A stretch of DNA of 64,000 nucleotides from Heterostelium album PN500 (Eukaryota; Evosea; Eumycetozoa; Acytosteliales; Acytosteliaceae). Shown here piece after piece: positions 1-64,000 of the stretch. The translations under genes and the position numbers were made by a program. Numbering within the stretch: position 1 is the stretch's first letter; every line of letters starts with the position of its first letter. The DNA lies in NCBI RefSeq assembly GCF_000004825.1, contig NW_008805072.1:186001-250000 (forward strand), read 5' to 3'. A model generated the notes under the pieces. It had not been told where the DNA came from and did no database searches. It was given only the letters and a program-made list of their open reading frames with translations.

Positions 1-2
1 AC

Positions 3-2267
3 GGGTTTGGATTCCAAGGTGGATACGTTCCCTTTGGTCCCGAAAATGGCGTTTATATTCGAGCAAGCGATCACTCGTACACTAACAATTACGAAGTGGA
101 GTTGAATATCACCCAGACAGATTATGGTCGTCGTTTCCGATTCCACTTGTTGTCACTTGATGGCAAGACACAACGTCTCTACCAGCAAAACGATGTGGTC
201 CAGATGTTTTTCCGTCATCCCATGGTGTTGGGTGACGTGCCGGCAACCAGTCTTCTCGAATTCTCCATCGATGAGGTTTCAGAGTTGTTTTGGTCACCAC
301 CAACTGTTGGTGTCACCCTCGGCCCGGCCAAATCTACCCTCTCCTTCAAGTTGGCAACCACCACCTACTTCCCAAGCATAACGGATCGTCCTGCCGTGAT
401 GATCTACAAGCGTCACAAATCCAACGTCTACGACTTGGCACAATACTTTATGGGCAAGTATGAAGACGGATATTACAAGGTTGAGGTAACCATTGATCAG
501 GGAAGTTTCCCCGGTCCAGCCGAATACTTTATCGCGTCGTCCAACACCAACATTACCAGCGAGGCACTCCGTTCCAACCCTCTGGTTGGAGACAATGCCA
601 TTCTCACTATTGTATGCCAAAATACCGATGAAATGGGTCCCATTGTAGGATGCGTATCGCCACCCTCCTACTCGATCAATGTCACCTCACCACAAGAGGA
701 ATCAGTGACCCTTCAATGGACCATCAATATCCAAGATCGTCCAAGTGGCATTGCACTCGCCAACAGCTATGCTATCGTCACCAGCAACATCGACCCAACC
801 CCTCGTCGAGTCAGTCTTGTCCAAGTGTCTGGCGACGTATTTAGCGGTGTTTACAGCGCCACTCACTCTGCACGTGCTGGTGCCAGCTGTGAGATATTTA
901 AATTGGATTTAGTATTGACCGATTCACTCGGTAATGTAGCCACCTCCATTGCACTTGGTGATCTTGATGACAATCAAATCAACGTCGATCCATTCCATTA
1001 CTTGCCCGATCATATAGGTCGATACATATCAGTGTTGTATCCCACTGCAGTCGTCGACACTGACCCACCCGTTCTTGTCGACCTGTCATTCTTCACTGCT
1101 GTTCCTGTAGACGTGTCATTGTACAATCGTACGGTTGAATTCCAATTTACATTGTATGATCAAGTCAGTGGAGTATCGTTGGCATCTACCCCATACCTCT
1201 ACGTCACTGGATTGAATGGTGAATCTGCCAGTTGTGCGGGTGTCATGATCTCCATGACAAACGACTCTCTGTTGGCCAACGCTGGCAATGTCACCTACCG
1301 ATGCAATGTTGAACTTCCCTATGGCTTTGGTTACCAGACCTCGCCAGTCGTATCCATCTATGGATACAGTGACAACAGTCGAAACTTTGGATCGCAAACA
1401 TCGGCCGATCTCCTTGCCAAGGGATTCGTATCGTCATTTGCCGTCGTCATGAATAATATCCAGCCAATCATTTTGTCGACCAGCGGTATCCCCATCATCA
1501 CAGCCGACGACAAACCCATTACCATCCGTGGACGTAGACTTATCCCCTTGGAGTCTTACACATTCACTATGGTAAATTTGTTTGTCAATGATAATCCCAC
1601 AGCTGTCCAGACCGCCACTCCATCGTTTTACTCGTATACAGTTATCACTTGTTCGCTCAATGGCAATCTATTCCAACCAACTGACAATTTAAAGATCCAA
1701 ATCACCTATACATACAGTCCAGGTGGTAGTCAAGTCATTACAAGAATCTCCAACTTTTGGAATTTAACCTATGCTCCAGCCATTCCATACAATCCTATAC
1801 CAGAACCTCCTGCCGGTGCCATTGAACCATTCAACTTTTACACACCATCCGCTGAATGTCCAGTACCTCTTGTTCTTCCACCTGACCAATGTACAGTTGT
1901 ATTCCCGTCTCAAGAGACTGACGATTCTTCATCTTCGTCTTCATCTTCATCTTCGTCATCCTCCTCTAATTCAGATTCTTCATCTTCGTCATCCTCCTCT
2001 AATTCAACTTCCTCTTCCTCCTCTGACTCTGGAGGTGTCACGCCACCAGGTGATGACAATGATGACAGTGAAGGTGGTTTATCAGCTGGTGCTATTGGTG
2101 GTATTGCGGCTGGAGCATTTGTATTGGCAGCTTTACTTGCACTTGCCATTGTATTTGCTAGAAGAAGATCTAAACGAAAGTCACCACCAGACCAAGAAAT
2201 GGAACTTGAACAAAAGACTGTACCAATGTTTGTAGGAGGTAAAGTTAATAATATTGATGAATTTTAA
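3..2267 (+). CDS. Surface glycoprotein, type I membrane, copy 1 (5' end outside window)
   Basis: Last 754 residues of a cell-surface protein; the frame is open from the first complete codon and matches copy 2 (14173-18148) almost throughout. The extracellular part consists of beta-sandwich-like repeats with many N-glycosylation sequons and phrases such as DTDPPVLVDL and DQVSGVSL, as in dictyostelid ComC-type proteins. An IPT/TIG-like segment (PIILSTSGIP onward) precedes a poly-Ser stalk, one Gly/Ala/Leu-rich membrane helix, a RRRSKRK stop-transfer signal and a tail of about 25 residues. The architecture resembles the ComC and Tgr (allorecognition) families of D. discoideum; which one is inference. 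Against copy 2 I count about 20 amino-acid changes plus a one-residue Ser-run difference. No internal stop, so it may be expressed. Confidence 0.88.
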   Translation, partial: GFGFQGGYVPFGPENGVYIRASDHSYTNNYEVELNITQTDYGRRFRFHLLSLDGKTQRLYQQNDVVQMFFRHPMVLGDVPATSLLEFSIDEVSELFWSPPTVGVTLGPAKSTLSFKLATTTYFPSITDRPAVMIYKRHKSNVYDLAQYFMGKYEDGYYKVEVTIDQGSFPGPAEYFIASSNTNITSEALRSNPLVGDNAILTIVCQNTDEMGPIVGCVSPPSYSINVTSPQEESVTLQWTINIQDRPSGIALANSYAIVTSNIDPTPRRVSLVQVSGDVFSGVYSATHSARAGASCEIFKLDLVLTDSLGNVATSIALGDLDDNQINVDPFHYLPDHIGRYISVLYPTAVVDTDPPVLVDLSFFTAVPVDVSLYNRTVEFQFTLYDQVSGVSLASTPYLYVTGLNGESASCAGVMISMTNDSLLANAGNVTYRCNVELPYGFGYQTSPVVSIYGYSDNSRNFGSQTSADLLAKGFVSSFAVVMNNIQPIILSTSGIPIITADDKPITIRGRRLIPLESYTFTMVNLFVNDNPTAVQTATPSFYSYTVITCSLNGNLFQPTDNLKIQITYTYSPGGSQVITRISNFWNLTYAPAIPYNPIPEPPAGAIEPFNFYTPSAECPVPLVLPPDQCTVVFPSQETDDSSSSSSSSSSSSSSNSDSSSSSSSSNSTSSSSSDSGGVTPPGDDNDDSEGGLSAGAIGGIAAGAFVLAALLALAIVFARRRSKRKSPPDQEMELEQKTVPMFVGGKVNNIDEF

Positions 2268-2676
2268 AAACATCTTAAGAGATCTTCAACAAAACCAACC
2301 AAGTTCTAAAAATAAAACTACTACATGTATTTAATTTTAAAACAAACACTACTCACATGTGTGTTGATCCATGGATTGTCCCAGGACAGGGCAATGTTCA
2401 TCCATTGATGTTGATTGTTGGATCTGATGATTGTCGTACAATTCCAAATAATTTTAGTAATGGTAGTGTGTGTCAATCCTCGTAGAGGGTGATGATAATG
2501 TGATTGATTCAGTTATCAAATCAAACAAATACTACTACTCTGATTCTGGAGGAGAGGAATGAACTGCTTAATTAGTAGTTCCAAAATATAGGATAAGAAT
2601 TCATCAATATAAACAAAAGTTAAATCAATCAATCAATTAGTTACCATTACCACTACATTTTAAGATATTTTGAAAT
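2268..2676. repeat. 3' flank of copy 1, duplicated at 18149-18558
   Basis: Non-coding DNA after the stop codon is nearly identical to the flank of copy 2, with only a handful of substitutions, and similarity stops abruptly near 2676/18558. This marks one edge of the segmental duplication. Confidence 0.9.
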
Positions 2677-3533
2677 CTAGAATTATCCATATTTTGCTTA
2701 AAGTTAAGATCATCTAACTAAATGAAGGTAGTAATATTCACCGGTTTTATTTTTTTTTGAGAATCACTTTCATAGATCTTGACACAATAATTCTTAATTG
2801 AATCATTGGTGACCATTTTTTTTTTAATATATCTAATGTGGTATACATGTTTTATTTAAAGTGTTTGAAAGGTAGCTTATAGCTACAAAAGAGGCATTTA
2901 AAATTGGAGAAGGAGGGTTGTACCGCTCATTTGATCGTCTGTAATTTTGATTAATATTCCACCGGTCTACTTTCATGCTTGATTTATCCTTAAAAAGATG
3001 TATTTGATCCACGTCGTACGATTCTCCCATTCCCTAAAAGAATTGTTGTATGAACTTTACCATTTCTAGATTCTATATCTAGTCATTCTAACTATTAAAT
3101 TTCCATCGCCACATTCCACGATTTGATGGCTTCTATCTACGTTGACAAGGCGTATGATTAGCTATTAAATCATTAATGAGTGTGTCTATTCTCGATTGTT
3201 GATCGCTGCTATATCCATTAAGTACTGGTATCTGTTCACTCTCACCCATCTGAGAGCGAATACCAATGTGAATAGTATGGCATACTGATGGATACCATAT
3301 CCTCTATCCCGTCTGAGGTGTAAATGATTGATTGTTATCATTTGCCAGCGTAGGTTCGAAAGATATCTCAGACCATAATATCGATCTCGCCAGAAGCATC
3401 AAACAATTTTACACCAATCTACATGATTCTCAGCACACTATAAGAACCACTTTTAGCAGAATGTAAGATGACAGTGACGTTCTAAGATTTCTAAAAAATT
3501 TGTAAAAAATAAAAAAAAAAAGTGAAAAATTTA
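2677..3533. other. Interval with possible coding relics on the minus strand
   Basis: No intact gene. Two short minus-strand stretches look like old exons: 2833-3030 (65 codons, MGESYDVDQIHLF onward) and about 3080-3400, where a frame broken by stops contains SDQQSRIDTLINDLIANH. I recognise neither. They may belong to one dead gene or be chance. Confidence 0.3.
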
Positions 3534-3549
3534 CACGGGGTGTTAACTC
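3534..3549 (+). repeat. Terminal inverted repeat, left, of the P-like element
   Basis: 16 bp, a perfect inverted match to 8136-8151; similarity weakens just inside. Confidence 0.8.
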
Positions 3550-3622
3550 GAAAAAATTAGTATGTAAAAATGAAAAAAAGAGGTGAAAATAATAAAAATT
3601 AATTATTATGCAGCCAAATCTA

Positions 3623-6600
3623 TTATGTGGATTTATTTTTTGGAGGTCTACCTCTTTTCTTTGTTGTAGGGTCATCATTCACTGGAGTGTTAGTTGGTGT
3701 GGATTGACTATCTGAATTGCCATTATTTAGGGAGGTTGGCGTCGGGCTCTTTTGATATCGTTGTAGAAGTTGGGTATAAGATGTTTTTAATGTTTTGTTG
3801 ATACCGTCAAGCAAAGAACCAAAAAAGTTTGAATGCGTAGATTTAGTAATTCTGAACAGGATCTCCATCAATGCCAAGACATCCCCATTCGCAAAGTGAG
3901 GAGCAAAGTTGGTCAGCTGGAGGTCGGTAGTTAAGGCTTTCACTGAGTATCTTGAGTGTTTTTCGATATCTTTAATCAACTCTATGGTGTTGACAAAATA
4001 TGTCCTGGAAAAAAGATCGGCTGGTAGTGTGATATTGTGCAACATGTTGTTACCAAATAGTGTATTTGGGTCGAAATTGCTTGTTGCGTGGTAGAGAATA
4101 AATACTTGTGATTCACCAGTACCTATGATATCGACGAAATCCTTGACTAAATCACTCCAAGACTGAGCCTTATCAACCATGTCTGGTGAAAACTTAGTGT
4201 GACCTGGCATATAGTTGAGTTTATCATTTACTAATGGCTTGACTAATGATTGGAATAGCTTTTGATTGGTGATGTTGGCCAAACAGATATTGGTAATTTC
4301 CTGTGTTTTGAGATTGGTTTCATTGATACTCCTATACATTCCAGTAGTTTCAAAATCCAATAAAAGAATTTGGGGTTGATTAACATTATCAACAACAATT
4401 TTCCTCATCCAATTAATAATGAGCTGATCTACAACACTAAGGTTATGTTGAAAATTACCATATTGAAAAGAGAGTGGTGGGGTTTGATCTGGGATACTGT
4501 ATTTTGAAAGAAATGGTGAGATACATGATTGATCTGTGAATTGTTGTGTGAGTGGGTTGATCTGGTGCTTATTGAATTGATGATTGGTGAACGCATTGAC
4601 ATAAAGGTAGATCTTGTTACAATTGTTAATTTTGCATTGACGATGTCCCGACTTAAATACTGACTGGGTTGGATCCACCTTGCATGTTGATTCTCGTAGA
4701 GTGAACTTTCTTCTTGTGATCTTGTTGTTTCCAACGATAAGTTTCAACTTGAGCTTCTCATCCTCCTGGAGTGTGGAGACCAATGGCAACTCTTTTAGTT
4801 GTTGTTTACAGCGTTGCGATTGGTACAATTCAATTGTTTTTTGATTAAACTGAAGGCCATGTTGATTGTTGTAGCATTTTGAAACTTTCGTATCCTTGTA
4901 CTTATATATTGAGTCGGTAGAGAACTTCTTCATTAACTCAATAAAGGCTTTCTCGGCAACTTGACAAAACTCTTTTACATTGGGGTAAAGAACAAAAGAT
5001 CTGATAATAGAGAAGTAGTTCTCCACCACATTGGTCCCCAGGATTGATGTCATTTTCAAAAGATTTGGAAACTTGTTGAAAAGAGACTGGAGCGATTCGA
5101 TGCTTGTTTTGAGATGAGTTTTGAAAGCATCTGTGATAGGACCAGCTGTAGCTTCAAAATATTGATGTGCTTGGCTCAAATCTCTGACCTTTTCTTCAAT
5201 AGATTTAATTCTAGCAGTACCTTGAGGACCTACAACTTTAATCTCATTGATATTAAAGTTCTCGTATATAACTCGCATGAAATAGAGAAACTTGTACAGT
5301 TTAGCTTTTTCTGGTATCGATTTGAGCTTCTCCAAAAGAGCATCATTCATTAGATTCTTGACAGGTTTCCATTCCATTATGTCACTTGGGTGAATATCGG
5401 CAAAAGCAATTAAATTATTGAATCGAGAATCTTCCAAAAGGTCTAATAAATCATTGTTATTAATGATTTCGCTCGAATTCAGAATGATATCTTTTCCACT
5501 GATCAAAAAATTTCTTAAATTCTTTATCATATGTACTGGATCGAAAACTTGAACAAGATCGGGGTGAGTCTCTTTAAGCTTGGCCAATAACATTTGTCCC
5601 ATCCATCACTGCTGGTGAATGCAATATTGAAATCGGATTCTTTGGCAATCTTCATTACCATACTAATACATTGATGTGCTTGATCGACAGTAATTGAAGT
5701 AGTTGGAAATCTGGCAATTGGAACGCTGATGGTACCGTCTAAAGAGACATAGAAGAATTGTATTACCTTTTTGGCAAGTAAACCTGATATATTCTGTTGT
5801 GGAAGATGAATATAATCCCTGAAATTCTCTCGAGTGATAGGATGTTTGGCTAATCCATAAATTTGATCTTTCCTTTCATTAAAATATAGACCATGACTGA
5901 TTTCCATCTCGTCATATACCAGACCACCTATCTTCTGCTTTGGATCAGAACAAGAATTACTTAAAATAGAATAGTTGGTTTTGATATCTTCCTCATCCAA
6001 GTATATGCAAGTTGGTGCAGCATTGTAGTTTAATACAGAGATACCTGGAAGTTTCAAATTGATGGCATTGGGGTCTTGGGTTTCACCTCGAATGTAGTTG
6101 ATGACACCTTTTCCTTTTCCGTAAAACCTGAGTGAATGTGCGAAATCAAGCATCATATCGGACCACCGATGTCCTTTATTCTTTGCATTGATATATTGCA
6201 ATTGCTCCTTTGTAAACTTATATAAAAAACTCTCTACAAAATTGGGATTTTCATACAGAGTTTTCTCTAAAAGTTGAATCAGCTCGTCGCTTTTGCAAAT
6301 AGTGATTCGTTTTCGAATCTCTTCTGGATTAATCAGAGGATGATGGTCGAGTAGTCTGGATTGTCTTTCTCTGATACACTTCCTTAGCTTATCGCAATAA
6401 CAATGTTCCGCCACCTGACCACAGTAATAGTTGAAGTATCGATGGTAATATGACCCATTGTATTTGGTTCCACTAATATTGGAACCAAACTCCAATATTG
6501 TAAAACAAACATCAGAGGGCTCTATACCAGATTTCCACTTGCTGTTTTCCCTAGACATGGTGGTGAAGAGGAGTTTCTTGGAAATATTTGAATAGCTATC

Positions 6601-7833
6601 TGTTTGACGGTTTCTTCTCGGATCACTCCAAGAGGAATGAGCCATGTAGACTTTAATTCGTTTGATTTTCCAAAACTAAACAAATTGTTTATAGTTTGAA
6701 CAATTGGGTCACCCGATTTCCAAGTCCTATCTACTAGTAGCTTATCTCGTATAAAACCATCAAACGATTCTTTGTCTGCCATGTTATCAAACATCTGCAT
6801 ATTTGATTGGTGTCTGTTATGATAAAGCTCTTCAGTTTTGATGAGCTCGTTTAACTGATCATACTCTTTCAGGCATTCCTCGAGAGTCTTTTTGTTATTG
6901 ACAAGTTCAGACTCCAATAAACTACATTTCTTCTTGTATTCTTCTAGGGCTTGCTCATATTGTTCTATCTTCTCTATATGACGTTGAACTAGCTCCATAA
7001 TAACTGATTTTAGTCGATTGATCTCAACCTCGGCCAGGTTAAGCTTAGTCTGGAGCTCATTTACATTAGCCTCTGACTGGTCAAGCTTAGTCTGAAGTTC
7101 ATTGAGCTTAGTCTCTGACTGGTTGAGCTTAGTCTGGAGTTCATTTACATTAGCCTCTGACTGGTCAAGCTTAGTCTGAAGATCATTGACCTTATCTACA
7201 TTATTATTTACAAAAGATATTGAATTGATACTGATTTTAATTGGATTGTTGTTTTGTTGTGTTGATAATTGAGTTGAACTAAGAATAACTTCCTGACTTC
7301 TGCTATTATCGGATATAGTGATGTTATATAATGTACCACTAGTGGTATTATTTTTGGGAAGTGGGTCATCATGTGAGGAGATTGGTTCTACTATTGTAGA
7401 CAATTGTTGTTGTTTGTTTGCTTTTTGTTGGTGTTTACTTGTGCCTCTTAGTTTCTGTTGTTTCAAAGCAAGGCTGTTGATGAGTTGGTCACAAAGATTA
7501 GTTAATTTCAAACTGTCAATTTGGTCAATAGATTTTTTCTATAGAAAAGTAATTATTAGATTTACATTTTTTAAATTTTTTTGTTAACAAATGACCTACA
7601 ATACATTTAAAGAAAGATTTTGTACTTGGTATGACTAGGCTACTCGAAACCCATTGTCGATTGATATTAAACTTTTTTGAATAATATGTGAAGAGATTAT
7701 CATCTGAGTGTTTAAGTACTCGATTAACTATTTTAGATTGATCAGAATTGTCGTCTACTATTTCATATTCTAATGAAAATATTTGTTTAAGTAGATCCCA
7801 ATCATTTTTGCTCGGCTGAACATAGGGCTCCAT
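3623..7833 (-). CDS. Transposase with coiled coil, RNase H-like core, C2H2 finger, DEDDh exonuclease and AT-hook
   Basis: Read from 7833 downward: a short N-terminal exon (to about 7588; a GTAGGT...CTATAG intron of roughly 60 bp restores phase), a coiled coil of LQTKLDQSE-type repeats (about 7020-7200), then a catalytic core. Core signs are YVSLDG, TSSDG, FDPVHMIKNLRN (P/THAP9-like second-Asp motif, near 5545) and NVVENYFSIIRS (ENxF motif with candidate catalytic Glu, near 5000). A C2H2 finger (CKINNC...HQFNKH, about 4560-4630) follows. About 4380-3860 encodes a DnaQ-like DEDDh exonuclease with all three motifs: LLDFETTG, YHATSNFD and HFANGD. The tail KKRGRPPKNK is an AT-hook. The frame changes twice, at 6522-6645 and 5527-5602, both by the same sign; I see no convincing introns there, so these are single-base indels or frameshift sites. 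It cuts and pastes the element in the nucleus; the exonuclease role is unknown. Confidence 0.75.
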
Positions 7834-8135
7834 CTCTGATTGATAGTACTTTCATAAGAATAACTTCAAGCAAGTCCAATTGCGTGATATTCTTACTAAG
7901 TAATTCAAGCACAGTGAATCCTCACTTTAAAAAAGTTCGGGTCTGTACAAGAAGCTATTAATCGAGTGAAACAGTATGTTTAGTAGATCGAATGATTGAT
8001 AATCAAATAATAAATAGAAGAAAGAAAAAAAAAATTTAAATGATCACAAAAAATTGAAAAAAAGGAATTTCCTCTGAAAATTCGAGAATAATTCATATTT
8101 TGAAAAATATTCAACCCGACGCACAAATCACTATG

Positions 8136-8151
8136 GAGTTAACACCCCGTG
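8136..8151 (-). repeat. Terminal inverted repeat, right, of the P-like element
   Basis: Inverted copy of 3534-3549. Confidence 0.8.
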
Positions 8152-8197
8152 AAAATTAATGAATAAAAACGAGTGATGATTGCAGCAAAAGGCTTTA

Positions 8198-8231
8198 CAC
8201 CCAGTCACGTTTGCAAGAAATTTGCCTTCTC
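8198..8231 (+). repeat. Terminal inverted repeat, left, of the pogo-like element
   Basis: 34 bp, inverted match to 10343-10376 with one mismatch. Confidence 0.82.
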
Positions 8232-8321
8232 ATCTCTTGCAAAAAAAAATTCATTTTTGAACAAAATTTTATATGAAATTTTAAATATTTAAATTAATAT
8301 AAAATTATTTGTTTGTAGATT

Positions 8322-10075
8322 TTATTTAAATAAATTAAAGAAAGATTTAACCAAAGTTTTATCATTCGATTGTGCTACATTGGTATTGGTTGTAGTTGAG
8401 GTATTTTGGGAAACAATTTGAGGTTGTGATGTAGAAGATTGTACATTATTCAAAATGTTGTTGGTGGTATTATTGATTTGAAGGTTTGCTTGATACAAAG
8501 AAATTGTTGGTTCTTCGTCTAGTGTCTTTCTTTTCTTTTTAGATACATCATAGGTTATTTTGATAATATCCCTGTCAAAATTTGATTCAATTAATAGGGT
8601 TAATGAGGTGATTTAAAAAAAAGTTGAACATACTGTGTATCTTGGGAAGTTATTATGGCACCCTTGCGCTTTTTATCTCTCATTACTATAGCCCGTTCTT
8701 TTTGGGTCATGGCTTGAGCATTTGCCGGAACAATCTCTTTTTTTCCGGCTATAGCGATTTCCTTTGAGATAGACTTTTTCGGCTTTTTAAGAAATATTGG
8801 GTCGCAGTATTCGTGTGCCATCCAATTGAACAAACCAGACTTAATCCAAGACATTCTTATATTGGATGAGTTGAATGATGATGACCAAGAATGATAAGCC
8901 AACATTTGGTAGTGTTTATCGTTCACTTTAAACTTTGGATTGACCATTAACCCATCTCTGAGCAAATTCGATAGGTGTTGAGAGAATGACGAAAATAGGA
9001 CTAAATCCAAAGGCTGGAGAATGTGAGTCAGGTTTGATGGGAACTTCATTATGATAAGATTATTCTCATCACAAAGTTTTTGTTCGTCAAAGAAATAATT
9101 GGATATGTGATTGTCCACTAAAAGCAGCTTTTTATCTGTTTTCTTAAATTGTCCTAGAAGCCATTCGACATATTCTTTCTTTATCTCTTGCGTTACCTAT
9201 AATATATAATAATACAATGTATATTAATAATAGCAATAGACAACTTTGGTTCAAGTTATAAAAATTTGCCAACTTACATATCCTGACTCATTAGCAATAA
9301 TGACACCATAATTTGAATTTTGCATATGTTCCCATTTTGCTCGTTTAGGAATCTGGAGAACGTTATAGGGTGGTAGAGCATGACCAGATGCTGTTATTGT
9401 TCCAATCATTGTAAGTGTTGACTTTGGGATTGCTTGGGAAACCTAGGTTTGACTGTCTCAAATTTGTTTCCACGGTCAATAATGGCAACCTATATTTTTA
9501 TAACAATTAGCTAAATCTTTCGAAAAAAACTAATAAATAGAATAAAATAGAATATTAAATACCTTTTGATTCATTTTCGTGAATAAAACACCTTTCTCAT
9601 CAGAGTTTATCACATTCTTTGGTTGAATTTGGTTTTCTACTATCACTTTATGAATGGATGAAACCTTGAATATCGGCCTCTTTCTCCGCTTTTAATCTAG
9701 CTTCATCTTGAAACTTAACCTTTCTTAACTTTAAGATCGGATATTTTTGTTTCAGCTTTGTCCACCAGTCACGACCAGGGTGACGACTCATTGTATAGCC
9801 ATATTTGTCATATACCTTTCCGACCACCCAATTTAGAATATTCTCTTTCGTTATCGGAATATTCTTGGTATTTAATTCTTCTACCATCTTTATCATCTCT
9901 AATTCTTCTGCTTCGGTGAGATATCTACCTCTTGGCTTAAAGGAGAGGTTATTTTTTTTTTCTTGGATAGCTCACTTTCAGAAACTCCATACTTTTGAGA
10001 GGGAGCTCCTTGAGTAAAACCTGTATCGTTTTGAATTTCATTTATTGCTTCCATCAACCTCTCTTCTCTGCTCAT
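8322..10075 (-). pseudogene. pogo/Tigger-like transposase, recently broken
   Basis: Start MSREERLMEAINEIQND at 10075. A helix-turn-helix/CENP-B-type DNA-binding part follows (NILNWVVGKVYDKYG, GRDWWTKLKQKYP, about 9900-9700). The DDE domain contains LPPYNVLQIPKRAKWEH, the second-Asp motif LLLVDNHISNYFF (near 9120) and THILQPLDLVLF (near 9030). Small introns are visible near 9200-9280 and 8576-8635; the last exon ends in a Thr/Asn/Gln-rich tail (SKKKRKTLDEE, stop at 8322). It is damaged: the frame slips at an A10 run near 9955 and again near 9440. Otherwise it is well preserved, so inactivation was recent or the slips are assembly errors. Function in life: TA-targeted transposition. Confidence 0.75.
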
Positions 10076-10342
10076 TTGACTAATCCTCTGAGGTGTTACA
10101 CGTATGATATCGCTTAATTCTTTTGTATCTTCCTATTAAAAGTGCTATATTAGCACCATCTTTTCTAAATAATAACATAATTTTTAAATAATGTTAAACC
10201 CGACATACCGTTGCATTGATACATTCTATTTTAATAAAACTTTGTTTATTTTTATCTTAAAATCTACAGATATTAATAACTTAGCTTCAAAAAAAAAACA
10301 ATATAATTTTTTTAAAAATTTTCACAAATTTAGTTCAGAAAC

Positions 10343-10376
10343 GAGAAGGCAAATTTCTTGCAATCGTGACTGGGTG
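10343..10376 (-). repeat. Terminal inverted repeat, right, of the pogo-like element
   Basis: Inverted copy of 8198-8231. Confidence 0.82.
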
Positions 10377-10379
10377 TTA

Positions 10380-10796
10380 TGTTAAAAAAGTAAAAATCAA
10401 CTTAACAATGCTGTGATTGGACAAATATAAGTTAACTTTTACCATACAAACGTGACTAATGTTTTTATATACAGATAAATAAATAAATAAATAAATATAT
10501 ACACAACTAATTGAGAGAAAAAACAAAAGCATCATTGGTGACCACCAAAAAATCTAGGTTTGTTAAAATAACCTTATTAATATTTAATACAGAAAGTTTA
10601 TTGAATTCGTTGTGCAGTCAAATGATTTCCAGAAAAAAAACAGTGATCACAATAATAAAACTTTTATTTTTAATTTTATTTTTATTTATTGGAATCACAG
10701 CATTTTGGTTTTCATGCAGAAACCCCAAGAACAAAAAAGAAAAAAATAAATCAAATAAATAAATACCAAAAAGTGATAGATTGTATTAAAAGTTAA
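10380..10796. other. Spacer without recognisable gene
   Basis: AT-rich DNA with an ATAA microsatellite near 10480. A plus-strand open stretch (10511-10762) contains a hydrophobic run but has A/T-driven composition; I do not consider it a gene. Confidence 0.5.
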
Positions 10797-12055
10797 TTAT
10801 CGTTTACGTTTATTGGTAGAATTTTTTGAAAATGAACTTGTTGAATTATTACTATCAGATGTATAAATTTCTAAAACTTGGTTAGATGAGCATTGCTTTT
10901 CATGTGGTATAGTATCAGTACAATCATCATTGTAAGTAACATTTGGCAAGTTTGTTTGTAAATTGGCAGGTAATCCATGTGTAGATGTTCTAACTCTTTT
11001 TTGTTTAGCTACCATAGGTTGAGTAGTGTTAGAACTTGTCGAGTTGGGCAATACTGCAGGTGTTAAGTCAGGTCTGAAGCATTTGAAGAAGAGTTTGATA
11101 CAGGTGTAGCAGTTAGAGCAAGAGTAACAGATAGAGAATGTGGGAGTAGATGTAGTTGGTTTTTCTTGGTCTTGATAAACTAAGACGCTTGTAGTTATCG
11201 TCAAATAGTCGTCTAATTGTAGGTTCGTCAACATCAATCTCTCTTAAAACCTTCATAATGTGCTTGCAATAGTTACGGTAGTAGCCATGCTTAGATTGCA
11301 TGTTAAAGGAGTCTATAGACATCAACTTGACCATCTGCCCAGTCTTTTCTTTTATAGTAGCGTTGGCTTGGTCATACCGAAGTTTACTGTCTGTGGTTGA
11401 ATACAACACCGTATTCTTAAACATCTGTTTGAACAGGGCAATGAACACATACAGAAAGCAAGGATACTGTATCTCTGAATCACCTTCGAAAACAGGAGGT
11501 TGCACTTGGCCATATAGCTTACCATTGACTTCTCCACCAAGATCCTTCAATGCTTTCGGTGAAAAGACTGGCATCATATGTTCATCGTGACCAACTATCT
11601 TACTACCTGGAGGTTCAAGTTTGAACTTGACATCGCCAACCTCTACATTTGAACTGTAGTCTCTTAAGAGACTCCAAATGTCGATTGCCCTTGTTCATTT
11701 GTCACAAACAATTCGATGTCATCCAAATTACACCACAATTTAATTTAAAAAACACCTTTGGATTGAACACTTCTTCTAGACCTTGCAACTCAGTGAAACA
11801 CTTGTAATCACTGACAAAGACTATGTCAACTTTGTACGTATGTCCACCCACAATCTTCTTTTCTTTTACCCATTTATTTATTACATCAACTAATGGTTTT
11901 AATTGTTTCATAAACAAATCATAGCTTTCCTTGCCACGGTATAGAAGAAAAGGTTGTTGGCTTGTTCATATTAGAGTTGGCTCGATTGCCTCTCAAAGTT
12001 TCTCAAACATAGTTTCCTGCTTTTTAGAGTTGCAAAGCGCGTCATTTTAATAAAG
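10797..12055 (-). pseudogene. Decayed transposase-like gene of unidentified family
   Basis: Several minus-strand coding blocks in changing frames: FLLYRGKESYDLFMKQLKPL and HTYKVDIVFVSDYKCFTEL (11950-11790), then KFKLEPPGSKIVGHDEHMMP (about 11630-11575), EIDVDEPTIRRLFDDNYKRL (about 11240-11180) and a basic Ser/Thr/Asn-rich tail ending in NKRKR at 10797. The pattern (SDYKCF..L.G followed by a Cys) resembles domesticated or eukaryotic DDE transposases, but I cannot name the family. No clear terminal repeats. It could be the complementary part of the family left internally deleted at 18754-20546 (inference). Confidence 0.5.
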
Positions 12056-12239
12056 AATAGTTATTGTGGAAGAAAAAGGGGTTTCTGCGATTTTATTTTT
12101 TTTTTTTCAATTTTTGATTAAACATAAAAAATTTCAAATAATCTTGTTGCTCTTAACTATTAAAATCATTATTCTTCTATCAAGTTCTATTTAAGTAAAA
12201 GAATAAAAATTATGTTATTACAATCACACAAAAAATGAA

Positions 12240-12545
12240 TGAACTCCAAAACAATATCTATTTTTGCTTACGGATAACAATAAGATATCTGTGATTCCTG
12301 GGAAGGAGGAGCTTTGATTGTAGACAATCAACAAGTTGAATGGGTTGTTGACTACACCCTTGACTGTGGTTGTACTGATGATACGTTTAGTAACTGGGTT
12401 GTAAAGATTTCCGATTCCATTGAATGTACCATCGGTGTTACACCGGTGTAAGAGTGATATTAGTCAAAAAGGGTAATCCATTGATGGCTTTGACAGAGGA
12501 ATACTGTCCATTGGAGTAAGTAACATTAACTACGTACTCTAAATA
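12240..12545 (-). pseudogene. Fragment of a surface-protein gene, repeat unit A
   Basis: Minus-strand reading gives VNVTYSNGQYSSVKAINGLP, then after a frame change DGTFNGIGNLYNP and TTTVKGVVNNPFNLLIVYN. This parallels the better preserved unit at 12850-13179, so both derive from one repeated extracellular domain. Confidence 0.55.
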
Positions 12546-12604
12546 CAAACAGATTAGATTTGAGAGAAACAATTAGTTTAATTCTTGATCCATCATACTT
12601 ATTG

Positions 12605-12795
12605 TAATCTTCTTCTTCTTTTGCCAGTTTATTGTGTGACAAAAACGAAATCCTCAGGTACTTCTATATTCTTGGTTGCTGGTTGTTTCCTATCTTCAAC
12701 AAAAGCTTGAATTGAACATTTATATGTCGATGGTTCGTGCACAGTTGTTGATGTAATCACACCATTCTAGGGAGTTTAGAGGAATATTGATTGTT
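12605..12795 (-). pseudogene. Dead copy of the upf2 3' end (UPF1-binding tail)
   Basis: The DNA aligns by eye with about 21430-21640 of the intact upf2 gene: shared blocks include gaaatcctcaggta, cttcaacaa.agcttgaatt and gtcgatggtt. Translated, it gives KNIEVPEDFVFVTQ against KTIEIPEDFAFVAQ in the real protein, but has internal stops and lost codons. Together with the surface-gene duplication it indicates that the duplicated block once included the end of upf2. Confidence 0.75.
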
Positions 12796-12846
12796 GTCTT
12801 TCGAGAAAAATACAAATTTAATTTATTTAGTTAATTTAAAATCAAT

Positions 12847-13200
12847 TATTTACTCGAAACCAGTGGAGGTCAAGGTGTCATCGCTCTCCTCATACTTCAA
12901 AGATTTTGAACAAGACACTAGGTTATAGTAATCTGTGGATCCTGGGAAATGTAATGAGGGTGCTGGATTGTAGATAATGATTAAGTTGAATGGGTTGCTG
13001 AGTACACCTTTGATGGTGGTGTAACCGATCATACGTTTAGGAGTACCATTGTAAAGAGCAACAGATCCACTGAATGTGGCGTCCGAGTTAACAGTAACAT
13101 TTGTCAAATATGTAGTTGTAGCATCGGAGGCTTTGAAAGAGGAATACACTCCATTTGAGTAAGTAACATTTACTAACAATGGCTTTGAGCATGGGGAAGG
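12847..13200 (-). pseudogene. Fragment of a surface-protein gene, repeat unit B
   Basis: A 109-codon open stretch containing NVTYSNGVYSSFKASDATTT and GVLSNPFNLIIIYNPAPSL, homologous to unit A at 12240-12545 and in the style of dictyostelid extracellular beta domains with sequons. No signal peptide or membrane helix adjoins it; probably a relic on the strand opposite to copy 2. Confidence 0.5.
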
Positions 13201-14172
13201 ATCCAGTTATATTGAACGACTGAAATAGTTAAAGCTATTTAAAAAAAATAAAAATAACCAATTAATATAAAATGACCTATCGAATGGAAAGATATAATAA
13301 TTATAAGTTGTCAACCTACCTTGAGACAATGCCAACTAACGAAAATTGTAAAGATTGTATATTTCAACATTTTTTATTTGAATATTTTATAGGAGTAGAA
13401 TGTTTGATCCTAAGAAATGATGATATGCAGAGAATCCAAATTGAATCTACATGAATATATCTTTCTCAGTCACGCAGACGACCTTTTTGAAAAATTTCAA
13501 AAAACGTGGTAAAAATGTTGCTGCCAACAGCATTCAGATAAATTTCACCCCAATTTTGAAATTTTTTTTTACGATCAAATTTAAGTGTGGTCATATAAAT
13601 TTTTTGTCATGTTTTTAATGAAATCATTGACTTCAATATTTTTTTTTTAACTCCCAATTGAAAATATTGATGACTGAAAAGGATATACCCTTGTTTTTTT
13701 TTTTTTAAGAGTTTGTTATTTCAATTAATTGTGAATTGCAATTCACTTATTCTGTCGAAAGTTTATCTACACTCACCAAATTACAAAAAAAATTTAGATT
13801 TTTATGGTTTTCAAGGTAAAAGAGACAAAACAAAACAGGCTAGTTACAGTCTTGCCTGTAATCGTAAATCAAATAAAATAAAAAAACCACTCTGATCAGA
13901 TTAACCCCTCTATTTTTAATTTTTACATTTTTTTTAAAATTAATGTGAGGGCGAAAGGGGTTGGGAGCTAGTTTCCTTTTGGATAATAATTCAAGCAATT
14001 AAATCACCAATTTGAAACATAACACCAACATTCTAAAGCGTGCACAAAGAGGTGACCAAGTTTGATTTTTTTTTGTTATTTTATTTTAAGCATTTGAGAT
14101 ATTTTTGGCTCACCTAGGTATTTAAATAAGTCAAAAAGATTTTGAGATTTATTTATTTATCATCAAAGTTGA
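13201..14172. other. Upstream region of surface-gene copy 2
   Basis: AT-rich, with T runs near 13560-13700 and short chance frames. No gene, RNA or repeat recognised; it presumably holds the promoter of the gene starting at 14173. Confidence 0.5.
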
Positions 14173-17100
14173 ATGATGAATACAACATTGTTTCGTTCTC
14201 TAATTGTATTGTTATTTTTATTTTTTAATTATCACATAGGTATGATAGATTTTATTACAGTATACATAAACTGTAGTGCATAACAAACATTACATTTATT
14301 AATATATTCATTCATATTGGAACTTACTATATATTTAGATATTGTAAATTCACAACCATCTTTAATATATTCATATTCTAGAACTATATTAGTTGGAAAG
14401 TATTGTCCTTTTGATCAGGTCAATAAGAGAGAGTATATCGATGGCTATGCCCTATTAAACTACACGAGTAAGTTGGTGGCTACCAACGAGGCTACAATAG
14501 ATGGTACCCCTGCTACAGCGGTAACCACCTATTTCAATCATAATTTTGCTGAACAAGTATTGTATATCAACATTGTTTCACCCATTTCATCAACTGGTAC
14601 AACCATCCTAAATAATAGTGTAATAGTAAATTTAAAAGATCCAAATAATTCATCACTTTGGCAAGTACCAATTGGAAATATATCATGTTATTGTATGTAT
14701 AAATTAAAGTAAAAGAAAAGAAAGTAAAAGAACAGTTTGGATGGAGTGTATTAATATTTAAATTAATTTAAAAGCATTTAGAGATCAACCATTAATATTA
14801 AAAAGTAATGGAATAATACAAGCATCAATGTTTGATGCAAGATTATCAATTGTTACATTTATAGTTGAATTTGGACAAGTTCCAACTGACAATATCGACT
14901 GTGTTGAGGATGGTGGACAATTTAATTGTATTTGTCATCCCTACGACTATGGGTACAAATTGTATCCTGTAAGAGGAAAGATATTTTTAAAGTGTTCCTT
15001 GGCACCATTGGCAAACACGTTTACGGGTTGGGACAATGCTGTCAATGTAACATTTTCAGACAAAGGAAGAGTCAATATTGGATCGGTCTCGGCAACAGTC
15101 GACTTCCCATTTATGGCCAATTGGAATTCCAGCACGACGGTGTTTAACAATGTTACTACCGCCGTAAAAAACACAACATGGATCGACATTCAATCACAGG
15201 TGAACCAATTTAGTGTCTATGCCAATGTGTCTGATTGGAACAGTCAGTTTATCGTGTACAAGGCCGACGGAGGTGTCATCCCATCGACTGGTGTCAATTA
15301 CTATGGTAACACGTATAAACCATTGTTGGCTGATGACAAGGGAAATGCCCTGATCCATTTTGCACTTCCACAGTCAATGACAGCGGCCAATGTACCTGCC
15401 ACATTGACAAGCACGTCGATTAGTACACTCAACAATGCGTCGATTCTAGCTACCAATTATACTCACTACCGATACCCCTATAATAACACTGCTACAAGTT
15501 CACACGTAGCGTTCGATGGTGCTAGATATGTGGTCACACCCATATGGAAGTCGACCGGTGCCGCCCCGTTCATCAAGGTGCAAGCCAATTCGCTGCTGAA
15601 TAACTTTGTGCAGACAGTGAAACAGCCATTCCCCTATGGATTAAAGAAGGGTATTCCCTCGATGGGCAAGTACGACTATGCGTTTGACCAACCCGTCCAT
15701 CCCAACTTTGTGTCCAACAAGCTGACCGTGTGGGGTCCACACAATGAGCGATTGGCCGAGGGAGAGACGAACTCTGGCAAGACAGGTACACCAAGTCAAA
15801 CGCCTTTGGTCACAGTCAGCTCATTCCGAAAGTTTACGTCGCACCAGACCGTGTTTGGTTTCAAGGTCACATATAATGACGGGTTTGGATTCCAAGGTGG
15901 ATACATTCCCTTTGGTCCCGAAAATGGCCTTTATATTCGAGCAAGCGATCACTCGTACACTAACAATTACGAAGTGGAGTTGAATATCACCCAGACAGAT
16001 TATGGTCGTCGTTTCCGATTCCACTTGTTGTCACTTGATGGCAAGACACAACGTCTCTACCAGCAAAACGATGTGGCCCAGATGTTTTTCCATCAACCCA
16101 TGGTGTTGAATGTCGTGCCGCCAACTGGTCTTCTCGAATTCTCCATCGATGAGGTTTCAGAGTTGTTTTGGTCACCACCAACTGTTGGTGTCACCCTCGG
16201 CCCGGCCAAATCTACCCTCTCTTTCAAGTTGGCAACCACCACCTACCTCCCAAACATAACGGATCGTCCTGCCGTGATGATCTACAAGCGTCACAAATCC
16301 AACGTCCACGACTTTGCACAATACTTTATGGGCAAGTATGAAGACGGATATTACAAGGTTGAGGTAACCATTGATCAGGGAAGTTTCCCAGGTCCAGCCG
16401 AATACTTTATCGCGTCGTCCAACACCAACATTACCAGCGAGGCACTCCGTTCCAACCTTCTTGTTGGAGACAATGCCATTCTCACTATTGTATGCCAAAA
16501 TACCGATGAAATGGGTCCCATTGTAGGATGCGTATCGCCACCCTCCTACTCGATCAATGTCACCTCGCCACAAGAGGAATCAGTGACCCTTCAATGGACC
16601 ATCAATATCCAAGATCGTCCAAGTGGCATTGCACTCGCCAACAGCTATGCTATCGTCAGTAGCAACATCGACCCAACCCCTCGTCGAGTCAGTCTTGTCC
16701 AAGTGTCTGGCGACGTATTTAGCGGTGTTTACAGCGCCACTCACTCTGCACGTGCTGGTGCCAGCTGTGAAATATTTAAATTGGATTTAGTATTGACCGA
16801 TTCACTCGGTAATGTAGCCACCTCCATTGCACTTGGTGATCTTGATGACAATCAAATCAACGTCGATCCATTCCATTACTTGCCCGATCATATAGGTCGA
16901 TACATATCAGTGTTGTATCCCACTGCAGTCGTCGACACTGACCCACCCGTTCTTGTCGACCTGTCATTCTTCACTGCTGTTCCTGTAGACGTGTCATTGT
17001 ATAATCGTACGGTTGAATTCCAATTTACATTGTATGATCAAGTCAGTGGAGTATCGTTGGCATCTACCCCATACCTCTACGTCACTGGATTGAATGGTGA

Positions 17101-18148
17101 ATCTGCCAGTTGTGCGGGTGTCGTGATCTCCATGACAAACGACTCTCTGTTGGCCAACGCTGGCAATGTCACCTACCGATGCAATGTTGAACTTCCCTAT
17201 GGCTTTGGTTATCAGACCTCGCCAGTCGTATCCATCTATGGATACAGTGACAACAGTCGAAACTTTGGATCGCAAACATCGGCCGATCTCCTTGCCAAGG
17301 GATTCGTATCGTCATTTGCCGTCGTCATGAATAACATCCAGCCAATCATTTTGTCGACCAGCGGTATCCCCACCATCACAGCCGACGCCAAACCCATTAC
17401 CATCCGTGGACGTAGACTTATCCCCCTGGATTCTTACACATTCACTAAGGTAAATTTGTTTGTCAATGATAATCCCACAGCTGTCCAGACCGCCACTCCA
17501 TCGTTTTACTCGCATACAGTTATCACTTGTTCGCTCAATGGCAATCTATTCCAACCAACTGACAATTTAAAGATCCAAATCACCTATACATACAGTCCAG
17601 GTGGTGGTCAAGTCTTTACAAGAATCTCCAACTTTTGGAATTTAACCTATGCTCCAGCCATTCCATACAATCCTATACCAGAACCTCCTGCCGGTGCCAT
17701 TGAACCATTCAACTTTTACACACCATCCGCTGAATGTCCAGTACCTCTTGTTCTTCCACCTGACCAATGTACAGTTGTATTCCCGTCTCAAGAGACTGAC
17801 GATTCTTCATCTTCGTCTTCATCTTCATCTTCATCTTCGTCATCCTCTAATTCAGATTCTTCATCTTCGTCATCCTCCTCTAATTCAACTTCCTCTTCCT
17901 CCTCTGACTCTGGAGGTGTCACGCCACCAGGTGATGACGATGATGACAGTGAGGGTGGCTTATCAGCTGGTGCTATTGGTGGTATTGCGGCTGGAGCATT
18001 TGTATTGGCAGCTTTACTTGCACTTGCCATTGTATTTGCTAGAAGAAGATCTAAACGAAAGTCACCACCAGACCAAGAAATGGAACTTGAACAAAAGACT
18101 GTACCAATGTTTGTAGGAGGTAAAGTTAATAATATTGATGAATTTTAA
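14173..18148 (+). CDS. Surface glycoprotein, type I membrane, copy 2 (complete)
   Basis: Model: join(14173..14239, 14339..14692, 14775..18148), 1264 residues, all phases fit (donors GTATGA and GTATGT, acceptors TTTAG and AAAAG). Residues 1-20 form a signal peptide (MMNTTLFRSLIVLLFLFF). About 1180 extracellular residues follow, with many Asn-X-Ser/Thr sites, Cys-bearing segments such as CVEDGGQFNCICHPYDYGY, DTDPPVLVDL-type beta domains and an IPT/TIG-like domain. Then come a poly-Ser/Asp stalk, one membrane helix (GGIAAGAFVLAALLALAIVF) and a short basic tail. It is the intact paralogue of the truncated gene at the window start. Likely role: cell-cell adhesion or recognition, as for ComC/Tgr relatives (inference). 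C-ending codons are commoner than in neighbours. Confidence 0.88.
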
Positions 18149-18558
18149 AGACATCTTAAGAGATCTTCAACAAAACCAACCAAGTTCTAAAAATAAAACT
18201 ACTACATGTATTTAATTTTAAAACAAACACTACTCACATGTGTGTTGATCCATGGATTGTCCCAGGACAGGGCAATGTTCATCCATTGATGTTGATTGTT
18301 GGATCTGATGATTGTCGTACAATTCCAAATAATTTTAGTAATGGTAGTGTGTGTCAATCCTCGTAGAGGGTGATGATAATGTGATTGATTCAGTTATCAA
18401 ATCAAACAAATACTACTACTCTGATTCTGGAGGAGAGGAATGAACTGCTTAATTAGTAGTTCCAAAATATAGGATAAGAATTCATCAATATAAACAAAAG
18501 TTAAATCAATCAATCAACTAGTTAACATTACCACCACATTTTAAGATATTTTGAAATC
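18149..18558. repeat. 3' flank of copy 2, duplicated at 2268-2676
   Basis: Nearly identical to the flank of copy 1; similarity ends at about 18558, where this copy continues into unrelated sequence. Confidence 0.9.
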
Positions 18559-18753
18559 AGTTAAAATAACCTTTTTTATCCTCTATAGATCATACTTTCG
18601 GTAAGTTACTTCTTTTAAGGAGAGGGACTCATTTTTTGAATCTATAGTTTCTAAATGTTCATATGGATTTAAATACTGAGGAACAAAGGAAAAGGAGGAA
18701 CAATACTTTTTCTTTTTTGCTGGTGAACTAGAACTGGTAAGAGTCGAGCTGCA

Positions 18754-18790
18754 TCACTCCGAAATATTCGTAAAATTAGCATCCTCATAT
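18754..18790 (+). repeat. Imperfect terminal inverted repeat, left
   Basis: Pairs with 20512-20546; conserved blocks are catcactc and ttagcatcc. Confidence 0.55.
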
Positions 18791-18992
18791 TAACCACACA
18801 TTAATTTTTCAAAATTTAATTTTTACAATAAAAAAAAAAAAAAGGTTGTTCACCAAATTTTTACAATGATCAATATCACAATTTCAAAAATCAGAAGGTT
18901 TGCACTTTCATTTTTGCAAAAATAGCTGTTTTTCACTTTTTTTTTTTTGATGATCATTTCTTTTTAATACTGCTATTAGAATATGCAATGAA

Positions 18993-19610
18993 TTAATATT
19001 TAATAAATTTATTTAAATAAGAAAAGTCTGTGGAATTAAGAATATTATTTAAATCATAATTATTTGTACCTTCACATGCTACTTCTATCGCAGTCACCTT
19101 TCTTTTTCTTGTATTAGATTGTTCAGTACCTTCTATTATTTCACCTTTATAGTATTTTTTTGTTGTTTTATCAAACACCAAAACATCCAATCTATCTTTT
19201 ATGTTATTGACTGTGAATTCTTTATCCTCATCTATTGTTACTAAGTTGTGATCTATTAATGTTTCTAAACCTTCATTTCCTTGCTTAAACTTAATAGTAT
19301 AACACCATTCGTTGTTTTCATTGCTGTATTCAATGCTTTTGACAGTAGCAGGCCACCATGTCCCAAAGTCTCTTCCATTGACCGCTTTTCCATAAACACT
19401 CTCACCTACAGAGAAGGCAGGAATAGGCAAAAGATTTTCGTTAATTAATGGTTGTTGGTTCGCGAAAGTTGAAACTCTAGTTGTAGCAGTAGTAGTACCA
19501 TTAGTAGTAGTAACAGAGGCAGTGGTAGTAGCAGCAGCAGTGGTCGTAGTAGTGGTAGCAACCGCATTCGTAATGCTTGGATCATTCATTAGGTTTGGCT
19601 CATCATGCAC
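18993..19610 (-). CDS. Tudor-like domain protein inside the transposon
   Basis: 205 residues. An N-terminal Thr/Ala run (about residues 17-46) precedes a compact domain (YGKAVNGRDFGTWWPATVKS, then CYTIKFKQGN) that resembles Tudor/PWWP-type modules in which an aromatic WWPA turn begins a small beta barrel that binds modified tails. Fold assignment is by pattern only. The start at 19610 overlaps, in another frame, the end of the transposase-like frame, as expected if a deletion brought them together. It could be the C-terminal part of the original transposase or a second element protein. Confidence 0.5.
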   Translation of the reverse strand: MHDEPNLMNDPSITNAVATTTTTTAAATTTASVTTTNGTTTATTRVSTFANQQPLINENLLPIPAFSVGESVYGKAVNGRDFGTWWPATVKSIEYSNENNEWCYTIKFKQGNEGLETLIDHNLVTIDEDKEFTVNNIKDRLDVLVFDKTTKKYYKGEIIEGTEQSNTRKRKVTAIEVACEGTNNYDLNNILNSTDFSYLNKFIKY

Positions 19611-19611
19611 C

Positions 19612-20313
19612 CATCAAGAGATATCTTAAGTGAAATGTTTTGTGGCACTTGGCTGCCTACCGGAAACTCTCTGTTAAACGCCAACTTTAGTAGATCTTTA
19701 AGACTGATGTACGAACGCTTTCCTTCTTCTCTCGATAGAAACTGAACATTCTCCAATGTTTATGTATTATTATAAAGGTAATGAACATACTAAAGAGAAT
19801 ATTTGTTAATAATATTAACTTATCCTGTTGCATTTTCTTTACTTTTGCTAATGAATAATTCCTCGATAGTTTAAAGGTTTGGCGCAGATGAGACCACCAG
19901 CCATCTGGAATCAGTAACTCATCTTTCAATTGTGCCAGCTTTGCAATTGGAATATCATCTCTTGCGTTTCGCATTTCCTCTAACTCAATACATGGTAAGC
20001 ATCCAGATGAAATACCACAATTAGAATGGTATTTTTTACTTTTCTCATGTTTTGACAAATTTGATTCACTATATTTCTTTCCACTGGTACAGCTGCGATG
20101 TCTACAAACTGATACTTTGGTTGTTGCCGTGTTGGAACAGTAATCACAAGTTTGTTGGCAGGGTTGCTTGTGATCTTTCTTATAATGTCTTGATCTACTG
20201 GAAGAGTGGTTATATTGGAGTCCACAATTAGCATGCACACACACTACTACACCTATCAATAATAAGTATATAAAAATTTTTATATATCTATAATATAATT
20301 TATAGAGAATCAT
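19612..20313 (-). pseudogene. N-terminal part of a transposase-like gene
   Basis: Begins MILYKLYYRYIKIF at 20313, with a Cys/His-rich segment (CQQTCDYC, CRHRSC, HEKSKKYH) resembling a zinc-binding DNA recognition region, then IPDGWWSHLRQTFKLSRNYS. In another frame downstream (about 19750-19612) the coding continues as SYISLKDLLKLAFNREFP and LKISLDG, the latter resembling the first catalytic Asp region of DDE enzymes, then stops. The true start may lie inside, since the first 25 residues are hydrophobic and AT-driven. Confidence 0.45.
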
Positions 20314-20511
20314 TTTCTATTTATTATTTATAAATATTATTAAAATATATTAAAAAAATAGCTAAAAAAGCTAAATTACGAATTTCACTGTGGAGAGAGT
20401 CACTATACGCTCTCTTTTGTGTGATTAGCTTTTATTTTTATTTTTTTATTTTTTTTTTGGTGGGTTTAATGTGTGATTGTTATTTAATTTGAATTTTTTT
20501 TTATTTTTCGG

Positions 20512-20546
20512 GGATGCTAAAATTACGAGTTAATCAGAGTGATGAA
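20512..20546 (-). repeat. Imperfect terminal inverted repeat, right
   Basis: Pairs with 18754-18790. Confidence 0.55.
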
Positions 20547-20555
20547 GTTTAAAGA

Positions 20556-21083
20556 ATACCAGAGAAGTTTTTCCAAAACTCTACAAAGGAATTTAAATGT
20601 TCAAATAAATCAAATCATTATATTGAATTAAACTTTATCAATAGATCTCGTTTCCACCCCCAATTAGATTCTCTTTCATCAGATATTCGAATTGGTAAGA
20701 GAGTGGCAGCTTCATCCGGAATATACAAATGCAGTTGTAAAGAATACTTAATGAAATTACCCTCGAGATTTACTTCATCGAATGTAATAGATTATTTAGG
20801 GGAATCCAAAAATAGATATGGATCTCCATTAAAGAGCAGTTATCCCCTCACTATTATTTTACACTTGGAAGAGTTCGAAATATATATTAATTCAGTTCAG
20901 TCAATCAATGGCCAAACATCAGTTGAGAGTTTCAAATCTATGTTGTATTCTATAGGCCAAATAAAGATGGAAAGACAAGATGTATTTATTATACCAATCT
21001 GTACTGGCATATCTACACTCGATTTATTCAAAGTAAAGAATTGTTTTGATAGAATATCTATTGGATTAAACCCATGGAATTAG
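20556..21083 (+). pseudogene. 3' fragment of an unidentified gene next to the transposon end
   Basis: An open frame of about 175 codons with no ATG near its beginning (first sense codons just after 20553, stop at 21083). It includes KEFKCSNKSNHYIELNF, GIYKCSCKEYLMKLPSRF and QDVFIIPICTGISTLDLF. Balanced composition suggests a real exon. It starts within about 10 bp of the right end of the element at 18754-20546, so the 5' part was probably lost or separated by that insertion. Product unknown. Confidence 0.45.
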
Positions 21084-21365
21084 ATGAAATGAAAAGAAAG
21101 AAATAGAAAATGTGCAATGTTATAAACATATATAGTTACTTTATTCAATTTGTTTTATCAATAAATAAAAAATTAGCAAAAACCAACAAGAGATAAAAAC
21201 AGCCATTTTACTTTCTTTTGTGTATGTCGATCGATAATGAACCAAAGTAACTGGGTTTCTAATCTATTTTGTATGTAGAGCTATTCTGTTCTGTTTTGGT
21301 TGGTTTACAATTGAAATGAATTGGTTATCAATTTGATTGATTGATTGATGATTGTAATAATCTTG

Positions 21366-24300
21366 TTATGTTGTATTGAGCTGTGCTAATTTCAAAATTA
21401 GTTTCTTATTCTCCTGTACGTTTCTTTCTTCCTCCTCTTTTGCCAGCTTGATCTGTGCTACAAAAGCGAAATCCTCAGGTATTTCGATGGTCTTGGCAGC
21501 AGGTTTGTTTCCTCTCTTCAACAACAGCTTGAATTGTGCATTACCAGTCGATGGTTGTGGTGGTGTTGCAGATGTTGTTGGTGCAGATGGTGCTGCTGCT
21601 GCAACAACTGCTGTTGGTGTACTCACGCCGTTCAAGGGTGGGGAAAACACCGATGGCAACTCAATGTCGTTGGCAAGACTTGTTGTAGACATAAGATGAG
21701 GCAAATTGAGCTTAATGTTTTGCTTCTCAGACTTTCTAGAGTCGGCACTCTCTTGCATCGTCTTTTTAAACTCACGCAAAAACTCTAGATCCTCCTCGGT
21801 ATCCTCTTGTACCTTTCTCTGATTCATATAGAACAGCTCCTCCTCTTCGGCCACTTGCTGATCGGTTTGTTGTTCAACCTCTTTGCTGACTGTCGCTCTG
21901 ATGTCTTTTCTTCTGGACGACTGGTCGGTGTCAGTAGAGCTACTCTCAGCGCTGCTATCATTCTCGCTGGGAACCTTGATTGTTGTATTCTTTGAACACT
22001 CTTCATTTGCCTCCTCCCAAGTCTTGAATATCTTGATGTCAGGCACTATCTGCAGACAATCGGACAACATGAATTCCAACTCCAACGAGAGAACCTTACT
22101 GAGGGTATATCTCTGAAGGAAAAACAAATAAGGTTTCAAATGACTGGTAATCTCACGGTCTGAGAAACAATCCTTACAAGTTATAATCAATGTACAAATC
22201 TAAAGAAATTGAAATCCAACAACCTGTCTGTTAGTTATTCTGTTTTAAAAGATTTGATTGGATGGATTTACTTACAAATCTAATACGGAATGTATCATTA
22301 ATTGGATCGAAATCATCGAGATTTGGTTTGTATCTATTCTTTAGGAATTCTTTTTCACGGTCTTGATTCACTGGGAAAAGATGCATCGTTGAGTAACCAT
22401 ACTCCAACGCGCTTTTGAGCAGTGTGAATACGTGGTAGGAATCGAGTAGACACGAGTTGTAGAGCTCACCGAATAATGTTACATGCATGATACGCTTTTG
22501 ATTCAGGTTGAAATCGTTGCGTTCAAAACCAATGGTTATCTCTTCGAGTAGCTGCCAGATGACCGAGCGCACAAACGATGGGTAGTGACGTCGCAGTCGG
22601 TAGAGTATGTCGGCAACCAAGTAGATATTACCGAAACGACCTTTGTTGACGGCGAGCAGATACTTGGCGAGGTAAGGCTGACACTCGGGCCACGGCAACT
22701 GTAGAATCTTATCAAAGACACGCTTCTGAGTGTCCTCACTGAGATACTTGAATATCAGATACTTGGTGAACTGTCGGATTGGATCGACCTTCTTCTTCTT
22801 GACGAGCAGAGGACGACACGACAGGTAAGCATTCTCAATCAGTGATTCCTGGCGTTGCTCCATCACCTTGGCATTCTTGTTTCTAATCAAGATATCCAAC
22901 ATGTTCTTCAATCGGAATTGAGTCTCCGGTTGTCTATAGAGGAAACGTCCACAAACCTCCAGCAACGTACAGGCAATGTCGATGTTGTGATGAGTAAAGT
23001 CATCGAAACACAGCTTCAAATAGTTGAAAGCGGTAGAACTTGGCAACACTTTGAACTTTATCAACTCACCAATGAAAGTGATATCTTTAACCTTGATGGT
23101 AAGATGTACTTGCTCCTTCTTCTCAATGAGATTTGTCAACTCTTCTTCAATCTAAATAATAAAGTATTAATAAAAAGCGTAACCATTAATAACTAGATAA
23201 AAATAACATACAGTTTGTGTAAGTGAAGTTACAAACTCCTTTTGTTGTGAAGTTTGATTAAGAGATGCAACGAATCTGGCATAATATGGAATTTGATCTT
23301 GTCTCGATTGAATCAAAACATTGATCAGGTTCTTCTTTTTCGATGACTTTAGATTCAACTTTAAAAAGTCGAGCACACAATGATCCACCGACGATGTCTT
23401 GAGTCCCGATGATTTAAAGCTTTGAATGATTTCCTCATAGATCTTATTTGTCTTTGATTTGATTGCTTTCTTTTCACTCTCACTCATTTGTTTCTCTTTC
23501 TCCTGTTTCTCTTTTTCCTGTTTCTCTTTATCTTCATCTGTTGTCGATGCTGTAGCTGGTTGAACTGTTGGTGAAGTAGATTGCTTCTTCTCTTCCTTTG
23601 GAAGTGGAACTAAAACTTCATAGAATTGACGTTGCTCCTCGTTTTCCCATGGAGAATCGAATGCTTCGAGTTGTTCAGACTTTGTCTCTGTTGTTTCTGT
23701 CTCCAACTTGGTGGTGTAATCGTTGGTGGGCAGTGGTGCACCAATGAAATCGGCATACGATGTAACGTTAGTGATCAACTTCTCATAGTTTCTTCTGAGT
23801 TGTTCGTAGCTCGAAGTGACAGTCTCTGGTACTTCACCCTTCATCTGCATAATACTCTTCATCTCCTTCTCCTTGTCACGCAACAACTGTTGTTCACGCT
23901 GAATAAACTCACCAAGCTTTGTATAGTAGTTTTGAATCAACTCTTTTGTATTCGACTGCTCGTCCGCACTGAGAATATTCGAGTAGATATCTGGTAGATT
24001 TGGATTCTAAATCAAAGTTACTCTAATTAGCTACTTCCACCCTTTCTTCTTCTTCTTCTTCTTGATGTTCTACTTAACCTCTACTTACTCTATCTTTACT
24101 CATTCCAATTAGTTGTGTACATGGTCTTAGGAAGTTCAGCAATACAACTAGTACTGGATATCCACATTCTTTATCTTGTTCAAATGTCGATTGACTTGTC
24201 TGCAACATATCAAAGTTTAAGTAGAACAGATGGATAGTTAGTTAAAAGCTAAAGATTGAACAAACTGTTTGCTATTACCATTTTACTGATTAACTTGTAG

Positions 24301-25739
24301 ATTGGTGAAAAAGTATGAATAATATCGACGTAGAAGAGATCCATGATGAGACGAATAGCATTTCTTCGCTTGGTGATCTTGGCGTTTCTCTCGGACTCTG
24401 GCTCGGCAGCTTGTATCTGGAGCGGTAGGAACAGCTGGAAGAGTGATTCCGACACGGAAGAATCCACTCCGTCATAGCGTTGATGCAGCATCGAGAATAT
24501 CTTTACGATCCACGGAATATCGTTGGGTTTAAACGACGATTTGACAATGGAGGGAATGATCTCCGTCGTATACTTTGATAGATTCAACTGGTGTATCTCC
24601 TGTAGTAGATTCTCCTTGTTGTCAATCTCATTGATAGTCTTTAGTTTCTTGAGGAAATTGGTGATTCTCTTGAAGCTAGAGTCACGATTGCTCGATTCCT
24701 CGGTGACCACTCTACTCTTGGCGGTGACCGCAGAGTTTTGCTGTCGGAGTTGTTGCAGTTGCAGTAACTCCTCCTTTTGCTTGAGGAATCGCTCGTGTGC
24801 CAGTTGCTCTTGTTTCTTTCGCTCTTCCTCCTCACGCTCCAATCTCGCTTGCTCAGCGAGTCTTTCCTCCTCTGCCTTCTTCTCACGAGCGATTCTATCC
24901 TCCTCTGCCTTTCTCTCTCTCTCAACGCGTTGTTCCTCTTGCAACTTTGCCTCCAATTCTCTTCTCTCTTGTTCTGACTTTGGTTTATTTTCTTTCTTCT
25001 GATAGATTGCTTTTGGTTGATCTTTCTTTTGTTGTTGTTGTTGTTGTTGTTGTTTTGGTTGATCTTTCTTTGGTTGTTGCTGTTTACCACCTTTTCCACC
25101 TTGTTGCTGTTGTTGTTGTTGCTGTGGTTGTTGTTGTTGTTGACCAGCTGGTTGTTGAGCAGCAGATGATTTTGGCTTTGATTCCTTTGGTAAGCGTGGT
25201 GGTTTTGGATCCTTTTGCTCCTTTGGTCCTTTCGGTTGTTCTTTTATCTCTTTTGGCTCTTTAGGTTGTTTAGGTTCTCTAGGTGGCTTTGGTTCTCTTG
25301 GTGGTTTAGGCTCTCTTGGTGTCTTTTGTCTGCCGCCACCACCAGAATTTGATGATGTAGTTGTAGTTGTAGCTGTAGATGTTGGTGTTGATGTATTTGT
25401 TACAGAACTAGAACTAGAACTACCATCTGTAGATGAAGCTGTTGAAGTAGTTGTAGTTGTAGTTGAAGTTGTTGCTGCTGCTGCTGTCGCATCACCAGTA
25501 CTTGGTTGTTGTTGTTGTTTCTTTACATATTGTTTCTTCTCTTTCTGATGATTCTGCTTCCTATTATTATCTTTCTTTTCAATTGTAATAACATGTGGTG
25601 TTGAAGTAGTAGAGGAAGAAGCTGTTGTTGTCGTAGTGGTGGTGGTGGTAGTAGTAGATGGTGTAGTATTACCACTGCCACCGTCTAAATTTGCAGAAGT
25701 AGAAGTCACTTCATTTGTAGTGGTTGGTTTGCTCATCAT
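21366..25739 (-). CDS. upf2: UPF2, nonsense-mediated mRNA decay factor
   Basis: Model: complement(join(21366..22199, 22276..23151, 23212..24006, 24089..24199, 24279..25739)), 1358 residues, all phases fit. UPF2 bridges UPF1 and UPF3 in the surveillance complex on terminating ribosomes. Residues 1-260 are low complexity (Thr/Ser runs, PREPKPP repeats, Gln runs) and 265-340 are a charged coiled coil. Three MIF4G-type helical domains follow: about 350-600 (KRRNAIRLIMDLFYVDIIH), about 700-880 (TLLEVCGRFLYRQPETQFRL) and about 890-1060 (FGELYNSCLLDSYHVF). An acidic stretch and then the UPF1-binding tail (FKLLLKRGNKPAAKTIEIPE, near 1300) end the protein. The start is the first of two adjacent ATGs at 25739. 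A decayed copy of the 3' end lies at 12605-12795. Confidence 0.9.
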
Positions 25740-27083
25740 AATCTCTCTAGAGTACAAACAAACTTTTATCTATATAAATAAATATCTATAAAACATAACA
25801 ATTCAATATTGAATACTATAAAGTCATTTAATTATTTATTTATTTATTTATATAGTGTGCAAATATTTAAGAAATCTATACCAATAAAAATAGATAGATG
25901 ATATATTTAATAATCGTATTATTATAATTTTTAATTATCCTTTGAAAAAAAAAAAAAAAAAAACAATATTTTCAAAAATTTTAAGAAAGGTGAGAAAGGT
26001 TCACCAACAAAAAAAAATGGTCCCTATTACCATCAATTCACCTCACACTCTCTTTATTGCTTTTATATGTGTACTGTATTTGAAATGATAATTACCACTT
26101 TAATTATTTCTCAAATTTCAAATGATCGATAGTTTTGTTTTGTGAAAAAATTAAAAAAAGATATCAAATCTTGTTGATCACATTACAACTTTACATTGTT
26201 CTAAGCATCAAATAAATGAAAATTAAAATAAGCAACCACCTGGTCATCATTTAAATTGATTTAGAGTTAGTTAGAGTAGATAGATAATATAGGTTACATT
26301 TTTTTTAATATTTGAAAAAATCTATTTTATTTTTGCTGAAAACTGGCAAATGAAAGTTTGGTTGATTAATCATAATATCTTGATATACTTTAGAGAATGT
26401 TGTGGAATTCCATAAAAGGTATTTGATTCTTTTGTTGATTTCCAAAAACAATACAACACCAAGTGAGTGAACAGACTGAAACGAAAGTTGATTGGACAAC
26501 AAAAATATACTTTGTTTTTTTTTTGCCTTTTTTTTTTTTTTTTATGATTAATGATTTCAATCGAATGTTCTTAAATTGTTTGCCAGAGGTATGATTTTTT
26601 GATATAAGGGGTTGGAACCCCAAAAAACAAAACATTTCCTTTTTAATTATTACAAACCTATTGAGTTCTATGAAGAAAGCAAACCAAATTAATTCTGATT
26701 TTGGTGTTCACTATGAAAAAATACTATAATGTGTTAATCAACTAAATTATTTCTTCTTGAACAAAGAAACTGCAAGATTTTTTTAAAGCTAGCTGTTCAC
26801 TAAATCTATGTCAATACACTATTTTTACTATGCTAACCATGTTCATAAAATATGTTTGGCTTTGAATGATATATAGGAGATTGGACATGCCCAATATCAC
26901 TACTTAAATATTGTTGGGTCTATCATAGATTGATTGATTTCAGAATTACACCACATCTGATGATATGACCATGACGATTAAAATAATAATCACCCAACCA
27001 AAGAAATTTACAAAAACCAAATCCAAAAACAAGTTCAGTTCCATAAAAATGGGTGGATGAAGTTAACTAGTTGGTACCCACTA

Positions 27084-27136
27084 CCGTGTTTGTGTGTTGT
27101 TGGTGTTCTTCCAAGATAGGTCCTATCTTAACACGG
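27084..27136. promoter_or_regulatory. Nested inverted repeats
   Basis: An outer pair ccgtgtt (27084-27090) / aacacgg (27130-27136) encloses a near-loopless palindrome aagatagg-t-cctatctt (27113-27129). Local GC is higher than in surrounding DNA. It could be a protein-binding palindrome or part of an RNA stem. Confidence 0.35.
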
Positions 27137-29242
27137 CTGTGTGGAAATCTTATCCGAAGTTCTTTGCATCTATGAGAGATAGTGTGGAATATATGTTTTT
27201 GATATTGTTGTAAAAAACAAAAAAACAAAAATTAAAATAGATTATATTTAAGGTCCTGTATTATTTGAATTTAGAAGTGAACCAAATTTAGAGTATAGTG
27301 ATTGAGCCAGATATGAGTGCAAGTTGTCGACACACCACTACTAGAATCTTTTTGTGTGTTTGTTTTTTTATATAAAATTTGGATTTGATTTGTTTTTTGC
27401 ACAAAATATTTTGTAATTTTTAAAAAGAACCCGCAAATCCACAAGGGTGCCCCATGATATCACAAATTTTTTACAAACCAAAAATAAAAATACAATGAAA
27501 TCTCTGACCAAAAGATGTGCAAATGGCATAAAAAAAATAATTTTGATTCAAGGTTGCTCTCATTTGTATAATTAATTTGCTTTTTTTTTTGATAATATTC
27601 CAATTTTTTTTGTTTTTACATCAAATATACCAATTTTAATGATTTTGTGGTTTTTTTGTTTTTGATTTAATAGTTTTTAATATTGTGGAAAGGCACACAC
27701 TGCAGTGGATCATGGTTTGGTAATAAGTGAGTGTTTTAGTGGTATTACCACGGTGTGTGATATTGTAGTTTTGTTTTTGAGAGCACTTTGCCTTTGCTTT
27801 GCCTCTATTTAATTTGAATATTTGTTTTGTTTTTTTTTTTTTTTTGATTTTTTCCAATTTATTATTTGGTGGACTTGTGTTTTGTGTGTAATAATAACAC
27901 AATGATGTTGTTGGTCGAAGGAGACACCATCATCATTTTTATTTAATTTTAATTATAATTATATATAATAATATCTAATAATCATCAGTAATTCATCACA
28001 CAACAAACATACAATCATTACCTGCCAATAAATACACTCATTTTTTTTCTTAGAGCCATCCCCACTTACCACTTAACCGAAAGTTGCAACTTTTTTTTTT
28101 TTTTTCATTTCATTTCATAAAATCTATTTTCTTACTTATCTTTCATATTACTTTATTTGTCTTTATTAAATAAAGCAAAATTATAGTCAAGTTCAATATT
28201 TTAGTAACATTTATATATATATCTGTAGTTTATTTCAGTTTCAGTAAATAAAAAGTAAAAACATTAATCATAATAGTAGTAGAACAATTGTAAATAGTAT
28301 TTGTTATTTAATTAGTTAGTTAGTTTTAGATATAATCAGAACAACATCATATTCAGGTAACAATCAAATCAATATATTCTTTTTCAACTGCAAATTCAGC
28401 AAAAAAAAATATTAAAAAATTAAAAAAAACGTTCGATTGTATAATTTTGGTGCACCAAGAAGCCACCCCACTTTTCACTCAAGTTTTCACCCAATCAAAT
28501 CATCCAATTGATATTTCTCATAATAATAGTACTTTATATTATAATATTATACATTGTAGCAAAATATAAATCATAAATATAATTAGAAGAATATACATAT
28601 AACACCTTTATAATTCAAAACAAAAGTAAAAGATTGTTTTTTATTACCAAAACCAACTCACACTCTTTTCAACTGAGACATCTTTCTTTCTTATTATTCA
28701 TTTTACTATTAAAATAATCACGATTCATTAGAATAAAATATTTCCATTAACCATTTAAAAAAAATTAAAATTTTGTATACCAAACATAATCAAGCCAAAC
28801 CAAATCATATGATCAACCTTTAAAAGCATAGATTAAAAATAACATTCAAAGTTTAAAAGGAATCATTAAATGGCAACACCATAGAAATAAATAAATAATA
28901 TTAAGTTGTTGTTATATGATAATTTGGTTTCATTCCATACACATATAATTGTTTTTTCCACATTTTTCCACACTCACCGCACCAATAACAGCACTTCAAA
29001 ATCAATTGCCTAATAAATCAAGTAGTGTAGATTGGTGTTCGTTGGTGATGGTGGTTAGTTAATTAATAAGTAATCTAGAGGTGTGTTGTGTGTTTGTTTG
29101 TGTGCCTATATATATTTGTGGTAATAGTTCTACTTACCAACAAGTGGTTGACAATTTTCTGTTGTCTTTTGCTTTAATTATACCAATCATTAACTGTATA
29201 TAAAGTTAAAACAAATTTAATTTGGCAATAAAACAACGGTAA

Positions 29243-29413
29243 CAGCATACAGCAACAATACACTATCATCCAGCTGCAATTGGGATACGCTGGTTTCATT
29301 CGATATCAAACTCAGACTCATTATACCAATTTAGAAGTGGAGTCACGGACCATAATATCCTTAGAGTTATTGAAAATTATCCTGATACTAGAGATATCAT
29401 CCCTTTGGGATGA
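29243..29413 (+). other. Isolated coding-like stretch
   Basis: A 56-codon open frame after an AACAG acceptor-like site, with balanced composition: RWFHSISNSDSLYQFRSGV and NILRVIENYPDTRDIIPLG, then TGA. It may be a lost exon or relic; no partner exons seen and no family recognised. Confidence 0.25.
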
Positions 29414-32400
29414 GCAGTAGTTTTTTTTTGAATTCCAATTTGTTTGTCAATAGTTTCATACAGCTGTTTCAAAACCACCTTTACCACCACTCACCCATAC
29501 CACACCCCTCCATCACCACCCTGTTAATCAGTAACAAAACAATTCAAACCACACCACTCTTCACAACTACCAAGTTAATATATAAATATTATGAACTATA
29601 ATAGCACCAATATAAAATTTATAGAAACTATACTACAAAAAGAATTAAAAAAAACAATCAACAATAAAAACAACACACCACAAATCAACACATTGTTTCC
29701 ATATAGCAAGTTGAACAGCAATATTCTATTCATTTTTAACATACAATTATGCCCAATATTAATGTTAATATTTACTCACTCACTTACTTGCTTGCTTTAT
29801 CATTTGATCAAAATTCTAATATTGTATATGTGTGTTGGTTGTTGATTGTGTGTGTTTGAGTTTGTTCTTGATTGAAAAAGTTTTTTTCTTTTTTTTTTCA
29901 ATAAGATTTTGCTCATTTATATCAAAACAGCCACATCACTAAATTTGTTTTAAAGCAAATCATCTATCAGTATATACCCACCAAAGTGCTCTATAGGTAC
30001 TTTATTGTTATTGAAAATAATTATTAATAAACACAACTTGATGCATATACTTTGATTTTATTTTGCTCTGCTAGTTTAATTTTTTTAAACTAGCCAACCA
30101 AAAGAAAAAAAAAAAAGTGTTTTGCTTGACAAATTCTCTTTAGATTCAAGTTTTTTGTGATGTTACTACTCCTAATTAATTAATGTTTACACCATATATG
30201 TTAAATAAGTTATATCATTTCCTAAGCATTTAAAAATATATCAATTTTAAAAGTTTTAACTATTCAAATCAAATCCATCCATCCATCCAAATAAAACAAA
30301 ACAAAATTTCAAACTAATCTAAACCAAATCAAATCAAACCAAACCAAACCAAACCAATCTAAATCAATCCAGTCCATTCATTCATTTATAATTAAAAGTA
30401 ATATACTATAATATAATATATGTGATCCTAAGGAACACACTTTTTTTGTAGAGATTTAACACATTAATCTAAATATAAATATCATTCATTAAATAATTCA
30501 ATATTATTTAATAATATTTTACACTGTGTCCTATAGGGACTCCCCAATAACAATCAAATTCTCCTCCTTTGGTCAAGTGCGTGTATCAAACATATTATGC
30601 ATAAATATTTAAGCAATAATCAACTATTGTTTTACTCTTTCCTGTTCTCCAACCCTACCATAAATTAATTATTAATATATTATCACCTATACTTCTCACT
30701 CTTATTATTATCATCATCATCTTTATCATTACCGTCACTTGTGATTTCATTAGTTGGCAATTGGCTCGACTAAAGTAGTAAATGACTATCATTTTTAGTA
30801 CTACCAACTGTGTCAATACAAATTGAGCAAAAAAAAAAAAAACAATTAATCACGTGGATAAGACAAACCCCACACCCACACACACAAACAGACACACACA
30901 CCATCATCAAAAAATATAAATTACTTTATCTCATTGAGAGATAGATTCTATTATTAACTATCACCTATCCAAATTCAATCCATCTTACCACCCCTCTTCA
31001 ATATAAATGCCCACAACTTTAAAATTGTCTATAAATTTAATATTAATATTAGCAAAAAAAACATAAAATATATAATATATATTATATTTATAATGAATTT
31101 CTTATTTCTTGTTACTTATTACTATTTCCATTTTTTAAAAAAAACAATTTCAAATTTATAAATAATTTATTTATTTATTTTATTAATTAATTTCACAAAT
31201 AATAATATATTATTATTATATTTTTTTTATAAATATATAAATTATTTGTTTTTGTGGTTTTGGAAATAATAATAATAATATTTAAGAGTTGAGTAATTAC
31301 TTTAAGATCTGGAGATCTCCAATAAAATAATTATTACTACTAGTGTCAGTTGAAAATTTTGGTTTTGTTTTGGATTTTTTTTTTTTTTTTTTGATTATTT
31401 TTTTTTCTGTTTTAGACAAATTGTGGACCCACAACACCTAAGATTAATTTTTTCAGATGCAAACAAACAACCACAAGAAATAATTGCAAACAGTAATCAT
31501 CTTTAATTTTTGGCATATTCTATCACTGCTTCTCATTGGATGATATTCAATTCAAACAACCAAAGACCCTCAATATATTCATTCCCAAAAAATATTCCTC
31601 AAAAAAATAAAATTAAACAAAATCAACCTTTATCCATCTTTTAAACAATCTTAAAATCCCAACAACACATATAATAATAACAAATCAATATCCAAAAACA
31701 AAAAAACTAATTAATTCTATTCTATTTTTATATATTCAGAGAAAAAGAAGAGTATTATTATTTAATTTAAAGTAGTTAGTTTTCAAGAAGAATAATCTGG
31801 GAAATTGAATAATACTGTCTGTCACACATCAGAGTGAGAATTGGATTTGCAGAGAAAGAGAGAGATTACAACATAAGCAATATCACAACTGAAAGCAATA
31901 GGTTGGTTGTTCACACAACAACAGCAAGTAAATTAGTATAGTCAATTTCATTTGCATTGGATTTGCCTTTTTTTTTTTATTGCTTTTTTTTTTTAATTGA
32001 AAAAAAATACAACCTACAAAGATCGTCCATTGGATCGATTTAATTCCAAGTGTAGGTACAACAGTATTTTTACTTTTTTAATTGTTTGTCTAAATTCTAT
32101 AGAATCAGGTATAATTAAAAAACCTTTCACATATAACTACAAACAAAACAAAAAACACACAAAAACAAAAATCTATCTATTACTTTACTTTATCATCTGT
32201 GAATTTAATTAATACTTGCCACTTTAAAACAGTAACTTTTTTATGTTTGATGTTATTTGACATGTAGCCACATCTTTCAAATCCTCTCACACCCACCAAA
32301 CATACCACCACCTACACACAAACTTATTTATAACATAACACCATTGCTTGTCTATATTAGAGAGTTTAGTAAATGATATTAATATAGACTTTTGTTTTAT

Positions 32401-33285
32401 TACCTAACAATGACAAATTGAACTATAAATTAATTTTTGTTTCTGATAAACCAATATTTTAAAACTTACTAACCATCAGAATTTAAATTCTTTTTATTTC
32501 AATATCAAATTCAAAAAAATAGATATAATTGGACAAGAGAGTAATATTTTTTATTTTTAAACTTGTGAGATCTAACTGACAGACCACGGACAAACAGATA
32601 GACTGGCTGGGTAGAGATCAAATAGAATCGATCAAAAACATCTCCTTTCCTTTTTTTTTTTCTTTTTTTCTTTTTTTCCTTTTTTGTTTATTGTGACTAA
32701 TATAGCTCACAATTTACACCATCTCTTTTTATATTTTGTAATACAATGTATAGTTTAGAGTTGTCAATATCATTTTAATTTATCACAACCAAAAATAACC
32801 AAACAACAACAAGAATAATAACAAAAATAATTATTACAAATCCAAAAGAAAGAACTTAAGGTTTTTTCCTTTTTTTCCACACAAACCAAATCATATATAT
32901 ATATATCTAGTTTTTCTATCTATACTACTATCCATTCATATATATTCATTAATTAATTAAGTAAAAAGAAAAAACAACAAAAAACAACAAGAATTCATCC
33001 ATATACATATATATATATTTATATTAAATCTTATTATATTTTTCATAATAATATAATAATTTAATTTCACCTTTAACTTTTTTTTTCTATTGCTTTATCA
33101 TCCAAAATCTACACACATATATTTATTTATATATATATTTTTCACTTTTTTATAATTCCTTATTTTTCCCATCTACAGAATCATCTTGCCTTTTTTCATT
33201 CACCTGCCACATATTTATAATATATATATATATTAAATTACACAAACTTCACCATATTTGTTTCTATTTTAATTTTTTTAAATCA

Positions 33286-33333
33286 ATGAAAAAGAAATGG
33301 TTAGCGAACATAATGTTACTCTTTTGGATCTAA
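33286..33333 (+). promoter_or_regulatory. Short upstream ORF overlapping the RAMA gene start
   Basis: An ATG at 33286, 11 bp before the main ATG and in another frame, opens 15 codons (MKKKWLANIMLLFWI) and stops at 33333, inside the main coding region. Scanning ribosomes would meet it first, so it could lower or regulate translation. Confidence 0.4.
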
Positions 33334-36300
33334 TAAATCATGGGCTTTTGCCTCCAAATACACAAGTCCGATACAACTATAGAGGTGTTCAACACATGGG
33401 AGTCATCGACTCCAATGGCGAGATACATACAACGGAAGGGAAGGTCTTTATCAATCCTACGCACTGGACGAGGACAATCAGTGGAAACAACTGCAGTGGC
33501 TGGGGCACGGTTCGGGTCACCAACGGTAATACTCCGCTTCTGAATTTGAAGAGAGATTACCTGCTAAAAGTCAACGGGACTATAAAGCCAAAGAAAAAAA
33601 CAGAGGATGACTCTGACCGTGCCAATAACAACAACAGCAGTAATCAAGCAATGTCCGATGATTCTTCCAACTATGATACCGATGGTCATACTCCTTCTTC
33701 TGATCCACCTTCCAACAATAATAATGAGAATAATAATAAGAATAACAAACAAACTAAAAAGAAAAAGAAATCAAATAAGAATAAAGCTGATAAAACAACA
33801 ACTACTACAACTACAACAAATAATAGTAGTAATAAACAACCAGTTCAACAACAACTGGAACATGTTCAACAACATTTAGAACATCAACAATCAATACAAC
33901 AAGAAGAAGGAGATCAAGATATTGATCAACACCAACAACAAATCCAAGATCAACAACCAACAATTAATTCCAGTTATTATCATCAACCTCATTATTTAAA
34001 TCAAGGAAACAACTCCAACTTGATTCCTCTTCCATTGTCACTACCACATTTTTCAAATCAAATCCAACATTTTCCACCGGGATATCCACAACCCATCACA
34101 ACTGCACCTGGATATCTAATGGATGGCAGTGGAGCAGGCTTTTCCTATGGCTCATCTGGACAACCACCCATACCCTCACTGCCCTTCCAATCTTCCAATG
34201 CCGCCAACCTTGATCCAATTCACTACAATCAATCACCATCCACTTCATCCGATGATATGAATATCAACTCCAATGGAAACAATCATAATAACAACAGTAA
34301 CAATAGTAATAACCATCATGACAACAACAACAACAATAACAACAATAACAGCAACAGTAGTAATAATAGTACGAATTCCAACCAAAGCAATAACAATAAC
34401 AGCAGTAATAATCATCATCATCATCAACAACATAGCAATATCAACAACAAGTATACCAAATCACATAAAAACAAATTTTTAAACCTGTATCATGCTTCAC
34501 CAGTACCAGTTCCACATCATCATCTCCATGTGCATCATCCAGCGGAGCCTGGAGTACCATCACATTTTTCGCCGGCGGTTGGTGGTGGCGATGGCCAAGG
34601 AATGATCGAGTACTGTAGTTACTCGATGGATCCGAACCACGCACCCAATCAAATCCCATTGACACCTTTCACACCAACCATCCAACTTCCATATATATTT
34701 CAAAGTCCAATGTATAGTTTGCCAAATATAACACCTCAGAGTATTGAGAGTGCCATCGATGAAAAATCAGACAACTCCAATCACTCTTCCTCATCCGATC
34801 ACAATCCTCGTCACAACCACAACAACAGCAATACTCATTCCAACATACCCTCACCCATACCAATGTTTACTAGTAAATATCCAACCTCACCCTATCAACA
34901 ACACTATGCATCGCCTCACCAACAACATCCAGACAACTCTCCATATCAACCATCACCTCACTCACCATCGACACCGAAATCATCACATAGTCCAATGAAC
35001 AACTTTGACCAACAACAACAAGCAGACAACAACAACAGCAGCAACAATGGAAACAGTAGTAGTAGTAGTCTCAGTAACGTTGCAGGTTTAAGAAAAATGA
35101 TAAAGGTTGACGACATCAACTTTAACAATAACAGCAACAACAAGAGAAAACAACTGTCACCAATCATTACAAGTGTCAGTCTTTTAGGTTCAGCTCCACA
35201 ACAACATCAACAACAATCTATTGACAAAAAAAAAACAAAGTCACATAAAGAGAATTGCAATTCATCACCAACGGAATCTTCCAACAGTTCGTTTCCGATG
35301 AACAACAACAACAAAAAGTCAGAGAAAAAGTCAAAGCAAAAGGACAACAGCCGTAGTTCTCATGGATTAACTGTGAATGTTCACGGACGTGGAGCACACA
35401 ACGGAAGCAGTGCAAGCAGCTCGGACGGCAGCACTCCACACTCACCGATCGATCCCAACCACATCATCCAGCAGATCCAGCTGCATCACCACCACCAACA
35501 GATCCTCGAGGAACAGAAAAAGCATCTCATAATGGAGATGCATAACTATCAACAGGGTATTATCTCCTCACCTAAAATGTACGGTAGTGAAGTCGGTAGT
35601 AGTAGCGGTAGTAGTTATCCACCACATCCACATCATTATCCACCACATCATATGTCTCCACATCATTATTCTCCACATCATCTGCTGTCACCACATATGC
35701 ATCATCCTCATGCTCATCCTCACCATCCAATGTCACATGCACATGCACATGCACCGCCACCACCATATCCCATGCTCTCTTACTCCTACGAACCAGTTCC
35801 TCCTCATCAATCACCACATCACTTCAATCATCATCAACAATATCAACAACAACATCAACAAAATCAAATTCAATCACCATCACCACCAACACCTCAACAA
35901 CAACATCAACAACTACAATCACCTCATGATAATTATCAATATCATCATCAACAGCAACAAGAACATGAAGAAGGAGAAGAAGAGCATGAACTTAGTAGTA
36001 GTAACGGTGGTATCGATCCAATGCTCACGGAGAATTCATCATCATCATCTCCAAATATGAAGCACGGTTATTCAAATATAACCAACGTTTTCGATCACGA
36101 TCATCACAAATCACGATCGGATATCTATTTAAATGAAAATTCCACCTCATCAGATGGAAGTGCACCCATCGAGCAATTGGATCTCAATGGCTATAACAAC
36201 AACAACAGCAGCAGCAGCAGCAGTAACACCACTAGTACCACCAACACCACCACCACTCCCAATAACTCGAAATACCCACATACCAACGGTCATCACATCG

Positions 36301-36353
36301 TCGACATGAATCACCATTTCTACAATGAAGGTGTTAGAGTTAATATGACATAA
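33297..36353 (+). CDS. RAMA-domain protein with long Asn/His/Gln/Ser-rich region
   Basis: 1018 residues in one exon. Residues about 5-100 form a RAMA-type domain: TLLDLINHGLLPPNTQVRY, YRGVQHMGVIDSNGEI, INPTHWTRTISG and WGTVRVTN. In known families this domain accompanies DNA methylases, helicases and MPND-like JAMM proteins and is thought to recognise DNA or chromatin. Next is a basic KKKKSNKNKADK stretch (possible nuclear signal). The remaining 880 residues are disordered: Asn, His, Gln, Ser and Pro runs with HPHHYPPHHMSPHHYSPHH-style repeats. No enzyme domain is visible. Likely a nuclear regulator (inference). It lies downstream of the longest gene-free region of the window. Confidence 0.85.
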   Translation: MVSEHNVTLLDLINHGLLPPNTQVRYNYRGVQHMGVIDSNGEIHTTEGKVFINPTHWTRTISGNNCSGWGTVRVTNGNTPLLNLKRDYLLKVNGTIKPKKKTEDDSDRANNNNSSNQAMSDDSSNYDTDGHTPSSDPPSNNNNENNNKNNKQTKKKKKSNKNKADKTTTTTTTTNNSSNKQPVQQQLEHVQQHLEHQQSIQQEEGDQDIDQHQQQIQDQQPTINSSYYHQPHYLNQGNNSNLIPLPLSLPHFSNQIQHFPPGYPQPITTAPGYLMDGSGAGFSYGSSGQPPIPSLPFQSSNAANLDPIHYNQSPSTSSDDMNINSNGNNHNNNSNNSNNHHDNNNNNNNNNSNSSNNSTNSNQSNNNNSSNNHHHHQQHSNINNKYTKSHKNKFLNLYHASPVPVPHHHLHVHHPAEPGVPSHFSPAVGGGDGQGMIEYCSYSMDPNHAPNQIPLTPFTPTIQLPYIFQSPMYSLPNITPQSIESAIDEKSDNSNHSSSSDHNPRHNHNNSNTHSNIPSPIPMFTSKYPTSPYQQHYASPHQQHPDNSPYQPSPHSPSTPKSSHSPMNNFDQQQQADNNNSSNNGNSSSSSLSNVAGLRKMIKVDDINFNNNSNNKRKQLSPIITSVSLLGSAPQQHQQQSIDKKKTKSHKENCNSSPTESSNSSFPMNNNNKKSEKKSKQKDNSRSSHGLTVNVHGRGAHNGSSASSSDGSTPHSPIDPNHIIQQIQLHHHHQQILEEQKKHLIMEMHNYQQGIISSPKMYGSEVGSSSGSSYPPHPHHYPPHHMSPHHYSPHHLLSPHMHHPHAHPHHPMSHAHAHAPPPPYPMLSYSYEPVPPHQSPHHFNHHQQYQQQHQQNQIQSPSPPTPQQQHQQLQSPHDNYQYHHQQQQEHEEGEEEHELSSSNGGIDPMLTENSSSSSPNMKHGYSNITNVFDHDHHKSRSDIYLNENSTSSDGSAPIEQLDLNGYNNNNSSSSSSNTTSTTNTTTTPNNSKYPHTNGHHIVDMNHHFYNEGVRVNMT

Positions 36354-36948
36354 CATAACAAAGAAAAAGAAAACAAAAACACCTAACTAAAATGAAAACA
36401 AAACAAAACAAAAACAATTAAAATTCATTTAATTATTATGAATCAATCCTATCGATTATTTATTATTATTATCAAATCAATACAAAACAAACAAACATTA
36501 AAAAACACTTTGCTTATTTTATAGTATAGTCAGTCAGCGCAATGGTTTAATTTAACAAAAATTTATTATCTGCTTAATAAATTTATATTTATATTAATTC
36601 AAACAAACATACCTACCTGTCTCTTTTAATATTTTTAATTTCTTTCAGATATATTTTATTATTTATTAAACCCAACACCCTCATACACACAAACACACAT
36701 TATCAATCTAATCAAACACATATAAAAAAACCAATGAAAAAAAAGTAAAATGAATGTTGTTTTTTTTGATTTATCATTATTGGTTTTATTTATTTATCTC
36801 ATTCCATTCCACCACCACTCCACTCCCATCAAATTAATTAAATATTAAATAATTGTTTAAACAATATACTAAAAATATTATATTTCAAAAGAAATAAATA
36901 ATTGATAGAATTTAGAAAGTAAAAACAAATTTAGAAATATTTTTAGTA
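36354..36948. other. Intergenic, no feature
   Basis: AT-rich, with CA-rich and T-rich runs; 3' flank of the RAMA gene and promoter of the next gene. Confidence 0.6.
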
Positions 36949-37828
36949 ATGAAGTTGAAAAAGAAATTCCTTTCTATTATTTCATCTGGTGATAAAGAAA
37001 AAGACAAAGATAAAGATAAATCAAAGGACAAAGATAAAGAAAAAGAAAAAGTAAAAGATAAAGATAAATCAAAGAGTAAAGAAAGAGATATTAATAATAA
37101 GGATGATAAATTAAAAATTAAAGATAAAGAAAAAGATAAAGAATCAATCGATACTACAAATAATAAAAAAGATAATAAATTAGATAGTAATAGTAAAGAC
37201 TCGAAAGAAAATCATAATAATAGTAATAATAATGAAAGTGTATCACAAAGTGGAAATAGTCCTTTGAATAACAAAAAAGATTCAAAAGAAAAAGAAAGTG
37301 GAACTCTTAAGAATAAACTATTTAAATTCAAGAATTCTTCAATAAAAGAATTTGAATTTAAATTGGAGGTAAATAATAATTATTTTATTTATTTAATAAT
37401 TAGATACCAGTATTAATGTTGCTTTTATTTATTTACAATTTTTAGTATAGGAGATTTGATGATGGTGGAGCATCTATATCACGAGGTAATGAATATGAAC
37501 TTACAACCATTAGAATAAGTAAGCATGGAGTTACATTAATCGATGAACATGGTAGTGCTGATTCATATACTTATGCAGAAATCACTCAATTCATGTTGGA
37601 TCCTAATTGGATGGATTGGAAAATCATATTAAAGAATGGAAATGAATTAATTTTCAGATCTTATGAAGTATGTTAAAAAAATATTAATAATCATAACTAC
37701 ATTATTATAACTAACTAAACTTAAACTTTATTAAACCATTTATTTAAAACAAATAGGCACTTCAAATACATATGAAAGTAAATCATTTAATACAAACATT
37801 AGTAGTTAATCATAAAAAAAAGTTGTAA
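36949..37828 (+). CDS. Small Lys-rich protein with a C-terminal PH-like segment
   Basis: Model: join(36949..37368, 37446..37667, 37757..37828), 237 residues; donors GTAAAT and GTATGT, acceptors TTTAG and AATAG, all phases zero. Residues 15-70 are dominated by KDKDKSKDKDKEK repeats, and 70-115 by Asn/Ser/Lys. Residues 130-237 look folded: YRRFDDGGASISRGNEYELT, VTLIDEHGSADSYTYAEITQF and WKIILKNGNELIFRSYE. Alternating strands with a final helix (MKVNHLIQTLV) suggest a PH/GRAM-like domain, which usually binds lipids or proteins. I do not recognise the protein. Confidence 0.75.
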
Positions 37829-38128
37829 ATTATTATTATAATAATAAATATCAAAGCAAATCAAAATTCAAAAGAAATTTTCCCAGATTAGTTTTTTAAT
37901 CTTAAAATAATGAAGATCTTTTCGAATGTCACTCATTGTGTGTTGTTTTAATACAATGAATGAATACGTGTGTGGTGCGTGTGTGTGGGTAATTTATTTT
38001 GATTCCAAAGAATTCAATTGACTTGTCATAACAAAAAGTTGGACAAACATATAATATTATATTTATTATTAAAAATTGTTACACAAACAAACAAACAACA
38101 AAATATAAGAAATAAATTAGTTTAAATA

Positions 38129-41100
38129 ATGACTGATACTATACCAAAGTTAAAGTTTAATATTGATAGAGGTGGTACTTTCACAGATATCTATGCAGAA
38201 TCACCGGTGGCACCATACTACTTCATCGAGAAGCTACTCTCTGTAGACCCAGAGAACTACAGTGATGCACCACGTGAAGGTATCAGAAGAATTCTTGAGA
38301 GAGCAACTAATAAATCGATTGATAAGAACAATGTTGATACTACTCATATAAAGTCAATTAGGTATGTTTATTATTATTATTATTATTATTATTGGAATAG
38401 TTAAAACAAACTAAAGAACTATATATATATACTGATTGTTATTCTTTTAAATTATAAAGAATGGGTACTACCATTGGTACCAATGCTTTGTTGGAGAGAA
38501 AAGGTGAACGTGTATTACTTGTAATTACCAAAGGATTTAAAGATCTATTGCAAATAGGCAACCAAGCAAGACCGAATATATTCGATTTGGAAATACATAG
38601 ACCCGATCTAATCTATGAAGATGTTCTGGAAGTAGATGAAAGAGTTTCTGTTTCAAGTCTTGCTGCCACATCAGACACACCGACAAAAGACAACATAGTT
38701 ATATTGAAATCACCGGATCTACAAAAGATTAAAGATGATTTAATTGTAAGAGAACCGATCAGTAAAGATAACAAATAGATTATAGCTACTAATATTATTA
38801 CACAATAATATGATATAACTGATAGAAATATAAAGAAAAAGGAATAGATAGTGTATCGATTGTATTTATTCATTCTTATACATTCTCTTTACATGAAGAG
38901 TTGGTCGGTAAGCTGGCGAAGGAAGTAGGATTCAGTCAGGTGTCGCTGTCCTCTCAGTTGATGCCGATGATCAAAGTGATTCCGCGTGGTGTCACCTCGT
39001 GTGTCGATGCCTATCTAACACCAAAAATTCAGAATTACATATCAAACTTTATCTCTGGTTTCGATGAGAATATCAAAGATGTAGATATATCGTTTATGAT
39101 GTCGGACGGTGGTTTGTGTCCGGTCGACAGTTTCCGTGGATTCCGATCGATTCTTTCGGGACCGGCGGGTGGCGTCGTCGGATATGCGCGTGCCACCTGG
39201 AGCGAGGAGAACAGACAACCGGTGATTGGATTCGATATGGGTGGAACTTCGACTGATGTCTCGAGATTCAGTGGTAGCCTCGAGCACATCTTTGAAACAG
39301 AGATATCGGGACTCACCATTCAGGCACCGCAACTCGACATTACAACGGTGGCTGCCGGTGGTGGATCGAAGCTAAAGTTTCAATCGGGACTGTTCTCGGT
39401 CGGACCGGAATCGGTCGGTGCTCATCCCGGTCCGGTTTGCTATCGTAAGCAAGGTGAGCTTGCTATTACCGATGCCAACTTGGTACTCGGTCGTCTCATG
39501 CCAAGCTATTTCCCATCGATATTCGGTCCGACACAAGACCAACCTCTGGATGCAGAAGCATCGATTAGAGCCATGACCAAGCTGACAGAGGATGTCAATG
39601 CATTCCAACAGTCACAAGGACTGCCAAACATGACAGTCGACGAGGTAGCATTTGGATTCATTCGTGTCGCCAACGAAGCAATGTGTAGACCAATTAGAAA
39701 TATCACTGAAGCCAAGGGATTCGATGCATCTCATCATATTCTCTCGTGTTTTGGTGGTGCTGGAGGTCAACATGCCTGTGCAATCGCAATGAACCTTGGA
39801 ATGCCAAAAGTATTCATACACAGATTCTCTGGTATTCTATCAGCATATGGACTTGGTTTAGCTGATTTAGTTGTTGAAAAACAAGTAACTATAAATTATT
39901 ATTACTAATTTTTATAAATGAAAGTGTTTAACTAACTTGTTTGTTTTATATTTTTAGGAACCATCGTCATTGATTTATAATAAAGAAAATCTATCAACTT
40001 TTGAAAAGAGATTGGATCTATTGGTAGATGAAGCAAAGAAGGAGCTGTTGGAAAAAGGTTTTTCAGATGATCATATTGTTATTGAAAGATATTTGAACCT
40101 TAGATTCTCTGGTACAGATACTGCAATGATGATTCAAGCTCCGACTGACAATGACTATGAAAAAGAATTCAAAAGTAATTACAAGAGAGAGTATGGATTC
40201 TTGATTATCGGTAGAGATTTGTTGGTCGATGATATTAGAGTGAGAGCAGCTGCCAAAGGTTCAACTTTGAAACCAATCGCCATTAATGATGCAGAGTCAC
40301 CGGAAGCACCAAAAGCAAACCGATTCAATCAAGTCTATTTCAACAATTTAGGAAGAGTGAATACGCCAGTGTATCTGCTGACTGAGTTGTCTGGTGGACA
40401 TGTAATTGCAGGTCCATCTATCATCATTGATAACACCAGTACCATTGTTGTTGAACCCGGTTGTAAAGCTACCATTCTTCCAAACACCGGTAACATTGAG
40501 ATTACCATTGGAAGTGGTGCACCAAAGCAGGTATCTACCACGCTGGATCCAATTACACTCTCTGTCTTCTCGCATAGATTCATGAGTATTGCAGAGCAGA
40601 TGGGACGTACTCTCCAGAGAACATCGGTGTCCACCAACATCAAAGAGAGATTGGATTTCTCGTGTGCTTTGTTTGGACCGGACGGAGGTCTGGTCGCCAA
40701 CGCTCCACATCTTCCAGTGCACTTGGGATCGATGCAAGAAGCTGTCAAATGGCAAATCGACCACTTGGCTAAAGAATGGCACGAAGGCGAGGTAATTCTT
40801 TCGAATCATCCACAATCGGGTGGAAGTCATCTGCCAGATATGACTGTGATAACACCGGTCTATCATGATGGTGCGCCTGTCTTTTACATGGCAAGTCGTG
40901 GACATCATGCGGATATCGGTGGAATTACACCGGGATCGATGCCACCATTCTCAAAGAATCTCGAAGAGGAAGGTGTAGCCATTCGATCATTCAAACTGGT
41001 GAGAGACGGTTCATTCCAAGAGGATGAAATCAAGAGAATATTTGCCAAGTCACGTAACTTGTCTGACAATCTTTCCGATTTGAAAGCACAGGTCGCCGCC

Positions 41101-42090
41101 AACAAAAAAGGTATTTCTCTGATGGAGGAATTGATTGGTTACTATGGATTGGATGTAGTTCATGCCTATATGCATCATGTACAAAGAAATGCAGAGTTGG
41201 CTGTTAAAGAGATGCTCTGTGAGATCTCATTGAAGCATCAATTGAAAGAAAAAGATACACTATATGCCACAGACTTTATGGATGATGGAACACCAATCAA
41301 ACTAGCACTGACCATCGATCGTAGTAATGGAACCGCTTGTTTTGATTTCAATGGTACTGGATGTGAAGTTTTCGGTAATACAAACTCGCCACCCTCTGTT
41401 ACGAAATCTGCTATTATCTATTCTTTGAGATGTCTGGTGAGAAGAGACATTCCTCTGAATCAAGGTTGTCTCAATCCAATAACCATCAACATTCCACAGG
41501 GCACCATTTTGTATCCATCGGAAGACGCTGCCGTGGTAGGAGGTAATGTATTGACTTCTCAGCGTGTTACCGATGTAATTCTACTTTCGTTTGGTGCATG
41601 TGCAGCCAGTCAAGGATGTATGAACAACCTCACATTTGGTGATGAATCCATCGGTTACTACGAAACTATCGGTGGTGGTAGCGGTGCTGGTCCACATTGG
41701 AATGGAACCTCCGGAGTACAGTGTCACATGACCAACACCAGAGCAACAGATGTAGAGATCATGGAGAAAAGATATCCAGTCATAGTTAGACAATTTGGAA
41801 TAAGAACAGGATCCGGTGGTAAAGGTCAATTCAACGGTGGAGATGGTATCATTCGTGAAATTGAATTCCTAAAGAATATCTCTGTGAGTATACTCTCAGA
41901 GAGAAGATCATTTGAACCAAGAGGACTAAATGGTGGATCGAATGCACAACGCGGTATAAACTATGTCTATAAGAAAGATGGTAGAATCATTAGTTTAGGT
42001 GGAAAGAACTCTATCAATTTAACAAATGGTGATAGATTAAGAATATTGACTCCTGGTGGTGGAGGTTATGGAACACCATCAAACAAATAA
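38129..42090 (+). CDS. oplah: 5-oxoprolinase (ATP-hydrolysing)
   Basis: Model: join(38129..38361, 38460..38745, 38826..39884, 39958..42090), 1236 residues, close to the 1260-1290 usual for eukaryotic OPLAH; phases fit. The cytosolic enzyme opens 5-oxo-L-proline to glutamate using ATP in the gamma-glutamyl cycle of glutathione turnover. Domain order: hydantoinase/oxoprolinase N-terminal region ([30 protein letters not shown]), hydantoinase A ([28 protein letters not shown] near residue 310, [14 protein letters not shown]) and hydantoinase B from about residue 725 ([45 protein letters not shown]). The second intron (GTAAGA...GATAG) is supported because it removes in-frame stops and restores [20 protein letters not shown]. 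All motifs intact. Confidence 0.95.
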
Positions 42091-42249
42091 TAATAATAGC
42101 TATTGCTTGTTATTATATAATTAAATATTTATTTATTTAAAATATTAAATAAAAATAATTTGATTTAGTATTACATTGTATATTTATAATTTAAGTTGTT
42201 TGTTTCTTTTTTTTTTTTGTTTTTTTTTTCTCTCTTTTAGTCATTTTGT

Positions 42250-43813
42250 TTATCTCTTTTTTTCTTTCTCTGCTTTTTCTGCTTCTGCTTTCTCTTTTTC
42301 ACGTTGTTTTAATTTCTCTTTTGCTTCTTTCTTTGCTAGTTTCTCACGCTCGGTTGCAGACTTCTTGTCACCATGCTTCTTTTGTTTGATTCTCTTCTTG
42401 ACGTCTTTAGGTAGTGCTTCGAAACATTTGAAACACATTGGCTTTCCATCCCAATCCATGACCTCTTTGCCGAGTAGCGAATCACAACCTGTACAAGTGA
42501 AATGCTCACGATGATAAATCTTTCCAAACGCGTCAACTCCCTTATCGATGACTGGTTTATTACACTTGACACAGAGTCTTCCGAAATATTGATGATAATG
42601 TGTCTCACAATACGCTTTACCTTGATGCTCTCTAAATGAACTACCTGCAAATGGTACTGAACATGTATTACACTAAACAATAATAATATTTGTATATTAA
42701 TAAAACTAAACTCTAAATATATATTATACTATCTAGTAATAATAATATTGTAATACAAACTGTAAAATGTTCTGGATGCCAAACTTTACCCAAAGCAGTT
42801 ACTGAACGACCAACAATTGGTTTTGAACAACTACCACAAATATTCTAAAATAATTATTATATTAATAACATGTAGTTTGATGATTGTTGTTGATAAAATA
42901 ATAATCTTACTCTAATTTGCTTTTGATAATCTTCATAACAATAGAGACGACCTTCATATTCATGACATGATTTTCCTTTGAATTCACAACCACATTCTTC
43001 ACAACGGTAATGTTCAGAGTGAAGTGGTTGTCCACCTAGTGTAATATATTCTCCGGTGATTGGTAATTTACATTTGGCACAGATCTGTTGTGACGATGCC
43101 AATCTCTTTTGTCTTGCAATCTTGCAGGTCGTACAATAGACCTCGCCATCCTCCTCTTTGTATGGCTTACCCTTGAGTAGTGTTCCACAACCACTGCAAC
43201 AGAAGCAATCGGGATGATAACGATTACCAACAGCTGTGATACAAGACTCTTCGATTGGTTTCTGACACGACGAACAACGTGGACTGAACAGTTCGTTGTA
43301 GTCGGTGTCACAGTAGAGCTTGTCTTCGTGCTCGATGTAACCGCCCTTGAACGGCTGGTGACAGTAGGCACAAACGAAATGCTCTGGGTGATACGATTTA
43401 CCGAGAGCATTCGTTGAGATACCGATAATCATTTCACCGCAGTGTGCGCAAGGTGGACCGGTCGCTTTGACGGTACGTCCATCCGGTGTAACATTCGCCA
43501 GTGAGATTGGTTGCGATGAAATTCCAACTGTTGTAAGACCCGATTGTTGAGTCATCTGTGGTTTCGCAAATCCAGGTCCAGAAGAAAGGAAATTCGACTT
43601 TGGTGCTTGATTACCACTCGCTGCCAATCCATTACCCTCTGGTTTGGTACCATCTTGATCACCAAGAATACCAAGTTCCGCCATCAAATCATCCATCTGA
43701 GATAATACACTATAAAGAGAATCATATCATATCGAATTAGAAAAATGTGTTGCTAACTAACAGAATCTCTCTGTTTCCAAATGTAATTGATTCTCTTACT
43801 TTTTGTCAGCCAT
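42250..43813 (-). CDS. Five-LIM-domain adaptor, PINCH-like with an N-terminal LD-type motif
   Basis: Model: complement(join(42250..42672, 42761..42844, 42911..43709, 43800..43813)), 439 residues; the tiny first exon (14 bp) spliced at TATAG gives [20 protein letters not shown]. That N terminus resembles a paxillin LD motif (LDxLLxxL type). Five LIM zinc modules follow with complete Cys/His sets, beginning at about residues 92 (CAHCGEM), 151 (CSSCQKP), 213 (CAKCKLP), 274 (CGSCSKP) and 333 (CVKCNKP). The tail after [18 protein letters not shown] is a Lys/Glu-rich helix. Five LIMs and the KDVKKR end match PINCH (LIMS), an adaptor at integrin-type adhesion sites; the LD-like start is paxillin-like. 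Likely links the actin cytoskeleton to adhesion sites. Confidence 0.88.
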
Positions 43814-45281
43814 TTTTTATATATAATGAATGTATTGATCTTTGTTTTATTCTACTATACTAACTAAATTTTCACAAATTTTAATAAATAAATAACTTAA
43901 TCTCTTTCTCTCTTTTTCTCTCTTCTCTTTAATTTTCTTTGCTTAGTGCTGTTTGATGCTTGTTTTTTTGTTTTTTTATGAATTCTTAAATCGAATATTC
44001 TTTAATTTGATTCTCGATCTTGATGTGATTTGCTTTGTTTTTTATTTTTGTAATAAAAATTTGTTTTTGATTGTATGTGTGTGTATGTGATGATGATGAT
44101 GATGAGAATGAACAATTTTTAAATATAAATATTATTATACAACATTAAAAAATGATAAAATTTTTAAAAATTTACCAATCACACACAATGCATCCAGTAC
44201 TACTTTGTGGTAAAAGATTATTTTTTTTATTTTTTAAATTTTTCAAAAAAACCATATTTATTAACGGGTTTTGAAAACCAAAACCAAACAATTCTTTTAA
44301 AAAAAAAAAAATAGTTTGTGGGGGAATTTTATATACATTAATCGGGTTCAAATTCAGTGTTTGTCATTAAATAAAAAATAATTAATAATTATTGTTTTCT
44401 CTTGAGATTATTATTGCTTTGAATAATAAACTTGAATTATTATTGTATTTATTTTTATTTTATTTTATTTTTTTATCATAGAGAAACATTAATATTTTTG
44501 ATTCCCAAACGCAGGCTACAATTGTAGTTCCATCATTACATCATACACCCACATAGTTTAGATTTGTCTTTTCGACACCAATATCAATGATTATTGTCAA
44601 AATTGTTCTTTCGTTATTTATTTTGGTGTGAAGATTGTACTAACATTTAAATGCTTTTTTGGTAAAGAATTAGAATGATTTACTCATATCTTTGTATATC
44701 TAACACATTCACACTGTACGATTCTACTTCGGCTAAGCATGCATATACTAAAAAGATAATGTAGAAAATAGAGTGACACTATGCAAAAACTGAAAAAAGT
44801 TGAGTACTTTTCTCATATAAATTTTTGGGGGTAAAAATGGATCCATTTTTTCTTTTTTTTTTTTTTTGCCAGTCGATTGAATCAAATGACCAAGAATTCG
44901 TAGCTTCCCATAAGTCAGAATAAAAAAAACAAAAAAATATAGTACTCTTCATTGAGTAATGCAAATTGTCACCTCTGTGATCCAACGAACTGTGAGGTTA
45001 CTTTCGCAGACTCGTGGGAAATCATAGAGAGAAAAAATTTGTGAATTATTACCAAGCGAGTCATTCTTTTTATGTTTTACCCGCATGATTTCTCAATACA
45101 ACCTATTATTATTATTAAAAATAAAAAAGAAAAATCCATTTTCAAAAAATTCTCTTTATTTCTCTCTTCATTTTATGAATATTCATGGATAAATCTTATC
45201 TTAGCCTTGTTATTATTGAATTTGTTCCAAAACAAATAAAAACATACAAACAAATTGGTTTGATAAAAAATAAAAAAAAAT
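43814..45281. other. Intergenic region, no feature
   Basis: AT-rich, with a GAT microsatellite near 44090 and long A/T runs. No convincing gene on either strand. Contains the promoter of the LIM gene. Confidence 0.55.
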
Positions 45282-48083
45282 TTATTTAAAAGATCTTACA
45301 TAGTTTCTCGATGGAATAGTGTCGGTTAAAAGTAGAGCAGTGATATATTCGCCTAAAATTTGATAGATCGGAGAATTTAAAGAGGAGTGGCATAAATTGT
45401 TTCTTGAATAATATCCTGGATAATATTCTTTGATAAATTGAAGTGATTCATGAGAATTTGTGAGTATATATGCTTCAAATATATATTCACTAAATGTAGG
45501 TCCAATACTGAGAAATTTTAGATCTGAAGGTAATTTACTTTTCATAAAGTCATTAACGGCACCTATAATGAGTGATTCAATTGGTTTTAGAATTTGAGCT
45601 TCATTTTCTGATTCATACACCTGTAGAACTCCTCTCTTAATTCTATGATTATATCTCTTCATTGTTAATGATTCCAGTGATTCAGGTAATACACCGACTG
45701 TTAGAATTTGATTGAATGAATATCCAAACTCCAATGATTTCAGTGATTTAGGTAACACACCGACTGATAATATTTGATTGAAATCATCTCCAAACACCAA
45801 TGATTTCAGTGATTCAGGTAACACACCAACTGATAATATTTGATTGAAATCATTTCCAAACACCAATGATTTCAGTGATTCAGGTAACACACCAACTGAT
45901 AATATTTGATTGAATGGATATCCAAACTTCAATGATTTCAGTGATTTAGGCAACACACCAACTGATAATATTTGATTGAATTTAAATCCAAACACCAATG
46001 ATTCAAGTGATTCAGGTAACACACCAACTGATAATATTTGATTGAATCTATCACCAAACACCAATGATTTCAGTGATTCAGGTAACACACCAACTGATAA
46101 TATTTGATTGAATGAATATCCTAATGATAATGTTAATAGTGATTTAGGTAACACACCGACTGATAATATTTGATTGAATTCACCTCCAAACACCAATGAT
46201 TGCAGTGATTCAGGTAAAACACCAACTGATAATATTTGATTGAATGCAGATTCAAACCTCAATGATTTCAGTGATTCAGGTAACACACCGACTGGTAATA
46301 TTTGATTGAATGAACATCCAAGCTTCAATGTTAATAGTGATTTAGGTAACACACCGACTGATAATATTTGATTGAATTTATATCCAAACACCAATGATTT
46401 CAGTGATTCAGGTAAGACACCGATTGATAATATTTGATTGAATTCATTTCCAAAATTGATCTCAGTGACATTGACGGAGGTATTATGAAATGGAGTATTT
46501 AAATTGAATGTAATTGAACAGTTATTGGTGATGGTTTCAATATATTGGTTTAATAATTGATTCAATGATTCTCTATTCTTTGGACTCCGATCCAACAATC
46601 GATGAATAAATTCAATCAATTGTTTTGAATATCTGCATTCTGAAATCTTAATTTCACCATTAGATTGGAATAGTTGATGATTATTTCGATCATCTGGATG
46701 ACTGATCAATTTAAATATTCAAAAATAACGAGTTAATATCAATTGATTAAATATTTTAAAAATGAATATCGAGTATTTACCAACATAATAATTTGAGTAT
46801 TGTTGATCCAATTGAAAAAATGTCACATGATTGTGCGTATTGTCGTTTCATTGCCTCCTAATTATATTATTGTTTGACTTAGCTATTATCTATGTTGATG
46901 AGTAAATTAGCTAGAAGATAGAATTTACTTACTGGTGAAATATATCCAATTGTTCCACGAGTTGCATTTATAAGTGTATTTGAGTTCATATCAACAATGG
47001 TTGGTTCTGATAATTCATGATCGATACATTTCGAATTAAAATCACTTGTTTCTTGAAGATATTCTTTTGTATCTTGATATTCAATGATTGTTGATTTATC
47101 AATGAATTTACAACATCCAAAATCACCAAGAATCAAAGTACTATAAAATTTATCAATGAATATATTTGATGGCTTGATATCACAATGAACAATTCCATGT
47201 TTATCAAGATCCAAAAGAATATTGAAAAGATCTGAAATATATTTAATGATATCTGATTCTTTAAAGATTCTATTTTATTTAATATCAAAGTGGTTAGTTG
47301 TAATATATTTATCAAACTTAATTTTATATATTATACATACAAATTTAGATCTATTAAATGTTTATACATTTGAGCAAGATCACCACCATCACAATATTCA
47401 GTGATGATATGAAAGATTTGATTGTCTTTATCATGATGATAGTCAACAAGTTGAACAAATCTTTGATTTCCTTTGAGTAATTTCATTGATTTGATTTCAT
47501 TCACAACTCTTTCATAAGATTTTTGATTATCTTTATAGTTTATCTTTTTATAAACATACTTTTGAATTGATTTGTTAGTTTTAAAAATTATCTTTTGATT
47601 TATAATTACTTTGAAAAATGAACTTACCAATCTTTGATCAGTGCCACCCACTAAAAATACTTCATTGATATCATTACTGTTTGTAAATCTTGATATTAAA
47701 TGATATCGTTTGTTATTAATATATAGTTGTTTGAAATAGTAAAGATTGTTTTCGAATAGACCGCTATTCAAACATTTCAGAGTAATGGTGATAGTGTATG
47801 ATTGCGATTTGTTTAGTATCTCTGTATATATAGATATCGGTAGAGTTCTTATTATAATTATTTGATATTGGGTATCGACAGTATCTGGTATTACAATTTC
47901 ATTTTCATTGTCATACCCATTAACACATCTAACTAATATGATATTTTTGTGTTGTTCATTATCTTTATTTTTCAAATGATTATAAATTAAAACTGTAAAA
48001 CTATCACAGGTATAATTCAAGATAGTTATTTCATTTCTTCCGTTGATTAATTTATTAGTTTTCTTGACTAAATCTGTATTCAT
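45282..48083 (-). CDS. Protein kinase with 12 FNIP repeats
   Basis: Model: complement(join(45282..46701, 46781..46857, 46933..47269, 47341..48083)), 858 residues; all phases fit. After an N-terminal domain of about 150 residues comes a protein kinase domain: YKKINYKDNQ (possible ATP-anchoring Lys), RFVQLVDYH and HIITEYCDGGDL (hinge), GIVHCDIKPSNIFI (catalytic loop), LGDFGCCKFI (DFG), GTIGYISPEAM (SPE in place of APE, formed across an intron) and CDIFSIGSTILKLL. The catalytic loop has HCD instead of HRD. Residues about 473-736 are twelve 22-residue FNIP repeats, typical of dictyostelid expansions, thought to form a solenoid for protein binding. The C-terminal 120 residues are not recognised. 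A divergent but probably active kinase. Confidence 0.87.
45651..46442 (-). repeat. Tandem array of 12 FNIP repeats (66 bp each)
   Basis: In-frame repeats with consensus FNQILSVGVLPESLKSLVFG plus two variable residues. Units are highly similar at the DNA level, with alternating K/E after LP, which points to recent unit duplication or conversion. Confidence 0.93.
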
Positions 48084-48602
48084 TTCAAAAATAAGTATAT
48101 AAATACAAATTAAAATTTGCTACGCTTTAAAAAAAATAGATAAAATGAAAATGGGATCTCAATTGATAAAAAACAGTTGTTTTGTGATTAAATTAATTTG
48201 AATGAACCCCACGATTTGTTACACATTTAAAATGCTTTTCTTCTTATGATTTTTTTTTTTGTTACACTGCTATTCTAATATTAATTATTTTCGTGAAAGA
48301 AAATAGATAGAGGTACTAAGTACATGATTTATTAAAATTATTTTGAACAGAATCTTAATATGGTAGTATTCGTACTCGCATCGCGTATCCAAATGATTCT
48401 GATCGATGATTGTTCATAGTTTTGGAGCAAACAATGCATCTCGTCAAACTGATGATGCTATCATTCTGGAATAGATCTTTGATTGGTGGCATTGTCGTCC
48501 TTTAACTCTGGAACTAGTTACAACAACATTATCACGAGGAACGACATGTTGTTACATCGATCGAATTCGAATCACTCCAATGAGACTTGTTTCTTTGATG
48601 GT
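48084..48602. other. Intergenic, with coding-like relic near 48360-48460
   Basis: The minus strand around 48360-48460 reads MHCLLQNYEQSSIRIIWI without an intact gene around it. No other feature. Confidence 0.3.
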
Positions 48603-48803
48603 CTACCAGGTCTTTTGGTGTCGATTGTTCTTCTGTGTTAAAATATTAATATTTTTACGAACAGTTGAAGCTATTCTATAGTTGTCGATATTTCTTTCGA
48701 TAGACGTTTCACATTCAGCTATAATGTAGTCTACAAGATCTCTAACTTCTAGATGTGTTTGTAGCAAGAGTGAGCAGTTTCTTTGATCTTGCAGAGAGAT
48801 TCT
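48603..48803 (-). pseudogene. Possible relic exon of an unknown gene
   Basis: An open minus-strand stretch of about 66 codons with balanced composition: LLLQTHLEVRDLVDYIIAE and TSIERNIDNYRIASTVRKN, then a stop. In another frame the end reads KRPGRPSKKQ, an AT-hook-like motif. No start, splice partners or family recognised. Confidence 0.3.
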
Positions 48804-49886
48804 TAAAATAGAAATTGAATCTTGGTTAGATTTCTAATAAAGTGTATCATACAAATAGACATGGGAATGTTTATATCTATTGCTTTCTTTGACAAGCTTT
48901 CTTGTTTATATGTTTCAACTCTTGTTATTCTTTAACTTCAAGGCAGAGGTCGTAACTGCAGATAGAATCTAAAAAAACATTTGTACCAACTCTGGTGTAG
49001 TTTATTCGTGTAACTTCTACTATTAAATTTATAAATAAAAATTAAAAAGTAAAAAAAATAAAATCAAATTAAAAAATTAATATAAAATTAATAGTCCAAA
49101 ACATACAACCAATATATGTACATATCTATATTAATTTGAAGTTGGTTTGTGATATGGAATGAGAGTTTATAATAACCTCTAGTTGGTTTATATATATAAT
49201 AGTACGAGATAAGATGTTGGTTTGTGTGATGCTGTATGTTGTTTCATTTATTAAAAATTACTTTCACCAGCTGAAAAGTAAGCTCATAAAAAAAAAATGT
49301 ATATTTGAATAGAAATATATATATCACACCCTATTCCTCACACACATTTTTAGATAAAATAAGATAAATGAAGTAGAAACAATCATCAGTAATTAAAGTA
49401 GTTTGATGAAGGTGATAACACACCAACCACCCATATATATGAAGCCAATAAAGCTGCAATCAATAAAAACAGACTGTGATGCTGATGAATGATACTAGTT
49501 TATTTGTTGTGAATATAAACAGAAGCAACCAGCAACCTGATCAGTATGTATCACACACTCGTACCCAAACTGATATGATAGTTAGAAATGAATGTATGAA
49601 GATATAGGGGGATCACTTGTGTTATCATTTGAACAATAAATGATTTGTAAAGTTTTAAACTTTGATGTTCAAAAATAAATTTAAAGTGTCAAAAAAAGAT
49701 CGAGATATTTTTAAATATAAAAAAAAAACAATGGGAAAAGTGTCAAATATAACCTTTAACAGTTATATGAAAATGACCATCTTTTTCTTGGAAATATACT
49801 GTGGTATCAAGTTCAATACTAAGTCTTATCAATTCATTCTTTAAAAGTGACATTGTTTAGAATATTTATATATAAATAAAAGGAAA
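48804..49886. other. Intergenic, no feature
   Basis: AT-rich with ATA runs; a 60-codon frame at 49662-49844 looks like chance. Promoter of the next gene presumably lies here. Confidence 0.5.
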
Positions 49887-50546
49887 ATGACATCTTTATT
49901 CCCATCAGGACTTCACACATATAATGGTAGCTGTCACTGTGGTGCTATCAAGTTTACAGTTCAATTAGACTTACCAACCCAACCAACAACTAAATGCAAT
50001 TGTATGTATTTAATAAAAGATTGATATCTTTACAACTAACAACCATCTTTGATCAACCTTCTCATTAATTGACAAACTTTTTTTTTTTATTATTTTAATC
50101 TATATAGGTTCTATTTGTCTAAAACAAAGACATTGGTGTGTAATCGTAGAGAACAAAGAGCACTTCAAACAAACAACAGATAGTACTTCAAATTCAGTTT
50201 ATACATTTGGTAGTCATGGTGTAAAACATAATTTCTGCAAGGTAACTTTTAATTTAATACTGCGTGAGTGTGTGTTAGGGGGTTGTTGAGATGAGAGTGA
50301 GAGAGTACATAGTAATTTATTCAAAAGATCGATTGCTAACTTAGCTACTTCATTACAAAAACAAAGACTTGTGGAATTTCTGTATTTGCTGATTGCAATA
50401 TTGAGGGAATGGGTGAATTCTTTGCCGTTTGTATTAATGTTATTGACGATCTAACACCAGAGCAGCTCGATGTCTTACAAGTCAATTACACGAACGGTAA
50501 AGATAATGATTGGTTCGCTCCACCAGCAATAACTAAATATTTGTAA
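49887..50546 (+). CDS. GFA/CENP-V-type zinc protein (glutathione-dependent formaldehyde-activating enzyme family)
   Basis: Model: join(49887..50001, 50108..50241, 50367..50546), 142 residues; GTATGT and GTAACT donors, ATATAG and CAAAG acceptors, phases fit. It is easily missed because each exon is short. Family signature: GSCHCGAIKF (residues 14-23), CNCSIC (37-42) and FCKTCG (81-86), the Cys pattern that binds two zinc ions in the GFA fold, then DLTPEQLDVL near 118. Family members bind glutathione; the prototype speeds S-hydroxymethylglutathione formation in formaldehyde detoxification, though many have unproven activity. The length (about 140) is typical. ATG context AAAATG. Confidence 0.88.
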
Positions 50547-50668
50547 AATAAAATTATTTTGATTATTGTACTTAAGAGGATATAATAGAGAGGGAAATCA
50601 AGATATTTTATTGTTAACAATTTCCAAAAAATTAAAAATTACAAATAGGAAAATCTCCCCATCAGCAA

Positions 50669-50749
50669 GCAAGCTTAGGAAAGTGGTTAAATCCGCTAGA
50701 CTCAAGTTCTAGTCCGCAAGGTTCGGGAGTTCGAATCTCCCAGCTTGCA
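50669..50749 (+). tRNA. tRNA-Leu (anticodon CAA)
   Basis: A cloverleaf folds by eye: acceptor GCAAGCT / AGCTTGC, anticodon arm CTAGA-CTCAAGT-TCTAG with CAA at the centre, a long class II variable arm, and T arm GGGAG-TTCGAAT-CTCCC, discriminator A. 81 nt, no intron and no encoded CCA. An oligo-T run at about 50754 serves as a Pol III stop. It reads UUG codons. Confidence 0.93.
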
Positions 50750-51522
50750 CATCCTTTTTCTGAATACATGTCCGCATGCGAACAGGCATCTTTGAAACAG
50801 AGTAATTTTTTAAAGATAGGATATTCGAACTCCTTCTTTTTGTCATATAAAAAAGTAAGAGTTTCTATAACTTTAGTTATTATTGAATACAACAGTTCCC
50901 TAGATTCTCTTTTTAAGCTATTATTACTTAAAAAAATCATGTTTGAATCTCGGTGTTTGATATTTGTTTTAACAAGAAGATCTACAAAAATTTGTCTTGA
51001 TTCAATCTGTAGAATATTTAATTTTTAATCTTTTAAACAACAGTAGTTTTCTTAAACAAAAAAAAAAACACCCAGACTACATTCAATCCATACAGTTTGA
51101 TAAATCTTGTTGTAGTACTTTTATAAACAATATGATATTGGTACAGTGTTTAAACACTGTTAATATGATCCTCAGTCATACTTTAAAACAAATGCGATTA
51201 TTAATTTTTAATAAAAGGGAATGAATGTAAAATAATCTAATATATTTATTCAATAATTTTTTCTCTCTCTTCTTTAAATAATATTATTTATTTGCTAAAT
51301 TATGTGATTGATGTTTAATCAAGTTCTCATTTTCAGTTGATTATTCTTTTTTTGATTGTTTTTTATAAAATTTAAATATTATATTTTCTTAGAAACATTT
51401 AATTTTACATCATTATCAGTACATTAAAAAACAAAAAAAAAGTAAATGAGCAAAAACAAAAAATATCTAAAATTAATTCGTATTTAGATAATTGATATCA
51501 AACAACTATTCTTATTTTAAAA
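50750..51522. other. Intergenic downstream of the tRNA
   Basis: No gene recognised. Dictyostelid tRNA flanks are favoured targets of TRE retrotransposons, but I see no element here. Confidence 0.5.
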
Positions 51523-52410
51523 ATGAAAAGAAAACATCAGAATAGTATCAGCTCAGATGACAATGAAGCACTGCTCCAACTTTCAATGTCAATTGATGAT
51601 CGAAATGATCAAAAACAAACAATCGTGTTACCTTCAGGTGAATCAATAACGAAAGAACAACTTTTATCGAAATTAATCGATTTGCATCCAAATACTGATG
51701 CTTATTGCAAGTTGGCATTAATCTTAATAAATGACAATCGATCATCTATCATTCTTCTATCTGGTCAATCAATTACAATATAACAACTTATTAGAAAATA
51801 TAAAGTCAATAGATTGTGATCCAACCTATTTTTTAGCATACTATAAACTGGCAATGACTCTTCCAGGTGGTGAATCAATCACACTAAATAACGGACAATC
51901 AATGACTGAACAATAGAATGTAACCCAACCTATTCCAATTCATATCATAACCTTGCAGTGACTCTTTCAACCAGTGAACCAATCAAGATTTATGGAAAAT
52001 CAATGACTGAACAGCAACTATACTTAAAGTCATTAGAATTTGATCCCAACGATTTCAGTTCCTATTATAACCTTGCACTTTCACTATCGCGATATGAAAC
52101 AATCACACTCCAAAATGGTGTGAGTATGACAGAACTGCAACTTAAAATCAATCCAAACTTTTCAGATTCCTATTATAACCTTTCATTTTCACTATCTCTC
52201 TATGATACAATCACACCTCATAATGATGTGAGAATGACAAAACAACAACTATTATAGGAATCACTAAGACTAGATAATACACAAAAATCAGCATTCAAAC
52301 ACATTGGTTTAACTCTTTTGAAAAACAAAACAAACCATTACACATCCAAATGGTGAACAAATGACAAGAAGACAACTACTTCGAAAAAGAAAAGACCTAA
52401 AAACATAATG
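51523..52410 (+). pseudogene. Broken TPR-like repeat gene
   Basis: Opens with MKRKHQNSISSDDNEALLQL, followed by about six repeats of some 38 residues that combine a helix pair (DPNDFSSYYNLALSL) with a short turn (GESITLNNGQSMTEQQL), resembling tetratricopeptide units. The gene is broken: an in-frame stop at about 51781, frame changes near 51780-51800 and 51915-51950, another stop at 52255, and a degenerate end (to about 52410). Repeats remain easy to align, so decay is recent. The family is common in some dictyostelids from memory, but its function is unknown to me. Confidence 0.7.
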
Positions 52411-52750
52411 CTAGAATGCAAAAAAAGCTGTGCAAAAAAAAAAACCCAAAGAAAAACTTTAAAGTTTAAATTAAAACAATTTATTTGAATAAAGAATGTT
52501 TGTTGGTAAAAAAGAAAAGATTATTTTTTAATAGAGTTGTTCTTCTACAGTCTTCGACAACCCTAAAGAATCAGAGCACAGCACTGTATTTATTGAATCC
52601 TTCTATAACAATATTTTCATAACCAGTTAATAAATAATTAAAGTATTAATAATCTTTTGTGATATAATTATTCTATTGAAAATTCTTTTGGAAGATTGGT
52701 ATTGAGGTTTAATGTACCGTTTCTCAAAAGAATAACTCTGTTTTATTTAG

Positions 52751-52810
52751 TTACCACCTAAATTTTTATTTTAATAAAAAATCTCGAATTTTTAAAAATT
52801 TAGGTGGTAA
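52751..52810. repeat. Perfect 17-bp inverted repeat (hairpin, 26-nt loop)
   Basis: ttaccacctaaattttt (52751-52767) is exactly complementary to 52794-52810. It lies about 210 bp before the beta-helix gene. Could be a tiny inverted-repeat element, an RNA stem or a boundary signal. Confidence 0.75.
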
Positions 52811-53019
52811 AAAAATGAAAAAATATAAGATTTTTTTGATGGTATTGAAAAACAATCTTGAAAAACGAAAAAATCATCCAAGCTCGATATCCTGAAAAAT
52901 ATTATTTTTTATTTAATATTGATTTAATTATTTTTATTTTTTTTTGATAATCTTTAAATAAATATAGAGATCTTTTTGTTTAGTGGTCAAATCAATCAAA
53001 TCTTTTATTTATTATAAAA

Positions 53020-54555
53020 ATGAAATCTATAGTTATATTATCAACCATATTATTTGGATTTTTTGTATCCATTCAATCACAAACTGTATATAATTTCTAT
53101 TTAAATCCCAATATAAATAATTATAATTCTTCCGAACCATGCGGCCAGAATTTAACTAATGCCTGTCCAGATATCGTTACTGCTCTCTTATCGTACGCTC
53201 TTGTGGAAACGAATGAAACTGCTGTCATTTTGAATCTAGGAAACTACACATACTCTGGAGTAAACAATACCAATCTATACACCTTCAACAGAAACATCAC
53301 TTTCACAGGAGACTCCATTAACAATCCAGCCTTTATCGAAATGAACAAAACCAGCAATTTCATTTGTATTACCGATTCTCTCGATCTCTACAATGCAGTC
53401 TATTCCAATGTAACCTTACAATATTTGAATTTCAAAGAAGGTCAATCAACATACGGAGGTGTGGTTTCGATCAACATGACTTTGCCAGCACCAGTCAGCT
53501 TGAATTTAATTGGAGTTACTGCCATCAGCAATTTGGCAGCATATGGAGGTGTAGTTGGTATAGTAGCTGCTTATACCACCGATACTGTTATTACTTTGAA
53601 AGATTCTACCTTTAAACTCAACTATGCTTCTTATGGAAGTGCTTTCTACTCGGTCTTTGATAGCTCGTTGGTCATTAGCAATTGTATCTTTGAATCGAAT
53701 AATGCCCAGTCTTATGGAACTATTTATACCATATACGCCAATGTATCAATGGATACAGTCAGCTTCATTACCAATACTGCCCAAGATAGTATTGTCTATA
53801 TCAAAAAGGCTCCTACACTTGTATATTTAAATGCAATTACATTTACTGGAAATTTCCACTATTCTAATCAATACGGTTTAATTTCCATCTATGATTCATC
53901 AGCAATCATTTATAATTCCAACTTCAAATCGAATCAACAAGGTAGTGCTATTCAAATCTCAACTTCACTTGGCTCCTTGGAGATCCATAATTCAACCTTT
54001 GACTCGAATGTAAATGCCAACAATGGAGGTGCTTTATTAATTAGTGGTGGAGCATCAGTGAGAATCTATGGCTCTGTATTTACAAATAATTTTGCTATCA
54101 ACAACGGTGGAGCTATTTACAACAGCGGTGGATACACCTTTATCATTCAAAATTGTAATTTTACTGGAAACTCGGTAACAAACAATACCAGTGGTGGTGC
54201 AGTCTACATATATTCATTGGGAGGTAATGCCAGTATTGAGAATTCAACCTTTAATTCCAATTCAAACTCTCCAATCTATTGTAGTGATAGTACGATCTAT
54301 ATGGATAATTTGAATACCACCTCTCAAGAAATCCTTACTTGTTCCCATCCATATGAATGTACACTCACTGGTAATTCCTCTATTGGGTTATGTCATGACA
54401 CTTCGAGTCATGAGGAACCTCATCACTCCTCTGGTAATTCAGATATTGGAAAATATGTTGGTATTGCTTTTGGTTGTGTAGGTGGTATAGTTTTGGTTGC
54501 AATTCTAATTATAGTTATTCGTAGAAGAAATAGAAATAGATACCAACAATTTTAA
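53020..54555 (+). CDS. Secreted/membrane beta-helix protein
   Basis: 511 residues in one exon. Residues 1-20 are a signal peptide (MKSIVILSTILFGFFVSIQS). Residues about 25-440 form a right-handed parallel beta-helix of the pectin-lyase-like type, seen as regularly spaced strands: SNCIFESNNAQSYGTIYT, HNSTFDSNVNANNGGALL, GSVFTNNFAINNGGAIYN and NCNFTGNSVTNN. Many sequons suggest glycosylation. A short Cys-bearing segment, a His/Ser linker, one membrane helix (YVGIAFGCVGGIVLVAILII) and a RRRNRNR stop-transfer end the protein. No catalytic residues evident. Similar proteins are abundant in dictyostelids, with adhesion or wall-interaction roles suspected. Confidence 0.85.
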   Translation: MKSIVILSTILFGFFVSIQSQTVYNFYLNPNINNYNSSEPCGQNLTNACPDIVTALLSYALVETNETAVILNLGNYTYSGVNNTNLYTFNRNITFTGDSINNPAFIEMNKTSNFICITDSLDLYNAVYSNVTLQYLNFKEGQSTYGGVVSINMTLPAPVSLNLIGVTAISNLAAYGGVVGIVAAYTTDTVITLKDSTFKLNYASYGSAFYSVFDSSLVISNCIFESNNAQSYGTIYTIYANVSMDTVSFITNTAQDSIVYIKKAPTLVYLNAITFTGNFHYSNQYGLISIYDSSAIIYNSNFKSNQQGSAIQISTSLGSLEIHNSTFDSNVNANNGGALLISGGASVRIYGSVFTNNFAINNGGAIYNSGGYTFIIQNCNFTGNSVTNNTSGGAVYIYSLGGNASIENSTFNSNSNSPIYCSDSTIYMDNLNTTSQEILTCSHPYECTLTGNSSIGLCHDTSSHEEPHHSSGNSDIGKYVGIAFGCVGGIVLVAILIIVIRRRNRNRYQQF

Positions 54556-55667
54556 GAAGATTTAATAAATTTTAAATAAAACATATATAATTATTTTTTA
54601 AAAGATTTTTTAGTTCTTAATATAATATAAAGAATCTATAATGATTTTAATAAAATTCATTTATTTTTTATAACCAAAAAAAAAAATTAAAAGCCAAGGT
54701 AAATTTAATAATGATTTTAAATAGGTATACAATTTCAACTTATTTCCATTTTGTGTATACTTAAACAAAATCTTTTATTGTCAGTATTAAATCAGATCTT
54801 CAAATCTATTTCATTCATCATTGATTACTCTATTTGGAAGTATCCTTGATTTCCTAATTGATGTCATCAAGATCAATTCAATTTAATCTTTGAAATGAGT
54901 GTTGTTTTGAAAAGTAACCAAACTTTTCTTTTGACTTGTCATTTGCAAAAGTTGGTTAACTATTCTTTCTCTACAAAAATAAAAATCAAAAGAAAAGTAT
55001 TGTTGTTTTGTGGAGTGCAAATAAAGAAAACCGTTTAAAAGCACCTCCTAAAAAAGAAATAAAATCATATGAAATCATCATTTGATTTTTTTCAATTAAA
55101 GAAAGGAGGGAGAAAACAAAACAAAGCTAAATTAAAAATCTAAAAAAAATCGATGGCGATTATTAAAGATGGTGGAAATAAAAAATCATTACAAATTAAG
55201 ATGTTTATGTTTTGTTGAGAAACGCTAAACACAAGTAACTATAACCTCATTTACCACCTACTTTATGCTCCTCAGCTTTTTCAAAGTGGGAAGCCTTCAA
55301 CTTTTCTTTTGAACATTCAAACTCTTTTGGGTTTCGTTTTTTCATTTTTTTTTACGAATTTTAAGAAATTTTTCATAAAAAAAAAATATATTTTAAAAAT
55401 CTTTAAAAGATTCATCTAATTCCCACCCATCAGTGACATGTCCAATACCAACTAAACGACGTAAAAAAGGGGGGTGATACGAGTTTGTTTTTTCATATAT
55501 TTTTATTTTATTTTTTTTTTTATTTTTGTAAACTACGAGTATTCACTGATCAAAGGAGGTGTGGTGAACAGAACCTACCAACTACTATAAAAGACGACCA
55601 ATTGGGACAGTATTTTTCATCATAAACAAATACTTCTAAATATATATATATATAAACAACAAATAAA
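54556..55667. other. Intergenic, no feature
   Basis: AT-rich with A/T homopolymers; the last 150 bp hold the promoter and leader of the peptidase gene (ATATATAT before the ATG). Confidence 0.55.
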
Positions 55668-57862
55668 ATGTACAAAGTATATTTTGCATTGTTGGCTTTA
55701 ATTGCTATTGCTACAGTCTCTGCCTCTGTCGCTTCCAGACAGATGGTCATTGCTCAAGTTGAAACCGATACTCCAGCTCACTTTGTTTTATCAAACAGAG
55801 CTTCACAAACAACTATTTTACCATTCAAAATTTTATTAAAACAAGTATGTAATAATTATTAAGAAATTAATTAATTATCCTGATTATTAATAAAAATATT
55901 TTCTCTAAATTAATTAATTTCCAGAATAATCTCGATGTCCTTGAAGAAATTTTCTGGGAAGTTTCAGATCCAAAGTCCGATGCCTACGGTAAATTCATGA
56001 CCAAAAACGAAATCGATATGTTGACAGGTGCCTCCGACGAGACTGTCAAGGCCGTCACCCAATGGTTGTTCGCCAGTGGTCTCACCAAGTTTGACTTTAT
56101 GGTCTCTGCCGATTACATCCAAGTCAGAACCACCGTCAACAAGATCGAGAAGTTGTTGAACGCTCAATTCTACGACTACGTCTCTGCCTCCACCGGTAAC
56201 CTCCGTACCCGTATCAACGGTCGTGCCTACATTCCATTCGATTTGGCCGAGCACATCGACTTCATCGTCGGTCTCTCTGAATTCATCGAAGATCCAAAGA
56301 TGAATATCCAAACCATCCCAGGTGCCAAGAAGCCAGTCCGTGCCAACGCCAGAAAAGCTGCCGATTTGACCATCACCCCTGCCGTCATCAAGAACTACTA
56401 CGGTGTTCCAGCCAGCCAAGTTGCCACCAACGACGCCAACTACCAATCGATCGCCGCTTTTGGTGACTACTTCTCAATGGGTGCCCTCAACTACTTTGGT
56501 AAGACCTACAAGATCTCCAATGTCCGTGTCAACCGTCAAGGTCCAAACTGTTTCAACGAGAACTGTGACCAAATGGAATCCGACTTGGATATCCAATACT
56601 CAACTGCCATGGGTTTGAACGTCTCTACTCTCTTCATTAACCACGCCAACGGTGAATGGGTTTTGGATTGGGCTATCCAAATTGCCGATGCTTCACCATT
56701 GCCAATGATTACCTCTCTCTCCTACGGTTTCTCTGAAATCGAACAATGTGTCCTCACCAACGAATGTACCACCGTTGGTTACTCCAATCTCCAATATGTC
56801 GAACGTTCCAACGTTGCCTTCCAAAAGTTGGGTCTCATGGGTATGTCCATCTTGGTTTCCGCCGGTGACGACGGTGCTCCATCGTTCTTCTACGCCTCTG
56901 GTAACTGTCCATTGGATGCCTCCAAGTACTGCCCACTCGGTGGTTGTGCCTCTTCCTCCACTCAATGTCCATCCGTCACCATCAGCTACGCTGCAAACAA
57001 CACCGTCTGTGTCTTCCCAGGTGGAACCGGTAACCCAACCTGTGGTAACATCTTGAACCAAGAAGGATCGGCCGCTCTCAACCAATTCATCAGCGCCAAC
57101 AAGAAATGCAAGGTCTCCATCGAACAAGATTCCCAACAAAACTATCACATCCACTCCAATTGCGCATGCAGCTCACTCAACACCATCACCCACTCTGGTT
57201 TCAAGGTCTCCGGTTACACATACAGCGAGAGCAACGGTGCCATGTTCTACCCAGACTTCCCAACCTCCTCGCCATACGTCACCTCTGTCGGTGCCACTCA
57301 AATCCTCTCGATGTCGCAACCAGAAATTGTCTGCTCCATCTCAACCGGTGCCATCATCACCGGTGGTGGTGGTTTCTCCAACGTCCAACCACAACCAGCC
57401 TACCAAGAACCATCCGTCAACAACTACCTCCAACAAAACGTCAACCTCCCACCAGCCGGAACCTACAACACCTCCGGTCGTGCCTACCCAGACATTACCT
57501 TTGTCGGTCACGCCTACTCCATCGCCTACACCGGTTCCGACTCTGACACCTGTCCATGCCAATTGGGTAACGTCGACGGTACCTCCTGTTCCTCACCAAC
57601 TCTTGCCGGTCTTTTCTCGTTGGTCAACGACAAGCTTTTGAACGCCGGAAAGTCACAACTCGGTTTCCTCAACCCAATGCTCTACCAAGCTCAAGAGAAC
57701 CAACCATCCGTTTTCCACGATATCACCACCGGTGACATCTCCTGTAACCGTGCCTACTGTTGTGAATACGGTTTCCATGCCACCCAAGGTTACGACGCTG
57801 CCTCTGGTCTTGGTTCAATCAACTTCCCACAATTCCAAAACTACGTTCTCTCTCTTAAATAA
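55668..57862 (+). CDS. Tripeptidyl peptidase, sedolisin family (TPP1-like)
   Basis: Model: join(55668..55844, 55925..57862), 704 residues; one intron (GTATGT...CCAG), phase zero. Signal peptide MYKVYFALLALIAIATVSAS, then a pro-domain (WEVSDPKSDAYGKFMTKNEI, VNKIEKLLNAQFYDY) removed on acid activation. Catalytic residues of the family are present: Glu and Asp in ESDLDIQYS (about 278 and 282), oxyanion Asp in SAGDDGAPS (about 371) and nucleophile Ser in GTSCSSPTLAG (about 613). The C terminus GYDAASGLGSINFP carries the Ca-binding loop. It removes tripeptides from N termini in acidic lysosomes. A Cys-rich insert of about 100 residues between the oxyanion loop and FPTSPYVTSVGA makes it longer than human TPP1 (563). 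Codons are strongly C-ending, a sign of high expression. Confidence 0.94.
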
Positions 57863-58639
57863 GTTATTTAAGTTTTAAATAATATTCCAAATCAAACTAT
57901 CGAATCCGATCGAAATCAACAAACAAAACAATATATCTAAAATATATATTGCTTTAAAAAACATTACTTTTTTTCAAATCATCTAATTTTAAAATATATT
58001 TAAAATTTAAATTACCACCCACTTAATATATACCTTTTCTTTGTATATATTCAACAATCTATATATATGTAAAAAAATAAAAAAAATTTAATTAAAATCT
58101 ATCTACTTTTTATTGCATTTAAAATCACAAGTCAGACAATTTTAATATTTTATTGCAAAGACTTAGTTATTAATATTTTTTGTTGGAAAATCTTAATAGG
58201 TGATCCTGTTGTTTGCTGAGAGAGTTGTGAAGATGATTGAACAAATGATCCTAAATTTAATAAAATGGTTTAGAAATTTAATTAACATAATACTAAAATT
58301 ATTATTAAATAGAAAAACAAAATAATAAAATAATTTAAACGTGACAAAGAATATACTGGAAAGACATTTATGAAGAATCTAAAAACTTTAATTACATTTT
58401 ATACAATTATTATATGATATTTATTATATTTTGTATATGTTAAAATTCAGATAAACCAAGTGAACAAAACAAAAAAAAACCCAAAGAGCGAAAAAACTAG
58501 TGACAGAGGCGCGCCACCACTTTTTTTTTTTTTAACTAAAAATGATTAAGAAATCAATTACAATTTAACATATATATATATATATTTAAAGTTAAGAATT
58601 ATTTATTTATTGATATATATATTTAAATAAAAATATAGA
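57863..58639. other. Intergenic, no gene
   Basis: Very AT-rich; a lone ggcgcgcc block stands out at 58509-58516 before a T run. Nothing else recognised. Confidence 0.55.
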
Positions 58640-59556
58640 TTATAAACCAATTTTAAAAAAAAAAGCTGGCAGGGCGTCTATCCGGTTTGCAGATACGGTC
58701 GAAGACAGGAGCTCTCCGACAATCCTATTCATGGCAGCTGGGAATGCCTTTCTGGCAACACGTTTGTTACTGGCAAGGAAACAGGCAGCACCTTTCAGGA
58801 TCGAAAGGAACACGGGTCTACCTACACCTGTACGTGATTCAGATCTTGAAAGCACCACACCGAGACCGTTAAGTGTTTCCAATGGTCTGACCGCAGAGTG
58901 TACACCACTTGGGTCTAGGTGGAAGACTGACAGACCGTCAGATCCCTCATTACGAACAACAAATGCGGAGGTGTCTTGTTCGTCGGTGTACAAGGCAACA
59001 GCAGCGATGAATCTAGAAGTATGGAAATAAACAAGAATATCATTCAAACCATCGACGTTAGAACAGGATTGAATCAAAAATTGCTTACCTTGGATAGCAG
59101 AGAGTGCATCAACAGGATCGTTGACAATTGGCTCATCTTGTTCGATGTCCATTCCACCATCATGATCCTCATCGCACTGGGAGTCAGCAGCAACACGGGT
59201 GTTAGCAGCAATACGAGTGGTGGCAGTAGCACGAGTGGTGGAAGCAACACGAGCGGTATCGTTGGCTGATTGAGATCCTCTTAGAGTGGTGTATTCCAAT
59301 CCTTTCTTTATAAGTTTGCTGATGAAGGCTGGGCATCTGGCAACTTCTTTGTTTGAACCATTTGGGATTGGAGTAAAGTTGTTGTGAATCGATGGTGCTT
59401 CATATCCAATCTTCATCTTTGGTGGATATCTCAACTTTCTGGTACTCTTGAGGCTAAAGGTGACCCACTCGGTAGTGCCATTGAAATTTGTCTCACCATC
59501 CTTCGAGAAACTCAAACGATATGCTCTGGAGATGGCAAATTTTTTGATGTTGCTAG
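58640..59556 (-). pseudogene. Unknown protein gene, downstream part, cut by an inverted-repeat element
   Basis: An open frame of about 305 codons reading from 59556. Visible: SRAYRLSFSKDGETNFNGT, an Ala/Arg/Thr repeat (TTRATATTRIAANTRVAA), an acidic patch (DEDHDGGMDIEQDE), then a balanced domain with QGKQFLIQSCSNVDGL, FIAAVALYTDEQDTSAF and ACFLASNKRVARKAFP. GC content is clearly above neighbours. The last residues (AFFFKIGL) are encoded by a T-run, so the true 3' end may also be lost. I recognise no family. Coding in the same direction resumes beyond the element at 61117, suggesting one gene was split. Confidence 0.6.
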
Positions 59557-59795
59557 TACAGCAAAAATCTATGAAACCCGGACAGAGGTGTCAAAATATC
59601 AAACAGTAATACATTTATTTGTTATAGAAACTAATAAATATATTCTAAGATAGATCTTTGTAAATGATTAATAATTAAAAAGAAATTGAATCTTTTATCA
59701 TTTTAAAAAAAAATAAAAAAAATAAAAGATAAAATTAATTTGTGCAATATTTCTGAAGTAATAAAATATTTTTTATTATAGTACTTTTAAATTTA
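59557..59795 (+). repeat. Left arm of long terminal inverted repeat
   Basis: About 240 bp inverted match to 60885-61118 with scattered mismatches and small gaps; outermost 100 bp are the best conserved. Confidence 0.85.
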
Positions 59796-61116
59796 TTTTG
59801 AAATATTTAATTATATTATATATAAGAATGATACAAAGTAAAATGTTAACAGAAAGATAAAAGATTTGTGGAATACTTGATTTGGATTACTGAACAGCAC
59901 AAGAGGTTATTGGTTCAAAATACAATTCTAATTTTCAACAGTTTCAAGACTAAAGAAAAACTAAGCAAAAACAAACTCATCACTGAACACAAATACTATA
60001 TGTATAAAAAGAATAAATATTTAAAAGATTACAATTATATTTAAAATACAATTTAAAATTTTTTTTAAAAATCAATTATATCATTAAAAAAAAAAAGGAT
60101 AACAATACATTTTTAAAAAGATAAATCAATAACATTATTAGAAGAATAATAAAGGATTAAGGAATTACTTTCAGAAATAATACAAAAAAAAACCTTTTAG
60201 ACTCTTCTTCATATTCAAAATGTAAAGGTTTTTAACTGATTTTACATAAACAAGGATATTGTTTTTTTTAGAAAAGTAATTTAACAGATGAAACGAAAAT
60301 AAAACAAGGAGAGTATAGTATAAAGAAAGTTTATTCTTTAAAGGAGTTCCCGATTATAGAACAACTAATATTCTATTATTAAGTTGAAAGTGGTAGATTC
60401 AAATTCAATATTTTCTCTCATTAATTTAATATCGAACTGGATACTTAGACAATCTATCTTAAGCTCTAGATTCCCAGATTTTTTAGAAATTTTAGAGTAT
60501 GATATATATCGACGAATAAATAATATTGTTTAACTAATTTTAGTATATTCCACAACTGTACAAGACATCTCACTTGTCATCAATATTCTAAAACTCATTA
60601 TTATTTTTTACTTAAAATGCATTCTTAACTAAATTTGATAAATAAACAAACCAGTCAGGACCTGAATGTTTTTTAAAATTCTTGGGTATTCTTGAGATAA
60701 ATATATATACTAGATGCCATTCATTCTAAACTCAATAGAGCTCTTAAATAATGTTAATAGTGTTGATATGAAATGACACCGGAGTACTGCCAATCACTAT
60801 ATGAATCAATACCAAACAGATTGAATCAAGTAATCCTCAACCAAGGTTATTGGACATCCTATTAATTGTTTTCTTTTAAATCAATTTAAATGTATATAAA
60901 TAAAAAATATTTTATCACTTCAGAAATATTGCACAGTTAATTTTAGTTTTTTATTTTTTTTATTTTTTTTTAAAATGGTAAATATTTCAATTTTTTTCTA
61001 ATAATTAATCTTTAACAAAGATCTATCTTAGAATATATTTATTAGTTTCTATAACAAATAAATGTATTACTGTTTGATATTTTGAAACCTCTGTCCGGTT
61101 TCATAGATTTTTGCTG
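59559..61116. mobile_element. MITE-like non-autonomous element with TA target duplication
   Basis: A 1558-bp unit with about 240-bp inverted arms starting cagcaaaaatctatgaaacc. TA flanks both ends (59557-59558 and 61117-61118), the signature of Tc1/mariner-type insertion. The interior (59800-60880) has no coding frame, so a transposase would have to come from elsewhere. It interrupts a coding region on the minus strand. Confidence 0.78.
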
Positions 61117-61118
61117 TA
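60885..61118 (-). repeat. Right arm of long terminal inverted repeat
   Basis: Inverted match of 59557-59795. Confidence 0.85.
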
Positions 61119-61350
61119 GTGTACTTGGTTAACACTATCTTGGAACCAGTTGGATCAATTGTGAGTACTGCTGCGATAGTATAGAATTGGGAACCAAGTT
61201 GGACTGATGATTGGTTTAGATCGATATTTTGTTTAAAATCGATGACAATCACAATTTCGTTGGATGATTGGACCTCTTCGTTGAATCTGGCGCGAATGGT
61301 GTTCTTTAATTGGACAGATCCAAGTAGAATTTGTAATACTCCTCTTCCTC
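61117..61350 (-). pseudogene. Unknown protein gene, upstream part, cut by the inverted-repeat element
   Basis: A minus-strand open stretch: LLGSVQLKNTIRARFNEEV, SNEIVIVIDFKQNIDLNQ and QFYTIAAVLTIDPTGSKIVL, ending at the element. Further upstream (to about 61400) coding-like sequence continues in another frame, RNWPTKTIARFNEEEEY, hinting at a short intron or decay. Same strand and style as 58640-59556. Confidence 0.5.
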
Positions 61351-61492
61351 ATTAAATCTAGCTATTGTTTTTGTTGGCCAATTTCTTTCCATCGCAGCAG
61401 TACTCACAATTGATCCAAGTTAACATATAGATATAAAGTAAGTCAGTTGATTGAAGAAGCTCCTTCGTAGTTGGTAGAGATAAGCTTAGGAA

Positions 61493-61666
61493 ATGTCTAT
61501 TCCTAACAAGAGTATAACTGAATCTGATAGTGATAAATTTATTTTTTCAAATGGCAGAAGATTTGAAATAGTAAAGATTAAAGAATTCGACTTAATTGAT
61601 ATTTCATCTATAAAAACAATAGAATCTAAAATGCAATTTGTTACTGAGGTATTTATATTAAAATGA
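61493..61666 (+). CDS. Short ORF, possible first exon or relic
   Basis: 57 codons from ATG: MSIPNKSITESDSDKFIFSN, RRFEIVKIKEFDLIDISSI, then ESKMQFVTE followed by a GTATTT donor-like site at 61649. No matching downstream exon found before the deaminase gene. Composition looks coding; product unknown. Confidence 0.35.
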   Translation: MSIPNKSITESDSDKFIFSNGRRFEIVKIKEFDLIDISSIKTIESKMQFVTEVFILK

Positions 61667-62226
61667 AACAATCAACCCTGTCTTTAATTTATTTATTAGT
61701 TATTTTTGTTTTAAGCCTAGAACATCAATGAAATAAACAGATATGAAGGTTTCATTTTATTTATTTTTTTATGAATTAAAACAATATTAGTTTATAAATA
61801 TTAAAATTGAATGTTTTAAAACTTTACTTGGAAAACAATTATATTGGATCTTATATTCTTCCAATTAGGTTTACTTTCTCCTCATTTCTCAAGTATTGTA
61901 TTAAATATGTAATAGTTCAATTAATTTCCTTTTTAAATCAAATTTAGCCAATGATTGTCAACAAAAAAAAAAAAAAAAGAAAAAAAAAAAAGTCAAAACA
62001 ACATACCAGGTTTCAGATTTTTTACCTAAGATTTATGTGTTGATTTTTTTTTAATTTAAACCAGATTTTTTCATTTTTATCTTAAAAAATTAATTGATTT
62101 TATTTAAATAAATGATGAGTTTTTAGTTTTTAAAAAGGTTTTTTGATCAACTGTTCTGTTTTATTTAATTTGTAATAATACCTTACCTACAAGTAATAAT
62201 AAAACAAATATAATAATAGTAATAAG
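61667..62226. other. Intergenic, no feature
   Basis: AT-rich with long A runs near 61960-61995; promoter of the deaminase gene. Confidence 0.55.
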
Positions 62227-64000
62227 ATGTCAAAAGAGATAACATTAGATATTTGTAAACTATTACCAAAAGCAGAGTTACATCGTCATTTAGATGGTTC
62301 AATTCGATTGAATACCCTGGTGGAGTTGGCATTAGAACAAAACATTCCACTGCCAACCTATGATCTCGATAAGATTGGTGATTACATTCTCAAAGACAAG
62401 AATTGCAATGGTTTACCACATTTCCTTGAGGCATTCCAATATACTTGTGCTGTAATGCAAACTGCCTGTAAGTTTAAAAGTTAAAGTTTAAACATTCAAA
62501 TGTAATGTAGTGTAGTGCATATTTATAAACTAATATTGTATATCGATTATTAGCTTCAATTACAAGAATATTCTATGAGATGTGTGAAGATGCTCATTTG
62601 GATGGTGTTACCTATTTGGAAGTGAGATTCAGTCCTGTCCTTCATATTAACAATGGACTGTCGTTGGCCGGTGTAATGGAAGCGGTTTGCGATGGTCTGG
62701 CGTTGGTCGAGTTGAACCTGACCATCAAGGTGAGAATCATTGTTTGTGGTTTGCGTCATTTGGATCCATCGGTCACCAAGGATCTTGCAGAGATTGCATG
62801 GCGTTATCGTAATAAAGGTGTGGTTGCATTCGATTTGGCTGGTGCTGAAAACGGCTACTCCTCGGTGCTCCACAAAGAAGCATTCGCCTTGATCCGTCAG
62901 AAAGGAGTCAATTGTACACTTCACTCTGGTGAAGATTCCTCATGGGTATCGGTTGCCGATTCCATCCATTGTGGAGCACATCGTATTGGGCATGGAATTG
63001 CCGTACAAGAAAATGAGTATGCATGCAATTAATTAAGAGATAATAACAAAAAAAAAGATGATAAAAACTAATTATAATTTTCAAAAAGAGCTCTCTTGAA
63101 CTACATGGTAAATAGACGTATTCCAATTGAATGTTGTATCACCAGTAACTATCAGATCAAGGGAATTGAATCGCCAGCTGCTCATCCCATTAGAAAGTAT
63201 TTCGATGCCGGTGCTGTCGTTGCTTTGTGCTGTGACAATGTGACTATGTCCAATATCAATTTGTCGGGAGAATTCAAGTTGGCAATCGACACTTTCAATT
63301 TCCAAGTGGAGGAAGTAGTACGTCTGATTGACCATTCGTTCTCAGCGGCATTTATTGAATCGCCACTCAAGAAGATGTTGAGAATCAATGCTGTTCATCG
63401 TGCTATCCAGGTATTCAAGGAGAATGGCTACGACGTCTCTGGTGTCCTAGCGAATAAACACTACTATTTGGAGCACGGTGTCGATGTCAATTGTCAGTCT
63501 GCCATTCCAAAGCCTGTACAAAGCACACCACCCAAGGTAACACTGGAGATGTTGAAATCACTTCCAAAAGCAGATCTTCACTGTCGTTTCGACGGATCGG
63601 TTTCGGTCGAGCAGATGTGGCGTGAAATCGAATTGGCCAAAATCGATTTGGTAAAGGAATTCAAGCTGAAGCACCCTTGTGCCGATTTCAGCCAATTCAA
63701 ATTGCTGCTACAAAATCAATCGCATACCGACCAATCGATCTTGCTTGCCAAACAGATTATGAATTCACTGTTGCAATCGAAGGAGCAAATCGAAAGAGGA
63801 TTCGATGATATCATTGAAACCGCTATTAAAGACAATGTTTTATACATGGAGATGGCAATCAGACCTGCATCCCATTTGAAACAGCTAAAATCACAGGAAC
63901 AAGTCTTGGATATTTTAATTGCCGCCAAACAGAAATGGGAGGCAACCGACAAAATTAAAATATCATTCGTTATTTACATATCGCCAAACAGTGATGATCC
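62227..64000 (+). CDS. Protein with two adenosine deaminase domains (3' end outside window)
   Basis: Model: join(62227..62467, 62554..63016, 63089..>64000); phases fit. Adenosine deaminase hydrolyses adenosine to inosine in purine salvage. Domain 1 (residues about 5-390) has the family motifs in order: AELHRHLDGSIRL (two zinc His), YLEVRFSP, FDLAGAENGY, LHSGEDSSW (third His and catalytic Glu region), HRIGHGIA, CITSNYQIKG and ALCCDNVTMSN, where Asp-Asn replaces the Asp-Asp of animal enzymes as in many bacterial-type deaminases. A linker of about 40 residues leads to domain 2, starting MLKSLPKADLHCRFDGSVSV near 63550, where the second zinc His is Arg. Domain 2 runs off the window, so its remaining ligands cannot be read. 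Confidence 0.9.

Follow-up and report, generated by a model that had tools for sequence, protein, structure and literature searches.

A probable P-superfamily transposon of Heterostelium album with a predicted C-terminal DEDDh exonuclease

Nucleases for end processing recur as self-carried parts of transposons, with Dada, KolobokD and, as credited to Kapitonov, P and piggyBac elements as examples in the excerpts of the literature considered here. The presence of a DEDDh nuclease in the P superfamily and in piggyBac was credited to Kapitonov by Bao & Jurka (2013, PMC3627910), the only source among the literature matches listed whose excerpted text names such a nuclease in P. The meeting report cited there (PMC3520738) mentions a talk by Kapitonov on transposons with acquired host proteins, and neither "DEDD" nor "piggyBac" occurs in its excerpted text. 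No detailed account of such a P element was found in the excerpts of the literature matches listed, a scope outside which Repbase Reports and most subscription journals fall. For Dada elements, the authors suggested that the exonuclease processes cleaved 3' ends exposed in transposition (PMC3706591), and a DNA-end role akin to that in Dada was suggested for the exonuclease of KolobokD by its authors (PMC9587614).

According to the excerpted text of a review, the transposases of Dictyostelium discoideum DNA transposons resemble no known ones (PMC5633606). An abstract (PMC2836005) describes the transposases of TDD-4 and TDD-5 as Gypsy-integrase-like, indicating that this statement is incomplete. 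The element described here may add a P-type transposon to social amoebae.

The window, that is, the whole stretch of DNA that was analysed, comprises 64,000 nucleotides of Heterostelium album PN500 (contig NW_008805072.1, positions 186,001 to 250,000), and all coordinates below refer to it. Its base composition is AT-rich, and it contains FNIP repeats (E = 2.2e-113), which are associated with dictyostelids. An earlier note on this DNA had read positions 3623-7833 as the gene of a P-element-like transposase carrying its own DEDDh exonuclease. We found that this observation is real and that its main points were rightly read; the element is now better bounded, and a function of the exonuclease in transposition is putative. 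The note had further stated that its author knew of no described P-type transposase with this fusion. This claim of novelty falls because a DEDDh nuclease in P is already in print, if only as a credit in the excerpt available (PMC3627910). The element is thus a new example of the already mentioned pairing of a P element and a DEDDh nuclease, not a new kind.

Boundaries and gene layout of the element

The element is bounded by a perfect 16-bp terminal inverted repeat (TIR), with one copy, CACGGGGTGTTAACTC, at 3534-3549 on the plus strand (3' end of the gene) and its exact match at 8136-8151 on the minus strand (5' end of the gene). From TIR to TIR it spans 4,618 bp (3534-8151), and its coding strand is the minus strand. 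The interval 3623-7833 does lie inside this element, although the TIRs place the ends of the element further out on both sides. The TIR has two exact matches in the window and no further ones at up to three mismatches (mean of 0.16 expected), and at least two matches at this tolerance occurred in 2 of 100 shuffles. When the end regions, which were picked after the repeat was known, were resampled 500 times under a first-order Markov model, the longest common inverted word was 14, compared with 16 observed.

The TIRs are flanked by AAAATTTA on the left (3526-3533) and AAAATTAA on the right (8152-8159), which are identical at seven of eight positions and form a candidate 8-bp target-site duplication. 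Such agreement was reached by a fraction of 0.00085 of random nearby 8-mer pairs (n = 20,000). An 8-bp duplication is the rule for P elements, and hAT elements also make 8-bp duplications. P element termini begin with CA; we placed the ends of the element at CA for this reason and because the adjoining eight bases agree. In a repeat listing, each arm measures 22 nt (95% identity; 3528-3549 and 8136-8157). Up to six AT-rich bases beyond the ends set here may thus also belong to the element, whose boundaries are drawn from a single copy. The perfect TIR and the duplication of seven of the eight flanking bases place the exonuclease inside one 4,618-bp element, and its position between one pair of TIRs is the strongest argument that it is part of the element. 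The stop codon of the frame that encodes it lies 73 bases inside the left TIR.

Out of 27 stop-to-stop frames of at least 50 aa around the locus, four on the minus strand form the gene (7525-7851, 6522-7538, 5527-6675, and 3623-5605). The first contains a probable first exon at 7600-7833, which encodes 78 aa from an ATG with one cysteine and has no Pfam match up to E = 10. It is probably followed by a 61-nt phase-0 intron (GTAGGT...TATAG, 7539-7599, minus strand), as read by eye. The second frame (6522-7538) has a heptad-repeat coiled coil, which is mirrored at 7012-7194 by DNA repeats with spacings of 21 and 42 nt; the coiled-coil Pfam matches for the frames of the element were all under their cut-offs. 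The third frame (5527-6675) holds the first half of a P-type core, with a weak P-element HTH followed by an RNase H N-terminal domain in the Pfam search. The fourth frame (3623-5605) runs uninterrupted over 660 codons and contains the second core half, a C2H2-like motif, the DEDDh exonuclease, and a basic tail. In 300 mononucleotide shuffles of the element, open runs reached at most 146 codons.

The reading frame of the gene shifts twice, within 6522-6675 and within 5527-5605. The former change is an intron or a break; in the latter, which falls between the second catalytic aspartate and the DxxH motif, no intron was evident by eye. The reading of 3623-7833 as a gene therefore holds for the frame with the quoted motifs and fails for a single open frame, since a likely intron and two frame changes intervene. 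This copy is non-intact, and it cannot encode the full enzyme unless one of the frame changes is an overlooked intron or an assembly error. The persistence of long open frames would also fit a host gene domesticated from a transposase. However, the clear TIRs, the near-perfect duplication, and the broken frames fit a decaying transposon. We rejected domestication on the TIRs and the frame breaks, and we regard it as highly improbable.

Transposase core and exonuclease domain

The core and exonuclease motifs quoted in the earlier note, and the finger and tail that it named, were all found in the same order within the single uninterrupted minus-strand frame 3623-5605, with the core motifs FDPVHMIKNLRN at 5545-5510 and NVVENYFSIIRS at 5032-4997. 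In the 5527-6675 frame, a Pfam search identified TNP-like_RNaseH_N (PF21787; 40.5 bits, cut-off 24.6, E = 4.3e-10). The P-element HTH (PF12017) scored 12.8 bits (E = 0.17), under its cut-off of 23, and lies in the expected place ahead of the RNase H half. The proposed catalytic residues follow the order D, D, DxxH, and E across a frame change: YDEM (codon 5913-5911), which we take to be the first aspartate (D1) from the motifs of P and THAP9; SSDG (codon 5607-5605) as the proposed second (D2); DPVH (D codon from 5542); and the proposed glutamate of NVVENYF (codon 5023-5021), which belongs to a VENxFxxIR motif in the 660-codon frame.

From DxxH to the glutamate (5021-5542, minus strand), there are 173 residues without a cysteine, compared with 192 in the Drosophila P transposase and 199 in human THAP9, as computed from residue numbers in the excerpted text of PMC8230255. 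The D1-D2 spacing is 102 residues, compared with 73 in P and 70 in THAP9, which indicates that the element is a divergent member. Neither the GTP-binding insertion nor the RNase H C-terminal half was matched by Pfam in the core frames, and the spacing of 173 residues fits an insertion. No P-element chain in the PDB was matched by sequence up to E = 10. Pfam found no THAP domain in the four gene frames up to E = 1 and no match of any kind in the first exon up to E = 10, so that the N-terminal THAP zinc domain of the animal P/THAP9/Galileo group was not detected here. The assignment to the P superfamily is based on the TIRs, the P-type RNase H half-domain, and the DxxH and VENxFxxIR motifs.

Downstream of the core, the DEDDh exonuclease claimed earlier was recovered by profile search. 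Frame residues 415-583 (3857-4363, minus strand) match RNase_T (PF00929) with 36.0 bits for the domain alone (cut-off 24, E = 1.3e-8), covering profile positions 2-164 of 164, and with 33.5 bits for the whole 660-aa frame (cut-off 24, E = 7.8e-8). DEDDh exonucleases are defined by the motifs ExoI, ExoII, and ExoIII. These correspond to LLDFETTG (D at 4357, E at 4351), YHATSNFD (D at 4072), and HFANGD (H at 3898, D at 3883), and all five active-site residues (D, E, D, H, D) are present. In PHROGs, the exonuclease matches phrog_192, a DNA polymerase exonuclease subunit (E = 7.4e-7). The PolC exonuclease (2p1j) was the sole solved-structure match to the region; it is weak (E = 0.03 for the domain, 0.13 for the whole frame), and its alignment extends over the domain and keeps LDFETTG, NFD, and HxAxxD in register. 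An AlphaFold2 fold of the exonuclease from one sequence was uninformative (pLDDT 36.1). Together, these matches predict a complete, in-frame DEDDh exonuclease with its active-site residues that follows the second core half. The joining of a P-type core in frame to an exonuclease is thus borne out by the profile matches, the motifs, the TIRs, and the near-perfect 8-bp duplication.

Two smaller features flank the exonuclease. The proposed C2H2 finger has the residue spacing C-x4-C-x12-H-x4-H by eye (4565-4636, minus strand) but no Pfam match. Similarly, the proposed AT-hook tail is present as the basic segment KKRGRPPK (3638-3661, minus strand), but its Pfam score is below the cut-off (PF02178, 14.3 bits versus 17.4).

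KolobokD, a Kolobok lineage, was considered as an identity for the element because it also bears a DEDDh exonuclease. Kolobok shares the C/DxxH motif (PMC9587614), the protozoan Kolobok1 lineage likewise lacks core zinc fingers in the excerpted account, and both TIRs contain TTAA, which is the target of Kolobok. However, the termini of the element are 5'-CA and not the 5'-RR of Kolobok, and the flanks AAAATTTA and AAAATTAA are not TTAA, which occurs inside the TIRs only. If the internal TTAA were the target, the TIR would shrink to 3 bp, and the target would have to be a palindrome of 22 bp. In KolobokD, fingers follow D1 and also lie in the interval from DxxH to E (PMC9587614, in excerpt), whereas in the present core that interval is free of cysteines, the 44 residues ahead of D2 contain a single one, and the remainder of D1-D2, inspected by eye, contains none. 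We rejected KolobokD identity on the ends, the flanks, and the missing fingers, and we assign it a very small probability.

Searches for further copies returned no confirmed relatives, either in viral contigs with the 660-aa and 382-aa frames as queries (two pattern stretches each) or in genome contigs with the 660-aa frame (39 pattern stretches). A tblastn search of phages with the 660-aa frame and motif scans of viral and genome contigs also gave no matches. Because these collections comprise viral, bacterial, archaeal, and phage records without dictyostelid genomes, the lack of matches is hardly informative for dictyostelids. Comparison of the element with the rest of the window at the DNA and protein levels also revealed no second copy (best other protein match E = 0.26). 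NCBIfam had no match for the 660-aa frame, and its single match for the other frame was at chance level (E = 0.084). An unexplained match to phrog_5920, a family whose function is not known, was found in the 5527-6675 frame (E = 0.0013). Pfam matches to CHDNT, APG12, and Med4 were below threshold and were set aside as unexplained or chance, as were Mediator subunits and other unrelated PDB chains (E = 0.12 or worse).

A host exonuclease domain captured by chance in this copy or in a few copies, with no role in transposition, would fit the lack of other copies in collections that hold no dictyostelid genomes, as well as the frames already broken in this copy. However, a single frame of 660 codons joins the second core half to the exonuclease, and its stop codon lies 73 bases away from the left TIR. 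The exonuclease has its active-site residues, and the core and exonuclease parts are similar in GC at each of the three codon positions. In addition, the pairing of a P element with such a nuclease has already been credited (PMC3627910, in excerpt). We therefore consider chance capture quite unlikely.

A proposed role for the exonuclease

Our preferred reading, to which we give a probability of roughly 0.6, is that the element is a non-intact cut-and-paste transposon that belongs to the P superfamily by its catalytic core and whose C-terminal DEDDh exonuclease trims donor-side 3' tails. P elements leave 17-nt 3' tails. In the proposed mechanism, the coiled coil would multimerise the transposase, and the core would cut at the TIRs and leave the donor DNA with single-stranded 3' ends. 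Being part of the same protein, the exonuclease would be kept at the break and could trim the donor-side 3' tails, which may make end-joining easier and prevent the broken site from being used again. The 3'-OH of the transposon itself, required for its joining to the target DNA, would need to be left intact. A 3'-5' exonuclease could destroy this reactive 3' end, which counts against the trimming reading. Trimming of 3' ends is a reasonable idea, and we infer it to be the likeliest role. End-joining is a major repair pathway after P excision, according to the excerpted text of PMC3878927.

The exonuclease might instead be a genuine part of the element that acts on RNA, for example silencing RNAs, or in general host repair. 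RNase_T/DEDDh families hold RNases as well as DNases, and the best solved-structure match, to a PolC proofreading domain, has a weak E of 0.03, so that the substrate is not readable from sequence. KolobokD relatives include both TREX and ERI1 (PMC9587614, in excerpt). However, a DNA-end substrate is simpler for a domain covalently fused to a DNA-cutting core, and such substrates have been suggested for the exonucleases of Dada (PMC3706591) and KolobokD (PMC9587614) in the excerpts considered. On this evidence, a role in RNA processing or general host repair seems unlikely.

Trimming of donor-side tails might also apply beyond this copy. Somewhat against our own expectation, a dictyostelid P lineage may have fixed a C-terminal DEDDh exonuclease that trims its own 3' tails and steers gap repair, which would make it the first such case to be worked out for the P superfamily.

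Comparison with known transposons

The closest described system is the P element credited to Kapitonov (PMC3627910), which has the same pairing of a P-type transposon and a DEDDh nuclease. Its host, its sequence, and whether the nuclease is fused or separate are not stated in the excerpted text, and it may differ from the present family. With an exonuclease that shares a frame with part of the core, the present TIR-bounded P-type example makes this one-line report clonable and testable.

Drosophila P, human THAP9, and Galileo, in the excerpts considered, have the RNase H core, DxxH motif, catalytic glutamate, and coiled coil ahead of the core that are found or predicted here. The 8-bp duplication of Drosophila P has a candidate counterpart in the present element (7/8 here). 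In contrast to P, THAP9, and Galileo, the present element has no detected THAP domain, has a longer D1-D2 spacing, and adds a C-terminal finger-like motif, an exonuclease, and a basic tail.

KolobokD is also a DDE/D transposon with a DEDDh exonuclease and a C/DxxH motif (PMC9587614). However, the TTAA duplications and 5'-RR ends reported for Kolobok and the zinc fingers reported within the KolobokD core, as given in excerpt, were not found in the present element. The Dada elements of Laccaria and Ectocarpus also have a DnaQ-like 3'-5' exonuclease inside the transposase (PMC3706591, in excerpt). The exonuclease of Dada is of the DEDDy type and is inserted in the core between the second aspartate and DxxH, whereas that of the present element is of the DEDDh type and C-terminal.

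Repeats encoding the coiled coil

In the P-like element, a damaged P-type DNA transposon, the heptad-repeat coiled coil of the transposase is encoded at 7012-7194 by DNA repeats at 21- and 42-nt spacing, which are copied heptads.

Neighbouring transposon and duplications

Separated from the P-like element by 45 bp, another DNA transposon occupies positions 8197-10377, with inverted repeats of 41 nt each that show a 93% match between the arms. It contains a DDE_1 domain (8600-9196, E = 2.9e-8, Pfam), and we take it to be of the pogo type.

The transposon cluster is flanked on both sides by the copies of a 2.7-kb direct duplication (1-2677 and 15879-18558, 98.2% identity), the latter of which takes in the 3' portion of a large gene with DUF7034/DUF7035. 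The stretches 12608-12735 and 21427-21556 share 81% identity and repeat a portion of the 21366-22199 frame, close to a MIF4G gene and inside the transposon-rich region.

Inverted repeats at 59557-61118

No Pfam family scored above the cut-off for the 316-aa frame at 58640-59590. Near this frame, two inverted repeats of ~240 bp each (59557-59798 and 60878-61118, 92% identity) possibly represent another foldback-type element.
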